Made by a program: the position numbers and the translations under genes. A DNA stretch of 64,000 nt from a bacterium (GTDB taxonomy: Bacteria > Bacteroidota > Ignavibacteria > Kapaibacteriales > UBA2268): the NCBI GenBank assembly GCA_024711295.1, contig JANJTB010000002.1, forward strand, positions 1 to 64,000. The letters run 5' to 3'. Below the pieces are notes generated by a model. The model ran no database searches. It was given only the letters and a program-made list of their open reading frames with translations, and was not told the DNA's origin. Positions 1-64,000 of the stretch are shown here, in pieces (position 1 is the stretch's first letter; each line of letters begins with the position of its first letter).

Positions 1-1266
1 TTACCTTAATACCTGAAATTTTTGAGAATATTCCCTACCACCTGATTTTACAACAAAGATGTAAGTACCTGCTATAAAAGTATTTGGTATAGTAATGTTT
101 GGTTCGTTTACTTTCTGGTCTAAAAGTACATCACCTTTCATATCTAAAATTCTGACTGTGTCAGCATTTTCAAAATTTACGGTTATTTTTTCTGGTTCTA
201 CTTTAATAATAAAATGACCTAATTGATTCTTTGGAACTGACGTTGTTGAACTTTTTAATAATGCTATGCTTTGATAAGTTTCTTGAAAAATAACTATTTT
301 ATCATCATCTGACTTAATAGAAATTATTATTCTTGATCCATCCCTCATTAAACTACTTTGATAAATGTCGGGATATTGATAAAAATATATACCATAATTA
401 GTAATGTCAACTTCTTGATAAATCAAATAATAATCGTTTGAGAGAAGACAAAAATTTAAACCAATTTGACTAACGTCACTCGTTTTCACAACATTACCTG
501 TTTCAGTTTCTAATATTTTTACAATATTAGAATTATGAGTTGCAAGACCTATCAGCAAATTATTGTCAGATAATTGTATTTTTCTGAAACCGTCATCGTT
601 ACCTTCAGGTACTTCGTAATCTCTTATTGGCTTTAATGTATTTGCATCCCAAAGGGTTACTTTAGGTTTGCCTTCATACTTAGTACCCGTAATGAAGTAT
701 TTGCCATCTTTTGAATAGTGTAATTGTTCAATCCTATCGTAAGGAATTTTTTTAATTACTTTGTTTTCAAGTAAATCAAAAAGAAGAATTTCGTTAGTTG
801 GTTTTTGTGGGAAAGGGTGTCCCGTGTAAAGCGTAATCAGTATATGTCTGCTATCCGGAGCAAAAGAACTAAGATAAAAAGATTTACCGTCAACTAATAC
901 TTCTGAAGTAATCCTCCTATCCAATTTCATCTGTTCCGTGTCCCATAAATAAACACCACCAGGTCGGCAATTTAAAAGTTTTTTGCCGTCAGGTGAAATT
1001 TCGAGATATAGACTGGCTTCGGTTAATCCCCCTTTATCAAAAGTTGCTACAAACTCACCTGTCGCAACATCAAGTTTTTTGATGTCAGCACCAATAGCAC
1101 AATAAATAAACTTGCCGTCAGGTGAGAATTTTGCATCAATAACCCCAGCTTGTGGCTTCTCCCATACCACTTCCAGAGAGAGTTGAGCAAAAGAGTCAGC
1201 AGTAGTAGCGGCAAAAAGTATTGCCACGAGCGATAAGAGCAAAGCTCTTGATTTTAGTTGTTTCAT
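1..1266 (-). CDS. Secreted WD40-like repeat protein with type IX sorting domain
   Basis: 421 aa, complete; the stop codon is the first three bases of the window. An N-terminal signal peptide (about residues 8-28, hydrophobic core ending in FAQ) is followed by beta-propeller-like repeats with the recurring pattern F/I-SPDGK-hydrophobic (near residues 47, 91 and 134). The last ~75 residues have the form of a type IX secretion C-terminal sorting domain (VRILDMKGD, then GTYIFVVKSGG and a basic C-terminus). By family knowledge such proteins cross the outer membrane through T9SS and are surface-attached or released. A GGAGG ribosome site lies 7 nt before the ATG, which supports the start. It appears monocistronic, with a good promoter upstream at 1381-1412. 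The substrate or partner is unknown. Confidence 0.85.
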   Translation of the reverse strand: MKQLKSRALLLSLVAILFAATTADSFAQLSLEVVWEKPQAGVIDAKFSPDGKFIYCAIGADIKKLDVATGEFVATFDKGGLTEASLYLEISPDGKKLLNCRPGGVYLWDTEQMKLDRRITSEVLVDGKSFYLSSFAPDSRHILITLYTGHPFPQKPTNEILLFDLLENKVIKKIPYDRIEQLHYSKDGKYFITGTKYEGKPKVTLWDANTLKPIRDYEVPEGNDDGFRKIQLSDNNLLIGLATHNSNIVKILETETGNVVKTSDVSQIGLNFCLLSNDYYLIYQEVDITNYGIYFYQYPDIYQSSLMRDGSRIIISIKSDDDKIVIFQETYQSIALLKSSTTSVPKNQLGHFIIKVEPEKITVNFENADTVRILDMKGDVLLDQKVNEPNITIPNTFIAGTYIFVVKSGGREYSQKFQVLR

Positions 1267-1303
1267 AATGAAACCTCCGTATAAGATAAATTAAAAATTA
1301 CAA

Positions 1304-1320
1304 CCTGTCATTTAGACAGG
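1304..1320 (-). other. Hairpin in the 5' leader of the WD40 gene
   Basis: CCTGTC-ATTTA-GACAGG is a perfect 6-bp stem with a 5-nt loop, 38 nt before the ATG and downstream of the predicted promoter, so it should be in the transcript leader. It may stabilise the mRNA or act as an operator. The role is unknown. Confidence 0.3.
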
Positions 1321-1380
1321 AATGCATGAAAATACGGTCCCGACCTATAGATTTTTTCTAATATTTACTAATTATCAATA

Positions 1381-1412
1381 CAAAATTAAATAAACTTTGT
1401 TTCTAATGCAAA
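1381..1412 (-). promoter_or_regulatory. Bacteroidota-type promoter of the WD40 gene
   Basis: Read on the minus strand, TTTG (1412-1409), a 20-nt spacer and TAATTTTG (1388-1381) match the TTTG / TAnnTTTG consensus of the Bacteroidota primary sigma factor. It would give a leader of about 110 nt before the ATG at 1266. Confidence 0.55.
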
Positions 1413-1670
1413 TTGAAATTCTCTATAAATTATTTTAATAGTAAATTTTTGCTAATTTTGAATATAATAATTAACCCGAGAGTACAAAATATGACAAAAA
1501 AACCACTAACTTTGCATTACAAAAATAAACCAAGTTTTTTTGCATGCTCTGATCCTAGTACAAGATAGCTTTGATTATTTATTTTAAAAAAAGAAATGAA
1601 TAGGAATTACAAATATGAATAGATTCTTCGTTATTAATTGCTGGGGCTGTTGTGCGGCTATTTTATAAGA
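1413..1670. other. Non-coding gap with no recognised element
   Basis: This AT-rich stretch lies between the WD40 promoter and the tRNA. I see isolated TAnnTTTG-like words (for example 1453-1460 and 1507-1514) but none with a TTTG at the right spacing, and no credible reading frame. Confidence 0.5.
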
Positions 1671-1699
1671 GTAAGCTTTATTTGTGCTGCTGAGCTTAC
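1671..1699 (-). terminator. Hairpin just downstream of tRNA-Ser
   Basis: GTAAGCT (1671-1677) pairs with AGCTTAC (1693-1699), a 7-bp stem with a 15-nt loop starting 6 nt past the tRNA 3' end. On the minus strand only a weak T-rich tail follows, so it may be a processing or weak termination signal. Confidence 0.3.
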
Positions 1700-1704
1700 A
1701 ATTG

Positions 1705-1795
1705 CGGAGAGGGAGGGATTCGAACCCTCGGTAGCGGATGTTACCACTACGTCGGTTTAGCAAACCGGTGCATTCAGCCACTCTGCCACCTCTCC
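1705..1795 (-). tRNA. tRNA-Ser (anticodon GCU)
   Basis: On the minus strand the 7-bp acceptor stem GGAGAGG/CCTCTCC, the GGTTCGAATCC T-arm and the anticodon loop TTGCTAA are all visible. The long variable arm (a 7-bp stem GTAGTGG/CCGCTAC) marks a class II tRNA, and anticodon GCT with discriminator G identifies serine, reading AGC/AGU codons. CCA is not encoded: the 3' end continues GCA-ATT. The first anticodon-stem pair is a C-A mismatch, slightly unusual. Its own promoter is at 1818-1848. Confidence 0.95.
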
Positions 1796-1797
1796 GA

Positions 1798-1812
1798 TTA
1801 GCATTATGCTAA
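1798..1812. repeat. Perfect 15-nt palindrome between the tRNA promoter and tRNA-Ser
   Basis: TTAGCATTATGCTAA is a perfect inverted repeat (7-bp arms, 1-nt centre). It fills the space between the predicted transcription start and the mature tRNA 5' end, so it would form the leader of the precursor or serve as an operator. Confidence 0.45.
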
Positions 1813-1817
1813 GAGTA

Positions 1818-1848
1818 CAAAAGTAATACTTTTTCTGATTATAGCAAA
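1818..1848 (-). promoter_or_regulatory. Promoter of tRNA-Ser
   Basis: On the minus strand TTTG (1848-1845), 19 nt, then TACTTTTG (1825-1818) match the Bacteroidota promoter pattern. The predicted start is close to 1812, about 17 nt before the tRNA. It begins 4 nt after the stop of the SDR gene, so the tRNA is probably transcribed independently. Confidence 0.6.
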
Positions 1849-1851
1849 ATT

Positions 1852-2619
1852 TTATTTTCTGTTTACTACCATTGCGGTAGCTTGATCAGTAGGTGTTACC
1901 ATAATGTCTTGAATCATGACATGTCCGGGTCTTGTAGCAACGAACAAGGCAATATCTGCAATATCTTCACCTATAAGCGGAGTAAACTGTTTATAAACAT
2001 TCTCTGCCTTTTCTGAATCACCATGGAATCTTACCAAAGAAAATTCAGTTTCGACCATACCAGGGTCAATGTTGCAAACTCTTACTCCTGTCCCATTCAA
2101 ATCAATTGCCATAGCTTCAGAAATTGTTCTTACAGCACTCTTGGTGGCACAATATACATTACCTTTTGGGTAGGCGGCTCTTCCGGCAATTGAAGAAATA
2201 TTGATGACCATGCCACTACTTTTTGCTACCATTATAGGAAGAACTAATCTTGATATATACAAAAGACCTTTCATATTGGTATCAATCATCTCTTCCCAAT
2301 CATTTATGTCTCCGTCTTGAATAGTACTCAAACCCCTTGCCAAGCCAGCATTATTAACTAAAATATCAATTTTTTTTAACTCATCCGGAATGGAGTCAAA
2401 TGCAATTTTTACATTTTCGAAATTCCTGATATCATTTTCGATGGTAATGACTCGAACTCCATATTTAGCCGTTAGTTCTTTGCTCAATTCATCAATCAAG
2501 TTAACTCTTCTGGCTGTTATTATCAAATTACAACAATGCTCTGCAAATTTTGTAGCAATAGCTTTACCAATACCTGCAGATGCTCCTGTCACTAATGCAA
2601 CTTTATTTTTTAAATTCAT
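1852..2619 (-). CDS. SDR family NADP-dependent oxidoreductase, YdfG-like
   Basis: 255 aa, the usual SDR length. It shows the cofactor motif TGASAGIGKA (residues 11-20), the NNAG motif near residue 90, a catalytic serine in NISSIAG and the YCATK active-site tyrosine/lysine pair. Sequence around the active site (ILVNNAGLA, MIDTN-KGLLY, GNVY-ATK) and the 'GTGVRV-IDPGMVETEFS-VRF' segment resemble E. coli YdfG, a 3-hydroxy acid/malonic semialdehyde dehydrogenase that oxidises L-allo-threonine and serine. The exact substrate cannot be fixed from sequence. It starts 3 nt after the TraB-like gene, so the two are likely co-transcribed with comM. Confidence 0.88.
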   Translation of the reverse strand: MNLKNKVALVTGASAGIGKAIATKFAEHCCNLIITARRVNLIDELSKELTAKYGVRVITIENDIRNFENVKIAFDSIPDELKKIDILVNNAGLARGLSTIQDGDINDWEEMIDTNMKGLLYISRLVLPIMVAKSSGMVINISSIAGRAAYPKGNVYCATKSAVRTISEAMAIDLNGTGVRVCNIDPGMVETEFSLVRFHGDSEKAENVYKQFTPLIGEDIADIALFVATRPGHVMIQDIMVTPTDQATAMVVNRK

Positions 2620-2622
2620 ATA

Positions 2623-3510
2623 TTAAAACCTTTTAATTTTGTAACCATTATTCTTCAGTAGGTTAATTACTCCCCTTTCTCCTATCAAATGAGCAGCACC
2701 CACCACTACAAAGTATGTTTTATCCTGATTTAAATAGTCAATAATCTTTTCAACCATTTTTTCATTACGTTTATAATTAAGTTTTTCCATTACAAGAGCG
2801 AACTCCTTATTTTCGCTACCATGATTGGATAATTTCTCAATGGTTTTATCGTCACCTGATTTCCAAGCGTTTATAATTTCTTTAATTGCATCATCTGATG
2901 AATCAAGCTCATCAACCATAAATTGTAAATAATCTCCTGTAAATTCTCCAAGCTCATCCATCAGCTCCATTTGAGATTTAAGAGATTCAATTTCCATAAC
3001 TTCCTTGTTATTCTTTCGGGCTTTATCAAGAAAATACATATCAATACCTTCTGCAGCTGAAAATCCTGAACTTTTGTATGAATCTGATTGAAGATACATA
3101 ACAGCAAACCATGGTTTGAACTTGTTATACAAGAATCTTGGGATATTATTTGCTTCAAATTTTTGGGCAATCTTTTTAAAAAGCCCTGGTTCCAATTCAG
3201 ATTCCAGGGTTCTCTCATCTTTGAAAGTAAGATAATTCATTATTTCCATAGGAGAAATTTTATCTATGACAATTTCGAGGACCAAAGCATCAGACTCCTC
3301 AAAAGAACTTTCAATTGCAGGATGTAGCGGGTATAATGAGCTATCGGCAAGATGAATCGAACCCAACATATAAACTACACCCTTTTCGCTACTAACCCTC
3401 CAGAGCAAAGTCTCAGCTGATTTTGAAACAATTGGAGAAAAAAGTAAAATAATCAATAAATACTTGAACTTCACAATTTTTGAAGGATTTTTTAAATAAT
3501 TCATAATCAT
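2623..3510 (-). CDS. TraB/GumN family protein
   Basis: 295 aa from the ATG at 3510. A hydrophobic N-terminal segment ([12 protein letters not shown]) is a signal peptide or membrane anchor. The family hallmarks are GSIHLAD about 25 residues later and the C-terminal [15 protein letters not shown], the two histidine motifs of the TraB/GumN/TIKI metalloprotease-like superfamily, with acidic ExD/EIE residues between. Bacterial members are poorly characterised; a periplasmic peptidase-like role is inference. I chose the ATG at 3510 because it overlaps the comM stop as ATGA-type coupling; an upstream in-frame TTG at 3516 and an ATG at 3504 are alternatives. Confidence 0.82.
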
Positions 3511-5045
3511 TTCCAATATTCCCTATCTAAACTTCTATATTGAATAGCTTCGCTTATATGTGACGTGCTTATCTTCTCAGAATTTGATAAATCTGCAATC
3601 GTCCTTGCAACTTTAAGAATTCTGTCGTATGCTCTTGCAGACAAGCCTAACCTTGACATTGCAAGTTTTAGCAGTTCTTGTGATGAATTATCCAAATCAC
3701 AATACTCCTTAATTTCTTGAGAACTCATGTCAGCATTTTTGAATGAAAATGATCCCTGAAATCTTTTTAATTGAATTTCTCTGGCTTTAATGACTCTGCT
3801 TCGGATTGACTTACTGTTCTCACCTTCACGTTTTGATGAAAGTTCCTGATACTTTACAGCAGGTACTTCTACATGAAGGTCAATACGGTCTAATAATGGA
3901 CCGGAAATCTTGCTTAAGTAGTTTTGAATCTTTTGAGGGGTACAACTGCATTGTTTTGTAGGATCTCCGAAATTGCCACATGGGCAAGGGTTCATTGAAC
4001 AAAGCATCATAAAATTAGCAGGGTATTCAACTGACGTTTTTGTACGAGAAATAACAATCTTTTTATCCTCAAGAGGTTGGCGCAACACCTCAAGAACATT
4101 TCTTGCAAATTCAGGTAATTCATCCAAGAACAAAACACCGTGATGAGCAAGCGAAATTTCTCCGGGTTTGATTCTGTTCATACCTCCACCAACCAATGCT
4201 GCATCGGATATGGTATGATGTGGTGAGCGGAATGGTCTCAATTTAACCAAAGGAGTGTCATTTGTCAAAAATCCTGTAACAGAATGAATCTTTGTAGTTT
4301 CGAGTGACTCTTCAAGTGTAAGCGGTGGCAATATTGTGGTAATCCTTTTAGCAAGCATAGTTTTACCCGAGCCCGGGGGTCCAATCATAAGCAAATTATG
4401 ACCACCTGCAGCCGACACCTCCATTGCTCGTTTTACAATTTCCTGCCCTTTTACATCCTTCATATCAAGATAATGCTCAATATCATCATTTTCAAAATAT
4501 TTATGTATATCCGTAAAATGCGGTTCAATGTCAATTTCATCATTTAAAAACTCAACTGCTTGTCTGAGAGAATTTACAGGTATAACCATAATACCTTTAA
4601 CCATAGCAGCTTCACCGGCGTTCTCTTCAGGCATAAGCAATTTTGAAAAGCCTTTTTCTCTTGCTTCCAGTGCTATAGATAAAGCACCGTGAATTGGTCG
4701 TAACATACCTTCAAGAGAAAGCTCACCCATTGCCATAACATCATTTGACTTTACATAATCAAAATTCCCTGAAGCAGCTAGAATACCCAGCGCTATAGGC
4801 AAATCAAATCCGCTTCCCTCTTTTCTTACATCTGCTGGTGCTAGATTAACTGTTATTTTCTTATTGGGGAAGACGAAATTTGAATTCTTGATTGCCGCTG
4901 TAACTCTTTCTCTAGATTCTTTAACTGCAGAATCAGGCAAACCAACAACCGAAAAAGCCGGTAATTGATTATCCAAATGAGTCTCTATTTCAACATTAAA
5001 TGCGTCAATACCAATGATTGAAGCTGAGTTTATCTTCGAATACAT
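3507..5045 (-). CDS. comM: Mg-chelatase-like AAA+ ATPase ComM/YifB
   Basis: 512 aa, the normal ComM length. The N-terminal ~190 residues are the ribosomal-S5-fold/Lon-protease-like domain ([29 protein letters not shown]). Then comes the Mg-chelatase AAA+ domain with Walker A GPPGSGKT (about 218-225), [16 protein letters not shown] and Walker [12 protein letters not shown]-terminal zinc-like [11 protein letters not shown] cluster and the helical domain [18 protein letters not shown] finish the protein. The family includes the branch-migration helicase that extends heteroduplex during natural transformation; here it suggests DNA uptake or recombination capacity but is no proof. It is first gene of the minus-strand group and is coupled to the TraB-like gene. 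Confidence 0.95.
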
Positions 5046-5168
5046 ACTTTTTTCATAATGTATATTTTTAAATTACAAATTTGCATGTTTTTCCTGAATT
5101 ATGGAACAATTTTTGACATGTTTTTATTATAATTAAGAAATTTATCAAGTAATTCGTCATTAACATAG

Positions 5169-5176
5169 TACTTTTG
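5169..5176 (+). promoter_or_regulatory. Possible -7 element of the TamB-like gene
   Basis: TACTTTTG matches TAnnTTTG and lies 20 nt before the ATG, but no TTTG is seen at the expected distance upstream. Confidence 0.3.
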
Positions 5177-5196
5177 CAAAGATTTATTCAAGCTGA

Positions 5197-8100
5197 ATGG
5201 AAGAAAACTCGTTAGACAATATCGCAGATGGTTCAAATAAAAAGTCCAAAAGAGGCACTTTTAGGAAAATTCTATTGTATCTACTTTTAGCAGTCTTTGT
5301 ATTTAGCATATCAATCATCATATTATCCCAGTTTAGATTTTTTAGAAATTTTGCGCTTAAACAAATTACTGCACTGATTAATAATGAATTAATAGCAACA
5401 GTTGAGATTGATGATTTAACTTTTTTAAACTTGGACGGACTAAAACTATACGGAGTCAGATTAATTGCTGATGGGGATACACTAGCAAATGTAAGAGAAT
5501 TAATATTGAATTTCAATATCAGGTCTGTGATTAACCAAAAAGTTAAGATAAATAAAATCATTTTTATTAATCCAAAAATCCGACTACTTCGCAACTCAGT
5601 TGATTCATTATGGAATTATGACAAAATTGCTTATCCAAGCAAAGATACAACAAGTAGCGGTATTCCTAATTGGGAATTTCTGGCAAAGAAAATAGAATTT
5701 AGGAATGCTGAGTTTTTGCGTTATGATTCTACATTACCTTATATCAATTATTCAATGATGGACTACGACCATATAAGTTTGAATAACTTCAATATGGTAT
5801 TGAGTGCAGACATAAAATTGAATAAGAATTATTATCAAGCACAAATTCATAATCTTACAGGACTTGAAGAATATTCAAGGTTAAGATTTCAAAATTTATC
5901 AGCAAAATTATTAGTGAGTCCGAATATAATATCCGTAAAAGATTTTTATTCAAAAGTTAATGAAACAGACCTTGACATCAATGTTGAGATGAGAAACTTT
6001 AACGTTTTTGATACAATTAACGAACCGGATATTGCAAAAGCTGAGTTTAAAATGTCGGCCAAAGGCTATAACATTCAAGATTCGGTTATCCAAAAGTTTG
6101 CTTCAATACCTATTAAATTCGGCAATTCAGCCGATATTAAGATTGATGCTTACGGTAACCTGAATAATTTGAATGTTGAAAGACTTAAGCTTCAGACCGG
6201 TAATTCTGACATCAATATTGTTGGTAATCTCAAAAATCTATTAGATATTGATAACTTCATTTATGAATTTTCACTTGATAATTCAAATTTTACAAGAACT
6301 GATATTATCAAAGTACTTTCGAATTTGGAATTGGATGCAATACCTGATTTTGGTTCTGCTCTCAGCAAAAGGCTATATGTCAAGGGCTTTTTAGATAGTG
6401 TATATACTGATTTTGATATTTCCAGTAATCTTGGTCAAATAGTTGCAAAAGCCGGTATTAACTATGCTTATGAAAAAATGAGGTACTTCGCTGAGGTTAA
6501 TACAAATTCATTAAATTTGGCTAAAGTACTGCATAATCCAGAATTACAGTCAAATATTAACGGTACATTGTATTTCAAAGGTGTAGGAACAGATACAGAC
6601 AATCTTGAGGCTTTTTTGATAGCAAAATTAAATTCTTCTTCATATCAGGATATTAAGTTTGATGAACTTATTACAAATATTAATATCAAAGAAAGAATTG
6701 TTAGGCTCGACACCCTCAGATTTAAACCAAATACTAGCTTAGATAGTCTTGATAGTAACACTTACAATGATGATGAATTTATTGACATAACAGGTTCTAT
6801 TGGAATTGATAACATTGAACAGCCTGATTTTGACCTTATTTTTAACTTTGAATCAGTAAATTTAAAGAAGCTGCTGAATATTCAAACACTTCCAAATTAT
6901 TTCACTGCAAATTTCGGAGTCAAAATTCATGGTTTAAGTCTTGATAGTTTAAAAGGTGATTTTTCGAGTTATGTAACAGGGTTAAGTTTTGATGATAGAG
7001 CATTTTTCCCTTTCAAAATGGATATAAAAATTAACCAGGAAGATAATGCGCAGAAGGAATTAATAATAAACTCGGATTTATTTGACTTTAATCTTAGCGG
7101 AAAATTCAACCTTGATGAATTAATTAATACTGTTATATATCAGGGGCAACATACAGCTTCATATATTTTGGACAAAATCTATTCATTCAACCCTACAAGT
7201 ATTGAGTCAGTTGATAGCCTAAAAATATCAATGCCCAATATGTCGAAATTCCCTCAGATGGATGCTGTACTTAAGTTAAAGGTAAGTGATATATCCCCTG
7301 TTAATATCTTTCTAGATTCAATCAGCTTATATAGTGACATAGAATTAAATACTAGCATCAAAACAACAGACAACTCAAGCAGAATTATAATTGATTCTCT
7401 TAAATTGGTTTTTTTTGAAGTAAATTCAAAGCAATTCAGACTACAAACCACAGGATTGTCTTTCAGCGGTGAACTTAAAACATCACTTATAGATTCAACA
7501 GCTAAAATTGACTTATTTGAGTTAAATTTCGATAAGCACGCTGATTTTAAATTTAATGATGTATCATTTGATTCCTCAAAAATTAATGTAAAATTTGCAG
7601 ATGATGTAGTAAATTACTTTATTGACTTTAATCTGAATAAGATCTTAAATTTTCATACACTTGGTAATATCTCAATATCGGACTCTTTATTAGTGATTAA
7701 CTCTGATAGTACAAGGTTTGGTTATGAGAATTTTTTCTTTTGGAAATCTTTAGAAAATTTAAATCTTCATCTGTCAGAAGGTACCATAGATGTCAAAAAT
7801 TTTAATTTTTCCCGTGAGAATGGTGAAAGTATAAAATTGAGCGGTTTAATCAAAGATGATATAGCAAAGGACTTGGTACTCGAGCTGTATCATATTCCGG
7901 TGACTGAATATATGCAGAATAGTATTCCTGAATTTAACAAAAGATTTCCGGGGATGATTGTCAATGTTGATACTGTTAAAGTCAGAGTCAATGGCTCTTT
8001 GGATAAACCCAGAGTTATCACCTCAATTCAATCCGATAGCATCGTTTTTAACAACTATAAAATTGGTCAACTTAATGGCAGGCTTATACATAATCAAACA

Positions 8101-9774
8101 TATATGCATGGTTTTTTTGATATAACTACACCATTTCTTAATAATAAAAAAACGCTCAATATTGATGTAAATTATTTACCGATTTATCTTGGATTAAGTA
8201 ATGAATATCCCTTTTTTGACAGTACAAAGACCTTGGATATAAGATTAAAAGCTATGGGTCTACCAATGGATTTATTGCTTCCTTTTGCTCCTGGTCTCAG
8301 CGAACTAAGTGGCTATACCGATGCCACAATTATTGTTGAAGGATCATTGGATAAGGGACTTAGTTACAGCGGTTCTGCCCAATCAGAAAAATGCAGATTG
8401 AAAATTGAGAATACTAACATTTACTACAATGCAGACCTGAATATAGATTTTAACAAAGATAAAATTACACTTAAAAAAGTATCATTAAGAAATATTCCTG
8501 AAGATGTTAGGTTTGGCAGAATTGGTAAAGCTGAGGTAACAGGCACTATCGAATTATTAGGATTCGACATTGGCGAGCTCGATTTAACTATCAGTGCTGA
8601 CAGATTGTTAGCGATGAGCGATGCTACCATGGTTACAATGCCGGACTTATATGGAGATTTTATATTGACTACCGGTGAAAATCCTCTGAGATTTTATGGT
8701 ACATTGGAAAAACCAAATTTGGATGGCAATGCAAATATAATTTTCGCTCATTTAAAAATGCCTTTAGAACAAAAAAGACAAGCAGTAAGAACATATTTAA
8801 CATATCAAACAATCGGTAATAAAGTCAGAATTCAGAGTACCACAAAAAGAGATACCCTTGAAACAAAGAAAAATAATGATCAGGGCTTAGCACCCAGTAT
8901 TGCTGACTTGATAAATTACAATTTAAGTGCAAAAATACTAGGACAGTTCATTGTAGAAATGGATATGAACCTCATTGGTTCAATGTACGCAGTAATTGCT
9001 ACTCCCGATAGATCACAAACATTAAGATATGAAAAGAAAAGAGAATGGATTGACGGAAAGTTATTTGGTGAAGTTATAGTTAAAGACCAGTCAACAATAA
9101 AGTCATGGAAGCAATTTACAACTGGTGGCAAAATTACATTTCCAACCGGAAGTATCGAAAATCCATCACTTGACTTGTCAGCAACTCATATTGGCACTAT
9201 GAGCGACAATAATGGCAGAAAACAATTTATTGTTAAAATGTTTATAACAGGATATAAAGAAGACCCTAAGGTAAAATTCACTTACTTTATTGACGGTGAG
9301 GAAGCATCTGGTTCGCAAGAGCAGATTAACGAAGATGCTCTGTATCTGTTAGTAACTGGCAGAACCAAAGTTGGCAATACAGGCAATATTAACACATCTC
9401 TTCTCAATGAAGGGTTTGCATCGGGAGTTTCAAATTTTGCTACAAAGGCTCTCAGTGACTTACTTATGGGAACAGGAGTGATTCAAAGTGCTGAATTTGA
9501 TTTCCAAGGTGGATCAATGAATTTGGAAGATGCCACACTAAGACTATCCGGACAGTTGTATGGTGGAATCAGTTGGACTATAGGCGGGACAGTGTCGGAC
9601 CTATCAAGCAATAATCAGATTACTATAGATATTCCCGCATCAGAATTCCTAAGTAATCCTTTCTGGTCAAACTTTGTAGTACAGCTTTCAAAAGCTTCAA
9701 ACAACAACGTATTAGCCAACTCTCAAGATGCAAAAAACTGGGAAGTAAAGATCAAACTCGGTAATAGTTGGTAA
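5197..9774 (+). CDS. TamB-like / AsmA-like translocation and assembly protein
   Basis: 1525 aa. A single N-terminal membrane anchor (about residues 27-48) is followed by a very long repetitive beta-rich region full of alternating hydrophobic residues and Asn/Asp. The C-terminal ~330 residues fit the TamB (DUF490) domain, ending in a beta-strand with terminal tryptophan (EVKIKLGNSW), as TamB proteins end. Family knowledge: TamB/AsmA-like proteins bridge inner and outer membranes as hydrophobic grooves for phospholipid transport and support barrel assembly. In Bacteroidota TamB often works with a TamA/BamA-like partner, which is not in this window. It appears to head an operon reaching the homogentisate dioxygenase. 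Confidence 0.88.
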   Translation: MEENSLDNIADGSNKKSKRGTFRKILLYLLLAVFVFSISIIILSQFRFFRNFALKQITALINNELIATVEIDDLTFLNLDGLKLYGVRLIADGDTLANVRELILNFNIRSVINQKVKINKIIFINPKIRLLRNSVDSLWNYDKIAYPSKDTTSSGIPNWEFLAKKIEFRNAEFLRYDSTLPYINYSMMDYDHISLNNFNMVLSADIKLNKNYYQAQIHNLTGLEEYSRLRFQNLSAKLLVSPNIISVKDFYSKVNETDLDINVEMRNFNVFDTINEPDIAKAEFKMSAKGYNIQDSVIQKFASIPIKFGNSADIKIDAYGNLNNLNVERLKLQTGNSDINIVGNLKNLLDIDNFIYEFSLDNSNFTRTDIIKVLSNLELDAIPDFGSALSKRLYVKGFLDSVYTDFDISSNLGQIVAKAGINYAYEKMRYFAEVNTNSLNLAKVLHNPELQSNINGTLYFKGVGTDTDNLEAFLIAKLNSSSYQDIKFDELITNINIKERIVRLDTLRFKPNTSLDSLDSNTYNDDEFIDITGSIGIDNIEQPDFDLIFNFESVNLKKLLNIQTLPNYFTANFGVKIHGLSLDSLKGDFSSYVTGLSFDDRAFFPFKMDIKINQEDNAQKELIINSDLFDFNLSGKFNLDELINTVIYQGQHTASYILDKIYSFNPTSIESVDSLKISMPNMSKFPQMDAVLKLKVSDISPVNIFLDSISLYSDIELNTSIKTTDNSSRIIIDSLKLVFFEVNSKQFRLQTTGLSFSGELKTSLIDSTAKIDLFELNFDKHADFKFNDVSFDSSKINVKFADDVVNYFIDFNLNKILNFHTLGNISISDSLLVINSDSTRFGYENFFFWKSLENLNLHLSEGTIDVKNFNFSRENGESIKLSGLIKDDIAKDLVLELYHIPVTEYMQNSIPEFNKRFPGMIVNVDTVKVRVNGSLDKPRVITSIQSDSIVFNNYKIGQLNGRLIHNQTYMHGFFDITTPFLNNKKTLNIDVNYLPIYLGLSNEYPFFDSTKTLDIRLKAMGLPMDLLLPFAPGLSELSGYTDATIIVEGSLDKGLSYSGSAQSEKCRLKIENTNIYYNADLNIDFNKDKITLKKVSLRNIPEDVRFGRIGKAEVTGTIELLGFDIGELDLTISADRLLAMSDATMVTMPDLYGDFILTTGENPLRFYGTLEKPNLDGNANIIFAHLKMPLEQKRQAVRTYLTYQTIGNKVRIQSTTKRDTLETKKNNDQGLAPSIADLINYNLSAKILGQFIVEMDMNLIGSMYAVIATPDRSQTLRYEKKREWIDGKLFGEVIVKDQSTIKSWKQFTTGGKITFPTGSIENPSLDLSATHIGTMSDNNGRKQFIVKMFITGYKEDPKVKFTYFIDGEEASGSQEQINEDALYLLVTGRTKVGNTGNINTSLLNEGFASGVSNFATKALSDLLMGTGVIQSAEFDFQGGSMNLEDATLRLSGQLYGGISWTIGGTVSDLSSNNQITIDIPASEFLSNPFWSNFVVQLSKASNNNVLANSQDAKNWEVKIKLGNSW

Positions 9775-10334
9775 TTTATTATATATTGAAAATCAATGGA
9801 TTTTCGTCACATTTATTTTGTTTTACAAATATTATTAATTCATTATTGAAGTACTATCATTTAATAGTTGTTATAATTTTCTTTTATTCTTTCTCTTATA
9901 GTTCAGCTCAAGAACTGAAGGGTATTCCTCAAGTATTTGACGCTGAATATACCAAAATTGATGATTATCTCTATATGGGTTTAGATGATATATTATCGTA
10001 TTATTACACCGATAAGCAGGATAGGCTAATTAGCACAATCGGTTACATCAGTAGAGACAGTAGCTGGGGTTTGATTGATAATGAGCTATTGATTCAGCGA
10101 TATTTTGTGACTTGCTGTATTACACATGCTAAACCTGTAAGCATATATATAATTTTCGAAAATGCTGACAAAGACAATTTTCAAGATGGTGAATGGGTAA
10201 AAATTAACGGGAAAGTTACACAAATAAAAAAAAAATGGGGTATATCCCCTGCCATTTTAGTTGAAAGAATTATTAAAATACCAAAACCTGAAAATCCTTA
10301 TCTTAACTGTTTTGCTTGTCCATCTGAACACTAA
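9768..10334 (+). CDS. Small secreted protein with DUF1980-like C-terminal domain
   Basis: 188 aa from a TTG that overlaps the TamB-like stop by 7 nt. A TTG at 9846 is an attractive alternative, because it puts the hydrophobic segment YYHLIVVIIFFYSFSYSSAQ at the very N-terminus as a clean signal peptide. The C-terminal ~110 residues contain ISTIGYISRDS, the CCITHAKPVSIYI segment and DGEWVKINGKVTQ, resembling the small beta-barrel domain of the TIGR03943/DUF1980 family, where the paired cysteines sit in the same context. Function is unknown; the start is uncertain. Confidence 0.65.
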   Translation: MVIYYILKINGFSSHLFCFTNIINSLLKYYHLIVVIIFFYSFSYSSAQELKGIPQVFDAEYTKIDDYLYMGLDDILSYYYTDKQDRLISTIGYISRDSSWGLIDNELLIQRYFVTCCITHAKPVSIYIIFENADKDNFQDGEWVKINGKVTQIKKKWGISPAILVERIIKIPKPENPYLNCFACPSEH

Positions 10335-10341
10335 CCAAATT

Positions 10342-10794
10342 ATGAATTTTCCACCACTTAATTTACCATTCAGCGAACTTAAAATTATTAAAAAAAATAC
10401 TGATAAATATGAGATTTATGATATTGTCAGGAAGAAATTTGTAGCTCTGACTCCTGAAGAGTGGGTTAGACAAAATTTTGTGAACTATTTAGTTGAGCAC
10501 AAAAAGTTAGCCATTAGCAGATTAAAACTCGAACATACCCTAAAAATACATGAAAGCAATAAAAGGTGTGATATTGTTTATTTCGACAAAAAACTATCCC
10601 CTATTTTAATTGTAGAGTGCAAAACACCACTCAAAGATCTTAACAAATCAGCCTTCAATCAAATTGCTATGTATAATTCGATTTTAACAGTAAAATATAT
10701 GATAGTTACAAACGGTATTAAACATTTTGCTGCTGAAATTGACTACAAGAAAAAACAATACAACTACTTAGATATTATACCAGACATTAATTAA
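10342..10794 (+). CDS. Orphan HsdR N-terminal-like protein, PD-(D/E)xK nuclease fold
   Basis: 150 aa from ATG 10342; an in-frame extension to 10261 would overlap the upstream gene by 74 nt and is rejected. Residues 36-95 match the type I restriction enzyme R-subunit N-terminal family: LTPEEWVRQNFVNYL, then CDIVYFD and the LIVECK motif, giving the D77...E92-x-K94 nuclease triad. No helicase domain, methyltransferase or specificity subunit is nearby, so this is not a restriction system. Stand-alone proteins of this size are common in Bacteroidota with unknown function; a housekeeping nuclease role is inference. Confidence 0.8.
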   Translation: MNFPPLNLPFSELKIIKKNTDKYEIYDIVRKKFVALTPEEWVRQNFVNYLVEHKKLAISRLKLEHTLKIHESNKRCDIVYFDKKLSPILIVECKTPLKDLNKSAFNQIAMYNSILTVKYMIVTNGIKHFAAEIDYKKKQYNYLDIIPDIN

Positions 10795-10812
10795 TTTAAA
10801 TTGGGAGAATTT

Positions 10813-11970
10813 ATGCCATTTTACCATAGACTAGGGAAAATACCAAAGAAGAAGCACACTACAATGTATAAAGCTGATGGTACTCTTTACAAGGAGGAAT
10901 TGGTTAGCTCTAAAGGATTTTCTGGGATTTACTCAAACAAGTACCACATTCATATGCCAACAAGGACTATTGAAATAAATGAACTTGACAAGGTAAATTA
11001 TCGTGTTTGGAACGAAGCACCCCTAAAGCATTACCATTTCTACACAGATAAATTGAAAAAAGATGGAGATTTCTTCAGTTCGAGAATTGCATACCTTCAC
11101 AATTCACATTGTGTAGTTCTTGCTGCTAAACCAAATAAAAATCCTGATTATTTTTATAAGAACTCTTTTGCTCATGAATTTATTTTTGTTCATAGGGGTA
11201 GCGGTGTTTTATTATCAGATTATGGAAAATTGTTTTTTGAACCTGGAGACCAAATAGTTATACCTCAAGGAACAATTTATCAAATGCACTTTGATGATTT
11301 CGATGATAATAAAATTGTTGTTGTTGAATCAGATACAGCATTTGAAATTCCAAAACACTATAAAAATGAGTACGGTCAGTTGGAAGAGCATGCTCCATTC
11401 GAGGAGAGGGATTTCAAAATTCCTGAATATATGGATGCTATAGATGAAAAAGGCAAATTCAGCCTTATTATCAAAGCCGGTCATAGGTTATTTGAATATA
11501 TTATTCCCGAACATCCCTTTGATGTGGTAGGTTGGGATGGTTTTCTTTATCCATTCTCATTTAATATAAAAGACTATAACCCAAAAGTAGGTAGGATTCA
11601 TCTTCCTCCACCGGTGCACCTTCTTTATACTACTCAACATTTTGTATTATGTAATTTCAATCCCAGACCTTTCGATTGGCACGAACAAGCTATCCCTGCT
11701 CCATATTACCATTCAAATATTGACAGTGCCGAAATGCTGTATTATATAGAAGGTGAATTCATGAGCAGAAAAGGTGTCGGAGAAGGATCAATTACATTAC
11801 ACCCAATGGGTATACCACATGGTCCTCAGCCGGGAAAAACTGAAGAAAGTGTCGGAGCAAAATTCACACATGAATATGCTCTAATGCTCGATACATTCGA
11901 ACCACTTAATCCGACGTTGAATGTTTTGGATGCTAATGATGAAAACTATTATAAAAGCTGGATGGACTAA
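10813..11970 (+). CDS. hmgA: Homogentisate 1,2-dioxygenase-like protein
   Basis: 385 aa from ATG 10813, preceded by a GGGAG ribosome site; the in-frame TTG at 10801 is ignored. The start MPFYHRLGKIP and segments such as FSGIYSNKYHIHMP match bacterial homogentisate dioxygenases. Cupin strands (HEFIFVHRGSGVLLSDYG, FEPGDQIVIPQGT) and the likely iron ligands of the C-terminal half (His in YHSN, Glu in SAEMLYY, His in IPHGPQ) are present. The enzyme opens the homogentisate ring to maleylacetoacetate in tyrosine degradation. No other gene of that pathway is nearby, so the pathway assignment rests on the family alone. Confidence 0.87.
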   Translation: MPFYHRLGKIPKKKHTTMYKADGTLYKEELVSSKGFSGIYSNKYHIHMPTRTIEINELDKVNYRVWNEAPLKHYHFYTDKLKKDGDFFSSRIAYLHNSHCVVLAAKPNKNPDYFYKNSFAHEFIFVHRGSGVLLSDYGKLFFEPGDQIVIPQGTIYQMHFDDFDDNKIVVVESDTAFEIPKHYKNEYGQLEEHAPFEERDFKIPEYMDAIDEKGKFSLIIKAGHRLFEYIIPEHPFDVVGWDGFLYPFSFNIKDYNPKVGRIHLPPPVHLLYTTQHFVLCNFNPRPFDWHEQAIPAPYYHSNIDSAEMLYYIEGEFMSRKGVGEGSITLHPMGIPHGPQPGKTEESVGAKFTHEYALMLDTFEPLNPTLNVLDANDENYYKSWMD

Positions 11971-11991
11971 TCTTTTTTAAATCTATCATTC

Positions 11992-12026
11992 AAAGACAGA
12001 TTTATTCATTAAGTCGGTCTTTTTTG
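11992..12026 (+). terminator. Intrinsic terminator after the hmgA-like gene
   Basis: AAAGACAGA pairs with TCGGTCTTT (8 of 9 bases), with a 13-nt loop, followed by TTTTTG. It lies 22 nt past the stop and closes the TamB-to-hmgA operon. Confidence 0.6.
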
Positions 12027-12146
12027 TTTTCATTTTGATTTTCCTTTGAATATATATAATTTTTGAAAAGTCAAGAAATTTACATATTTTAAAAGTTTGT
12101 ATTATTGCAAATATTTATTTAATAATTTATATATACATCAGTAAGA

Positions 12147-12854
12147 ATGAAATCAAATATAGAACCGATACTATGGTATATAATTGGACTTTTTATTATT
12201 TTGGGTTTGACTATACTACCATCAGTATCATACAATAATTCATGGCATGAACCAATGATGCAATTAGATTCAGCATCAAAAATGCCTGATTCACCACAGA
12301 AACAAGAATTATTGGAAATTGCAGGGGAAAAAATAATCGAGCAATTCAATTTACATCCATATCATGCAAGATTGCAAATGATGGTCGGTTACTATTATTT
12401 TCTCAAAGGTGATATGGATTCATGCATAATTAATAACGAAGCGGCCCTTGAAAAAGGAAAAGGTGGAGTTGTTAACTCCATAGAAATCCCTGCATCAGAA
12501 TTGTTGGCAAATGCATCCATTAATAAAAGTTTGAAACTTCTTGCAAAGGGAGACACTATCTCTGCATTAAACCTACATTTGAGAGCCTTTCAGCATTCTA
12601 AAGAAAATCTGACATTAAACAAAAACTTAGGATGGTTTTATTTAAATAAAAATATGGCTGACTCTGCCTTGTTTCATTACCGTATTGCCTTGAGACGTAA
12701 TAAAAATGATGTTGAAGCGGCATTAGGATTGGCAAGAGCATTTTACAAAACGGGAAATAAAGACTCAATACGCGTCTATACAGCATTTGCATTAAAGAAG
12801 CAACCCCAGAATAAAGATGCATTATGGCTATTTAATTATTCAAACGGCAACTAA
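12147..12854 (+). CDS. Membrane-anchored TPR protein
   Basis: 235 aa. A transmembrane segment (about residues 7-27, ILWYIIGLFIILGLTIL) is followed by tetratricopeptide-like helices: a stretch around residues 60-90 and clear repeats at about 150-225 (LNKNLGWFYLNKNMADSALFHYRIALRRN, then VEAALGLARAFYKTGN). TPRs bind partner proteins. The next gene begins 1 nt after the stop, so this is translationally coupled to the DUF2142 membrane protein and likely supports it. No specific function is known. Confidence 0.75.
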   Translation: MKSNIEPILWYIIGLFIILGLTILPSVSYNNSWHEPMMQLDSASKMPDSPQKQELLEIAGEKIIEQFNLHPYHARLQMMVGYYYFLKGDMDSCIINNEAALEKGKGGVVNSIEIPASELLANASINKSLKLLAKGDTISALNLHLRAFQHSKENLTLNKNLGWFYLNKNMADSALFHYRIALRRNKNDVEAALGLARAFYKTGNKDSIRVYTAFALKKQPQNKDALWLFNYSNGN

Positions 12855-12855
12855 T

Positions 12856-14259
12856 ATGAAAAAGAAAAATAATCACCAATTTAACTTGGTTATCCATGCT
12901 GAATATGTATTTTTACTAGTTGCATTACTTTTTGGAGTATTATTTGCTTTACTTAATCCTCCAGCCCAATCTAATGACGAAGACAGACATTTTTATAATG
13001 CTTACGCTAAAAGTGAGGGAAAATTTTTACCTGAAAAGAAGGGTGACAATATTGGCTATTACCTTCCCAAAAGCATACTTAGAACAATATCATCATACCA
13101 GGGCATTAACTTTTTTAGTGGTGCAAAAATCAAAAAAGAATCAATTGATAATTTTGCAAAAATAGAACTTAATGAGAAGGACAGAGAATTTTATAATCAT
13201 CCAAATTACTCAATCAACCCTATCCCCTATTTGCCCTATGCCATAGGTATTAATATTGGCAACGTATTTAATGATAATCCTATGTCTGCTCTATGGTCCG
13301 CAAGGATTTCTGGATTGATATTCTATATAATCATCATTTTTCTTTCAATCAGGATTATTCCAATATTCAAAAATGTTCTGATGTTGCTCTCATTGAGCCC
13401 TATGGCTTTGTATCAGGCATCATCCGTTACTTACGATATGATGGCTATTTCATTGTCTTATTTATTAGTTGCATTAGTTATTTATTTTGCTACAGTCGAT
13501 CAGAAAATTAGTATTTACAATGTTATAATCTTTTTAATTATTGCTATTTTTCACCGATTCGCTAAAGATGGTTACTTTTTGATTCCTTTTATAATTTTGA
13601 TTATCAGTCCTTCAAAATTTGATAAATCGTATTATTTTTGGTTAATATTATTTTCTCTTATAATTTTTTATTTTCTTCCAAGTTGGACATGGAACAATTT
13701 GCTGAACTCATCAGGATTAGTTGGCGGTGCTCCATTACAGAATGACTTTTTATTCAATACAGGAAAGAATATCAGTTTCCACTTGGAGCATCCATTTTCA
13801 TTGGTTAAGCATTTATTTTTTAATATTCTATCTCAGGGAAGTGAATGGCTATATGGATCGTTAGGAAGATTTGGCTATGCATACGCCATACCCTCAAAAT
13901 TAGTATTAACTCTTCATGCGATAGCATTAATTACTGTATCTTTGTTTGATTCAAACAAAAAGATTGAATTATCTAACAAAATAAGATACAGCACATTTAT
14001 ATTTGGTATCTCAATGATGTTGATGGTTATTGGAGGATATTTAATTATGGGTTCCCCTGTAGGTTCGTATCAGGTATTCGGATTTCAAGGAAGATATTTA
14101 ATACCGATTTTACCTTTTGTATTTTTTGTACTATACAATACTCAGTATTATAACGAGAGATTCTTTAAATTTGGAAGCTTAGCAGTCGGACTATATTCAA
14201 TAATGATTCTATCATATATTTCTGTATTTATAAATAATTACTTTTATTCAGCAAACTAG
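12856..14259 (+). CDS. DUF2142 family multi-pass membrane protein
   Basis: 467 aa from ATG 12856 (MKKKNN); the in-frame extension to 12817 overlaps the TPR gene and lacks support. About ten hydrophobic segments are visible. The first periplasmic loop carries the family signature LNPPAQSNDEDRHFYNAY, comparable to the 'PPFQVPDEPAHFYRAY' motif of DUF2142 proteins, which sit in cell-surface polysaccharide clusters and resemble GT-C glycosyltransferases with an acidic catalytic loop. A lipid-linked sugar transferase role is inference, consistent with the two GT9 genes downstream. Confidence 0.8.
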   Translation: MKKKNNHQFNLVIHAEYVFLLVALLFGVLFALLNPPAQSNDEDRHFYNAYAKSEGKFLPEKKGDNIGYYLPKSILRTISSYQGINFFSGAKIKKESIDNFAKIELNEKDREFYNHPNYSINPIPYLPYAIGINIGNVFNDNPMSALWSARISGLIFYIIIIFLSIRIIPIFKNVLMLLSLSPMALYQASSVTYDMMAISLSYLLVALVIYFATVDQKISIYNVIIFLIIAIFHRFAKDGYFLIPFIILIISPSKFDKSYYFWLILFSLIIFYFLPSWTWNNLLNSSGLVGGAPLQNDFLFNTGKNISFHLEHPFSLVKHLFFNILSQGSEWLYGSLGRFGYAYAIPSKLVLTLHAIALITVSLFDSNKKIELSNKIRYSTFIFGISMMLMVIGGYLIMGSPVGSYQVFGFQGRYLIPILPFVFFVLYNTQYYNERFFKFGSLAVGLYSIMILSYISVFINNYFYSAN

Positions 14260-14272
14260 TTCAGGATTAAAA

Positions 14273-15400
14273 ATGTCAAAAATAATTGTTTTAGGATGTG
14301 GAATGGTAGGCAGTGCAATGGCAAAAGATTTATCAAAAAATCATGAAGTTGCTTGTGCTGACATAAATGTTAATAACCTTAAAAAGCTGGACGGATATTC
14401 TGTCGAACAGATTCAAATTGATTTCTCAAAATCTGAATTAGTTAGTGATATTGTAGATAATTATGATTTTGTATTATCAGCAGTACCGGGTTTTATGGGT
14501 TTCAATACTCTAAAAACCATCATAGAGGCTGGCAAAAACGTTGTAGATATATCTTTTTTTCCTGAAGATTGCTTCATGCTCGATGAATTAGCAAAATCAA
14601 AAGGTGTAACTGCAATCGTGGATTTTGGTGTTGCTCCGGGAATCCCCAACATGTTAGTAGGCTTTCATGACAGAAAGATGAATGTCAAAGATTATAAATG
14701 TTATGTTGGTGGATTACCTAAGGAGAGAAATCTTCCTTTTCAATACAAAGCACCGTTTTCACCCATTGATGTGATAGAAGAGTATACCAGACCAGCAAGA
14801 TTTGTAATTAATAATGAGATTATTGTAAAAGAAGCACTGACTGACAGTGAATTTTTAAATTTTGATGGAATAGGAACACTTGAGGCTTTTAATACAGATG
14901 GTCTTCGCTCATTATTATTCACTAATTCTATTCCAAACAAGATAGAAAAAACACTCAGATATCCTGGGCATATTGACTTAATTAAAATGCTTAAAAATTT
15001 AGGTTTATTTTCTGATGAGTACATAAAAATCGGTGAATGCAGTATAAAAGCTATAGATTTTATCTCACAGTTTTTGATTGATAAATGGAAACTACAAGAT
15101 CGCGAGATTGAGTTTACAGTAATGAGAATAATATTCGAAGGTACTGAGAATCACCAAAATGTTAAATATACATATAATTTGATTGATTACTACGACCCAG
15201 AAACTAATATTTCGTCTATGGCTCGTACTACTGGTTATTCAGGTACAGCAGCTATAAATTTATTAGTAAATAATATATATTCAAATATTGGCATTAATCC
15301 ACCGGAATTTGTTGGTAGTAACGATGTTGCAGTAGATTTTGTATTTAATTATTTAAAAGAAAGAGGAGTGATTTATCAAGTTGAAAAACAACTCTCATAA
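14273..15400 (+). CDS. Saccharopine dehydrogenase family oxidoreductase
   Basis: 375 aa. The Rossmann motif GCGMVGSA (residues 8-15) opens the protein, with an acidic D33 after the second strand. The FGVAPGIPNML and YKAPFSPIDVIEEYTRPAR segments match the saccharopine/lysine dehydrogenase superfamily. Members reduce or oxidise lysine-type imines (saccharopine reductase, lysine 6-dehydrogenase, carboxynorspermidine-type enzymes); the substrate cannot be chosen here. It lies 13 nt after DUF2142 and overlaps the next glycosyltransferase gene by 20 nt, an unusual place for amino-acid metabolism. Confidence 0.8.
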   Translation: MSKIIVLGCGMVGSAMAKDLSKNHEVACADINVNNLKKLDGYSVEQIQIDFSKSELVSDIVDNYDFVLSAVPGFMGFNTLKTIIEAGKNVVDISFFPEDCFMLDELAKSKGVTAIVDFGVAPGIPNMLVGFHDRKMNVKDYKCYVGGLPKERNLPFQYKAPFSPIDVIEEYTRPARFVINNEIIVKEALTDSEFLNFDGIGTLEAFNTDGLRSLLFTNSIPNKIEKTLRYPGHIDLIKMLKNLGLFSDEYIKIGECSIKAIDFISQFLIDKWKLQDREIEFTVMRIIFEGTENHQNVKYTYNLIDYYDPETNISSMARTTGYSGTAAINLLVNNIYSNIGINPPEFVGSNDVAVDFVFNYLKERGVIYQVEKQLS

Positions 15401-16490
15401 ATCTGATCCATTTCTAAAAAGACTTGAATATAGATTAAAGAATTGGATTGATACATTTTTGGTAAGAGAAGACTCTCCAATTTCAGTTAATGGTACTGAG
15501 AATATTTTTGGTCTAACAACTGATAGCAGAGTATTGATACTTAGACACGACCGTATCGGAGATTTGATTGTTTCTACACCTTTTTTTAGGATTTTCAGGC
15601 ATTTTTATCCTGATATCTGCATAGATGTATTACTTTCCAACAAAAATGTTTCAGCAATTAGAGCAATTGATTCATATGTAAACAATGTGTTCGTTTTCGA
15701 AAAGAGTATTATCAACCAATTTTTACTCCTAAGAAAGCTAAAATCTAATAATTATGATATAATTATTGATTTATTTGATAATCCTTCAACTACATCTTCT
15801 TTTTTGATAAAGTTGGTCAATCCATTATATGCGATAGGCTTTGATAAAACTAACAGATTATCATATTCCCACCTGGTCAATTTGCCTGATAAAAATAAAG
15901 TACACATAGTTGAAAGAATTTCTAAAATGTTATCAGCATTTGGAGTAAGTCCCAAAAGTAATGAACTGAAACTTGAATTTCGAATTTCTAGAATTGAATT
16001 GGAAAGAGCATTTGAAAAAATTCATGTGTCAGGAAAAATCTTAGGAATAAATTTATCAGGCTCTAGTAGAGCAAAATTTTGGGGGAATGAAAATCTAATT
16101 TCTTTCATAACTCAATTTAATATGAAACACAAGGATTTTAGTATAGTACTTTTTTATACCAATGATTATGATTTAGAAGCTGAAGAAATAATTCAAAAAA
16201 CAATAGCTGTAAAATCACCTAAAAGCAGCTCATTTGTTCAATTTGCTTCATATATAGCAACCTGCGATTATTTGCTTACACCTGATACATCTGTTGTACA
16301 CCTTGCATCAGCTTTTAATATACCTTGTGTAAGTCTTCACTTATATACAGGCTCGACAGATACCGGTTTACCCTGGTATGCATTCAATTCTCCAACTAAG
16401 TATTTAGTCACAAATACTGATAAATTATCTAATATTGAAGTTGAAAAAGTACTTTCAGCATTTGAAGAGTTAATTAATGATAAGAAATAA
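15381..16490 (+). CDS. Glycosyltransferase family 9 protein
   Basis: 369 aa from a TTG at 15381 that overlaps the upstream stop; a GAGGAG site sits 12 nt before, and there is no good internal ATG. Hallmarks of the ADP-heptose:LPS heptosyltransferase family are RHDRIGDLIVSTPFFRIF near residue 52, GINLSGSSRAKFWG in the middle and TPDTSVVHLASAFNIPCVSL near the C-terminus (nucleotide-sugar site). Such enzymes add heptose or similar sugars to the lipopolysaccharide core on the cytoplasmic face of the membrane. It is paired with a second GT9 that overlaps it. Confidence 0.88.
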   Translation: MKNNSHKSDPFLKRLEYRLKNWIDTFLVREDSPISVNGTENIFGLTTDSRVLILRHDRIGDLIVSTPFFRIFRHFYPDICIDVLLSNKNVSAIRAIDSYVNNVFVFEKSIINQFLLLRKLKSNNYDIIIDLFDNPSTTSSFLIKLVNPLYAIGFDKTNRLSYSHLVNLPDKNKVHIVERISKMLSAFGVSPKSNELKLEFRISRIELERAFEKIHVSGKILGINLSGSSRAKFWGNENLISFITQFNMKHKDFSIVLFYTNDYDLEAEEIIQKTIAVKSPKSSSFVQFASYIATCDYLLTPDTSVVHLASAFNIPCVSLHLYTGSTDTGLPWYAFNSPTKYLVTNTDKLSNIEVEKVLSAFEELINDKK

Positions 16491-17457
16491 AATTGGCATA
16501 ATTCAGCTAGGCAGAATTGGTGATATGGTTTTGACTACTCCAATTTTCAAAATAATTAAAGATTTATTTCCAAATAGCATTCTTCATGTTTATGCAGGAC
16601 CAAGTAATTACTCAATTATCAAAAACAATCCATACATTGACAAGATTATTGTTATTAAGAAAACACCGGCAGCTTTGATAAAAACAATTTACAATCTAAA
16701 ACTCAACAAATATTATTACTGGATTGACCCAAAGGATCATCAATCACGTGAAAGTAAAATAATTGCCTGGTTGGTTAATGCTCAGAATAAAGTTGTATAT
16801 TCAGAGAATCAAACTAAAGGAAGTAAATTCATTACCCTACCAGTAAATCCAGAAAATTTGCATCATGTTATGTTAGGCATTAACTCACTTTTACCTCTTG
16901 GTTTTATTAAGCCGATAATTGTACCAAAACCAGAATTGTTTACTGATCCTGAATCTGAGCAATATATTAATGAGTACCTTAGCACCCGGAGTCTGAAGAA
17001 TTTCATTTTACTTAACATTTCAGGTTCGAGTGAGCATAAAATGTGGGATAACTCAAGCTGGATAGGATTTTTTGAGAAAATTTGTATAAAGAAGGAAATA
17101 GTATTATGTTTCGGACCTTCTGAACTGGAAATAGCCATTGAGTTGAATAACAAAATGAAAAATATTCATATCTTCCACTCAAGAAATATCAAAGACATTG
17201 TCAGTTTGGTAGCCAAGTCTGATTTTATTTTTACACCAGATACTGCAATTGTTCATATTGCTGCTGCTTTTAATAAGCCAATTTTCGCACTTTATTCTGG
17301 TCTGGATAACTTTTATTCGAAGTTCTATCCATTGTCAGACGTTTATCATGTAGTTAGAGCAGACCAAGGAGATAAGGGGATTAAATCAATTTCTGTAGAG
17401 AAAGCTGTTTCAGAATTTGATAAATTTTACGAAAATCATTTATCATTGTTCAATTGA
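16477..17457 (+). CDS. Glycosyltransferase family 9 protein
   Basis: 326 aa, starting inside the previous gene (14-nt overlap, translational coupling). Motifs are IGIIQLGRIGDMVLTTPIFKII at the N-terminus, LNISGSSEHKMWD in the middle and TPDTAIVHIAAAFNKPIFALYSG for the donor sugar. The two neighbouring GT9 proteins share this layout and probably act in succession on one surface glycan, but they are clearly diverged. Its 3' end overlaps the convergent histidine kinase gene by 22 nt. Confidence 0.87.
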   Translation: MIRNKIGIIQLGRIGDMVLTTPIFKIIKDLFPNSILHVYAGPSNYSIIKNNPYIDKIIVIKKTPAALIKTIYNLKLNKYYYWIDPKDHQSRESKIIAWLVNAQNKVVYSENQTKGSKFITLPVNPENLHHVMLGINSLLPLGFIKPIIVPKPELFTDPESEQYINEYLSTRSLKNFILLNISGSSEHKMWDNSSWIGFFEKICIKKEIVLCFGPSELEIAIELNNKMKNIHIFHSRNIKDIVSLVAKSDFIFTPDTAIVHIAAAFNKPIFALYSGLDNFYSKFYPLSDVYHVVRADQGDKGIKSISVEKAVSEFDKFYENHLSLFN

Positions 17458-20231
17458 ATTTTTGTATAAAAAACTTCAATCAGATCAAGCGTTATCATTA
17501 TATTCATGATATCAATCTTTTTAGTGAAATCATCTAAATAAGCTCCTAATGCAAACAGTACATGCAATTCACACTTCTTAGCGATTATCAATATTTGGTC
17601 TGTAAATTTCGAAATATTATCAATGATTAATGTTGACTTAGCCAACTTTAAAGTTTGTTTGGATTGATTAAGTAAGTCCATACATTCATTGCTAACTTGA
17701 TATAATGTGTCAGCGGATAATATATTTTTCAATTCGACAAAATCAATATTTACTCTATTAAATTGTTGAATTTTGTTTTCTTCTAACCAAATGTCAAGAA
17801 TTTGTTTATTTGCCTTTGAAAAATCATCCTTTAGATTTATGTAATAGTCAATTAATAGCCTGATTTCTAATGGAATTTGCTCTTTTTCAAAAACAGATAT
17901 GCCAATAATTTTGATATTTTTTTGCTTACAAATATTCTCTAATTTAATTAAATTTTCAATAAACAAACTATTAAAATCAATAATTTCAACAATAGCCAAG
18001 TCAATTTTGAATTCAATTATTTTAAGGTCATTGTCAATAATTCTATCAAAGAATAAAATGTTTGAATTATTTTTTTCCAGATTAGCAAAAAAAGGATTAT
18101 TATTATTGGAAGAATAGATTAGAATATCTTTTCGAACTAAATCATTTTTTTCTTGGCATAGACTATTACCATTTATATAATTACCATCAAACTTATATTC
18201 AACCTTCTCAAAAGTTACAGTAAAATTGCTACCAAATCCTTCTTTACTTACTACACTAATAGAACCATCCATCATTTCAAGTAGTCTTTTTGTAATTGGT
18301 AAACCTAATCCTGTTCCACCGTACTTTCTTGTATTTTGACCTTCAGATTGTACGAAAGGTTCAAATATGGAGATTATTTGGGATGATGAAATTCCTATTC
18401 CTGTATCGGTAACTTCTACTGTTAAAATGCCAAAACCAGTTTCTGATGGAGAAAAATTAACATTTATTGCTACTTTGCCCTGTTCTGTGAATTTAACAGC
18501 ATTACCCACTAAATTAAACAGTATCTGCCTTAATCTTATTTCATCAATTAATAATATATCGGGAACGCTGTCATCTACATTAATTTCAAGAGAAATATTT
18601 TTTTGCGTTACGATGATCTCGAATATTTTGTAAACTTCTTCACATAAATCAATAATATTTATTTTTGATTTATTAATTATAATCTTGCCTGCTTCAATTT
18701 TAGAAAGATCCAAAATATCATTTATCAACATTAGTAAATTATTGGCTGCGACTGAAATACCATCCAAGTAGTAATCTTTTTTTTCATTACTATAAATATT
18801 GGATTTCAATAAATCTGTAAATCCCAAAATAGCATTCAAGGGTGTACGTATTTCATGACTCATATTAGCCAAAAATTCGCTTTTGGCTTTATTTGCATTT
18901 TCAGCAATTTCCATAGCCTTTCTAAGTCGTGTTTCAGTGTTTTTCATTTCGGTGATATCAATAACAAATGTTACTTTTCTTGGATCTCCATCTGAACCAA
19001 TAATTCTGGCTGCATCTGCAATAATGTTCAATTTAGCACCATTTTTGTCAAATACTTCCCATTCACCTCTTACTTCTACATGTTCACCTTCATCAATAAA
19101 TCGGTCATGCAGATTTTTGAAAAATTCTTTAATTTCGTCTGCAACAACTATAGTAAAGTGTTGGTTAATTAATTCTTCTCTAGTAAATTTATATATTTCA
19201 CAATACGCAGGATTGACATACTCATAAAAGCCATTTTTATCAGTAATGCACATACCAATTGGGGTTTTTTCGATTATGCTTCTAAATCTGATTTCACTTT
19301 GAATCAGATCTTGTCTTATAAGTCTTTCATCAGTTATATCTTCGAGGGTAATGATATACCCAACCGTATTTTTATTAACATCATATATTGGATCAGACCT
19401 AAAGTTTACAAACCTATTGCTTCCAGATTGATTTTCAATGCAAATTTCAGTATTTTTTCCATTGTTCAGCAATTTATAGAAAGAATGACCTGAATTATCG
19501 CATACTTTAATCAAATCATCAATTCTTTTCTCAATTGCATTCAGATTAGAAATACCTGTTAATTCAGAAGCTTTCGGATTCCAAAGATTTACTTTTAGTG
19601 ATTCATCAACACCTATTAATGCGATCGGTATGTGATTATATACTAATTCAAGATTTTTCTTTTGAGAAATAATTTGGTTTTCGTATTCAACAGATGTACT
19701 AATATCTGTAATAGAAATCCTGATACTCTCACCCGACAATTCTTTATCGCTGATAAGTCCTTCAATCATGTAATATTTGGGTATTTCAAAACCTTTTAGC
19801 TGAATCTTAGCGCTGGACTTATTTTTAGAATCCTTTAATTCTTGAATAAACAAGTAGAAATCATCCTGTGATGAACTTTCAATCAACTTTGTTATGTTGG
19901 TGCCAACTAGTTGACTTTTATTTTTGTTAAAGATAAGACAACCATTCTGGTTTATTCCTCTTATTTTAAGATTTTCATCTATAGATAAATATCCTACTGG
20001 AGCAAAATCATATAATTCTAAATACTCGTTTCTGGAAATTTCTAATTCATTGCGAGCTTTGAGCAACTCATTATGCTGCAGTTCCAACTCTATTTGATAT
20101 ACTTCAACTTCGTGTAATAGATCTTTCAATTCACTACCTAAAGGCAGGGTATTAAGTTGCTCTCTGCCATCGAGCAGACTTTCTGCTTTTCTACGGATTT
20201 CTTCAAATATTTTTCGTTTATCACTTAACAT
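17436..20231 (-). CDS. Multi-PAS histidine kinase with degenerate receiver domain
   Basis: 931 aa, no transmembrane segment. An N-terminal coiled coil (LHEVEVYQIELELQHNEL) precedes three PAS domains (about 70-180, 190-305 and 310-430). Then come the dimerisation domain with the phospho-histidine H459 in NMSHEIRTPLN and the ATPase domain (NLVGNAVKFTEQG, DTGIGIS, GGTGLGLPITKRL). Residues 702-815 look like a receiver domain, but the usual acidic pair after the first strand is missing (ILIYSSNNNN) and the phospho-acceptor position reads IDLAIVEI, an Glu (E749) where Asp is expected. The helical tail resembles C-terminal tails of other hybrid kinases. It is cytosolic, with unknown signal. Confidence 0.88.
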   Translation of the reverse strand: MLSDKRKIFEEIRRKAESLLDGREQLNTLPLGSELKDLLHEVEVYQIELELQHNELLKARNELEISRNEYLELYDFAPVGYLSIDENLKIRGINQNGCLIFNKNKSQLVGTNITKLIESSSQDDFYLFIQELKDSKNKSSAKIQLKGFEIPKYYMIEGLISDKELSGESIRISITDISTSVEYENQIISQKKNLELVYNHIPIALIGVDESLKVNLWNPKASELTGISNLNAIEKRIDDLIKVCDNSGHSFYKLLNNGKNTEICIENQSGSNRFVNFRSDPIYDVNKNTVGYIITLEDITDERLIRQDLIQSEIRFRSIIEKTPIGMCITDKNGFYEYVNPAYCEIYKFTREELINQHFTIVVADEIKEFFKNLHDRFIDEGEHVEVRGEWEVFDKNGAKLNIIADAARIIGSDGDPRKVTFVIDITEMKNTETRLRKAMEIAENANKAKSEFLANMSHEIRTPLNAILGFTDLLKSNIYSNEKKDYYLDGISVAANNLLMLINDILDLSKIEAGKIIINKSKINIIDLCEEVYKIFEIIVTQKNISLEINVDDSVPDILLIDEIRLRQILFNLVGNAVKFTEQGKVAINVNFSPSETGFGILTVEVTDTGIGISSSQIISIFEPFVQSEGQNTRKYGGTGLGLPITKRLLEMMDGSISVVSKEGFGSNFTVTFEKVEYKFDGNYINGNSLCQEKNDLVRKDILIYSSNNNNPFFANLEKNNSNILFFDRIIDNDLKIIEFKIDLAIVEIIDFNSLFIENLIKLENICKQKNIKIIGISVFEKEQIPLEIRLLIDYYINLKDDFSKANKQILDIWLEENKIQQFNRVNIDFVELKNILSADTLYQVSNECMDLLNQSKQTLKLAKSTLIIDNISKFTDQILIIAKKCELHVLFALGAYLDDFTKKIDIMNIMITLDLIEVFYTKIQLNNDK

Positions 20232-20243
20232 AGCTTCAAATCG

Positions 20244-20930
20244 TTACCGTTTTATTAGAATAGGAGTAACAGGACATTCAATCATAAATTCGACATAAAG
20301 TGGTATTCCTGAAAAAAAATAAATTCCCTCAGGAACGTGATTAAGTGTTAACAATTCAAAGATAACCGCTTTACGAAAAATTATTTCGTGAATTGGTCTT
20401 TCTAGTTTGCCAGGTTGATAGTCCGTTGATTTCCAGGTTGTTCCAAATAAATTAATATCACAAACATTCACTAAATATTCAGCTGCTTCTTCATTCAAAA
20501 CAACTATAAATTCTTCAGAATGATAACCATCAGAATTTTCAGGATAATTCTCCACAGTTATTAAAATTTTTCGAGGAATTACCTCAAAAGCTGAAAGTTT
20601 ATCCTTTAGTTCCCCAAGTGTAATTATTTTAATGCAGTTATAATTATTTATTTCAGATAATTCGTTTTTAAATTTTAATACTAAACAATCACCAAAAAAA
20701 ATATCAGGTTTATTTTCGAACAACACATCAATTGTATTTCCTGAATTATTGATGTGCTTACTTGATTCGCAGTGTGTTATGGAGTGTGGACTAAAAGTAT
20801 GTCTGTCATAATTTACAGGCGGTAATTTACTATCTTTAATCTCATAAATACTTTCTCTTACATAGGGCTTACCTTCACTCCACATAGGATTTGCCGAATT
20901 TCTTACTTTATTTCCGATAATATATACCAT
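20244..20930 (-). CDS. Divergent cyclase/kynurenine-formamidase-like protein
   Basis: 228 aa. Residues 48-58 read HSITHCESSKH, which aligns with the HxGTHxDxPxH metal-binding motif of the cyclase family (PF04199), keeping the three histidines and Thr but with Glu for Asp, Ile for Gly and Ser for Pro. The C-terminus (FELLTLNHVPEGIYFFSGIPLYVEF) also follows that family, where the equivalent reads as an L-x-x-L-P-x-G-x-hydrophobic stretch. Typical members hydrolyse N-formylkynurenine or related cyclic amides with Mn/Zn. The altered motif makes activity uncertain. It is sandwiched between two histidine kinases with gaps of 5 and 12 nt, so co-transcription is likely. Confidence 0.6.
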   Translation of the reverse strand: MVYIIGNKVRNSANPMWSEGKPYVRESIYEIKDSKLPPVNYDRHTFSPHSITHCESSKHINNSGNTIDVLFENKPDIFFGDCLVLKFKNELSEINNYNCIKIITLGELKDKLSAFEVIPRKILITVENYPENSDGYHSEEFIVVLNEEAAEYLVNVCDINLFGTTWKSTDYQPGKLERPIHEIIFRKAVIFELLTLNHVPEGIYFFSGIPLYVEFMIECPVTPILIKR

Positions 20931-20935
20931 AGTTT

Positions 20936-22219
20936 TCAGCTGATTTGTGCTTCTTCATGTTTTAGTGGTATTTCGATAGCAAATGTAGTACCTTTTCCAA
21001 TGTTAGTCTCCTTAACATATATTTTGCCATCATGGTACTCTTCAATAATCCTTTTGCAAAGACTAAGACCTAAACCCCAACCTCGTTTTTTGGTTGTAAA
21101 ACCGGGATTAAAAATTTGTCTTTTTAACTTTTGGGTCATACCTTTGCCGGTATCTTTCACAAAAATAAAAATTTTCTTTTTGGGGTGAACTCTCATGAAA
21201 ATATAAATCTGACCCGTTTTTTCTTCTATAGCTTCGGCACCATTCTTTAGTAAATTTTCAATTACCCATGCGAACAAATCAACATTCACCTCAGCAAACA
21301 TTCTATCGTCAAGAGACCTGACAATTTCAATCTTCTTCCCTAAATGTGGTAGTCTTTTGTCGAAGTAATTACAGACGTTATCAATCAGTTTTGAGATGTT
21401 TACCAATTCTTTTTCAGGAGTCGAGCCGATTTTCGAAAACCTTGTAGCGATAGTGTTAAGTCTCTGAATATCCTTTTCCATTTCCGAAGCAGTTTCCTGT
21501 ACAGCATTTGGGTCATCAGCACTAAATTTAATTATTTCCAACCATGCAAGCAAGCTTGATAGCGGAGTACCTAATTGGTGCGCTGCTTCTTTTGACATAC
21601 CTACCCATACCTTTGATTGCTCGTTGTCGCGTGAAGAACTGAATGAAATATATCCTATTACAACAAAAATTCCAATTACAACTAGAGCAATAAAAGGAAA
21701 AAACCTCAACTTGTTCACTAACTCGGAATGTGTATAGTAAACCTTACTTATTACCTTACCATCTTTATCTACCATCAAGATCGGTTGGTAAGTTTCACTC
21801 ATTTGTAAAATCATATCTTTTACAATTTTTCTTTGCTCGTTAACATTTAGTTCAGGATCTAGATGCAGATTTATTGACCAATCATCAAAGGGTTCATAGG
21901 GCTCACCATTCTCGTGAGTAATTATAATTGGGAACTTAATCATATTCTGTTGAATTTCTTCCCAAAAAAACAAATAAATATCTGTATCAGTTGCACTTCC
22001 TGGCTTTTCGACAGCATCCAAAAAGTCTTCGGTAAGTTTAGCAAATAATTCAACTGTTCGCTTTTCTCTAAGAATTAACTCATCAACTAATGACTGAGTG
22101 AATAGTATAACAGTAATGATAATAATAAAGGCAAGCAAAGCAAATATCATCTTTACCTGCCATTTAGCAAGTGAACTTATTAATATATTTATCGTTCTTT
22201 TATCCGAAAAGAATCGCAT
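20936..22219 (-). CDS. Membrane sensor histidine kinase
   Basis: 427 aa. Two transmembrane helices (about 22-46 and 173-193) flank a ~125-residue periplasmic sensor. The phospho-acceptor box is EAAHQLGTPLSSLLAWLE, a form frequent in Bacteroidota kinases, followed by the ATPase motifs NLLKNGAEAIEE, KDTGKGM and RGWGLGLSLCKRIIEEYH. No response regulator is next to it. The start lies 3 nt after the hisS stop, so it is likely expressed with hisS. Confidence 0.9.
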   Translation of the reverse strand: MRFFSDKRTINILISSLAKWQVKMIFALLAFIIIITVILFTQSLVDELILREKRTVELFAKLTEDFLDAVEKPGSATDTDIYLFFWEEIQQNMIKFPIIITHENGEPYEPFDDWSINLHLDPELNVNEQRKIVKDMILQMSETYQPILMVDKDGKVISKVYYTHSELVNKLRFFPFIALVVIGIFVVIGYISFSSSRDNEQSKVWVGMSKEAAHQLGTPLSSLLAWLEIIKFSADDPNAVQETASEMEKDIQRLNTIATRFSKIGSTPEKELVNISKLIDNVCNYFDKRLPHLGKKIEIVRSLDDRMFAEVNVDLFAWVIENLLKNGAEAIEEKTGQIYIFMRVHPKKKIFIFVKDTGKGMTQKLKRQIFNPGFTTKKRGWGLGLSLCKRIIEEYHDGKIYVKETNIGKGTTFAIEIPLKHEEAQIS

Positions 22220-22222
22220 ATA

Positions 22223-23473
22223 TTATTTAAATGTAATGGTATTGAGCAAATCTATAGCAATTTCTGCCTGTTCACTTGTTTGCATATTTTTTACTATTAC
22301 AGAATTTCTTGAATACTCATCATCACCCACAATTATGCAGAATTTTGAAGAGAATTTGTCTGCTTCTCTCATTTGTGACTTGAATGAACGCCTATTAAGG
22401 TCACTAACAACTTTATAATTTTTTTCTCTTAATTTCTCGGTTATTTGGAGCGAAACACCAAACAATTTTTCATCATTGCAAACAACGTAAATATCTGTTT
22501 TGTCACTCAAATCAACATTATCTTCGATAGAATCCAAAATTAATATTAACCTTTCAATACCCATGGCAAATCCAACAGCTGGAGTAGGTTTCCCTCCCAT
22601 CTGTTCAATCAACTTATCGTATCTTCCACCGCCACCAAATGCATCTTGAGCACCCAAGGAGTTGCTTTTGAACTCAAAAACTGTATGGCAATAATAGTCA
22701 AGACCTCTTACTAAATTAGGCTCAATTTTATAATCAAGCTTTGCGGTATCCAGCAATTTAATAACACTTTCAAAGTGTTTTTTTGACTCCTCATCCAAAG
22801 AATCAAGAATATTTGGTGCATTTTCAATTACTTTTCTATCGTTTGAATCTTTTGAATCAAGGACCCTCAAAGGATTCGTCAGTAATCTGTTCTGGCTCTC
22901 AACTGATAGTTTTTCCCGGTGCGAGTTCAGATATTGCGTAAGTTCTTTACGAAAGGTAGCTCTTGAGGCATCATTGCCCAAAGAATTAATCTCTAATGTG
23001 TATTGATTGATTCCTAGTCTGTTTATTAGCTTATTCGCCATAAGTATAATCTCTACATCAGCTTCAGGATTAGGTGAAGAAATGCACTCCGCACCAAATT
23101 GGTGGAACTGCCTCAATCTACCCTTTTGTGGTCTTTCGTATCTAAAGTAGGGTCCAATATAATAAAGCCTCAAATTTGAAATATCATGAGTCAGATTATT
23201 TTGAACAACACTTCTAATCAAAGCAGCTGTTTGCTCTGGTCTCAAAGTAACAGACTCACCACCTTTGTCCGTGAAAGTGTACATTTCTTTATTGACAATA
23301 TCTGTGTTTTCTCCAATTGACCTCGAAAATACCTCAGTTTTTTCAAAAATTGGTGTTCTCAGCTCTTTGTAACCATAAGTTTTAGTTACTTCCCTAATTT
23401 TCTCTTCAATAAAATGCCATTTAGAAATTTCCGAAGGTAATGTATCTTTTGTACCTCTTACAGACTGTATCAT
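22223..23473 (-). CDS. hisS: Histidine-tRNA ligase
   Basis: 416 aa, standard bacterial HisRS length. Class II motifs are visible: motif 2 as FRYERPQKGRLRQFHQFGAE (about 112-131), the histidine-specific RGLDYYCHTVFEF (about 259-271) and motif 3 PAVGFAMGIERL. The C-terminal anticodon-binding domain (DIYVVCNDEK...AEIAIDLLN) is present. It charges tRNA-His with histidine. An AGGGGA stretch precedes the ATG. It lies 28 nt downstream of the large VWA/WD40 gene and 3 nt upstream of a histidine kinase. Confidence 0.97.
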   Translation of the reverse strand: MIQSVRGTKDTLPSEISKWHFIEEKIREVTKTYGYKELRTPIFEKTEVFSRSIGENTDIVNKEMYTFTDKGGESVTLRPEQTAALIRSVVQNNLTHDISNLRLYYIGPYFRYERPQKGRLRQFHQFGAECISSPNPEADVEIILMANKLINRLGINQYTLEINSLGNDASRATFRKELTQYLNSHREKLSVESQNRLLTNPLRVLDSKDSNDRKVIENAPNILDSLDEESKKHFESVIKLLDTAKLDYKIEPNLVRGLDYYCHTVFEFKSNSLGAQDAFGGGGRYDKLIEQMGGKPTPAVGFAMGIERLILILDSIEDNVDLSDKTDIYVVCNDEKLFGVSLQITEKLREKNYKVVSDLNRRSFKSQMREADKFSSKFCIIVGDDEYSRNSVIVKNMQTSEQAEIAIDLLNTITFK

Positions 23474-23501
23474 TTATTCCCCTAAATCTATACTTTTATT
23501 T

Positions 23502-26500
23502 TTAACGATTAATTATAAACTCTTTTTTCACAATATCAGAATGTGTTTTTAACAAATAAAAATATTTGCCGTTTGGTAAATCAGACACATCGAATTCAAC
23601 TGAATGTTGACCACGAACAAGATATTCATTGACTATTAATTTTCTCTCTATACCAAGAACATCAAAAATTGAAATTTTGGTTATTCCATTCTCGATTAAA
23701 TTGAAATCCAATTTAGCAGAAAAGGAAGCTGGGTTTGGAACTAATGGCGACAAGTTTAGCCCATCACCAGGCATAAATAAACGCAGCTTGCCATCTGTCA
23801 AACAAACACCTTTGAGCTTAAAATACGCAGAATTTTCTGTGATATTTATTTTGCCGCTTCCTCTTGGTACAGAATATTCCAAAATCAATGGTGATATTGT
23901 ATCATTACCCCATAATGCTTTAAATTCAAGTGTGTGCAGTATTGAATCACCAGAAAAAGTATTTGGCAAATCAATTCCTAAAATCCTCTCACCACCAATA
24001 ATCTCAGATGTTGTGAAACCATTTAAAGGTTCGAGCAATGTCTTATTAAACCTTAAACTTGTTGAAAATCCTTGTAAAAAGTCTGATAGCCCCAATTGCC
24101 CGACACTACCAACGTAAATTGGTACTTTCACAATATCCCCGGGGAACGCTTCTACATCTTTAATATAAATTCTTAATGAGTCTGCACTTCCCTCAATTCC
24201 CTCTCCGAATAAATTTACCCACCGCGGCGAACCTTTACCTTTATAATTGATTTCATATTGTGCATTTTTTCTTGAAATTGACTGTGGTGTAAGCCTGAAA
24301 GTTACAGGAATTGATTCTCCGGCTGCAAGTTGTTTGCCAATACTTTGTTGATATGTGAACTCGCTTCTGTACGAACCTACCATTTTGATACTGTCTAATG
24401 AAATCACATCACCTGAAATATTTGTCATCACCATAGAAATTGTAGTGTCTTTAAAGTCTCCTACTCTAACTTTACCAAAATCATATAATTTATAATCAAG
24501 TCTGAGAGAAGTACTGTCACAAATTCCATTGATAGTTGTTTTTACTACAACACCTGCGGGTAATTCAAACTCCATTTCAGCTGTCCGAAAGCCGACTTCT
24601 TTTGGTTTAAACCTAATCTCAAATGGTAAACGCCCATTCCTCTCAATTAATACTGGTAAATTCAAATCTGTAAGAAGTTCAAAATCACCGGCATTCAACC
24701 CAGAAAATTTAAAATTAATAATATTATATGCAAAGTCAGACTCGTTAATGAAAACAGAAGGTATGATTGTGTCTTTAATCTCATCAATAAAAACTGTACC
24801 CATATCGATAAGTGGCCCTGATCCTTTTGCATAAGCAATTGAAAATACGGAATCTGACACATCCTGCTGCAGTTCTTTCTGGTTTAGATTCCATATCTTT
24901 GCTGTAGAATCCCAACTTGCAGTAAGTAGTCGGGTACCAAATCTATCGAAAACAGCTGTTGTAACAGAGTTTTTATGTTCTCTAAAAATATTATCTGTTA
25001 TAAAGTCATTAATTCTTGCAGGTGTACCGTCAGAAGCATCCCATAATCTAGCTGTTTCGTCTGTGCTGGTTGTAAGAAGTACTTCTTTTGCCAAATCAGG
25101 ATGGTAGAAGAATGAAGAATAATTTATCGAGTTATTTTCTGAAGTATCAGAATTATGAGAAATAGAATACAAAGTATCTCTTAAATCAAACGAAGACTTT
25201 GAATTGTCAGAAGCATTCCAAACGTATAATTTCTTAGGATTACCTGAGCTGGTAGTGGCAGAAATTTTTGTAGCATCACTGTTGTAAGTTACGTGTGAGC
25301 AAAGAATACTTTCAGTAGCAAATACTTTTTCTGGGTTAGAGCCGGGTGTATAATCTTTCCATTTCCAAACTTTAGCTTTACCATCTCCATTTGCAGTTAT
25401 AAAGTAATCTTCATCAACTGGATTAAATTCTGTGTACCAAGATGGCCCAAATTCATTCGATTTAACTCTTTTCACTTCGTTAAAATCTCTGTCAAAAACA
25501 GTGGAATAACCAGCGAAATCAGATGTTACTAAGTATTGACCAGATTTACTAAAATTCACTGATTCCACTTTGGAGATAAATAATCCTAAATCTTTAACAA
25601 GTGAACCATTATTGACATCCCATACCTTTACGGTTGAATCATAAGATGAAGTTACTAAATATTTATCCAAAGGGTCAAAAACAGCCCAATGTATTGGTTT
25701 ATTATGACCTCTTATTGTGAATTTTTTGACACCTGTATTTGCTACCCAAACAACCGCTGTAGTATCTGCACTTGCAGTAAGTACTAAATCCCCGGCATTA
25801 TTAAAAAAAGCTGTATTTACATCAGCATTATGTAATAAGTCCATCGTAAATCCAACATTGTTTGGCCATAACTGAATTATCTTAACCAAACATGAATCAC
25901 TGGGTGTATCAGGTACAATCCAATCACGTTGAAGTCCGGTAACGTTAGTAGCTAGAGGTTTCCATGTTAAGCCATTATCTGTTGAATATTCCAGTTGAAT
26001 TACGTCCTTTGGTAATAGTCCAAGCCATTTCACAAAAGACACATCACCGATTATCAAATGCTCCCCACCATTAGGATGTAAGATCTTTACCGTTTTCTCT
26101 GTGGGTTTTGTATTCGGGAATCCTCCCGTAATATAAACAGGCATTGTACCACATGCATCTGAAATTATGTCAAGCTGAGAAAATACAATTGCTTGTTGAG
26201 TTGGCGTATATTCAACCGTAACTTCAATAAAATTATCTTTCGCTAATAGGAAATTGTTTACATTTCCTTTGATAATCTTAAACGGTTCATTAATTTTCAT
26301 TTCTTTTATGAAAATATCTCTATTTTGAGCAGTTACCACTAGACTAAGCTGTTTTTTTGTACCTACATCAACCGAGCTAAACCCTAAAAATTGCGGATCG
26401 CTGGTTAGATATGATTTTGCAAAACTGTTAAAGACAAAATTAAAACCATCATTCAGAGTTTTTGAAGGAACAAGTATTTCTACAAAATGTGAATCAACAC

Positions 26501-27314
26501 AGGTATAATCCATTTCCCAACTAAGCTCGCATGGTATATAGCCCTTAGACATAGCCAAAACTGAATAAACCACAGAATTAATTTGTGATGTGTTATTTAT
26601 TTCAAAATTCCATCCACCTGAACTTTGTACTATGCTCTCCAGTGTTTGAGGAATACCTTTTCTCAGTGAAATAACATATACTTTCGCACCAGATTCAGCA
26701 ATCTTCTGTGAGAGTGCATTTTCATCGTATTTACCCCCACCATCAGTAATTAAAATTATAGATTTGTTATGTACAGCTCTAGAGTTAATTTTAAATGCGC
26801 CTGCAGGCTCGGATAAAAAAGCAGCATCGAACAAAGATCCCTTAGCTGCCTTATAAGAATTTATCTCCTGAATTATTTTATGGTATGAAAAAGTAAAATC
26901 TCTATTCAAAAAACTTCTATAATCGAAAGATGAAAGTGAAATTTCAGTTTTAAGTGAATCAGAAACTGCTAAAATTCTACTAGCAATCTGTTTGCCTAAA
27001 TCGAAATTTGTTGGATTATGAAAACTGTTATCCAGACCTAAGTCAAAAACAATTGTAATAGAATTGCTGTCATGAATATCAGAGGAAATGCAGTTAAAAG
27101 AATGAATTTTGCTTTGAACTAATCCATTATCTCTAACAGCAATATTACCTGTATTCAAATTGAGAACAGGAATACCATTATTATCAAATACAAAGAGTTT
27201 ATTTTTAATTATTGGGTAATTTGAATAATCATAACTCAAAATTTTGATTGCATCCTGAGCTTGCAAGATGTTTACAAAAATCAATAAGAAAATGGATACA
27301 ATATACTTATACAT
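23502..27314 (-). CDS. Giant secreted VWA-WD40-cohesin-like protein with T9SS sorting domain
   Basis: 1270 aa. Signal peptide (residues 1-20) precedes a von Willebrand A-like domain (about 65-255) whose metal site is degenerate: VFDLGLDNS instead of DxSxS, although ILITDGGG is kept. Then follow an ASH/choice-of-anchor-D domain (about 300-395), a carbohydrate-adhesion-like segment (HPNGGEHL..GLTWKPL), a WD40 propeller (about 495-840, repeats such as HNKPIHWAVFDPLDKYLVTSSYDSTVKVWD), two more ASH domains, a cohesin-like domain (about 1058-1180) and a type IX sorting domain with VPNPASFSAKLDFNL. It is probably surface displayed. Domain limits are by eye. Confidence 0.85.
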   Translation of the reverse strand: MYKYIVSIFLLIFVNILQAQDAIKILSYDYSNYPIIKNKLFVFDNNGIPVLNLNTGNIAVRDNGLVQSKIHSFNCISSDIHDSNSITIVFDLGLDNSFHNPTNFDLGKQIASRILAVSDSLKTEISLSSFDYRSFLNRDFTFSYHKIIQEINSYKAAKGSLFDAAFLSEPAGAFKINSRAVHNKSIILITDGGGKYDENALSQKIAESGAKVYVISLRKGIPQTLESIVQSSGGWNFEINNTSQINSVVYSVLAMSKGYIPCELSWEMDYTCVDSHFVEILVPSKTLNDGFNFVFNSFAKSYLTSDPQFLGFSSVDVGTKKQLSLVVTAQNRDIFIKEMKINEPFKIIKGNVNNFLLAKDNFIEVTVEYTPTQQAIVFSQLDIISDACGTMPVYITGGFPNTKPTEKTVKILHPNGGEHLIIGDVSFVKWLGLLPKDVIQLEYSTDNGLTWKPLATNVTGLQRDWIVPDTPSDSCLVKIIQLWPNNVGFTMDLLHNADVNTAFFNNAGDLVLTASADTTAVVWVANTGVKKFTIRGHNKPIHWAVFDPLDKYLVTSSYDSTVKVWDVNNGSLVKDLGLFISKVESVNFSKSGQYLVTSDFAGYSTVFDRDFNEVKRVKSNEFGPSWYTEFNPVDEDYFITANGDGKAKVWKWKDYTPGSNPEKVFATESILCSHVTYNSDATKISATTSSGNPKKLYVWNASDNSKSSFDLRDTLYSISHNSDTSENNSINYSSFFYHPDLAKEVLLTTSTDETARLWDASDGTPARINDFITDNIFREHKNSVTTAVFDRFGTRLLTASWDSTAKIWNLNQKELQQDVSDSVFSIAYAKGSGPLIDMGTVFIDEIKDTIIPSVFINESDFAYNIINFKFSGLNAGDFELLTDLNLPVLIERNGRLPFEIRFKPKEVGFRTAEMEFELPAGVVVKTTINGICDSTSLRLDYKLYDFGKVRVGDFKDTTISMVMTNISGDVISLDSIKMVGSYRSEFTYQQSIGKQLAAGESIPVTFRLTPQSISRKNAQYEINYKGKGSPRWVNLFGEGIEGSADSLRIYIKDVEAFPGDIVKVPIYVGSVGQLGLSDFLQGFSTSLRFNKTLLEPLNGFTTSEIIGGERILGIDLPNTFSGDSILHTLEFKALWGNDTISPLILEYSVPRGSGKINITENSAYFKLKGVCLTDGKLRLFMPGDGLNLSPLVPNPASFSAKLDFNLIENGITKISIFDVLGIERKLIVNEYLVRGQHSVEFDVSDLPNGKYFYLLKTHSDIVKKEFIINR

Positions 27315-27346
27315 ATTGCTTTTTTATTTCTGAATTAAACAATTTA

Positions 27347-27378
27347 CAAATGTATGAATTTTTTGGTGGATATACAAT
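27347..27378 (-). promoter_or_regulatory. Promoter of the VWA-WD40 giant
   Basis: On the minus strand ATTG (27378-27375), 20 nt, then TACATTTG (27354-27347). The -7 box matches TAnnTTTG, the -33 box differs by one base. The -7 box ends 32 nt before the ATG. Confidence 0.45.
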
Positions 27379-27532
27379 TATTGCATTAAAAACTAACAAC
27401 TTTATAAGCAAATAATATCGTCAATCTAAGTATAGGTATTTTCTTGCAGATTATTAATAATTTTGAATTACATTATTAGTAATTTTATACGTCTAAAATA
27501 TATTTATAGCAAGACAATCACATTAAAATAGT

Positions 27533-29617
27533 ATGAATTTTCTTAATCCATTAGTTTTAATCGGCTTAATCGCAGCCTCAATTCCTGTACTACTTCACCT
27601 GCTTAATCTAAGGAAGCTTAGAACTGTGGAGTTTTCTTCATTGAAGTTTCTGAAAGAACTCCAAAAAACTAAAATTAAGAAACTCAAGTTAAAGCAAATA
27701 TTATTGCTCATTCTGAGAACATTAATAATTATATTTGTAGTTTTGGCATTTGCAAGGCCAACCATACCGGGTTCATTACCATTTTTTGAATCATATTCAA
27801 AGTCGAGCATAGTAATATTGCTTGATAATTCTTTTAGTATGGATATCAGCGATGAATACGGCAATAGGTACACACAGGCAAAATTACAAGTCAATCAAAT
27901 TTTATCCTCACTCAATGAAGGAGATGAAGTTGCTCTCATTCCCTTTGTTGATGATAATAAACAGACATCAACATTTACAAAAAATTTTGATAATATAAAA
28001 GAAAAACTGTCAAAAATTAAGATTTCTTTAGAGACAGGAAATTTAAATAATGCTTTGCGGCGGGCATCTGCAGTAGTTGATGATGCAAATAATTTAAACA
28101 GAGAAATTTTTATAATTAGTGATGCTCAGCAGAATATTTTTGAAATACTAAACAATGACACTTTAAAATTAGATATCAATGTTTCGAATATTGCTTTCAT
28201 TGGCATCGGCAATGATTCTAAAGCAGATTTACAAAATGTTTCCGTTGACTCTTTAAAAGTTGTGTCAAGAATTTTCCAAAAAGAAAAACTTGTTGAAACA
28301 GAAACTTTTATTAAAAATTCGTCAAAAAATACTATCAGTGACGTAGTTATTGGCATGAGCTTTAATGGAAATTCTGTATCACAGAGAAGTTCTGATTTAA
28401 ATTCAGGTGAAACCAAGAATATTTTAATCTCAGCTATACCTAACATAGATGGTAATATAAAAGCATCAATCGAGCTGGAGAGTGATATATTTGATTATGA
28501 CAACAAACGGTATTATGGATTTTCAATACCTCCAAAACCCAGAATATTAACTGTTGAAAGCAATCCATTTTTGAAATTGGCTACTTCCAATTTAGCTGAA
28601 AACGAGCTTAGAACAAACATTAAAGATATAAGTAAAGAGCAACTATCATCAGAAAATCTTACTAATTATGATGTAGTGATAATTAACAGCACAAAACTAT
28701 CATCTTCAAACTTAAGCAGGCTATCAAAGTACTTGAAAGATGGTGGTACCCTACTGCTTTTCCCAACTGATGAAATCAATGAAGAATTTTCGAAGTTTCT
28801 GACAGAATCCGGCATAGGTGCTGTGAAGCAGATGAAGTTTACTTCTGATGAACCTGCTAGTTTTATGAATATTGACTTTGACCACCCTATTTTTGAAGGT
28901 GTTTTTGAAGACAAGGGAGGGAAAATTAATCAGATTGAGACACCTAAAATAATAGAAGCTTATCCTGCACAGAGTGCTCGTTCACTTATAACAATGAATG
29001 GTGGTGCATTTCTTTCTGAAGCAAAATTTGTAAATGGTAAAATTCTTTATTTTGCTGTAAGTCCTGATGCAAATATGAGTAACTTTTCTTTTACAGGTCT
29101 ATTCCCATCATTAATCTATCGCTCAATACTTTATCTTAGTTCAACAGAAGATTTAAGTATGAATGTTAACATTGGTAATTCAGTCATTTATAAGCTCCCA
29201 TCTAAAGAAAACGGAATAAATTTTATTATAATTGACCCGAATGGGAATGAATCATTTTACCAGGCTGTACAATTACCACAGGGGAATTCTCTGAATATAG
29301 ATAAGCTGAGAATTCCAGGAGTTTATACAATTTTTAATGAAAATAAGAAATATGTTGCTCAAATTTCTGCAAATCTCCATCCTTCTGAATCAAATTTTAC
29401 TCTTCCGTCTTTAGATATTATCGAGAAAGAATTAAAGTCAAGATTTGGAGATTTACCTCATTTTTATATATCTTCATTAGATGATATTCGCTCAGTAATT
29501 AAGCGTGCAAGAATTGGAACAGAACTTTGGCAATTATTTTTGGTCCTTGCATTATTGGCAGCTTTAGCTGAAATGATTGTTCAAAGAGTTTCAAAAAATG
29601 AAACCGGTGAAAATTGA
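27533..29617 (+). CDS. BatA-type protein with VWA domain
   Basis: 694 aa. The N-terminal ~85 residues are the double-transmembrane BatA domain (NPLVLIGLIAASIPVLLHLL; KTKIKKLKLKQILLLILRTL; AFARPTIPG). A VWA domain follows (about 88-260) with an intact metal site LLDNSFSMD. The middle is beta-rich, and the protein ends with a transmembrane helix near residue 665. BatA/B proteins in Bacteroidota usually sit with batC-E and moxR genes, but none are adjacent here. Role in the cell envelope stress or aerotolerance complex is inference from family. The gene is divergent from the secreted giant, across a 218-bp gap. Confidence 0.88.
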   Translation: MNFLNPLVLIGLIAASIPVLLHLLNLRKLRTVEFSSLKFLKELQKTKIKKLKLKQILLLILRTLIIIFVVLAFARPTIPGSLPFFESYSKSSIVILLDNSFSMDISDEYGNRYTQAKLQVNQILSSLNEGDEVALIPFVDDNKQTSTFTKNFDNIKEKLSKIKISLETGNLNNALRRASAVVDDANNLNREIFIISDAQQNIFEILNNDTLKLDINVSNIAFIGIGNDSKADLQNVSVDSLKVVSRIFQKEKLVETETFIKNSSKNTISDVVIGMSFNGNSVSQRSSDLNSGETKNILISAIPNIDGNIKASIELESDIFDYDNKRYYGFSIPPKPRILTVESNPFLKLATSNLAENELRTNIKDISKEQLSSENLTNYDVVIINSTKLSSSNLSRLSKYLKDGGTLLLFPTDEINEEFSKFLTESGIGAVKQMKFTSDEPASFMNIDFDHPIFEGVFEDKGGKINQIETPKIIEAYPAQSARSLITMNGGAFLSEAKFVNGKILYFAVSPDANMSNFSFTGLFPSLIYRSILYLSSTEDLSMNVNIGNSVIYKLPSKENGINFIIIDPNGNESFYQAVQLPQGNSLNIDKLRIPGVYTIFNENKKYVAQISANLHPSESNFTLPSLDIIEKELKSRFGDLPHFYISSLDDIRSVIKRARIGTELWQLFLVLALLAALAEMIVQRVSKNETGEN

Positions 29618-29779
29618 TTTAATCAGACATAATAATCTGCATAAATTCGGTAATTATTAAGATGTTTTAATGCCCAGAAATGTAGTTTTTGAAGCAAATT
29701 ATAATTTTTTACATATAATTGACATATAATAACTTACAAATGTTACAACAACAATAATTGTTACAAAAAAATAATTTTA
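29618..29779. other. AT-rich gap upstream of the small transcription unit
   Basis: No reading frame is supported. Several short inverted repeats are visible, for example AACAATAATTGTT near 29750. No strong promoter or terminator is seen until 29780. Confidence 0.5.
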
Positions 29780-29811
29780 TTTGGTTTAGAACCTAAACGA
29801 AATTACTTTTG
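29780..29811 (+). promoter_or_regulatory. Strong promoter of an uncalled small transcription unit
   Basis: TTTG (29780-29783), a 20-nt spacer and TACTTTTG (29804-29811) are a complete match to the Bacteroidota TTTG / TAnnTTTG pattern. The expected transcription start is near 29816-29818. A hairpin (GTTTAG/CTAAAC) sits in the spacer region and may be a regulator site. Confidence 0.6.
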
Positions 29812-29838
29812 AACCAAGTATTCTAAACAATACAACAA

Positions 29839-29907
29839 ATGTGGTTTAATCATATAAAATCATTAGAGTTTAAAAAACTTCAGTCAATTTTGTTAAGAGA
29901 AATTTAA
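29839..29907 (+). CDS. Possible 22-residue small protein or leader peptide
   Basis: ATG TGG TTT AAT ... ATT TAA, reading MWFNHIKSLEFKKLQSILL plus REI. It starts about 22 nt after the predicted transcription start and stops 14 nt before a strong terminator, so the whole unit (29780-29950) contains promoter, short frame and terminator and nothing else. No ribosome site is seen, and a 22-codon frame can arise by chance in AT-rich DNA, so it may equally be a non-coding small RNA of about 130 nt. The peptide is basic with an amphipathic-looking helix. I do not recognise it. Confidence 0.35.
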   Translation: MWFNHIKSLEFKKLQSILLREI

Positions 29908-29921
29908 CTAAACATATTTAC

Positions 29922-29950
29922 AAGCTCTCAAAGAAATTTGAGAGCTTTTT
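29922..29950 (+). terminator. Strong intrinsic terminator before folD
   Basis: AGCTCTCAAA-GAAA-TTTGAGAGCT is a perfect 10-bp stem with a GNRA-like tetraloop, followed by TTTTT. It closes the small transcript and lies 77 nt ahead of the folD ATG. Confidence 0.9.
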
Positions 29951-29986
29951 ATTTTCAAAAAACAGTAATATCAAATGGATATTTAT

Positions 29987-29994
29987 TATATTTG
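29987..29994 (+). promoter_or_regulatory. -7 element of the folD promoter
   Basis: TATATTTG matches TAnnTTTG and ends 32 nt before the folD ATG, downstream of the terminator, so folD likely has its own promoter. No TTTG box at 19-20 nt is seen. Confidence 0.35.
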
Positions 29995-30026
29995 AACTTT
30001 GTAAAAATTCACATTTTGAGATTAAA

Positions 30027-30911
30027 ATGGCAATCATTATTGATGGCAAGTTAGTAGCTGAAAAAATCAGAAATGATATCAAAGTAAAAACGGAAATATT
30101 AAGCCGGGAAAGAGGGATTAAGCCTGGATTAGCACTTTTGCTCGTCGGCAATAACCCTGCATCAGAAATTTATGTAAATATGAAATTCAAGGCATGTCAG
30201 CAATTGGGATTTCATTCACTAATAAAAAGATTACCTGATGATGTTAATGAGCATGAAGCGCTGGGAATCATAGCCCAGTGGAATAATGATAGTTCAATAC
30301 ACGGAATTTTAGTACAACTTCCATTACCTAAGCAAATAAATGAAAACAGAGTTATTAATGCAATATCTCCATCAAAGGATGTAGATGGATTTCATCCGGT
30401 CAATGCCGGTAATTTAATGCTTGGATTACCCGGATTTGTTCCTTGTACTCCAGCAGGAATAATGGAATTATTTAATCATTACAACATTTCTCTGAAAGGA
30501 AAACACGCAGTTGTAATCGGAAGGAGTAATATTGTTGGCAAACCTATAGCTAATCTGATGTTGCAAAAAAATCAAAATGCCAATGCCATTGTAACGCTTT
30601 GTCATTCGCAAGCAGAAGACATATCATATTATACCAAACAAGCAGATATTATAGTTGCCGCTATCGGAGTCGCCAATTTTGTTAAAGCGGATATGGTTAA
30701 AGATGGAGTTGTAATTATAGATGTTGGTATTAATAGAATTGATGATGCCGGTACAGAAAAAGGTTACAAAATAGTTGGTGATGTAGATTATCAGGAAGTA
30801 TCTCACAAAGCCGCAGCAATTACACCTGTTCCCGGCGGAGTTGGTCCTATGACAATTGCAATGCTAATGTCCAACACTTATGATTCGGCCTCAGGTAAAT
30901 ATGCATTCTGA
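30027..30911 (+). CDS. folD: Bifunctional methylenetetrahydrofolate dehydrogenase/cyclohydrolase
   Basis: 294 aa, standard FolD length. The YVNMK segment (catalytic lysine), VQLPLP, SKDVDGFHPVNAG, PCTPAGIMELF and VIGRSNIVGKPIA (NADP-binding) are the family motifs, and the C-terminal PVPGGVGPMTIAML completes it. It interconverts methylene-, methenyl- and formyl-tetrahydrofolate in one-carbon metabolism, supplying formyl groups for purines. It overlaps the downstream pseudouridine synthase gene. Confidence 0.97.
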   Translation: MAIIIDGKLVAEKIRNDIKVKTEILSRERGIKPGLALLLVGNNPASEIYVNMKFKACQQLGFHSLIKRLPDDVNEHEALGIIAQWNNDSSIHGILVQLPLPKQINENRVINAISPSKDVDGFHPVNAGNLMLGLPGFVPCTPAGIMELFNHYNISLKGKHAVVIGRSNIVGKPIANLMLQKNQNANAIVTLCHSQAEDISYYTKQADIIVAAIGVANFVKADMVKDGVVIIDVGINRIDDAGTEKGYKIVGDVDYQEVSHKAAAITPVPGGVGPMTIAMLMSNTYDSASGKYAF

Positions 30912-31635
30912 TATTCTAAAAAACAGCGGAATTGAAATTGTTTATGAAGATGATAGGATTGTTGCAATAAATAAACCTGCTGGATTCCTTACTTTGCCTG
31001 ACAGATACGACCGAACTTCTCCCAGTCTTATAAGAGTCCTTGAATCGGTTTATGACAAAATTTTTGTTGTCCACAGAATTGATAAAGAAACAAGTGGTTT
31101 AATTCTGTTTGCAAAAGATGAAGATGCACATAGATTTTTAAACCAACAGTTTATGGAGCATGCCAACAAGAAAATTTACCATGCAGTTGTAAGAGGTTCA
31201 TTCAGCAAGGAATATCTCGAAGTTGATATACCGATTCTATCAAATCCTACAGGTAAGGCAAAAATGATACCCTCTGCACGGGGGAAATATGCTCTTACAT
31301 TAATCAAGCCACTCGAAAAATATAGGCTTGCATCACTGCTTGAATGTCAAATCGTGACTGGAAGGCAGCATCAAATACGAGTTCATTGCTCTACAATCGG
31401 ATTTCCTTTATTAGTTGATAATATATACTCAGGAGTTGAAGAATTTTATTTGTCATCAATTAAAAGAAAATTCAATCTAAGAAAAAATGAGTCTGAAGTA
31501 CCAATAATTAAAAGACTTAGTTTACATTCTTACTCTATAGAGTTCGAACATCCCGATGATCATAAATTATCTTTAACTGCTGATTATCCAAAGGATTTCA
31601 AGGTCTTGATTCAAATATTAAGAAAATATGCTTAG
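30901..31635 (+). CDS. RluA family pseudouridine synthase
   Basis: 244 aa from ATG 30901, overlapping the folD stop by 11 nt; an ATG at 30880 would add seven residues inside folD. The active-site motif HRIDKETSGLILFAK near residue 60 holds the catalytic Asp. The INKPAGFLTLP start, the QHQIRVH motif and VDNIYSG are RluA features. There is no N-terminal S4 domain. It converts uridine to pseudouridine in rRNA or tRNA; which position is not decidable. Confidence 0.92.
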   Translation: MHSDILKNSGIEIVYEDDRIVAINKPAGFLTLPDRYDRTSPSLIRVLESVYDKIFVVHRIDKETSGLILFAKDEDAHRFLNQQFMEHANKKIYHAVVRGSFSKEYLEVDIPILSNPTGKAKMIPSARGKYALTLIKPLEKYRLASLLECQIVTGRQHQIRVHCSTIGFPLLVDNIYSGVEEFYLSSIKRKFNLRKNESEVPIIKRLSLHSYSIEFEHPDDHKLSLTADYPKDFKVLIQILRKYA

Positions 31636-31668
31636 TATTCTTGTATTGTCATATAATATAAGCCTGTC

Positions 31669-32793
31669 ATGATTAATATTCTATTTATGAGCCATTTCCC
31701 TACTCTTGAGATGGGTGGACAAAAAAGCATGTTAAATCTTATCATTAATCTTGACCGATCTATTTACAAGCCATTTGCAATTGTACCTGAAATTGGTGAA
31801 TTAAGCAAGGAATTGGAAAGCTACAACTGCAAAACTTTTGTTGTACCGCTTAAATCATTGAAACCTAAACATTTATTCACACAAATACATAACATTTATC
31901 AAATCAAAAAAATCATTAAAGATAATAATATCTCAATAGTCCATCCTGATCATGAACGTGACTCAATTATTGGTGGCTTAGCATCAAAGCTATGTAAAAC
32001 AAAATTAGTATGGCATGTAAGACTTACCAGAAAAGTTGAGACAGATTCATTATCATTTGCTTTAGCTGATAAAGTAATTGGCATTTCAGACGATGTTAGA
32101 CTCCGATTTAATAATTTCAAAAATTTAAATAAAAAATATACTACAGTATATAACGGAGTTGACACAGAATTGTTCAGACCTCTTGAAAAGAGAGAAGCAA
32201 AATCAAATCTTAAATTAGATATTGATAAGCACCTTGTAATATTTGTAGGTCAGTTCAAACCCGGGAAAGGTATTTTGGATATAATCAATGCTGTAAAGAT
32301 ATATAATTCAAATCCTGTTAATAAAAAAAACATCAAATTTCTGATGCTAGGTATGGCAACTGATCAGGATTTTTTGTCTGAAATGACAGATTTAATTGAA
32401 TTAAACAGATTGGATAGCTTAATTGAATTAACTGGTTTTAAGAAAAACATCCAAATGTATATGCAAGCAGCTGACGTGCTTATACTCCCTTCGCATGAAG
32501 GGACTGAAGGTATGGGAAGAGTAATTTTTGAAGCTATGTCTTGCGGGACTGCTGTCATTGGTACTAATACAACTGGAATACGCGAGGCCGTTACAAACCA
32601 TACCGGATTATTAGTTCCTGAAAAGTCACCTTTAGATTTGGCAAGTGCAATTTCCAAACTTATAGATAATGACATTCTTAGAGATGAATTTGCTATGAAT
32701 GGAAGAAAAAGAGCTCTCGAATACTTCGACATTAAAAATCATGCTGAAAAGATTTCTGAAGTATATCAGGAATTAATAAATCAAAACCTCTAA
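31669..32793 (+). CDS. Glycosyltransferase family 4 protein
   Basis: 374 aa with the GT-B fold. The N-terminus has MSHFPTLEMGGQKSML, the sugar-nucleotide domain begins at about residue 185 (LVIFVGQFKPGKGILDII), and the donor motif EGMGRVIFEAMSCGTAVIGT holds the EX7E pair. It transfers a sugar from a nucleotide donor to a surface glycan or glycolipid; the substrate is unknown. It lies 33 nt downstream of the pseudouridine synthase. Confidence 0.9.
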   Translation: MINILFMSHFPTLEMGGQKSMLNLIINLDRSIYKPFAIVPEIGELSKELESYNCKTFVVPLKSLKPKHLFTQIHNIYQIKKIIKDNNISIVHPDHERDSIIGGLASKLCKTKLVWHVRLTRKVETDSLSFALADKVIGISDDVRLRFNNFKNLNKKYTTVYNGVDTELFRPLEKREAKSNLKLDIDKHLVIFVGQFKPGKGILDIINAVKIYNSNPVNKKNIKFLMLGMATDQDFLSEMTDLIELNRLDSLIELTGFKKNIQMYMQAADVLILPSHEGTEGMGRVIFEAMSCGTAVIGTNTTGIREAVTNHTGLLVPEKSPLDLASAISKLIDNDILRDEFAMNGRKRALEYFDIKNHAEKISEVYQELINQNL

Positions 32794-32937
32794 TCAAATC
32801 TTTAATTTTTAATATCACTATCATATAAATTAAGTAATTAAAATCAATAAATTTAAAGAATTTGGCATTTTATTTGTTAGATGAATTTGACAAATAGTAT
32901 TCGTTTTGTCTAAGCTATTTAAAATTATGGAAATAAA

Positions 32938-35535
32938 ATGACTGAATCAAGTAATTTTCAAAAATTATATTTAAGTAATTCTTATGAGAATGTCAGTGGT
33001 TACAAATGTGCCTCAATAGATGATATCTCAAAATTTCAGAGTAATTCATTCAATGAAATAGTCATCAAAAATTCTCTGCATAAAGCGTCATATACATCTA
33101 TTTTCAATATAATTACTGACATCAAAAGAGTTCTTATTCCTAATGGATTGTTGATAATACATTTTTTCGATTTAGTAAACCTTCTTGAGCAGTACAAAAA
33201 GAATAAACTTTCCATTCTTGATATAAATCAAATTTTGTTCAGCAATTCTCAATCTATCAACTCACTGATTGACAAAACAGAAATTACAAATATCTTAACA
33301 AAACTAAATTTTACAATTACAGGTTTTGAGTATTCAGACTCAAGTTCATGGGATGATTATAATTGCATTATTAAAGCTGATAATGTTAAAGAAGATAATA
33401 ACTTATCAGAATATTCTAAAGAAGACAGATTCAGTGGAATTGACTTTGGCAATGATGACGACCAGGACCTTGATTTTGATTATGATTTGTTTAATGAAGT
33501 ATTAATAACAGAGAAACATCCGGAAAAGCTTGATTATAACTTATTAAGCGAAGTTATGGATTATTCTCCTGAGATTATTGAATCAAGTAAGAAATTTGAA
33601 GATAAAAAATCTGATATCAGTAATGAGGGCGGTAAATTACTTCAGGAAATTATAAATATAGACTTTAAGGATTCCTTAACCGAGTCCCATATAAATTATG
33701 ATTCTAATCATGAATTGAGGACAAATTTCAAAGAAGCATCACAAGAAAAAACATACCATAAGAATATTGGCAAAATTGGCAATCAACCAGCTCTGAATAT
33801 TGTTTGGGAAGGTTCACAATTTGTTTATAATAGCAACGCTTTGGTTAATAGAGCTATATGTACAAATTTGATAGAGTCAGGCGTTGCTAATGTTACTATT
33901 GTACCATTCGAGGCAGATGATGTTAATTTTGATAAAAATGATACGAACTCATTATTAATTGATAATGATATTAGAAGAAAACCAGAGGTTTCGAAAGAGA
34001 TAGCAAAGCTACCATATGCTTGGATAAGACATCATGAAAATCCAAAATCAGACCCACCAAAAGGAGCAAAATGGATTATTCTTCAAGATTGGAACTATAG
34101 TCTTCTTACAAAAGAGGTTTACAAAGTAATCAATAATGCAGATGAAATCTGGACAACTTCGTTTTATTCCAGAAATTCAATGATAAATTCAGGAATTGAG
34201 TTTAATAAAGTACAGGTAATCTCTCCTGGTATAAATCCAGACTTATTTACACCGTATGGCGATAAGTATAATTTGAATTGTAATAAAAAGTTCAAGTTTT
34301 TATTCGTCGGTGATTTATCTGAGACAAAAGGTGTTGATTTAGTAATAGAAGCATTTTCAAGTTCATTTACAAAAGATGATGATGTTGCGTTAATTATAAA
34401 AGGACTGCCGAATAAAAACAATTTGAAGTTTAATGGCAATTTCTCAAATAATAAATGGCAATACAATTCAGCAGAAATTACAGTGATCGAAGATACATTA
34501 TCTGAAGAACAGATGGCTTCATTGTACCGGGCATGCGACATTATAGTTGCCCCCTACCGTAACACATCATTTGGAATATCCCTTCTCGAAGCAATGGCAT
34601 GCGGATTACCAGTAATAGCAACAAGAGGTGGAGCATCTGATGATTTCCTTGAAGAGGCATTTACATATTTTATCAGTTCAGAAAAAAGATTTGCCGGATT
34701 AGAGTATGATGGCAAAGAATTTATTGGAAATGTAGAGATTCTCGAGCCATCATTGAGTGAGTTAATAGATGGTTTGCTATATTTCTACACAAACCCTTCA
34801 AATGTCAAGAGTATGGGTGCAATAGCATCAGCTTATGCAAGAACTAAGTGGAATTGGTACAGCACTACTATCAAGGTATTAAGGAGGCTTGATTACTTAT
34901 ATAATACGAAAATGTCTGTAACAGCTGAGAATTTCTTTGGTGATGTTGTTGACGACAGCATAGTATTTGGCACAGCAGAGCATTCTTTCATTTCGCAAGA
35001 TTTCGATAATGCAGTAAATTTGTATATGCAATCTGCAAAAGGCAAGATATCAGAAAGATACCGATTGCTTGCACTTCACAGAATTGCTTTGATTCTTATC
35101 AACAAAAATGAAAATTATGCTGCAGAAGAAATACTCGATACTGTAAAGAAACTTCATTTCGGACACCCGGATACAAAATATCTTGAAGTGATTCTTAAAG
35201 CGGCTCAATCTCAAAATACCGAAGCTTTAGAAATAATATCAGGTTTGATGGATAATTGGAAAGATGATAAATTTATAAGTGACTTAGGCAATAATTTAGA
35301 TGACATTTTAGTATTGACGGGAGATTTATTGTTTGCAACAAATGATATTGAATCAGCTCATTCGTTATATACTACAGCTTTGAGTATGAACCCTAACAAC
35401 AGTTATGCTTGCTATGGAGCAGGTATGTGCTTTAAAGAATCAGGAATGATTGAAGACGCTAAGAAAATGCTTGAGTGGGCTATCAGGATTGACTCTGAAT
35501 TCGAATTAGCAAAGGATCAACTTAATAAGTTATAA
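32938..35535 (+). CDS. Methyltransferase-like / GT4 glycosyltransferase / TPR fusion
   Basis: 865 aa. Residues 1-140 resemble the second half of a class I SAM methyltransferase (FNEIVIKNSLHKASY, IKRVLIPNGLLIIHFFD), with no clear SAM-binding glycine loop, so probably degenerate. A ~130-residue acidic linker (FGNDDDQDLDFDYD) follows. A full GT4 domain spans about 285-655 (FLFVGDLSETKGVDLVI; YRACDIIVAPYRNTSFGISLLEAMACGLP). The last ~190 residues are TPR-like (SLYTTALSMNPNNSYACYGAG). It could glycosylate proteins or surface glycans, with the TPR tail recruiting acceptors; that is inference. A bidirectional terminator follows directly. Confidence 0.82.
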   Translation: MTESSNFQKLYLSNSYENVSGYKCASIDDISKFQSNSFNEIVIKNSLHKASYTSIFNIITDIKRVLIPNGLLIIHFFDLVNLLEQYKKNKLSILDINQILFSNSQSINSLIDKTEITNILTKLNFTITGFEYSDSSSWDDYNCIIKADNVKEDNNLSEYSKEDRFSGIDFGNDDDQDLDFDYDLFNEVLITEKHPEKLDYNLLSEVMDYSPEIIESSKKFEDKKSDISNEGGKLLQEIINIDFKDSLTESHINYDSNHELRTNFKEASQEKTYHKNIGKIGNQPALNIVWEGSQFVYNSNALVNRAICTNLIESGVANVTIVPFEADDVNFDKNDTNSLLIDNDIRRKPEVSKEIAKLPYAWIRHHENPKSDPPKGAKWIILQDWNYSLLTKEVYKVINNADEIWTTSFYSRNSMINSGIEFNKVQVISPGINPDLFTPYGDKYNLNCNKKFKFLFVGDLSETKGVDLVIEAFSSSFTKDDDVALIIKGLPNKNNLKFNGNFSNNKWQYNSAEITVIEDTLSEEQMASLYRACDIIVAPYRNTSFGISLLEAMACGLPVIATRGGASDDFLEEAFTYFISSEKRFAGLEYDGKEFIGNVEILEPSLSELIDGLLYFYTNPSNVKSMGAIASAYARTKWNWYSTTIKVLRRLDYLYNTKMSVTAENFFGDVVDDSIVFGTAEHSFISQDFDNAVNLYMQSAKGKISERYRLLALHRIALILINKNENYAAEEILDTVKKLHFGHPDTKYLEVILKAAQSQNTEALEIISGLMDNWKDDKFISDLGNNLDDILVLTGDLLFATNDIESAHSLYTTALSMNPNNSYACYGAGMCFKESGMIEDAKKMLEWAIRIDSEFELAKDQLNKL

Positions 35536-35566
35536 AAAAACCTGAGAAGCTTTCTCAGGTTTTTTA
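35534..35566. terminator. Bidirectional terminator
   Basis: CCTGAGAA-GCT-TTCTCAGG stem flanked by an A-run upstream and TTTTTT downstream, serving the fusion gene on the plus strand (stop at 35535) and the rpoZ-like gene on the minus strand (stop at 35590). Confidence 0.85.
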
Positions 35567-35589
35567 AAAATAAATGTTTAGGACAGCAA

Positions 35590-35919
35590 TTAATCTTCGT
35601 TAGTTGTTGTATTTGTTTTTTCAGGAAGAACAAATTTTAGCTTTTCGTCAAAAATTTCTTTCATAGCTAAAAAAGTGGGCTTTGGAATTCTGTCAAATTC
35701 CCTGCTTATAGATATCTGGTCAAAATTAACAGTATCTGAATCATCAGGAGTAGGAACTATATCAGCCATTCTTTCGTTTAATTCCTGTTTGATGTAATCG
35801 TTGATTTGTCGTGAACGAAATCCCATAGCAACAATTGATTGATAAATCGAACCTTTGCTTGATTCTTTCATTCTCACTTTAACAGGATTAACTACATATT
35901 TTGCCAACTCTAACCTCAC
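35590..35919 (-). CDS. rpoZ: RNA polymerase omega subunit-like protein
   Basis: 109 aa from a GTG at 35919. The segment GSIYQSIVAMGFRSRQIND (about residues 23-41) corresponds to the conserved YE-VVxxAKRARQIN core of omega, followed by an acidic linker and a C-terminal helix (LAMKEIFDEKLKFV). The size fits omega of Bacteroidota. Omega stabilises beta-prime and assists RNA polymerase assembly. The start is uncertain: TTG at 35907 and an in-frame ATG further on are alternatives. Possible -7 box TATTTTTG is at 35949-35942 on the minus strand. Confidence 0.65.
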   Translation of the reverse strand: MRLELAKYVVNPVKVRMKESSKGSIYQSIVAMGFRSRQINDYIKQELNERMADIVPTPDDSDTVNFDQISISREFDRIPKPTFLAMKEIFDEKLKFVLPEKTNTTTNED

Positions 35920-36011
35920 AAATGTGGTTTAATACAAATTACAAAAATACAAAATTTACCTCAATAAATAAAATTTTAATTTTATCTGTTTTTTTTATTG
36001 TTTATACGTAT

Positions 36012-36019
36012 TATATTTG
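36012..36019 (+). promoter_or_regulatory. -7 element of the MerR-like gene
   Basis: TATATTTG matches TAnnTTTG and ends 42 nt before the ATG at 36062. An upstream TTG start at 36017 would fall inside this box, which supports the ATG. Confidence 0.35.
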
Positions 36020-36061
36020 GAATATTATAAAACACAATTTACAAAACATTTAAATTTGACT

Positions 36062-36475
36062 ATGCAAAAACTCTATTACTCGATAAGTGATGTTAGTAAA
36101 ATTGTTGACGAAGAGCAACATATACTGCGTTACTGGGAAAAGGAATTCACTAATATAAAGCCAAGAAAAAACAGAGCTGGCAACAGAGTGTACTCTGGTA
36201 AAGATCTAGCAGTCATCAAAGCTATAAAGAAATTATTACGTGATGATAAAATTTCATTAAAGGTAGCTAAAACAAAAATTAACGAAATAGATCTTTCTTC
36301 GTTTGATATTTTAGACGAAGCTATTAATGAAAATAAAATTGAAAATTCTTCAATTACGACTGATAAATTAAATGTTAATTCTGATGCTGATATTGCAAAG
36401 TTTTCCAAATCTGATTTAGAAGAATTAAAAGAATTACTTTCTGATGTAAAAGAATTATTAATTAATAGAAAATAA
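36062..36475 (+). CDS. MerR family transcriptional regulator
   Basis: 137 aa from ATG 36062. The winged-helix motif is clear at residues 2-70: LYYSISDVSKIVDEE (helix-turn-helix), HILRYWEKEF and the wing NRAGNRVYSGKDLAVIKAIKKLL. The C-terminal half is short and acidic, without a cysteine ligand site, so a metal sensor is unlikely. Family members bind as dimers and activate by twisting promoter DNA. It is 32 nt before the secreted WD40 gene and may be in one operon; its target is not evident. Confidence 0.85.
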   Translation: MQKLYYSISDVSKIVDEEQHILRYWEKEFTNIKPRKNRAGNRVYSGKDLAVIKAIKKLLRDDKISLKVAKTKINEIDLSSFDILDEAINENKIENSSITTDKLNVNSDADIAKFSKSDLEELKELLSDVKELLINRK

Positions 36476-36507
36476 AAATACCATTTTTAAGAATTAGGAG
36501 AAACAAA

Positions 36508-37527
36508 ATGAAATTATTTAGTTCGTTAACAACCTATCTGATTATCATGTTTTTGGTGAGTAACATTGCATTAAGCCAGGATTATAAATATGATATAAAA
36601 GTTATTGGTAATCATGGCGATGAAGTACTTGGAGTATTCGTAAACGAAAATAATACTCAGGTAGCAACATGCAGTCTGGACGAAACCATTAAGATATGGA
36701 GTTTACCTGATGGTAAAGAAGTGTGTACTCTCAAGGGTCACTTAGGACAAGTAAATAACCTATCATTTTCGGGAAATGACAAATTTATTGCAAGTGGTTC
36801 GAGTGATATGACAGTACGAATTTGGGATATAGAGAAATGCAAGGAATCGAAAATATTAACAGGGCATACAGATCAGGTGATTGGTGTTTACTACAGCCAG
36901 GACGACAATTCTACTTTTGTGGCAAGTACTAGCTTTGATAAAACTGTTAAGTTGTGGGATGTCAATTTGGGAACTGAAATTAAAACACTACGCGGACATA
37001 CACTACCAACAAACAATGTTGCATACAGTTATGACGGAAAATTACTAGCATCATGCAGTGATGACAAAACAATCAGAATTTGGTCAACTGACTTGAATTC
37101 AGGAAATGCTTTACAGATTTTAAATGGTCACGAAGCACCCGTATTATCGGTTCTGTTTAGTTTCGACAGCAGAGTGTTGGCATCATGCGACCAAAGTGGT
37201 GTAATCAATATATGGACTATGCCCGAGGGAAGATTAGTAAATACGATTAAAGCTCATGATGAACTTATTCAGGATATTTCGTTTGCCGGAGATAATGTTA
37301 CTTTGGTAAGTGCAAGTTTAGACAAAAAAGTAAAACTATGGGATGTGATTTCTGGACAGAACCTTTTTGAAATGCCGATAGATTCAGAGATCTGGTCTGT
37401 TGATCTAACAAGTGATTTAAGTAATATTATTCTTGGTTGTGCTGATGGAAGTGTTAGAATGTTGTACCATCCAAGTGCGGCACCAGTAAAGACAACACCG
37501 GCTAAAAAGAAAAAAGGAGGAAAATAA
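36508..37527 (+). CDS. Secreted WD40 repeat protein
   Basis: 339 aa. Signal peptide (residues 1-24, ending ALSQ) and about six canonical WD40 repeats, for example FSGNDKFIASGSSDMTVRIWD, YSYDGKLLASCSDDKTIRIW and DKKVKLWD, forming one beta-propeller. The C-terminus is Lys-rich (AKKKKGGK), with no T9SS sorting domain, so it is probably periplasmic. A ribosome site AGGAG precedes the ATG. It is followed within a few bases by an OmpA-like gene, so the propeller may act in an envelope complex. Confidence 0.9.
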   Translation: MKLFSSLTTYLIIMFLVSNIALSQDYKYDIKVIGNHGDEVLGVFVNENNTQVATCSLDETIKIWSLPDGKEVCTLKGHLGQVNNLSFSGNDKFIASGSSDMTVRIWDIEKCKESKILTGHTDQVIGVYYSQDDNSTFVASTSFDKTVKLWDVNLGTEIKTLRGHTLPTNNVAYSYDGKLLASCSDDKTIRIWSTDLNSGNALQILNGHEAPVLSVLFSFDSRVLASCDQSGVINIWTMPEGRLVNTIKAHDELIQDISFAGDNVTLVSASLDKKVKLWDVISGQNLFEMPIDSEIWSVDLTSDLSNIILGCADGSVRMLYHPSAAPVKTTPAKKKKGGK

Positions 37528-37530
37528 TTG

Positions 37531-38247
37531 ATGAGATATAAAAATATAATTACTTTACTTTTGGTTACGATTATAATGTTAACTTCATTGGGATTTGCAT
37601 TTAGTCAATGGACAAAAGTTGTTGTTGCACTAAAAGGCAACATTTTTGATGCCATTAGTAAACAACCTGTTGGTGTTGAGATTTTGGTTTATGACAATAC
37701 CGGAAAGAAAGTTAATCAAACCAAAAGCAGCAAATCAGAGGAAGGCTACTATTATATCACAGGATTGATTCCGGGCAATACATATTCAATTGACTTTAAG
37801 TCTGATGAGTATTTGTTTGAAAATTTATCAGTATCCATACCTAACACTGATAAATATCTTGAAATTTCTCGCGACCTTAATATGAAACCTAAAGCAAGCA
37901 ATACACAAATTCCAATTTCTGTCCCTCCATTCGAAGTCAATAAATCGAAATTGAAATATGGATCAGGGAAACTGTTGGATGCTTTGGCTAATACTATGAA
38001 AAATAATCCTGAAATCAAGTTTTCAATAAAATCATATCCTGATGATGAAGATAATCCAAAGGATAATTTAAAATTAACAAAAGAGCGGGCTAATGCAATT
38101 TATGATTTTTTTGTTACTTATGGAATTGATCCAGCAAGGATGAAGATTATCGAATCGGATAAAGTTGACCCTAAATCCCCTCCCCCATCTCAAAAAAGAG
38201 CTAAGGGTAAGAGATATATTGGTCCAACTTACATAATCATAAATTGA
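37531..38247 (+). CDS. OmpA-like peptidoglycan-binding protein with carboxypeptidase-regulatory-like domain
   Basis: 238 aa from ATG 37531 (a TTG sits 3 nt earlier and AGGAGG lies just upstream). A signal peptide is followed by a carboxypeptidase-regulatory-like beta domain (about 30-115, FDAISKQPVGVEILVYDNTGK) and an OmpA-like C-terminal domain (about 125-238: FEVNKSKLKYGSGKLLDALANTM, LTKERANAIYDFFVTYGIDPARM). Such domains bind peptidoglycan and tether outer envelope proteins. It is coupled to the WD40 gene. Confidence 0.88.
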   Translation: MRYKNIITLLLVTIIMLTSLGFAFSQWTKVVVALKGNIFDAISKQPVGVEILVYDNTGKKVNQTKSSKSEEGYYYITGLIPGNTYSIDFKSDEYLFENLSVSIPNTDKYLEISRDLNMKPKASNTQIPISVPPFEVNKSKLKYGSGKLLDALANTMKNNPEIKFSIKSYPDDEDNPKDNLKLTKERANAIYDFFVTYGIDPARMKIIESDKVDPKSPPPSQKRAKGKRYIGPTYIIIN

Positions 38248-38275
38248 TTTCATAATTACAAGTAACTTAATGAAT

Positions 38276-38310
38276 GAGTCTGCTGATTATATTAGCAGAC
38301 TCTTTTTTTT
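38276..38310 (+). terminator. Intrinsic terminator after the OmpA-like gene
   Basis: GAGTCTGCT pairs perfectly with AGCAGACTC (9 bp, 9-nt loop), followed by eight T residues. Confidence 0.9.
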
Positions 38311-38406
38311 GACTATTTAAATATGATTTTGTACTCTTTTACAATATTTTTAGCATTTGACTATCTAATTAATGTTTTTGATAATTAAAATTATTTAGGT
38401 GACAAA

Positions 38407-38859
38407 ATGAATCTTGAACAAAAAATTAATGAAGAGATGAAAGCAGCCATGAAAAGCTCTGATAAATTAAGACTGGAAACACTTAGGTCGGTTAGAGCGG
38501 CAATAATTGAATTTGCCAAAAGTGGAGCTGCTAGAGAAATGAATTCTGATGATGAAATTAAAATTTTGAATGCATTGGCAAAAAAGCGTAAGGACGCTAT
38601 TACCATGTATGAGCAAGCAGGAAGAACGGAAATGAAAGAACAGGAAGAGTCCGAATTGAAAATTATTCAGGAGTTTTTGCCCAAACAATTAAGCGATGAA
38701 GAAGTTGCGGAAGTAATTAAAGGCATAATTACTCAGACTGGAGCAGTTGGAAGTAAGGATTTTGGCAAAGTAATGGGACCTTCAATGAAAGCACTTACAG
38801 GCAAAGCTGATGGCAACAAAGTGCAGCAATTAGTTAAATCATTACTTGGAGCCGAATAA
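38407..38859 (+). CDS. yqeY: GatB/YqeY domain-containing protein
   Basis: 150 aa, the typical YqeY length. The N-terminal helical part (MNLEQKINEEMKAAMKSSDKLRLETLRSVRAAI), the KKRKDAITMYEQAGR segment and the C-terminal GSKDFGKVMGPSMKAL are family hallmarks. The domain resembles the tRNA-binding tail of GatB, suggesting tRNA or amidotransferase-related function, but free YqeY is poorly understood. It is 6 nt before mutS2. Confidence 0.93.
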   Translation: MNLEQKINEEMKAAMKSSDKLRLETLRSVRAAIIEFAKSGAAREMNSDDEIKILNALAKKRKDAITMYEQAGRTEMKEQEESELKIIQEFLPKQLSDEEVAEVIKGIITQTGAVGSKDFGKVMGPSMKALTGKADGNKVQQLVKSLLGAE

Positions 38860-38865
38860 TTTTTT

Positions 38866-41259
38866 ATGGAAGAATATTTCTATACAGATGATGTTTTTAT
38901 CCAGCAACAAGATATTTTCAATTCCGGTATTTTAAACGAGTCTTTAAAACAATTAGAATTTTATGGTGTGCTTGATTTTATATCAAAAATGTCTTATTCC
39001 GAGCTGGGGAAAAATTATGTTTTAAGCAGCTTACCAACTGATAATTTGGAATTTCTGAAGCAAGAACATAATTTAATTGACGAATTAAGAACTTTGGTAA
39101 TAAGAGGTGAAAACATACCTTTTGAAGGTTTAAGTGACATTTCGCACAAGATTCATAAAAGTAAAGTTGAGAATGCAGTCCTTTCATCTCTTGAAATATT
39201 GTCTGTATTTGACACATTGCGAGTATTCAGATTATTCAAACAATTCTTTGTTGACAGACAAGAGACCACTCCCTCCCTTTACTTAATGGCATGTTTGCTT
39301 TTTGACAATAAAATCCTTGAAAAACACATCACAGATGCTATTGATGACTCAGGCCAAGTAAGAGATAATGCAAGTAAGGAATTGTCGAGGATAAGAAGTG
39401 AAATTAAATATAAATCAGCAAAACTTAGAGCAAGACTTGAAAAAATTCTTCGAAAAGTTGTGGATGAAGAGTTAGTAAGAGAAGACTTTTATTCTATAAG
39501 GGAAGGTAGATTTGTATTACCTATTAAATCAGAGAATAAACGTGTAATCCCTGGGATAATTCATGGAATTTCTCAAACTGGGGCTACTGTATTTCTGGAG
39601 CCATCTGAAATTATTGAAATGAATAATGAACTTTCAATACTTGCTAATGAAGAATCACGAGAAATTTATCGAATTTTATCAAACCTTACATCTGAGATTG
39701 GCGCACATTTTACGCAGCTTATTAATTCTCTTACAGTCATGAAAAGGTTTGATGGACTTTATGCTAAAGCAAAATATTCAGTCAATTATGGTGGAATTAA
39801 GCCCGTTATAAGCGATAAAAATTATATTTATCTGAAGGACGTCAGACATCCGATTCTGATGCAGTCCGGAAATCATAAATCTATCATACCCCTTACTATT
39901 GAATTTGAAGATAATAAACGTGGACATTTGATATCAGGTCCTAATGCCGGTGGTAAAACTGTAGCATTAAAATCTATCGGATTAAACATAATATTAGCAT
40001 TATCAGGCATTTTCCCATTAGGATTTTGCAAGACTAATTACAGAACAGTATTTGCATCAATTGGCGATCACCAGTCAATTGAGCATAATTTATCAACATT
40101 CAGCTCTCAGGTATTGCAAATTAAGAATATTCTCGATAATTGCGATAATAAGTCACTTGTGCTGATTGACGAAATTTGTTCCGGTACTGATCCACAGGAA
40201 GGTGCTGCACTTGCATGTGGAATACTAGATAGTTTTATCAATTTGAAATTATTTTTTATAGCTACTACGCATCAATCGTCTCTTAAAACTTATGCACTCA
40301 ACAGAGAAGAAATCAATAATGCTTCACTTGAGTTCGATAGTATTAAACTAAAACCTACTTATAAGTTTTTGTCAGGCATACCCGGTAATTCTTATGCATT
40401 TGCACTGGCATCTAGTATCGGGCTATCTGAACTGGTGTTGGAAAGAGCTAAAAGTTATCTTGGTGATAGACAAACTGAACTAGAATCCAGCATTTCCACG
40501 TTGCAGAAGTATAAGTCCGAAGCTGAAAATTTACGCAACGAAGCCGAGCAAGAAAAAATAAAATTCAAAAAACTTAACAGTGATTATCAATTAAAGCTAA
40601 ATGAAATCAAAGATAAAAAGAAGGATTTAATCAATAAAGCAAAGCACGAAGCTGAAACAATTGTAAGCAATGCCAATTCGCTCATAGAAAACACAATTAG
40701 GGAAATTAAGGAAGAAAAAAGAAAAATTGCTGATATCAAAAATGATTATCAAAGCGAAAAAGAAAAAATAATTAACGAGGTTAAAAAGATTTCCAAAGGA
40801 ATGGAAAAAGAAGATGCTCCTGAACAATTACAGGCCGGTGATGCTGTTATCATGACAGAGAATAATACCAAAGGCATCGTAATAGTTGTTGACGAAGAGG
40901 ATAAAATGGCTTTGGTTGAGTTCGGTGGATTCAAATTCCGATTACCCTTAAAACAACTTAAGAAAACCAAACACGAAAAAACTATCAAAAAAGACACTGC
41001 AGATTATATTAAATATGATGTAAGAACAAGAATAGACGTTCGAGGCCAGAGAGCGGAAGAATGCATCAGAAAAATTGATGAATTTATACAAGACGCATTA
41101 GTTAATAATGTTGCTCAGGTAACAATAGTTCACGGGAAAGGTACAGGAGCTCTTAAACAGGCAATTCATGATTTTTTAAAGTATCAGCATAATGTCAAAA
41201 GTTTTAGACTTGGTGAGTTGGTTGAAGGTGGTGCAGGTGTCACAATTGTAGATGTCTAG
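38866..41259 (+). CDS. mutS2: Endonuclease MutS2
   Basis: 797 aa, standard MutS2 size. Walker A GPNAGGKT (about 358-365), the STFSSQVLQIK motif and Walker B/signature LVLIDEICSGTDPQEGAALA are clear. A long coiled coil (about 540-660) precedes a KOW-like segment and the C-terminal Smr nuclease domain (about 720-797: IDVRGQRAEECIRKIDEF and VHGKGTGAL). MutS2 restrains homologous recombination and, in some bacteria, rescues collided ribosomes through Smr cleavage. It lacks the mismatch-recognition domain of MutS, as expected. Confidence 0.96.
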   Translation: MEEYFYTDDVFIQQQDIFNSGILNESLKQLEFYGVLDFISKMSYSELGKNYVLSSLPTDNLEFLKQEHNLIDELRTLVIRGENIPFEGLSDISHKIHKSKVENAVLSSLEILSVFDTLRVFRLFKQFFVDRQETTPSLYLMACLLFDNKILEKHITDAIDDSGQVRDNASKELSRIRSEIKYKSAKLRARLEKILRKVVDEELVREDFYSIREGRFVLPIKSENKRVIPGIIHGISQTGATVFLEPSEIIEMNNELSILANEESREIYRILSNLTSEIGAHFTQLINSLTVMKRFDGLYAKAKYSVNYGGIKPVISDKNYIYLKDVRHPILMQSGNHKSIIPLTIEFEDNKRGHLISGPNAGGKTVALKSIGLNIILALSGIFPLGFCKTNYRTVFASIGDHQSIEHNLSTFSSQVLQIKNILDNCDNKSLVLIDEICSGTDPQEGAALACGILDSFINLKLFFIATTHQSSLKTYALNREEINNASLEFDSIKLKPTYKFLSGIPGNSYAFALASSIGLSELVLERAKSYLGDRQTELESSISTLQKYKSEAENLRNEAEQEKIKFKKLNSDYQLKLNEIKDKKKDLINKAKHEAETIVSNANSLIENTIREIKEEKRKIADIKNDYQSEKEKIINEVKKISKGMEKEDAPEQLQAGDAVIMTENNTKGIVIVVDEEDKMALVEFGGFKFRLPLKQLKKTKHEKTIKKDTADYIKYDVRTRIDVRGQRAEECIRKIDEFIQDALVNNVAQVTIVHGKGTGALKQAIHDFLKYQHNVKSFRLGELVEGGAGVTIVDV

Positions 41260-41266
41260 AAAACCA

Positions 41267-41295
41267 ATTAGGGGCCGCCAAATGCAGCCCCTAAT
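41267..41295. terminator. Hairpin between convergent mutS2 and the secreted operon
   Basis: ATTAGGGGC pairs perfectly with GCCCCTAAT (9 bp, 11-nt loop). There is no T-run on either side, so factor-independent termination is uncertain, but its position between converging genes fits. Confidence 0.5.
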
Positions 41296-41331
41296 GATAT
41301 TGATTCTTAATAAGCAAATGTTGCTTACTTA

Positions 41332-43464
41332 CTATTTTGACTGGCCACTTTTATTATCATTTAGATAGTTGACTAACTGTTGTTCGGTAACATCACCTGC
41401 TACTACAGTTGATTGTTTGCCTGACTTGGCAACAAAGAATGAAGGAACTGCTTTTATATTAAATTCTTGTAATAATTTGGGTGACATATTTGCATCAACT
41501 AAATGAATATCATACCCACTTAATGCATTTGAAACATTTTTTGATGTTATTTTTGATGATAAACTATTACAAAAACCACAATCAGGATCAGTGAAAACAA
41601 CCAGTGTGGGTTTCTTGGAATTCAAAACAGAAGATTTTGATTGTGAATCATCAATCAACCTAACATTACTCATACCCGAACTAAGTAAACTAAAGTCACC
41701 TCTAGTAGGGTTTATAACTCTTGGATCAGGTCCACCCATTACCGGTTCAACTTTTTTACTTGCGCACATTCCACCGCCACTTCCACCTGGCATAGAAATT
41801 AATCCTCTTCTTTTGCACTCTGCTTCTCTTATTCTGGCCGGGTCACCTGATGAAGAGCAACCAACGTCAGTAACACCACCACCTTCAGGGTTTACATATA
41901 TTTCTCTAACATCACCTGCACAACCCTTTATCATTCGGATAAAATCTTCACATCTTAAATCTCTCCATTGAGTAGCATCACAATAAGCTTTAAACCTTTC
42001 AGCTCTTTCGCATGGATCTCCAGCTCCAATACCTTCAGGTGTAGGAGTACTAACAGCAGGGCCAGAACTAGAAGGTGCATTATTGCTTTCTTCCTGTTTT
42101 TTTGCTTCAGCTCTAGCTTCGGCAGCTTTTTGGGCCTTATCAGCTTCGGCAACAGCTTTTTGGTATTCTTCATCGTTAGATTCCTGCCACTGTGCAACTG
42201 CTTCTTCAATAGCTTCACCTACAACAGATTCGTTGATTGCTGTACCGATTATCCATCCCGTAACAGCTGCTGTTGCTACTCCTGCGATAGCATTTGAAAC
42301 AGCGACAAGAGTAAAACCTCTCAAAGCTGCACCTGCACCAGTTCTGACTGCAGCACCCTCAGTTGCGTTCATTAATGCGCTACGAGTAGTTACTTCGGTT
42401 ATAGTTGAAGCACTTTCAGTTATTGCACTACCGCTAAGATTCACGATTTGAGTTGCTGCTGCCTCTGCCTCCAAAGCCTGTGCAACCTGAAGTGACTTGA
42501 ACATGGTTGTAGGATCTGAAGCAATCAGATTGCTTCTACCCCTGTTGCTTCTACAACCGCTAATCATATTATCAAGAGTACCTCTTGCATTATTAATATC
42601 ATTATTTCTGCCAGTGCTCATTCCGCCTACTCCACCACTACCAGCTCCTGCACTCCTATAATTATTAGAACATGTATTTATAATATTTAAAACTGATGGA
42701 TTATTTGTCGAACTTCCAGAATTTGAACCAAAGTTATTTAATCTTGTTACATTGGTACCAGAAGTTTTTCTATTACCCAGTTTTGTATTCTGTAATGTTG
42801 CTGATTGTCTACCCTGACTATTTAAACTATTCAGATCAAGATTATTATCGCTAAACACTGACGAGCCGTTACCACAGGTAAGTATATCATCCTTACCACC
42901 TTGCCCTGCACCCGGTGCTTTATCAAAAAAATCACTGATATCGCCTAAAACCTCAGTTGCTTCTTCGGGAACTACAAAGTTTAACAAGTAATTGATTAGT
43001 GACTTGCTGTCGAAAGAGACAATATATTCTCCACTCCAAATTTCATAGTATTTATTCCATCTTACATTAACCCTCTTTCCCTTATTAAAAATCGTATTTC
43101 TATCTTCAGAAATTTGAGTTTCAATTTTTCCACTTTTATAAGCCTTGTAATCTAATACAAAATTATCTTTGAATTTAATCTCTCTAAAGATACTACCGTC
43201 TCTATTAAAAACCCTTGTCATTCCATTTCTTTTTCCAAACCTCCATTCTTCAGTTTTTAGAACTCTCCCATTATCATAATTTGTTGTAACCACAAATGCT
43301 TGAGATAACCCTGGAATTTTCTTTGATTCAACAAAAGTTGCACCATTCTTGAAGGTTCTTTTGAACTCTTTGGAAGGTTGAGAAAAAGAATTAACAGCAA
43401 AAGAAAAAACCAGCAAGCTGTATATTGTTAAAAATCTGCCGTACATTTTACAAATGTTTATCAT
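41332..43464 (-). CDS. Secreted MORN-like / Ala-Gly-rich / thioredoxin-like protein
   Basis: 710 aa. GGAG 5 nt before the ATG supports this start. Signal peptide (cleavage near FSQ at 27-29), then MORN/YwqK-like repeats (about 60-125, DGSIFREIKFKDN), a low-complexity Asn/Ser/Gly region, an Ala/Gly-rich hydrophobic segment (about 330-410, possible membrane pair), a charged Ala/Lys helix (435-465), a Cys-rich part (about 485-567) and a C-terminal thioredoxin-like domain (about 618-705) with the redox motif C629-G-F-C632 and KAVPSFFV, the usual cis-proline strand. The domain could be a periplasmic thiol oxidoreductase. Last gene of the three-gene secreted operon. The overall architecture is one I do not recognise. 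Confidence 0.75.
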   Translation of the reverse strand: MINICKMYGRFLTIYSLLVFSFAVNSFSQPSKEFKRTFKNGATFVESKKIPGLSQAFVVTTNYDNGRVLKTEEWRFGKRNGMTRVFNRDGSIFREIKFKDNFVLDYKAYKSGKIETQISEDRNTIFNKGKRVNVRWNKYYEIWSGEYIVSFDSKSLINYLLNFVVPEEATEVLGDISDFFDKAPGAGQGGKDDILTCGNGSSVFSDNNLDLNSLNSQGRQSATLQNTKLGNRKTSGTNVTRLNNFGSNSGSSTNNPSVLNIINTCSNNYRSAGAGSGGVGGMSTGRNNDINNARGTLDNMISGCRSNRGRSNLIASDPTTMFKSLQVAQALEAEAAATQIVNLSGSAITESASTITEVTTRSALMNATEGAAVRTGAGAALRGFTLVAVSNAIAGVATAAVTGWIIGTAINESVVGEAIEEAVAQWQESNDEEYQKAVAEADKAQKAAEARAEAKKQEESNNAPSSSGPAVSTPTPEGIGAGDPCERAERFKAYCDATQWRDLRCEDFIRMIKGCAGDVREIYVNPEGGGVTDVGCSSSGDPARIREAECKRRGLISMPGGSGGGMCASKKVEPVMGGPDPRVINPTRGDFSLLSSGMSNVRLIDDSQSKSSVLNSKKPTLVVFTDPDCGFCNSLSSKITSKNVSNALSGYDIHLVDANMSPKLLQEFNIKAVPSFFVAKSGKQSTVVAGDVTEQQLVNYLNDNKSGQSK

Positions 43465-43492
43465 AATAACTCCATTATTAATTTAAAAAAAA

Positions 43493-45100
43493 TTAGTCTT
43501 CACTTGGAATTGTAATAGATCCGATAAAAGCACCACTTTGAAACAATTGAATTTCAGTACCCTCATCATCCCAATGCCTGATAGTTTGGAAACCATTACC
43601 ACATCTTTTGCAAATATTAGCATTTGAAGGTGGGTTAGTTATACAAAGACGGCTTTCTGGCCTTCTGAATTCAACGAAAGCAGATTGTCCAGCATTTACA
43701 TTGCTAATTGTTCCGCTGTCAACTTGCCTACCATTTTGAATAAACTTTATTTCAATTGAACCTACAAAATTAAAATCAGAAGGTGCAGTTACAACTGCTC
43801 TAAGAGATGGTATGTTTGTGATTTTTGGATTTGGATCATTTGCCTGTCTGCAAACATTCATATTTAGTCCGGGGAATTCATCAGAAATATTTTGGTCATT
43901 CTGTTCATAAATTAAAGCATTCTGATAGGAAAGATCTAATATGGTTGCATCTGAAGAATTGCTAACCTGAGAACCTGAGCTTCCTCCTACTATTCGAACA
44001 TTTGTTGGGCCACCTGAGCCAAAATTATTTGTTGCACAGGTTCCCGACTCAATTTGGCCTAAGTCGGTATATTGTCCAAAAGTATAAACATCACTCATTA
44101 ACCTTGCATAAATATAAGGTCCCCAACTATCAGGTAGCTCACGCTTTGAAACAGATTGCCCAAAAGTAGGCCCCGAACCCTCATTGATTGTTACTTTTGT
44201 CAGATTACCAATATTATCATCATGTAATCCTATCAAATATCCATTTGATTCACTACTTCTGAATCTAGGTATATTGGTTTGAGCTTTTACTTTTATTTCA
44301 ATTGCATCATTTGTTTCTATAAGTTTAGTTGTAACAGGTCCACTTGTAATTGAAAAATTTCCAATACAATTACCGAGTCTTGATTTTGAAAAGTTGTAAA
44401 GCAATGATTTTGTACTTCCAATAAGAACAAAGCCAAACTTATCAGTTCTTAATACTCCACCTCTAAGTTTAATCTTCATTGCGTATTCTGTATTTGGTTC
44501 GAAAGTATTTTTAACTGTTCTTATTCTTCCATCGCTTACCATCTCACGTCTCGGAGCAGGTGTTGATGTAAATAACATGGCTTGAATCTGAAATCTCTCA
44601 ACAATTTTGCCTTCTATCATATCCAAAGCATCAATTGGACCAACTTTAATTTTAAAATTCTTTGTTGTTATAGAATTTAGAATATTTTTTGTAATTCTAA
44701 AATGAACATAACCTTCTTTTTTTGCCTTCCATTCATTAGCAAACCAAAAGTTACGCCTACCCTTTGAAACAAAAGAAGAAGACCTAATTGTTGCTTTTAC
44801 ATTATTGTTTGCATCTAATATTTGGATATCACCACATACATCTAAAAAAGGTCCAACCAATAAAACTTCGTGTCCAAAGTTTTTTATGAACGGCATTCTA
44901 TAACCTTCAATTCTCTTATTCTTGACAGGTAAAACATAACTAGTTTGATCATCATACGGCAATTCTTCATATAAAGGTGAAGGGCTAAAATTTGACCTCG
45001 AGTCTGGTGCATCCTGCACTTTAATCTGAATGAGTTTGATCTCACTCTTAGCAACAAAAATCATTAAGAAGAAAATAAGAAAGTATATTCCTCTTTTCAT
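43493..45100 (-). CDS. Secreted protein of unknown function
   Basis: 535 aa. AGGAG lies 8 nt before the ATG. A signal peptide (about 1-18, FLIFFLMIFVAKSE) is followed by beta-rich sequence without a motif I recognise; about eight cysteines are present, including a CKRCGNG pair near the C-terminus, which could form disulfides outside the cytoplasm. Residues 215-295 mention-like features such as alternating hydrophobic strands suggest jelly-roll or Ig-like folds, but this is weak. It lies between the barrel-like protein and the thioredoxin-like protein, so it may be their secreted partner; function unknown. Confidence 0.7.
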   Translation of the reverse strand: MKRGIYFLIFFLMIFVAKSEIKLIQIKVQDAPDSRSNFSPSPLYEELPYDDQTSYVLPVKNKRIEGYRMPFIKNFGHEVLLVGPFLDVCGDIQILDANNNVKATIRSSSFVSKGRRNFWFANEWKAKKEGYVHFRITKNILNSITTKNFKIKVGPIDALDMIEGKIVERFQIQAMLFTSTPAPRREMVSDGRIRTVKNTFEPNTEYAMKIKLRGGVLRTDKFGFVLIGSTKSLLYNFSKSRLGNCIGNFSITSGPVTTKLIETNDAIEIKVKAQTNIPRFRSSESNGYLIGLHDDNIGNLTKVTINEGSGPTFGQSVSKRELPDSWGPYIYARLMSDVYTFGQYTDLGQIESGTCATNNFGSGGPTNVRIVGGSSGSQVSNSSDATILDLSYQNALIYEQNDQNISDEFPGLNMNVCRQANDPNPKITNIPSLRAVVTAPSDFNFVGSIEIKFIQNGRQVDSGTISNVNAGQSAFVEFRRPESRLCITNPPSNANICKRCGNGFQTIRHWDDEGTEIQLFQSGAFIGSITIPSED

Positions 45101-45121
45101 AATAAACTCCTATAAAAAATG

Positions 45122-47803
45122 TTAAATTAAATAATATGCTATCAATCTTGCTACTGTTTCGTTGAATGCAGCTTTAGGGTTGAGCTCATTCGAAAATGTG
45201 CGTGAGTCTAATCTTAAGTCTGTTTCAATTTTGTCAAATAGTCTCAAACGACTGTTAAAGTAAAACGACCTTACACTACCGGATTCTGAGTCATTGACAT
45301 TTATTCCGATCGAATTAGACATCCAGTCTGCAGGAGTGTGAATAAAAGAAATGTCTATTGTATAGACCGGCTTTAACTCAGGCTCTGCCAAAGACTGGGT
45401 ACTTGTATAACTACCCATCAAACCAATGGCTATGGCTTTTCTGAATGATACTCGTTGATTAAACATCAGGATATGAGTAGTAAAATCTGCTAAGCTATCT
45501 TTTGATGTTCCTCTTTGATAATTATATGATAAGAAGCTTATAAATCTTGTTTGTCTGTGCTGGTAACTATGAGACAAATTCATTAACAGCTGATGAATAC
45601 CATTATCTTTGGCTTCTTCTTCAAATTGCGATGAGATTTTCTGAAGATTACCAATATAATTTATCTGAAATACAGGTAAATCTTTAAATCTGAATTCTGC
45701 TCTTGCTCCAATTTTATTCATGTTTGAATTGCCCAAGTCAGCCAAAACATAACCTGCCTGCTCATTAGATAAAAAAGCACTCACAGAAATTTTTCTCTCG
45801 AGCAAGAAATGATTATATCTGATGTCGTACTGCATAATGTCTGTACGAAGATTAGCGACACCAACAGAACGATATCCCGGTCCAACAAATCTGAGTCCGG
45901 CATTTAGGCGGCTTTCACCATCAATTTGATATGCAGCTCTTGCTGCATAGGAGAAATCAGCCAGAGTTCCGCTTTTTATTTCATCTCCAAAAATTCCCGT
46001 AAAAAATGATGGTACCTCCGGATTAACAACACTGCCACCATTTAAGTTGGAATTAAAAACAGATGCGTTGGCTTCACCTTCGAAGGAAAGTCCCAAATCA
46101 TTATCGGCTATACGGGTTGAAAAACCTATGTTATAATTATTTTCTGGTTGTAATACTGTACCGGTGCTGTCAATAAGGTTGCCAAGCAATCGGCTTTGCT
46201 CGTCATCAGAAGCATAGAGTACGGAAAGAATAGCATGGTTGCCAGTTCTTTTTCCATATCCTAATCTTCCTACATAAATATTTTTGAAAAACTCAGGTGT
46301 TTCAGTAAAATTTGTGTTCAAAAATTCATTACCTGCTAAAGCCGACATATTAAAGTCACTTTGCAGTTTACCAACAGTACCTCCTACATAGAAATTCCCG
46401 GGATTATACTCAATTAATCCTCCGTTGATTGCAACACTACCCATGAATAATTCAGAAAAATTAGGGGTAACTTTACCAATTCCAAACGCAGGAAACTGGC
46501 TCATTATCTCCATTTCCGGACTAATTACATCCATCATTTTTAGTGTTTCCATGTTTGACTCTATATCAGACACCTGAATTTTGCGAAGTTCCTCGATTTT
46601 GTTTTCCAGTGCTACCGAATCAGCATAATTCATTTCTTTTAATTCAAGCACAAATGCAGAGTCTTTAAGATTTTCCAGACTTTCAATCATTTCGTTAACA
46701 CGCTGACCGATTGCAAACTTGACGTCTTTCTGGCCTTCTGCAATTCCAAATACAGCACGATTGACATTGTATTTTGAATCATTTTCTTCGGTTGTTAGAA
46801 TAAAATTTAATCCCATAGGAACACCAAATAGATTTAGATCAGGCTCAGCCTCAATTCTTGCAAATGTTTGAGGGGTTCTTGACAGCAAAGCTCTATTATT
46901 TGAATTTTCAACAGTAAGCCTTGCCTTGCCACCAAGAGTAAGTTTTTTTTCTTCTGTATGTGATGTTTCTGCTTGAGGTTCGTAGTTTGACTCTGTAGAG
47001 ACAAAACTATTCATAAAATCATCTTCAACAGGTTCGTTAAATTTAAATCTCCAAATTTCACTTTCGTTAATAACTTTTTCCCCAGCTTTAGCAATTACTT
47101 TCCAAACATAAGTTCTACCGGCAATTAAGTTACGTGTTGCAAAATTTGTTTGCCATTGAGCTGTTGTTAAATTTGGTCTAACGATAACTGGAGGGTTTAC
47201 TTTGAGAGCCTCTTCAGGAGTCTGACCATCAAATAATTCTACTACTACTAAATCACAAACAACTTTTTCGCCCGAACTCAACTCAGGTTGCATAAACCAT
47301 GACCAAACAATAATATTATCATACACGTCGCTTGCATCATAAGGTGAAAAAAGGATAGGAGCAAGTGCTGTAGATACAGTGTGTTCCTGACATGCTGAAG
47401 CTAATATTTCTTGAGTATTACTATTCAACGCCTCAATGCAAATTGTATATTCACCATCAGGAAGAGACCCGGTTCGTCGAACTGATAAAGTAACTCCATC
47501 ATTTCTAATATCATAACTTATTGGTTCGAGAAATCTGCCTTGCAAATTACGACTCCCGTTATTAATCAGAACCGGTGAAGAAGTAGCATTCAGAACGTTG
47601 CCAAGAGTTTTTTCTGTCACGCTTACTTTGAAAAATACTGATTGATTAGTCCCTGAAACATTGATTAAAGATATATTCCATAGTTCACTCAATTTCAAAG
47701 TATTTCCGGCTATAGGAAATTGATTGATAATTAAGTTTTGTGAAAATCCATTTTCTAAAATACTAATAAAGATTATTAATAAAACAAGTAATTTAATTTT
47801 CAT
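45122..47803 (-). CDS. Secreted TANFOR/Fn3-like protein with outer-membrane barrel-like C-terminus
   Basis: 893 aa from ATG 47803 (a GTG at 47809 is an alternative). Signal peptide ends FSQ. The N-terminal ~130 residues (LSELWNISLINVSGTNQSVFFKVSV, GRFLEPISYDI) resemble the TANFOR adhesin-type domain of Bacteroidota surface proteins. Residues ~150-260 look like a fibronectin-III-like domain (APILFSPYDASDVYDNIIVW, TYVWKVIAKAG). A coiled-coil-rich linker (about 350-440) precedes ~400 residues of alternating hydrophobic/Gly strands (YVGRLGYGKRTGNHAILSVLY, FYFNSRLRLFDKIETDLRLD), typical of outer-membrane barrels. It is the first gene of the secreted operon. Function unknown. Confidence 0.72.
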   Translation of the reverse strand: MKIKLLVLLIIFISILENGFSQNLIINQFPIAGNTLKLSELWNISLINVSGTNQSVFFKVSVTEKTLGNVLNATSSPVLINNGSRNLQGRFLEPISYDIRNDGVTLSVRRTGSLPDGEYTICIEALNSNTQEILASACQEHTVSTALAPILFSPYDASDVYDNIIVWSWFMQPELSSGEKVVCDLVVVELFDGQTPEEALKVNPPVIVRPNLTTAQWQTNFATRNLIAGRTYVWKVIAKAGEKVINESEIWRFKFNEPVEDDFMNSFVSTESNYEPQAETSHTEEKKLTLGGKARLTVENSNNRALLSRTPQTFARIEAEPDLNLFGVPMGLNFILTTEENDSKYNVNRAVFGIAEGQKDVKFAIGQRVNEMIESLENLKDSAFVLELKEMNYADSVALENKIEELRKIQVSDIESNMETLKMMDVISPEMEIMSQFPAFGIGKVTPNFSELFMGSVAINGGLIEYNPGNFYVGGTVGKLQSDFNMSALAGNEFLNTNFTETPEFFKNIYVGRLGYGKRTGNHAILSVLYASDDEQSRLLGNLIDSTGTVLQPENNYNIGFSTRIADNDLGLSFEGEANASVFNSNLNGGSVVNPEVPSFFTGIFGDEIKSGTLADFSYAARAAYQIDGESRLNAGLRFVGPGYRSVGVANLRTDIMQYDIRYNHFLLERKISVSAFLSNEQAGYVLADLGNSNMNKIGARAEFRFKDLPVFQINYIGNLQKISSQFEEEAKDNGIHQLLMNLSHSYQHRQTRFISFLSYNYQRGTSKDSLADFTTHILMFNQRVSFRKAIAIGLMGSYTSTQSLAEPELKPVYTIDISFIHTPADWMSNSIGINVNDSESGSVRSFYFNSRLRLFDKIETDLRLDSRTFSNELNPKAAFNETVARLIAYYLI

Positions 47804-47846
47804 AAGCACATAAAATGTTTAGTTAATTATAATATTTTATTTAATA

Positions 47847-47878
47847 CAAACATAACACAAAGACGGTGAACAAACAAA
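47847..47878 (-). promoter_or_regulatory. Promoter of the three-gene secreted operon
   Basis: On the minus strand TTTG (47878-47875), 20 nt, then TATGTTTG (47854-47847). Both boxes fit the TTTG / TAnnTTTG consensus exactly, 44 nt before the ATG at 47803. Confidence 0.6.
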
Positions 47879-48105
47879 TCCGTTACACATATTTTTTTTG
47901 AGTAATTTGAAACCTTGCATTAATATTTATTAATCATTGGTTAATTATTGGAGCTTTTTTATCACGCAAATAATTTAATTATAAGTAGTTGTTATAAGGT
48001 TATTTAATGATTTTTATTACTATTACATTATTAATATTAATGAATAGTTTGAGGTAATTTAATAGACAATCTAAGTAATTTATGAGTATTTTTTTTACTC
48101 AAATC
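47879..48105. other. Non-coding gap upstream of the secreted operon
   Basis: AT-rich sequence with no supported reading frame. It ends at the terminator of the neighbouring outer-membrane protein gene. I see no second promoter of the TTTG-N20-TAnnTTTG form here. Confidence 0.5.
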
Positions 48106-48141
48106 AAAAAAAAACCTGCACACAAATTGTGTACAGGATTT
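48106..48141 (-). terminator. Intrinsic terminator of the outer-membrane protein operon
   Basis: The stem CCTGCACACAA/TTGTGTACAGG (48115-48137, one mismatch) is followed on the minus strand by a run of nine T residues. It lies 30 nt past the stop at 48170; the plus-strand side also has a T-rich tail. Confidence 0.85.
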
Positions 48142-48169
48142 TTATTTTAATTAATAAAAATCTATTGAT

Positions 48170-48814
48170 TTATTCCATATTAAATATGTAACTAAGACCA
48201 AGTTGCAATGAAGCAGGATGATAGTTAATAGAGCCAAGATTTAGTTCATCAGTATATTGCCCGTTTATTTGATAACCGGCATTAATGAAGAAATTTAGTC
48301 TTCCCATTTCCGACTCGTTAAGTGTAAAATTTCCTCCTAACTTGAATTCAAACATGGTTGCTAAAGAGCTGGTTGGGATTTCATTAGTTCGGTTTTCATA
48401 AACTCTTTCTCCACCTAAAGGGATACCAATATTGAGCCCAACTACAAAACCTGATATATAAAATTGAGGAGTCAGTGAAATATAATTAAATCTGTCAGTC
48501 CATTCGGTATTGGAGTTGTCGAACTTTTGCAAATATGCATAATTTGCATAGGCAGCATCAACTAACAAACCCATTTTATCATCAGGATTGAGAGGCAAAT
48601 AAAATGATAATCCAAAATCAGGCATTGCAGCTAGTCCTAACCCATTTTTTATACCCTGAGGTGGATCTGCAGCATTAACACCCATTTTATAAGCTAAAAG
48701 GGGTCCTATTCCAATAGAATAGTTTTCTTTTTCGAATACTCTTTTTGAACTTTGCGTATGAGCAATATTGATTGAAAATACCACTAAAATCACTAATAGA
48801 ATAATCCTATTCAT
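48170..48814 (-). CDS. Outer-membrane beta-barrel protein
   Basis: 214 aa. Signal peptide (residues 1-20, ending HTQS) followed by strands with alternating hydrophobic residues and turns, such as YSIGIGPLLAYKMG, LTPQFYISGFVVGLNIGIPLGG and FFINAGYQINGQY, and a final strand LQLGLSYIFN ending near the C-terminus. This is the size of a small (8-10 strand) porin-like barrel. Substrate unknown. It is 31 nt downstream of the STAS gene and is the last gene of the minus-strand group before the terminator. Confidence 0.75.
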   Translation of the reverse strand: MNRIILLVILVVFSINIAHTQSSKRVFEKENYSIGIGPLLAYKMGVNAADPPQGIKNGLGLAAMPDFGLSFYLPLNPDDKMGLLVDAAYANYAYLQKFDNSNTEWTDRFNYISLTPQFYISGFVVGLNIGIPLGGERVYENRTNEIPTSSLATMFEFKLGGNFTLNESEMGRLNFFINAGYQINGQYTDELNLGSINYHPASLQLGLSYIFNME

Positions 48815-48845
48815 AAATATCCCTTAAAGTTGAATAAATAATATA

Positions 48846-49196
48846 TTAAAACTTTGACTTTGCTTCTTCTAATGTTTCGACAATATGCAAAACAGTATCA
48901 ACTTTGGTCATTTTCAAAACACTTCTTAAAGTGGAATTTAATCCTGAGATAATTAGCTTACCATCCTTTTCTGCAAATCTAGCATGCATTTTGACCAATA
49001 AACCAATTACAATTGAACTTAAATATGTAGTGTTACTAAAATCCATGATTAGAGAGGGTCTTGGAGTTTGTGTAATAAATTCAAACTTATCATTAAGTTC
49101 GTCTGTCTCAGGTCCGCCGGTGAACTGCCCATTCAAAATGAGAATTTGACATTTTTCGGTACTTTCAAGAGTAATGTTGGTCATTTTCAAATCCAT
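48846..49196 (-). CDS. STAS domain protein (anti-sigma factor antagonist-like)
   Basis: 116 aa, a single STAS domain. LILNGQFTG, IMDFSNTTYLSSIVIGLLV and LIISGLNSTLRSVLKMTKVD correspond to the beta-strand/helix core. The LSS of the 'D-S-S-G' region keeps a serine that could be phosphorylated, as in SpoIIAA-type antagonists. No anti-sigma kinase or phosphatase is nearby. An in-frame ATG four codons in is an alternative start. It is 50 nt downstream of rodA. Confidence 0.88.
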   Translation of the reverse strand: MDLKMTNITLESTEKCQILILNGQFTGGPETDELNDKFEFITQTPRPSLIMDFSNTTYLSSIVIGLLVKMHARFAEKDGKLIISGLNSTLRSVLKMTKVDTVLHIVETLEEAKSKF

Positions 49197-49246
49197 ATTT
49201 ATTTAAAAAAATTATATACGATTATTGTATTATTTTATGATAAAAT

Positions 49247-50494
49247 CTAAACTAATCTCTTTCTTCTGTAATTCCGGTATGAGTTAAGCAAAAATCCAAC
49301 AAATGCAAAGTTAACAATCATAGACGTACCACCATAGCTGAGGAATGGTAATGGAATACCCATTACAGGCACTAATCCTAATACCATACCAATATTAATA
49401 AGTATATGATATAAAAAAACAGAAAAAATACCAAAGGATGCTACACTGTAAAACCTGTCATCTGCTTCGTAGGCTATGTTTAAAGTTCGTAATAATAAAA
49501 ATCCAAAAAGCAGCACCAGAGCAGAACTTCCCACAAAACCAAATTCTTCAGCAGGTACTGAAAATATAAAATCAGTCCACTGCATTGGTATATATCTTAA
49601 TTGAGTTTGTGTACCTTGCATAAGTCCTTTGCCGGTTAATCCACCACTTCCAACTGCCATCATTGATTGAATAACATTGTACCCCTGACCTCTTGGGTCT
49701 GCTCCGGGATTCAAAAATGTCTCAATTCTGGCTTTTTGATGATCTTTAAGATTTTCGTAAATATTTGGTGCTATATATGATATTCCTAAAAAAAACAGAA
49801 TTAACAACACTTTGTAAATTACTTTATTTTTAAAGAATAAAGTAATAGCAGTAAAGATTACTACTCCGGAAACACTAAACCAAAATCCTTTAAGTGAAAA
49901 AATAATAATAAAAGGTATTGAAATAAGAAAGTACAAAGCAAATTGGCTAAATCCGCTCCAGAACAGAATACCCAAAAATAATGCTGCCAAGACTGATGAT
50001 GTACCATGATCAGGTTGTAAAAACACCAATGAAAATGGTATAAGAATAATTATCGCTGATATGCTAAAATCTCTAATATTAGTGATATCTGTTCCTTTAG
50101 AGGATAAGAAATACCCTAACATTGTAATCACACCAAATTTGGAAAGCTCAGCCGGTTGTAGCGACATTCCACCAAACCTTATCCAACCTCTAGTTCCATA
50201 TATTTCCTCTCCTACGAACAGTACAGCAAGAAGAAGTAAAATTGAACCGGTATAGAATAAGATTGAAGTATATCTCATGATATTAGGGGGCAAAAATGTT
50301 AGGACTAAAGCACCAAAAACTCCAAATCCTATTGAAATAATTTGTCTATTGAATGAATCTTCCATTCCTGAAGCACCTGTTGCACTGAATAGTGAAACAA
50401 GCCCTATAATTAAAAGACCAAGCACAATGCCTAATAATTTCCAATCTATATAACTTACGGCTTGATTTTCTAAAGAAATTGAAGTACTCTTCAT
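49247..50494 (-). CDS. rodA: Rod-shape-determining peptidoglycan polymerase RodA
   Basis: 415 aa with about ten transmembrane segments. SEDS family features include the start ISYIDWKLLGIVLGLLIIGLVSLFSATG-type helix, RGWIRFGGMSLQPAELSKF (about 105-123), QPDHGTSSV, GSGGLTGKGLMQGTQ and FIFSVPAEEFGFVG, ending with PFLSYGGTSM. RodA makes peptidoglycan glycan strands with a class B PBP during elongation. No mreB, mreC or pbp2 is here; only purC abuts upstream. Confidence 0.93.
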   Translation of the reverse strand: MKSTSISLENQAVSYIDWKLLGIVLGLLIIGLVSLFSATGASGMEDSFNRQIISIGFGVFGALVLTFLPPNIMRYTSILFYTGSILLLLAVLFVGEEIYGTRGWIRFGGMSLQPAELSKFGVITMLGYFLSSKGTDITNIRDFSISAIIILIPFSLVFLQPDHGTSSVLAALFLGILFWSGFSQFALYFLISIPFIIIFSLKGFWFSVSGVVIFTAITLFFKNKVIYKVLLILFFLGISYIAPNIYENLKDHQKARIETFLNPGADPRGQGYNVIQSMMAVGSGGLTGKGLMQGTQTQLRYIPMQWTDFIFSVPAEEFGFVGSSALVLLFGFLLLRTLNIAYEADDRFYSVASFGIFSVFLYHILINIGMVLGLVPVMGIPLPFLSYGGTSMIVNFAFVGFLLNSYRNYRRKRLV

Positions 50495-51382
50495 TTACTC
50501 AACCCAATCCTTACCTGTTATAATTTTATAAGCTTGGATATACTTATCTAAAGTTTTAGTAATTATTTCATCAGGTAAATGTGGTGGTGGATATTGTTTG
50601 TTCCAGGTCAGACTTTCTAAATAATCCCTTAAAATCTGTTTGTCAAAATTTGTAGGAGTTATATCAGGTTGATAGTTTTCAGCAAGCCAAAATCTTGAAG
50701 AGTCAGGAGTAAGTGCTTCGTCAATCAAGATAATTTCGCCTGACTCCAGGTAGCCAAACTCGAACTTTGTATCAGCGAGAATAATACCCTTTTCATACAT
50801 TTTATTATAGGCAAATTCATATAAATCAATTGACTTTTGACGCAAATATTCAGCTGTTTCAAGACCAATAATGTTAGATGCTGTATCAAAGTCAATATTT
50901 TCATCATGTCCACTGTCTGCTTTTGTAGCAGGAGTAAAAATGGGCTTTGGTAATTTTGAGTACTCAACCAAACCATCAGGTAATTGCACTCCACAAATTG
51001 ATTTATTTGATTTGTACTCTTTCCAACCACTTCCGGCGACATATCCTCTTACAACAAACTCTACAGGCAGGGGTTTTGCTTTTCTAACAAGCATAGACCT
51101 TCCTTTCAACATCTCATGGTGTTTAGTTTCTATGGAGTTTATAGGATAATTCAGCGGATTTGATGTTACAAAATGATTATTAATAATATCTTTAGTACTC
51201 AAAAACCAATATTCAGATATCGCTGTAAGTAGTTTACCTTTATTAGGTATTGGTTGGTCCATTATTACATCAAATGCAGATATCCTGTCGGATGCTACAA
51301 ACAACATATAGTTGTCAAGTTCATAGACTTCTCTGACTTTCCCCTTTCGGAAAATATTCAATTCTTCTAAAATATAGTGCAT
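50495..51382 (-). CDS. purC: Phosphoribosylaminoimidazole-succinocarboxamide synthase
   Basis: 295 aa, the longer class of SAICAR synthase. The KGKVREVYE opening, ASDRISAFDVIMDQPIPNKG, VVRGYVAGSGWKEYK, and PIFTPATKADSGHDENID (ATP and substrate motifs) are all present. It joins aspartate to CAIR with ATP in purine synthesis. Its stop abuts the rodA start and it lies 15 nt after the GH2-like gene. Confidence 0.96.
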   Translation of the reverse strand: MHYILEELNIFRKGKVREVYELDNYMLFVASDRISAFDVIMDQPIPNKGKLLTAISEYWFLSTKDIINNHFVTSNPLNYPINSIETKHHEMLKGRSMLVRKAKPLPVEFVVRGYVAGSGWKEYKSNKSICGVQLPDGLVEYSKLPKPIFTPATKADSGHDENIDFDTASNIIGLETAEYLRQKSIDLYEFAYNKMYEKGIILADTKFEFGYLESGEIILIDEALTPDSSRFWLAENYQPDITPTNFDKQILRDYLESLTWNKQYPPPHLPDEIITKTLDKYIQAYKIITGKDWVE

Positions 51383-51397
51383 AATCAGATTTAATGG

Positions 51398-53992
51398 TTA
51401 GTTTAAAAATATATTAGAGTAATATGTCCAAAAATCAAAGAATGAGTACTTGATATGAAGATACCCTAAAGGTATCAACAGGAACAGAGCAAATATAATT
51501 CCGCCTATAGTATAAACTCTTGAGGTTCTTGTATCAAAAACTACTGAAATTGATTTTAGTAACCTTAAAATTGTCCAGATAGCTGTTACAAAATACAAAA
51601 ACAAGAAAAACCAGGAAGAACCGGGTGACATGATAAGCAATCTCATCAATACAAAAGAGATCGGCAATAATAAGACGGTAGGCAATGCTGCCCAAATAGA
51701 AATTGTTATGCAATCACTCCAAAATACTCTTACTTGAGTCAGAATCGCAATCATTCTTATCAACCAACCGGTCAGAAAAGCTAAAATCAAACTAATTAAA
51801 GCAATAATGAAAAGCGACAACTCAGGCATCCAAATCAATTCAAATAAAGTTTCTTTCAACGAGTTTGACGGTACAATTATCATCAACAGATATTCAAGAA
51901 CTTCACTATTTTTAAAAAAATGTAAAATTGATGACAAGTAAATGCCAACAGTAAAAGATATTATCACACCCAAAAGTATAGTTTGCATACTTGAGATAAT
52001 TCGCTGATCGCGGATATCAGCATAGAAATTATAAGGCCTTAACAATGACCTAAACATATACTCTCTGAACCTTCTGAACCTATTGGTTAGCAATACCAAA
52101 ACAATAGCTAAAATAATCCCCAACACTAGATAAATCACAGGGACACCAAAAGCAAAACTTCCGGCATTTAACAGTGGCTCTTTTTCATTATTAAACAAAG
52201 CCTGCATAGTAGCAAAAGATAATCTTTCATTACGTTTTCTGTCAACTAATCCTGATGTATTGACATATTTATCTGGATTATCAGTTGTCATAGAAGGTTT
52301 ATTTTGCAGATAATCATTGAAACTGTTCAAAACTGATCCAACACCATTGTTTTTCTCAACAATTTTATAGCTGTTTAGAATATTATATGCTTGATACTCT
52401 AATGAGAGTGGATCAGAATACCCATTATGATTATTAATTTGTATTTCCGAACCATAAGCCATAAACAAAGGCTTATTTCCAATTAATGATTTGAGCCTTA
52501 CGAATTCGGAATTGATGATAGACAAGTCAATATTTTTTCTCAAATCATGATATCCAATAAAATCAAAACCTTCTGAATATACATTTTCACAATTGTGAGG
52601 TACAATTTTATATTTAAGCTTATCTGATTCTTTTGAGAATAATTTTAATAAAGATTCACAATAAGAGTTATAATGCTTGTCATCTTCATCGACACCTGCA
52701 CCAATACCCCAAGCAAATACACTTGGCGAGTTACTATAATTTGTTATATATTGCTTGGCAAGATTCTGCATGTGAATTTTAACTTCATCAAGATTGGTTA
52801 CTGCAGCGGGAACTTCATACAAGGGTAACTCTACCATCAAAAGCAAACCGTAAATATCACAATACTTTACAAATAATGGATCAGGAGGATTATATTTTGC
52901 TCTTATTACGTTTGCTCCAAGTTTCTTGATCAACTCAATATCTTGCTTTATTTGGTACTCAGTTAGTGTTTGTCCAGACCCTAAAAAATCTTCTATGTAG
53001 CTGACACCCTTAATTTTCAGTGTTTCTCCATTTATAAGCAGCTTTGAATTCTCACCCGAAGTTGATGCTACAATACTCCTAAATCCAATAGAGGTTGTTA
53101 GATCATCAATTACCAAATCATTACGTTTTATTTTTATTTGTAAATCATATAATTCAGGATTATCAGGTGTCCAAAGTATAGCGTTCGTAATCCCCAAACT
53201 TAAACTTTCTATCGCTGTACGATCACTTTCAATGGTTAGTTGCTTGGAGTTTGTGGTTGCAACAATCTCGCCATTTTTTTTCTTTAGGTCTGCCTGTAAT
53301 GAAAGCAATATTTTATCTTTAGTTTTAATATTCAATGAATCTGTTAAATTAAGTCTTTTGACTAAATTCTTTATTTCAGACGAGGTAATACTTACGTCAA
53401 CTTTCAGGTCAATGATGTCATTTTTTATTTTGTAAATGGTCTTGATATCAGAAATCCATGATTGCGGAGTTCCCACTAAAATCAGGTCACGTATTAATCC
53501 TGTAAAAGACTGCTTTGAGTTAAGAGTCTGATTTCTTATTTGCTTAATTCGACCTTCTGCAGGAAGCAATACAAATCTAATCTCATTTATGTCATTTCTG
53601 ACAGCTTTTTCAGGGATTCTTACTGTAAATGGAGTAAGTGCCCCTACATATCTGCCAATGAATTGTTCATTCCAGTAAATTTCAATTTGGTGGTCAATTC
53701 CTAAAAAATAAATTTGCCAGGTATAGTTATCTGTCATTCCTTGAGGAATTTTTACTGCTCTCTTGTATATAATTTTGCCATCATATTTTTCAGAACATGG
53801 TATATTGACAGGAGTCCAGGTTTGCATATCAAGTGACCTTTCCCAGGCTCCGCTCAAATTTGCAAGAAATCTCTTTTCAGAATTTATAATTTTTTTTAGA
53901 TTCCCTTGCTGGTTCTCGGAAAATGCAAAAGAACTAAATAAAACCATTGCTATAATAACTAAATTTTTCAACCTGATTAATTGGAATTTCAT
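51398..53992 (-). CDS. GH2-like (beta-galactosidase-fold) protein fused to a multi-pass membrane domain
   Basis: 864 aa. Signal peptide (1-25), then the sugar-binding and Ig-like domains of glycoside hydrolase family 2 (about 40-310: ANLSGAWERSLD, NDINEIRF). The TIM-barrel part (about 310-590) includes GANVIRAKYNPPDPLFVKYCDIYGLLLMVE. The position of the catalytic Asn-Glu (W-S-L-G-N-E in active enzymes) reads W428-G-I-G-A-G433, so the acid/base glutamate is missing; it is likely inactive. Six predicted transmembrane segments (about 614-847) with a Yip1-like character form the C-terminus. Probable glycan-binding membrane protein; role unknown. Confidence 0.8.
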   Translation of the reverse strand: MKFQLIRLKNLVIIAMVLFSSFAFSENQQGNLKKIINSEKRFLANLSGAWERSLDMQTWTPVNIPCSEKYDGKIIYKRAVKIPQGMTDNYTWQIYFLGIDHQIEIYWNEQFIGRYVGALTPFTVRIPEKAVRNDINEIRFVLLPAEGRIKQIRNQTLNSKQSFTGLIRDLILVGTPQSWISDIKTIYKIKNDIIDLKVDVSITSSEIKNLVKRLNLTDSLNIKTKDKILLSLQADLKKKNGEIVATTNSKQLTIESDRTAIESLSLGITNAILWTPDNPELYDLQIKIKRNDLVIDDLTTSIGFRSIVASTSGENSKLLINGETLKIKGVSYIEDFLGSGQTLTEYQIKQDIELIKKLGANVIRAKYNPPDPLFVKYCDIYGLLLMVELPLYEVPAAVTNLDEVKIHMQNLAKQYITNYSNSPSVFAWGIGAGVDEDDKHYNSYCESLLKLFSKESDKLKYKIVPHNCENVYSEGFDFIGYHDLRKNIDLSIINSEFVRLKSLIGNKPLFMAYGSEIQINNHNGYSDPLSLEYQAYNILNSYKIVEKNNGVGSVLNSFNDYLQNKPSMTTDNPDKYVNTSGLVDRKRNERLSFATMQALFNNEKEPLLNAGSFAFGVPVIYLVLGIILAIVLVLLTNRFRRFREYMFRSLLRPYNFYADIRDQRIISSMQTILLGVIISFTVGIYLSSILHFFKNSEVLEYLLMIIVPSNSLKETLFELIWMPELSLFIIALISLILAFLTGWLIRMIAILTQVRVFWSDCITISIWAALPTVLLLPISFVLMRLLIMSPGSSWFFLFLYFVTAIWTILRLLKSISVVFDTRTSRVYTIGGIIFALFLLIPLGYLHIKYSFFDFWTYYSNIFLN

Positions 53993-54014
53993 TTCTTTAC
54001 ACCAAATTATAAAA

Positions 54015-56150
54015 TTATATTTGAATAAACTTTCCTGTTCTCAATGATTCATTAACGGCAAATGTAGTCTTTGTTACTAAATATATATCTTCAAAACTTA
54101 TTGGCATTTCTTTACCGTTTTTTACAGCATCAAGGAACAGCTTTATCTCTTCATTAATTCCCTTTTTCCCATCCGACTTGATATCTTTTCTTTTTTGATT
54201 GGCATAAGTAGTAACAATCTCAAAATTGTTCATTATTACTGATTGTCGCATACAATGAACTTCACAATACTCTTTAGGGAGCAAGGAATCTCCGTTTGCA
54301 TGATAAATTATATTTCCTATCGAACCATCTGAAAATTGAATATTAATTGATATATTGTCGTCATCATTGATTTCACTATTACTTGAAGAAATTGCCATAG
54401 CAGATACAATAGTTGGTTTACTATCTGTTAGGTAAATCATTGTATCAATAAAATGACATACTTCTCCAATTATTCTGCCTCCTTGCTCAATCTGTTGTAC
54501 CCAATGAGATTTTGGAATTAATCCTGCATTGACTCTGTAACTAATCACCATTGGTTCTGAGCGGTTAGCCATAAAATCTTTAATAAATTTGAAAGTTTTG
54601 CTGAACCGTCTATTAAAACCAACCATCAGACGATGATTGTTTAATTGGATACTTTGGGATAGTTCATCTAATTGTAATTGATTAATTGCTAATGGCTTTT
54701 CTACAAATACAGGTTTATTGGTCTTAAGAGATTTCAAAACATAATCAAAGTGTGAATCATGTCGCGAAGCAACAAACACCAAATTTACTCTATCATCATT
54801 AATAATATCATCACCATCAGCAGAGTAAAAATCAAATCCTAAATTTTCAGCAGAAGATCGAGCATTTACGGGATTTTGTGAAGCTACACCTGTTAATTTT
54901 ACTCCATATTCTTTAACCGCAGGAATCAAGTAATTCCTTGCAAAAGCACCCATGCCTATGAATCCAACATTCAAATTGTCTGCTGGTTCAATTTTTCTTA
55001 AATTTACATAATTATATTTTAATTCTTTTTCAGTACTATATTCAAGTAAAATTCCAATAAATGGTTCACTTACTTTTCCGGTTACCAAATTATAAGCTGA
55101 TTCTGCTTGCAATAAATTGAATGTATGAGTGGTCAAAAATTCAAAGTTTAGCTTTTTATCAGCCAATAATTCAAGTATAGAAGACATATTCCTATTTTCT
55201 GTCCATCTAACATAAGCAAAAGGATAATCTATTCCTTTCTCTTCGTAATAGGTGTCATATCTGCCGGGACCATAAGAGCATGATATTTTTAAGTCTATTT
55301 CTTTCATGTAAAAAGGTGTACGTGGTATATTCATACCTACAGCACCTACAATTACAACCTTACCCTTTTTACGACATATATCAAGAGCAAACTCAATTGG
55401 TTGATTTGAACTCGTGCCTGCTGTTATAAGAACACTATCACATCCTAAGCCTGAAGTAAATGACTTAATTATATTTCTAGATTCATCATTACTTTTACAG
55501 GTCATATCTGCACCAGAGGACTTTGCCCTTTCAAATAAAGACTCATTAATATCTATTCCAATTACCTTGCAACCTGATGCTTTAAGGAGTTGAACAGTAA
55601 TTTGACCTATTAACCCAAGCCCGATTACAGCAACTTTTTCACCGATTCTAACATCGGCTTGCCTAACTCCATGTAATGCAATAGAAGCAACTGTTGTATA
55701 TGCTGCTGACTTAAGGTCACAATCTTGTGGAACTTTGACAGCCAAATTTTCTGGTACAGAGATTAATTCTGCATGGTTTGCATATCCGGCTCCTGCAACA
55801 GCGACTCTATCACCAACTTTAAAATTGCTGCTTTTACTCTCAATAACAACACCAGAGGCACTATAACCCAAAGATTTATACGAATCTAGTTTCGATTTAA
55901 CTCTTTGATATGTAGAGAATATGCCTTCTTTTTTAATAAAATCCAATACAAGCTTCACATCTTCTGGTTGTTTTTTTGCTCTTTCAATTATTGACGATTG
56001 GGCTTTTGCAACTGAACTTTTCTCTGTACCGGCACTAATTAATGAATAATGTGTTCTGACCAAAATCCCTCCGGGAATACATTTGGGTGGTGGGAGTTCG
56101 GCTACAACGATATTTCCTTTTTTCTGATATTGAATGACTTGGAGCATCAA
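54015..56150 (-). CDS. Bi-domain oxidoreductase (alcohol dehydrogenase-like + Gfo/Idh/MocA)
   Basis: 711 aa. Residues 1-355 form a medium-chain dehydrogenase (GYSASGVVIES, VGDRVAVAG, VAVIGLGLIGQITVQLL Rossmann motif). Residues 370-711 form a Gfo/Idh/MocA oxidoreductase (VGFIGMGAFARNYLIPAV, FVEKPLAINQ with the family Lys, GGRIIGEVCHFIDTMIYL with the His). This fusion is a known family in exopolysaccharide and nucleotide-sugar clusters, where it probably oxidises or epimerises an activated sugar. It is the first gene of the run that includes the GH2-like protein, purC and rodA. Possible -7 box TATTTTTG at 56194-56187. Confidence 0.88.
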   Translation of the reverse strand: MMLQVIQYQKKGNIVVAELPPPKCIPGGILVRTHYSLISAGTEKSSVAKAQSSIIERAKKQPEDVKLVLDFIKKEGIFSTYQRVKSKLDSYKSLGYSASGVVIESKSSNFKVGDRVAVAGAGYANHAELISVPENLAVKVPQDCDLKSAAYTTVASIALHGVRQADVRIGEKVAVIGLGLIGQITVQLLKASGCKVIGIDINESLFERAKSSGADMTCKSNDESRNIIKSFTSGLGCDSVLITAGTSSNQPIEFALDICRKKGKVVIVGAVGMNIPRTPFYMKEIDLKISCSYGPGRYDTYYEEKGIDYPFAYVRWTENRNMSSILELLADKKLNFEFLTTHTFNLLQAESAYNLVTGKVSEPFIGILLEYSTEKELKYNYVNLRKIEPADNLNVGFIGMGAFARNYLIPAVKEYGVKLTGVASQNPVNARSSAENLGFDFYSADGDDIINDDRVNLVFVASRHDSHFDYVLKSLKTNKPVFVEKPLAINQLQLDELSQSIQLNNHRLMVGFNRRFSKTFKFIKDFMANRSEPMVISYRVNAGLIPKSHWVQQIEQGGRIIGEVCHFIDTMIYLTDSKPTIVSAMAISSSNSEINDDDNISINIQFSDGSIGNIIYHANGDSLLPKEYCEVHCMRQSVIMNNFEIVTTYANQKRKDIKSDGKKGINEEIKLFLDAVKNGKEMPISFEDIYLVTKTTFAVNESLRTGKFIQI

Positions 56151-56186
56151 TAATTAATTTTTAATTTTTGCAATTTTAATAAGAAA

Positions 56187-56218
56187 CAAAAATAATCAAT
56201 AAACTTTAATTATTTTTG
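56187..56218. promoter_or_regulatory. Divergent -7 elements between the oxidoreductase and the outer-membrane-like gene
   Basis: TATTTTTG occurs on the minus strand (56194-56187) and on the plus strand (56211-56218), both fitting TAnnTTTG. Neither has a TTTG box at 19-20 nt. Confidence 0.3.
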
Positions 56219-56283
56219 CTTTATTTTTAAAGTGAATGGATGTTGATAGTGCAATGGATGAAATACATTAATTGGTTTGAGAT

Positions 56284-57441
56284 ATGATGTTTTTTATGAA
56301 ATATTCAATTTTAGTAGCTTTGATAATTTCATTTTCACAAACTTTCGCTATTTCTGAGTTTGTTATTAAACCTTCAATTTCAAATGGATATAGCGACAAT
56401 CCGTATATATTTGAAAATAAATTAAATTCATTAATCACTGAACTTAATTTAAAGTTTAATTACACACCTGATAATAGTAATTTTAAGTTAAAGTCTGAAT
56501 TTGAAAAAGTATTTTTCTTAAACTATCAAAATGGCAACTACATTAAATCAAATATAGAAGCAAATTATTCATTCCAGCCATTTGATTATCCATATTTTGA
56601 CTGTTCATCAGGATTGAAATTTTTTATCAGAGAAAATGATGTACAAAACTCTCACTTAAATAATTTAATGGTCTCTCCATATTTAGATTTGATTTTGTAC
56701 TCAGATATTGGTGTGCTGCGAATCGGTTATAATCCATATTTAAGAATTTTCAAAGATTTTGTAAACCTCAACAGTTTTAATCATTCCATTTATTTTGAAG
56801 TTGAGAAAGTTTTCCCCAGTGAGACAGGTGTTTTTCTGAGTTTAAATTTCAGAAACACAGAATACTATAGCATAAATCAATTAAACATCATAAAAAGATT
56901 TGAAAACAATAACTTCATGATGCCACAAATCATTGTAAATCACCAAAACGTGAATCAGTTTATTTATTCTAACTTATCATTATCACAATCAGTTGACGAA
57001 AACAAACATTTTGGAGTATCTTTTGGGTTGACAAAACACCTTAGCAACCATGGTGTATATTATACTTCAGGGAATACAGATTTGATAGATGAAAATAATC
57101 TATTTGTTGATAATAATAACTTCGACGAAATGAGCTTTGGTACTTTTTTCAAGTTGAAGATGGATCGTAATTTTGAATTTGAAATTGACGTCAGCAATTT
57201 TAACAGAGATTTTCAATTTTCTGAAAAATTGGTGGACTCCGTTTATAACGGAAATATTAAAAGAAAAGATTATGGATATATTTTTGGTGTAAATCTTTGT
57301 TACAAGTCAAAATTCCCTACAAAATCCATAGATTTTGTAAATATTGATTTTGGTTTAGACTTTATTTCAAATTATTCATGTACTAAAAACTATAGCTTTG
57401 AAACCTACTATTTGAAATTGTTAGGTTCAATTGGCATTTGA
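56284..57441 (+). CDS. Secreted outer-membrane-like protein of unknown function
   Basis: 385 aa; ATG at 56284, 56287 and 56296 (MKYSILVAL) are all possible. Signal peptide ending TFA is followed by strongly alternating hydrophobic/Asn sequence (LNLKFNYTPDNSNFKLKSEFE, YFEVEKVFPSETGVFLSLNFR) characteristic of outer-membrane barrels. I recognise no family. Its 3' end overlaps the convergent BrkB gene by 15 nt. Confidence 0.68.
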   Translation: MMFFMKYSILVALIISFSQTFAISEFVIKPSISNGYSDNPYIFENKLNSLITELNLKFNYTPDNSNFKLKSEFEKVFFLNYQNGNYIKSNIEANYSFQPFDYPYFDCSSGLKFFIRENDVQNSHLNNLMVSPYLDLILYSDIGVLRIGYNPYLRIFKDFVNLNSFNHSIYFEVEKVFPSETGVFLSLNFRNTEYYSINQLNIIKRFENNNFMMPQIIVNHQNVNQFIYSNLSLSQSVDENKHFGVSFGLTKHLSNHGVYYTSGNTDLIDENNLFVDNNNFDEMSFGTFFKLKMDRNFEFEIDVSNFNRDFQFSEKLVDSVYNGNIKRKDYGYIFGVNLCYKSKFPTKSIDFVNIDFGLDFISNYSCTKNYSFETYYLKLLGSIGI

Positions 57442-58332
57442 TAAATCATTATATTTGGCTTTGAGTTTTAAATCATATATATATTTACTTATTTCAGCAG
57501 ATAGCAATATTATCACTGCTGAATAATAAATCCATACTGCCATAGAAATTATGACGGCATAAGTGCCATAAAACTTACCGTAATTGCTTAACGAACTGAT
57601 GTACCAAGTAAATATATATCTTGATGCCTCAATTCCGATTACGCTGATTACAGTAGCCATTAAAGAAACTCGCTTTGGTGGTTTTTTGTTGGGAACAAAA
57701 TAAAATATAAAAATAAACAGAACAAATGAAGTAAGGACAGAAACAGTTGACAGAACAACCCAAGAAAATACACCTTCGAAAATCATTGGTGTAAATGAAT
57801 TGATTAAATCAATTACAAAATTTACTATAGGTAAGGCATAAGAATATATAAGTATCAATATAGAAACTATTATAGTCAGGAAAATATCCTTAAGCCAATA
57901 GATTAAAAAAAATCTCTCAGATGATATATCAAATATTTTATTCAAGCTTGTACGTATTGAGCTGACCAATGTAGATGAAATGTACAATAAACCAATCAAA
58001 CCAATCCAACCAAATAATGCAGAGTGCTGAGTAATCAATTTCAACTCATCCATCACATTGTGTATAAAATCGTAATTAGATTTTGTATCCGGCATATATG
58101 AATTAATCAGGTTTTCTATTGTAGAAATAATCATTTCCATATCAAAGAAGTTTTGAACTAAATAAATCGCCAGCAAAAATAATGGAAGCATATAAACGAT
58201 AATATTGAAGGCTATTCCCGAAGCCAACATGAACGTGTGATTTGCATCAATTCTATCATTTATAATTTTTAAGTGCTGAAAATTTTTTTTGATATATACA
58301 ATCAGTGTTTTGATGATGTTTAAAAATATCAT
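57427..58332 (-). CDS. YihY/BrkB family inner-membrane protein
   Basis: 301 aa with about six transmembrane segments. The signature MLASGIAFNIIVYMLPLFLLAIYLVQ (about 32-57) and the IGLLYISSTLVSSIRTSLNKIF segment match the YihY/BrkB (ribonuclease BN-like) family. Despite the old RNase name the family is thought to be transporter-like; its activity is unresolved. Divergent from the Ig-like lipoprotein across a 61-nt gap. Confidence 0.9.
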   Translation of the reverse strand: MIFLNIIKTLIVYIKKNFQHLKIINDRIDANHTFMLASGIAFNIIVYMLPLFLLAIYLVQNFFDMEMIISTIENLINSYMPDTKSNYDFIHNVMDELKLITQHSALFGWIGLIGLLYISSTLVSSIRTSLNKIFDISSERFFLIYWLKDIFLTIIVSILILIYSYALPIVNFVIDLINSFTPMIFEGVFSWVVLSTVSVLTSFVLFIFIFYFVPNKKPPKRVSLMATVISVIGIEASRYIFTWYISSLSNYGKFYGTYAVIISMAVWIYYSAVIILLSAEISKYIYDLKLKAKYNDLSNAN

Positions 58333-58393
58333 AATTATTATGTCGAATATAGTTATTTTAGTTTTTTATTTTTAGCAAATTATTTATTTTTTC

Positions 58394-60112
58394 ATGTTAG
58401 TGAATTATTCAAATATATCATTTTTTTTGATTATATCTTCAATTATTTTATTTCTTGGAAGTTGTGCGAATCCACAACCACCTACAGGTGGTCCCCCCGA
58501 CACAACCCCACCGGTTATAACTGAATATTATCCTGAGAATAAAACTACAAATTTCAGCGATAGATTAGTCAAGCTTAGATTTAACAAATACATGGATAAA
58601 AGTAAGGTATTGGAAAATTTTTCGATTTCTCCTAATGTACCCGTAACATTTGATTGGAGTGGAAAGGTCTTAGAAATTGAATTGCCTGAAGATTTGGATA
58701 CTTCAATTACCTATTCAATAAGTCTTGGAACCGAGTATTCAGATTTGTACAACAATAAACCAGAAACAGCATTTTCACTGATATTTTCTGCAGGAGATAA
58801 GATTGACTCTGGATTTGTTTCAGGCAAAGTATATGACAATAGTCCGCAAGGAGCTTATATTTACTGTTACTCACTTGATAATATTAATCCTGACACATTA
58901 AATCCTTCAAAAACACAGCCAGATTACAGAGTTCAGCTCGGTACAAACGGGGAATTTAGGATAACTGCATTAAAAGACGGTAAATACAGAATATTTTCGA
59001 TTAAAGACCAGTTCAAAAACTTTTTATACGATCCGAGTGATAATTATTCCTCTTCTCTAACAGATTTGGTAGTGAAAGGTGCTAAATCTGAGCCGACAAT
59101 TTTGAAACTCGGTCCCCCAATAGACAACATGGGACCATCATTAATAGATGCCACGTCAGAATATTCCAATAGGATTTCTTTGAAGTTCAGTGAAAGAATT
59201 GATCCAAATTTTGTAAGCTCGAAATCATTTGAATTATTTACACCTGATAGTATAAAAAACTCGATTATCGCAACATGGATTCATTGGGAAAACAAGTCAA
59301 AAGTTGAACTTTTAACTAAAGAATCACTTGATACTAACAAAACATGGATTATTAAAGCAATTACCGGCAAAGAGTATGCTATACGCGATACAATTGGCAA
59401 CCTAATAATTGATTCATTGAATACAATGAGATTCAAAGCTTCCGCAATTACTGATACCGGCAAAATTACATTACTATACACACCTTTGAAAGATAGCGCT
59501 GAATATATCAAAGTAAGCCCCAAATTAGATTTTATTTTTGACAGAGCATTGGATACAACGAATTCTTCAATTAACATATCAATAAAAAATGCTGAATCAA
59601 AGGAAAAAGTTGACACCGAAATTATTATCAACTCATCAGAAATTTCAGTTTTAACAAAAAAAGAATTAAAAGACAATACCTGGTACATTATTGAAGCAAA
59701 GTTGAAGAATATCAAAAGTGCGAATAATGAAAATTCAATTGACTCGAATATTACAATGCACTTCAAAACAGTAGATTACAAAACAAAGGGTAGTATTTCA
59801 GGGAAAGTACAATTTGACGTAGATATCTGTGATTTTTCGAAAATATTGATTTTGAAGAGCAAAGGTGGTAAAGATATTTATTACAAGGAATTAGGCAATA
59901 ACAATGAGTGGAGTTTCAAAAATATTGAAACGGGAGAATACACTGCTGAGTTGTTCTGTGATGTTGATGGTGATGGCAAATATTCATTTGGAACACCTTA
60001 TCCTTTTACTTATTCAGAACCCTTTGTGGTTTTTGAAGATGTTCTAAAAATTAAGCCCCGCTGGGAGCTTGAAAATATTATTTTAAATGTCAAGAATTCG
60101 CATGCACACTAA
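58394..60112 (+). CDS. Ig-like domain lipoprotein
   Basis: 572 aa. A lipobox FLGSC near residue 24 identifies a lipoprotein, followed by NPQPPTGGPPDTTPPVI, the conserved start of the Bacteroidota Ig-like (SbsA-type, Big_5) family. Three or more Ig-like units follow (for example PENKTTNFSDRLVKLRFNKYMDKSKV, KFSERIDPNFVSSKSFELF), with a C-terminal SdrD B-like repeat (CDVDGDGKYSFGTPYPFTYSEPF). Surface or periplasmic lipoprotein; role unknown. Its end overlaps trkH by 26 nt at the chosen start. Confidence 0.9.
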   Translation: MLVNYSNISFFLIISSIILFLGSCANPQPPTGGPPDTTPPVITEYYPENKTTNFSDRLVKLRFNKYMDKSKVLENFSISPNVPVTFDWSGKVLEIELPEDLDTSITYSISLGTEYSDLYNNKPETAFSLIFSAGDKIDSGFVSGKVYDNSPQGAYIYCYSLDNINPDTLNPSKTQPDYRVQLGTNGEFRITALKDGKYRIFSIKDQFKNFLYDPSDNYSSSLTDLVVKGAKSEPTILKLGPPIDNMGPSLIDATSEYSNRISLKFSERIDPNFVSSKSFELFTPDSIKNSIIATWIHWENKSKVELLTKESLDTNKTWIIKAITGKEYAIRDTIGNLIIDSLNTMRFKASAITDTGKITLLYTPLKDSAEYIKVSPKLDFIFDRALDTTNSSINISIKNAESKEKVDTEIIINSSEISVLTKKELKDNTWYIIEAKLKNIKSANNENSIDSNITMHFKTVDYKTKGSISGKVQFDVDICDFSKILILKSKGGKDIYYKELGNNNEWSFKNIETGEYTAELFCDVDGDGKYSFGTPYPFTYSEPFVVFEDVLKIKPRWELENIILNVKNSHAH

Positions 60113-61862
60113 TACATACCATAAGACCAAATATATTTTGGACTTAATTTTAGTTGGAATTGGCTTGATATCCCTAATTTGTTTTATTTTTGTAAGTGGC
60201 TTTTATCTCACTAATGAGTGGTATAGATTCTTTTTAATTACCAGTAAAATCACTCTCGGAATTTTCGTATTACAGGAACTAATAAGATGGTTCATTGTTC
60301 CAGATAAACGAGTATATGCAAGGTCCAGAATTGCCGAATCTCTTATTGTAATTTTGGTTATTTCTGAAGAAATTTTTCCAAGTTCTGTTCTAAGTTGGCT
60401 AGCAATTATTTTACCTGAGATGTCAATTAATGAATACTCATTGCTATTAATTTCATTGACTCAGTTAGCTGTATTAATATCAATCTTAATCAAAGCTCTC
60501 CGATACAACAGGTACATTAATAAGATTCAATTAAACTCTGGCTCTTTACTAACGATTAGTTTTATTTTAGTAATTGCAATTGGTACATTCTTTTTGCTGT
60601 TACCAAGGTCAGTTAGTTATGGAGAGCAACCACTCAGTTTTACAAATGCACTATTTACATCTGTCAGTGCAGTATGCGTTACCGGGTTAGTTGTTGTTGA
60701 TACTGCTACTCAATTTTCGATATTTGGTAAATTGATAATTGGGACATTGATACAAGTTGGTGGTCTTGGTTTAATGACGTTAACTTCATTTATTGCTATC
60801 ATGGTTTCAGGCAACCTAAGCGTGAGAGCAAAGGTTTTGATGAAAGATATTTTATCACAAGAAAATATAAATGAAGGAATAAATCTACTTTTCAAAATCC
60901 TTGCTTTTACATTCTTTATTGAAATTATTGGAGCAATTTTACTTTACCTTTCAATTAGCAATTGGAGCTTAATAAACTTTAACAAGGGTGTTTTTTTTGA
61001 TTGTTTATTTCATTCAATCTCTGCATTCTGCAATGCAGGATTTTCGGTCTATTCTGAAGGATTAATGAAGCAAAACATACAATCGAATTATACATTTATC
61101 TCAGTAATTATGGTTTTGATTGTTTTAGGCGGTTTAGGATTTTTTACATTGAATGATGTTTTTAGGAATTTTTGGAAAAAACAGAATAGAAGAAAAATAA
61201 AAATTTCAAGTAAAATTATAATAATCACCACATTAATATTAATTATTAGTGGAATGATTGTATTTTCAGTATTCGAAAGTACTTTATTTTCTTATACAAA
61301 CTTAATTGATCAATTTTTCCATTCATTATTTTTGTCTGTTACATCAAGAACTGCCGGCTTTAATGCATTACCTATGGACGTCATATCCAATGCAGGAATT
61401 ATGTTTCTTATAATTCTCATGTGGATTGGCGCATCCCCTGGCTCTACAGGGGGTGGAGTAAAAACTTCAACTGTTGCGGTTGCAATAATTACTCTTTTCA
61501 ATTATATTCGGGGTAAGGAACGCATTGAAGTGTTCAAACGGGAAATTAGCCCTGAAAACTCAAAGCAGGCATTGATGGTAATCACTTCGTCACTGTTGTT
61601 TCTTGGATTTGGAACTACTATGCTTGTATGGATAGAGCCAAACATTGAACCTCTACACCTCATTTTCGAAGCTACATCAGCCATCTCAACTGTAGGGCTG
61701 TCAATTGGAATAACACCAAGTCTGACAGATTTTTCAAAATACATTTTGATTATACTTATGTTTGTTGGCAGAATAGGTGTATTTACATTCTTTCTTTCTC
61801 TATACAAACCTAAATCTGAACCGAGGTTTAGATTACCTTCTGAAAAAATTATGATAGGATAG
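60087..61862 (+). CDS. trkH: TrkH/KtrB family potassium uptake channel subunit
   Basis: 591 aa, starting at ATG 60087 or 60102. About twelve transmembrane segments. The four selectivity-filter-like repeats are visible: SVSAVCVTGL, SISAFCNAGFS, SVTSRTAGFN and ATSAISTVGLS. The long N-terminal region (about 130 residues, four helices) precedes the first pore repeat. It forms the K+ (or Na+)-coupled pore regulated by the RCK-domain protein encoded directly downstream (2-nt gap). Confidence 0.95.
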   Translation: MSRIRMHTNTYHKTKYILDLILVGIGLISLICFIFVSGFYLTNEWYRFFLITSKITLGIFVLQELIRWFIVPDKRVYARSRIAESLIVILVISEEIFPSSVLSWLAIILPEMSINEYSLLLISLTQLAVLISILIKALRYNRYINKIQLNSGSLLTISFILVIAIGTFFLLLPRSVSYGEQPLSFTNALFTSVSAVCVTGLVVVDTATQFSIFGKLIIGTLIQVGGLGLMTLTSFIAIMVSGNLSVRAKVLMKDILSQENINEGINLLFKILAFTFFIEIIGAILLYLSISNWSLINFNKGVFFDCLFHSISAFCNAGFSVYSEGLMKQNIQSNYTFISVIMVLIVLGGLGFFTLNDVFRNFWKKQNRRKIKISSKIIIITTLILIISGMIVFSVFESTLFSYTNLIDQFFHSLFLSVTSRTAGFNALPMDVISNAGIMFLIILMWIGASPGSTGGGVKTSTVAVAIITLFNYIRGKERIEVFKREISPENSKQALMVITSSLLFLGFGTTMLVWIEPNIEPLHLIFEATSAISTVGLSIGITPSLTDFSKYILIILMFVGRIGVFTFFLSLYKPKSEPRFRLPSEKIMIG

Positions 61863-61864
61863 TT

Positions 61865-62563
61865 ATGAACAAAAAATTTTGTATTATTGGATTAGGTAAC
61901 TTTGGTATAAGTTTAGCATTGTATCTGAATGATGAAGGTGCCGAAGTAATGGTGATTGAGAAGGACCTCAAAAAAGTAGAATATGCTGCAGAAAGAGTAG
62001 CTCTTGCAGTGCAAATGGATTCTACTGAAGAAAAATCACTCATTAGTCTTGGAATAAAGGATATGGATGCTGTAATCGTTGCTATTGGAGAGGATTTCGA
62101 AGCATCTCTTAACACTGTAGCCATTCTGCAGGAATTGGGTGTTCAGAAAATATATGCTCGTGTCATATCTCCAATTCATGAAAGACTTCTTAAACTAATG
62201 AATATTACCGATTTGCTCTATCCTGAAGCAGAGGCTGCAAGACATCTTGTCAATAGATTGCTTATACCAGGTCTTTTGGAATCTTTTGAAATTTCTAAAG
62301 ATTTTGGTATTTTTGAAATTAATACTCCAAAATATCTTGTTGGGAAAACGCTCCTTGAAGCAAATTTAAGGAAAGAGTATAATTTAAATTTAGTAACTGT
62401 GAAGCAATTAAAATTCAAGAAGAAAAACACAATTTTTTCTGAAAATACAGAAAAGTATGACGTAGTTGGGGTCATCAAGCCCGATTATGTATTTATAGAA
62501 ACTGATGTATTGGTATTATTTGGCAAAGAAAGTGATTTTAAAGATTTGTTAAAGATTGTTTAA
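61865..62563 (+). CDS. ktrA: TrkA/KtrA family K+ uptake regulator (RCK domain)
   Basis: 232 aa, a single RCK_N plus RCK_C unit, the KtrA size rather than the duplicated TrkA. The nucleotide motif GLGNFGISLAL (residues 9-19) with an acidic EKD at the end of the second strand binds NAD(H) or ATP/ADP. The C-terminal part (LKIV end, GKTLLEANLRKEYNLNLVTV) is RCK_C. It gates the TrkH channel encoded upstream. Confidence 0.95.
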   Translation: MNKKFCIIGLGNFGISLALYLNDEGAEVMVIEKDLKKVEYAAERVALAVQMDSTEEKSLISLGIKDMDAVIVAIGEDFEASLNTVAILQELGVQKIYARVISPIHERLLKLMNITDLLYPEAEAARHLVNRLLIPGLLESFEISKDFGIFEINTPKYLVGKTLLEANLRKEYNLNLVTVKQLKFKKKNTIFSENTEKYDVVGVIKPDYVFIETDVLVLFGKESDFKDLLKIV

Positions 62564-62578
62564 TTTATTTTTTGATTT

Positions 62579-64000
62579 ATGAATAAAATGCGAATATTAA
62601 AAATAATAGCTTTGTCTCTATTCATTACACCATATTTGGTCTTACCGAATAACCGATGGACTGAGCCGAGTAATATTATTATTCTAAATACTTCAAAAAA
62701 TGAATTTGCACCATCGTTTGACCATTCGAATAATTTATTATATTACAACTCAGATAGCACAGGTAACAGTTTATTTTATATATGTACAATCAATCCCGAA
62801 GGTGGTTTTTCAAATCCCAAATTGGCGAAAATTCCATTAAATAATTTAAGTAATGACCAATCATATATAACTTTTCACAATAACAAAGAAGCTTATTTGA
62901 GTAAACCAAATTTATATTCAAAACAAGCTTTTTTAAATATTTTTAAGAGCGACTTTATTAAGAATTCTTGGACAGAGCCCTTATTATTAGACAGCTTTGC
63001 TGTTCAAAGTTTCTGTTCTCACCCAACAATTTCAAAAGCAGGAGATATATTAATTTTTGCATCTGACAAAGATTCAAAAAGTGGAACAACAGACTTATGG
63101 ATGTCATATAGAAATGAAAACGGCAGTTGGGGGCTCCCATTTAAACTGGAAGAATTGAATTCACCCGGTAACGAAATAACACCTTACCTTCATAATGAGG
63201 ATACTTTGTATTTTAGTTCAGATGGATTCGAAGGTCCCGGAGGATATGATATCTATATGTCTGTTAGAAGGAATAATCACTGGTCGCGCCCTTTCCCTAT
63301 TGCAGACATAAATACTGAATACAATGAATCAGATTTTGTTGTCTTGTCCGACTCAAGAGCTGTTTTTTCATCAGACAGACCAGGTGGCAAAGGGAAATTG
63401 GATTTATATATTTCTTCTCCATCAAATAATGGACCCAAAAAGAATATAAATGTTGTACCTGAAATTTCTTTGATGACTCAAGTTTCAAGTTTATTGGTGC
63501 AGAAGAATTCTAAGGTCAAAATATTTCCTGCATTTTATTTCTTTAATGTTAAATCATTTGGTGCAAATAATTTAAGTAATCATATTATTGATTCTCTAAT
63601 TTACGAGTATCCGATGATAGTTGCAAAATTCTTAAGTGATTATCCTAATGAATCAATTGTGATTGATTCATCTGAAATTAATAATATGATATTAAATATG
63701 TTTGAGGCGTACGGAGTAAGTAAGAATCAAATAAAATTTCAAAAACCATATCAAGAGAATGATTTTATCAGATGCAGATTACTTAGTGGAAATTTCTTAC
63801 CAAACATTGAATTGAGTGAAGATGAATATTTTTGTAAACCACCTGTAATTGAAGTTAGCGTTGACTCTCGTGAAAAAATATCAATAAAGAATCAGAACTT
63901 AAGTTTATTTGCAAAGTCGCATCATAATTTTGAGATAAAAGATAAAAATGTGCCATTCAGGGATATTTTATTACTTGACGATCTTGGTGAGGAGTTATAC
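62579..64000 (+). CDS. Secreted PD40 (WD40-like) beta-propeller protein, truncated by the window end
   Basis: At least 474 codons, open at the right edge with no stop seen. ATG at 62579 follows ktrA by 15 nt; signal peptide at residues 4-20. PD40-type blades are visible: FAPSFDHSNNLLYYNSD, ADKDSKSGTTDLW-like, LYFSSDGFEGPGGYDIYMSV and VFSSDRPGGKGKLDLYI. The last part (about 340-410, IVAKFLSDYPNESIVIDS) resembles the early half of an OmpA-type domain. Such PD40/OmpA-like proteins are outer-membrane-associated in Bacteroidota, some in the T9SS PorE family. C-terminus unknown. Confidence 0.75.
   Translation, partial: MNKMRILKIIALSLFITPYLVLPNNRWTEPSNIIILNTSKNEFAPSFDHSNNLLYYNSDSTGNSLFYICTINPEGGFSNPKLAKIPLNNLSNDQSYITFHNNKEAYLSKPNLYSKQAFLNIFKSDFIKNSWTEPLLLDSFAVQSFCSHPTISKAGDILIFASDKDSKSGTTDLWMSYRNENGSWGLPFKLEELNSPGNEITPYLHNEDTLYFSSDGFEGPGGYDIYMSVRRNNHWSRPFPIADINTEYNESDFVVLSDSRAVFSSDRPGGKGKLDLYISSPSNNGPKKNINVVPEISLMTQVSSLLVQKNSKVKIFPAFYFFNVKSFGANNLSNHIIDSLIYEYPMIVAKFLSDYPNESIVIDSSEINNMILNMFEAYGVSKNQIKFQKPYQENDFIRCRLLSGNFLPNIELSEDEYFCKPPVIEVSVDSREKISIKNQNLSLFAKSHHNFEIKDKNVPFRDILLLDDLGEELY

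Follow-up and report, generated by a model that had tools for sequence, protein, structure and literature searches.

A candidate small RNA gene with its own predicted promoter and terminator in the spacer upstream of folD in a Kapaibacteriales bacterium

The window analyzed here, a stretch of 64,000 nucleotides, is part of contig C8 of a 3.45-Mb genome in 40 contigs (G000). The element under study occupies part of the 409-nt spacer that separates folD from a gene with BatA and VWA domains (BatA-like gene), with all three on the plus strand (Table 1). Direct reading of the sequence confirms the promoter, which is of the Bacteroidota housekeeping type, and the 22-codon ATG...TAA frame of the original prediction, with 14 nt separating the stop codon from the stem of an intrinsic terminator. 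For the latter, the perfect stem, the GAAA loop, and the T5 tract up to 29950 are as predicted, while the stem comprises 11 bp instead of 10 bp. The two promoter boxes enclose a palindrome. As a regulon site, this palindrome (GTTTAG-N3-CTAAAC) was rejected, since it is not enriched in the genome (2 sites vs. 1 for the reversed-pattern control).

Table 1. Features of the spacer and its flanking genes, in window positions.
Feature	Position	Strand	Details
Gene with BatA and VWA domains	27533-29617	+	BatA-like gene
Promoter, housekeeping type (sigma-ABfr/SigA-like)	29780-29811	+	TTTG (-33) at 29780-29783, N20, TACTTTTG (-7) at 29804-29811
Palindrome GTTTAG-AAC-CTAAAC	29784-29798		Between the two promoter boxes; putative, possibly an operator
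Predicted transcript, ~130 nt	29818-29950	+	Start and end predicted from the -7 box and the T tract, respectively
Candidate ATG frame MWFNHIKSLEFKKLQSILLREI	29839-29907	+	22 codons plus stop; TAA ends at 29907
Intrinsic terminator, GAAA loop, T-rich tail	29922-29950	+	11-bp perfect stem, 29922-29947, AAGCTCTCAAA-GAAA-TTTGAGAGCTT; T5 at 29946-29950
Separate folD -7 box TATATTTG	29987-29994	+	First base 40 nt before the folD ATG
folD	30027-30911	+	About 80 nt from terminator stem to folD start

Promoter and terminator are both rare by chance. Among 4000 simulated spacers of 409 nt with the dinucleotide make-up of the real one, 106 contain a loose promoter (TTTG-N17-22-TAnnTTTG) and 4 the strict form (TTTG, N18-21, TACTTTTG). 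A perfect stem of at least 10 bp with at least four G-C pairs and a T tract occurs in none of them, nor does the combination of promoter and stem. A looser terminator scan is uninformative (1 found vs. 4.9 expected). The terminator folds with −15.0 kcal/mol (z −4.96), which is equaled by none of 200 shuffles. The body of the transcript upstream of it has a z of 0.16, and 106 of 200 shuffles fold equally well. The predicted transcript as a whole has a z of −2.76, which consequently stems from the terminator.

A survey of the strict motif (TTTG-N18-21-TACTTTTG) reveals what such promoters serve in this genome. G000 contains 33 copies compared to 8 of the reversed pattern, and classification covered the 30 copies with loci. 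Thirteen are located inside ORFs and are taken as chance matches. Seven precede tRNA genes, and another seven precede protein genes, apparently including rpsL and rplU. Two are found in the leader of an rRNA operon with a recognizable 16S start, and the sole unassigned copy is the promoter of the element. In sum, 16 of the 30 classified copies reach tRNA, rRNA, or gene starts. The tRNA-Ser unit on the minus strand of the window (1704-1848), for instance, has a strict promoter just upstream. In the tRNA-Val, -Asn, -Ser, and -Leu units of G000, the distance from the −7 box to the terminator end is 128, 129, 138, and 157 nt, respectively, compared to 136 nt in the element. Thus, the element shares its promoter motif and a similar spacing to the terminator with these four tRNA units of its own genome; in contrast to them, it contains neither a tRNA nor another Rfam family.

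The motif is likewise abundant in the two congeners G001 and G002, with 47 strict copies vs. 9 reversed-pattern copies in each genome, of which 30 of 47 were classified in either case. Four copies in each congener fall into the class “other”; two of the four in each resemble an rRNA leader, with the 16S start itself visible in G002. The class also contains one strict copy in G002 positioned directly upstream of SRP RNA, one congener copy (L200) ~95 nt upstream of an apparent gene, and the two unassigned copies L211 and L250. Since the motif precedes tRNA, rRNA, and SRP RNA as well as genes, it marks stable RNAs and ordinary genes. For L211 and L250, two of the 60 classified congener copies, the surrounding spacers yielded neither a terminator nor, within 250 nt, a gene start; given these two, the strict motif is an imperfect guide to transcription units.

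Several arrangements of the motif are worth recording in their own right. In G000, two strict promoters separated by 321 bp belong to the rRNA leader (L178/L179), and in G001 three strict promoters spaced by ~130 bp (L213/L214/L215) stand in sequence resembling this leader. In L250 (G002:C266:4947 onward), a TTCG-loop hairpin comes after an orphan TACTTTTG promoter, the same strand lacks an ORF of 60 residues over ~450 nt, and no Rfam family matches; this locus is possibly another RNA gene.

The position of the hairpin bears on which gene it terminates. We surveyed a G000 sample of 294,452 bases, of which 72,000 read N and 222,452 were readable, using greedily picked ORFs as genes and counting a hairpin that faces both ways twice. 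Within these readable 222 kb, a stop codon on the same strand precedes 18 of 24 intergenic terminator calls by 3-46 nt, whereas the terminator of the element follows the BatA-like gene at 305 nt. The five other exceptions comprise both faces of a hairpin beside tRNA-Asn, the reverse face of a hairpin terminating a minus-strand gene, a hairpin located 109 nt past a stop codon and, by eye, within coding sequence, and a 16-bp hairpin followed by a T run on the minus strand at C8:125900-125934 (L058:1900-1934). The last has no same-strand gene near it and no Rfam family in L058. If the spacer held no separate gene, the hairpin would be a distal terminator of the BatA-like gene and the promoter match accidental. 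The two share a strand, and a terminator scan of 29618-29921 found no other terminator for this gene. Nevertheless, we consider this explanation unlikely, given a distance of 305 nt against the usual 3-46 nt and a strict promoter that arises by chance in just 4 of 4000 simulated spacers.

Since promoter and terminator are rare by chance and the motif is validated within the genome, a real transcription unit is likely. The ~130-nt unit of the original prediction is well supported by the within-genome controls (motif survey, terminator survey, and simulated spacers), all of which operate on sequence, and it is likely self-contained and apart from folD.

The downstream gene has a −7 box of its own beyond the terminator, and a box at −40 from the folD ATG is present in 3/3 genomes of the genus, in agreement with the earlier argument that folD does not need read-through. 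In G001, −7 boxes are found at −49, −40, and −25, and G002 carries TACTTTTG at −40. No TTTG is present at the −33 distance from the folD box of G000. The gene order around the spacer is not shared: the upstream neighbor of folD is a different gene in G001, the G002 contig ends 315 nt upstream of folD, and in 0 of 13 further folD loci with ORFs does the upstream ORF end like the BatA-like gene. Conversely, folD is not what stands downstream of the BatA-like gene in either congener, nor in any of the four other relatives that carry this gene at full length. The spacer is therefore specific to the gene order of its own species among the genomes examined.

These data weigh on the option of a folD attenuator or leader, in which the hairpin would be conditionally read through to feed folD. 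Such a role would be in line with the shared strand and the ~80 nt between stem and folD start. However, the folD −7 box is located past the terminator and is matched at −40 in both congeners, where no element-like sequence was found. Moreover, a strong antiterminator is lacking, as the best alternative pairing of the left terminator arm is weak (−6.7 vs. −14.3 kcal/mol), and Rfam contains no riboswitch or leader family matching the element. The element is probably not a folD leader, and we regard attenuation as scarcely credible.

As an mRNA of a 22-residue protein, the unit would have a ~20-nt leader, the ATG at 29839, the stop at 29907, and the terminator 14 nt on. This stop-to-stem gap falls within the range of ordinary genes described above. 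Further, when the 104-nt body is shuffled with its dinucleotides preserved, an ATG frame of such length arises in 1.9% of cases, or a frame as long in 5.6% with GTG and TTG starts counted; under a Markov null built from intergenic DNA, the value is 3.5%. By these figures, the frame stands out less than the promoter and the terminator. A like anatomy exists in the same genome at C8 90769->90550 on the minus strand (C8:90550-90769; L056:6550-6769), where an extremely basic frame of 30 codons (MPCGKKKKRHKM...) lies behind a TTTG-N20-TATATTTG promoter and, as judged by eye, stops ~13 nt ahead of a hairpin. This frame matches no Pfam or NCBIfam family; its product may resemble the tiny basic ribosome-associated proteins of Bacteroidota. 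Because this unit has the same promoter-frame-hairpin anatomy, anatomy alone does not speak against a small protein.

The start context of the 22-codon frame, however, is weak. The 20 nt before ATG 29839 are without any G, a base that is enriched at −8 to −11 in the genes of this genome. Of 151 genes, with starts set at the first ATG and not curated, 4.6% have a start context that scores no higher. In addition, a search of 59 relatives with the peptide gives a single match (E 0.6), and the 22 residues belong to no Pfam or NCBIfam family. Codon usage is uninformative: with a score of −2.6 (gene windows 5.2 ± 4.3; first 21 codons of genes 1.6 ± 4.8; random −4.4 ± 3.3), the frame falls between genes and random frames; 28% of random frames reach this score, and 23% of gene starts do not exceed it. 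We rate the small-protein mRNA as the main rival, possible but rather doubtful. A combination of both functions, in which a lineage-restricted unit would use its tRNA-class promoter to express an RNA strongly and would also encode the 22-residue peptide, with the spacer palindrome as operator, appears very improbable. The original prediction had offered an sRNA, a small-protein mRNA, and an attenuator side by side; with the attenuator disfavored, the evidence leans toward the sRNA without deciding against the protein. On balance, we favor a free-standing intergenic sRNA gene with an unstructured body, as judged from its sequence.

Homology searches do not place the element in a family. By DNA search, 59 relatives and 53 family genomes contain no convincing homologue (matches of 26-47 nt only), no element-like sequence was found in the congeners G001 and G002, and a plasmid collection gives no match. 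Rfam searches at the gathering score and with permissive settings return sub-threshold hits to unrelated families only. A covariance model, for which the one sequence was entered twice and strict filters were applied, reaches a best non-self E of 0.14 in the 59 relatives, and 14 of 60 genomes, its own included, have any match at E ≤ 10. Of the nine inspected among the 17 non-self matches, four are at ORF ends with other terminators and four inside ORFs; the best match (L070, G006) is in a spacer before an ORF, and its 120 nt of upstream sequence lack a −7 box. Permissive local alignment to the loci examined, controlled by shuffled queries, yielded a G001 match (L197; 75% over 76 nt), which was rejected because it falls within an ORF of 999 residues and because 3 of 60 shuffled queries reach its score or a better one.

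As no convincing homologue is found in relatives, purifying selection is not demonstrable. The lack of a homologue says little, since the congeners are already distant (folD identities of 76% and 72%). Among the best 80 of 590 folD matches in named genomes, the top one is from an Ignavibacteria bacterium (UBA4661) with 60% identity; Candidatus Kapaibacterium reaches 56% and other phyla up to 59%. Prediction of base-pairing targets at 165 gene starts gives no signal, with 29 of 40 shuffled bodies performing equally well or better, and folD ranks 132nd of 165.

If expressed, the element would resemble 6S RNA (RF00013, RF01685) as a short stable RNA. Its identity as 6S RNA was rejected, as the structure of the body is at chance level (z 0.16) and Rfam gives no hit for it. 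The 6S families themselves have no match at E ≤ 1 in G000, G001, or G002, so that 6S RNA is missing from these genomes or too divergent to be recognized.

For the favored sRNA, the following course can be proposed. RNA polymerase with the housekeeping sigma factor would start ~7 nt after TACTTTTG, near 29818, and would stop at the hairpin and T tract (29922-29950), yielding an RNA of ~130 nt. The first 100 nt of this RNA are rich in A/U and probably unpaired for the most part, while the 3′ end would be capped by the stable hairpin. Speculatively, the RNA might act in trans by base pairing via its open 5′ part, similar to Bacteroides intergenic sRNAs.

Such genes have precedents. In Bacteroides thetaiotaomicron, 49 high-confidence intergenic sRNAs were chosen by transcription start site plus terminator, of which 22 are conserved in at least two genera and 27 are strain-specific; a canonical promoter is found in 76% of the intergenic candidates, and several of the sRNAs carry long unfolded stretches (PMC7366714). 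Like these sRNAs, e.g., GibS, the element is intergenic, with its own promoter, an intrinsic terminator, and low GC, and it is as poorly structured as some of them. In contrast, the B. thetaiotaomicron sRNAs were detected by RNA-seq, with some also visible on Northern blots, while the element is known from its sequence. It also belongs to a distant lineage, and GibS itself is conserved in Bacteroides (PMC7366714). The Rfp series of Flavobacterium psychrophilum provides a second parallel, comprising short independent transcripts outside the annotation with a TAnnTTTG promoter, which typically have no coding potential and have a median length of 176 bp (PMC9723704). The Rfp transcripts are experimentally mapped, and many may have homologues in the genus (PMC9723704), whereas the element is read from the genome. 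A literature search for small RNAs in Kapabacteria and for sRNA promoters in Ignavibacteria found no paper.

Most likely, the element is a common kind of thing, a small regulatory RNA for which no relative has been found. It represents a cleanly bounded sRNA candidate in what is probably a little-studied lineage. Because the strict motif copies outside ORFs, among the 30 classified, led to tRNAs, rRNA, and genes, and once to this unit, orphan pairs of motif and terminator could list sRNA genes without RNA-seq, and the approach may generalize.
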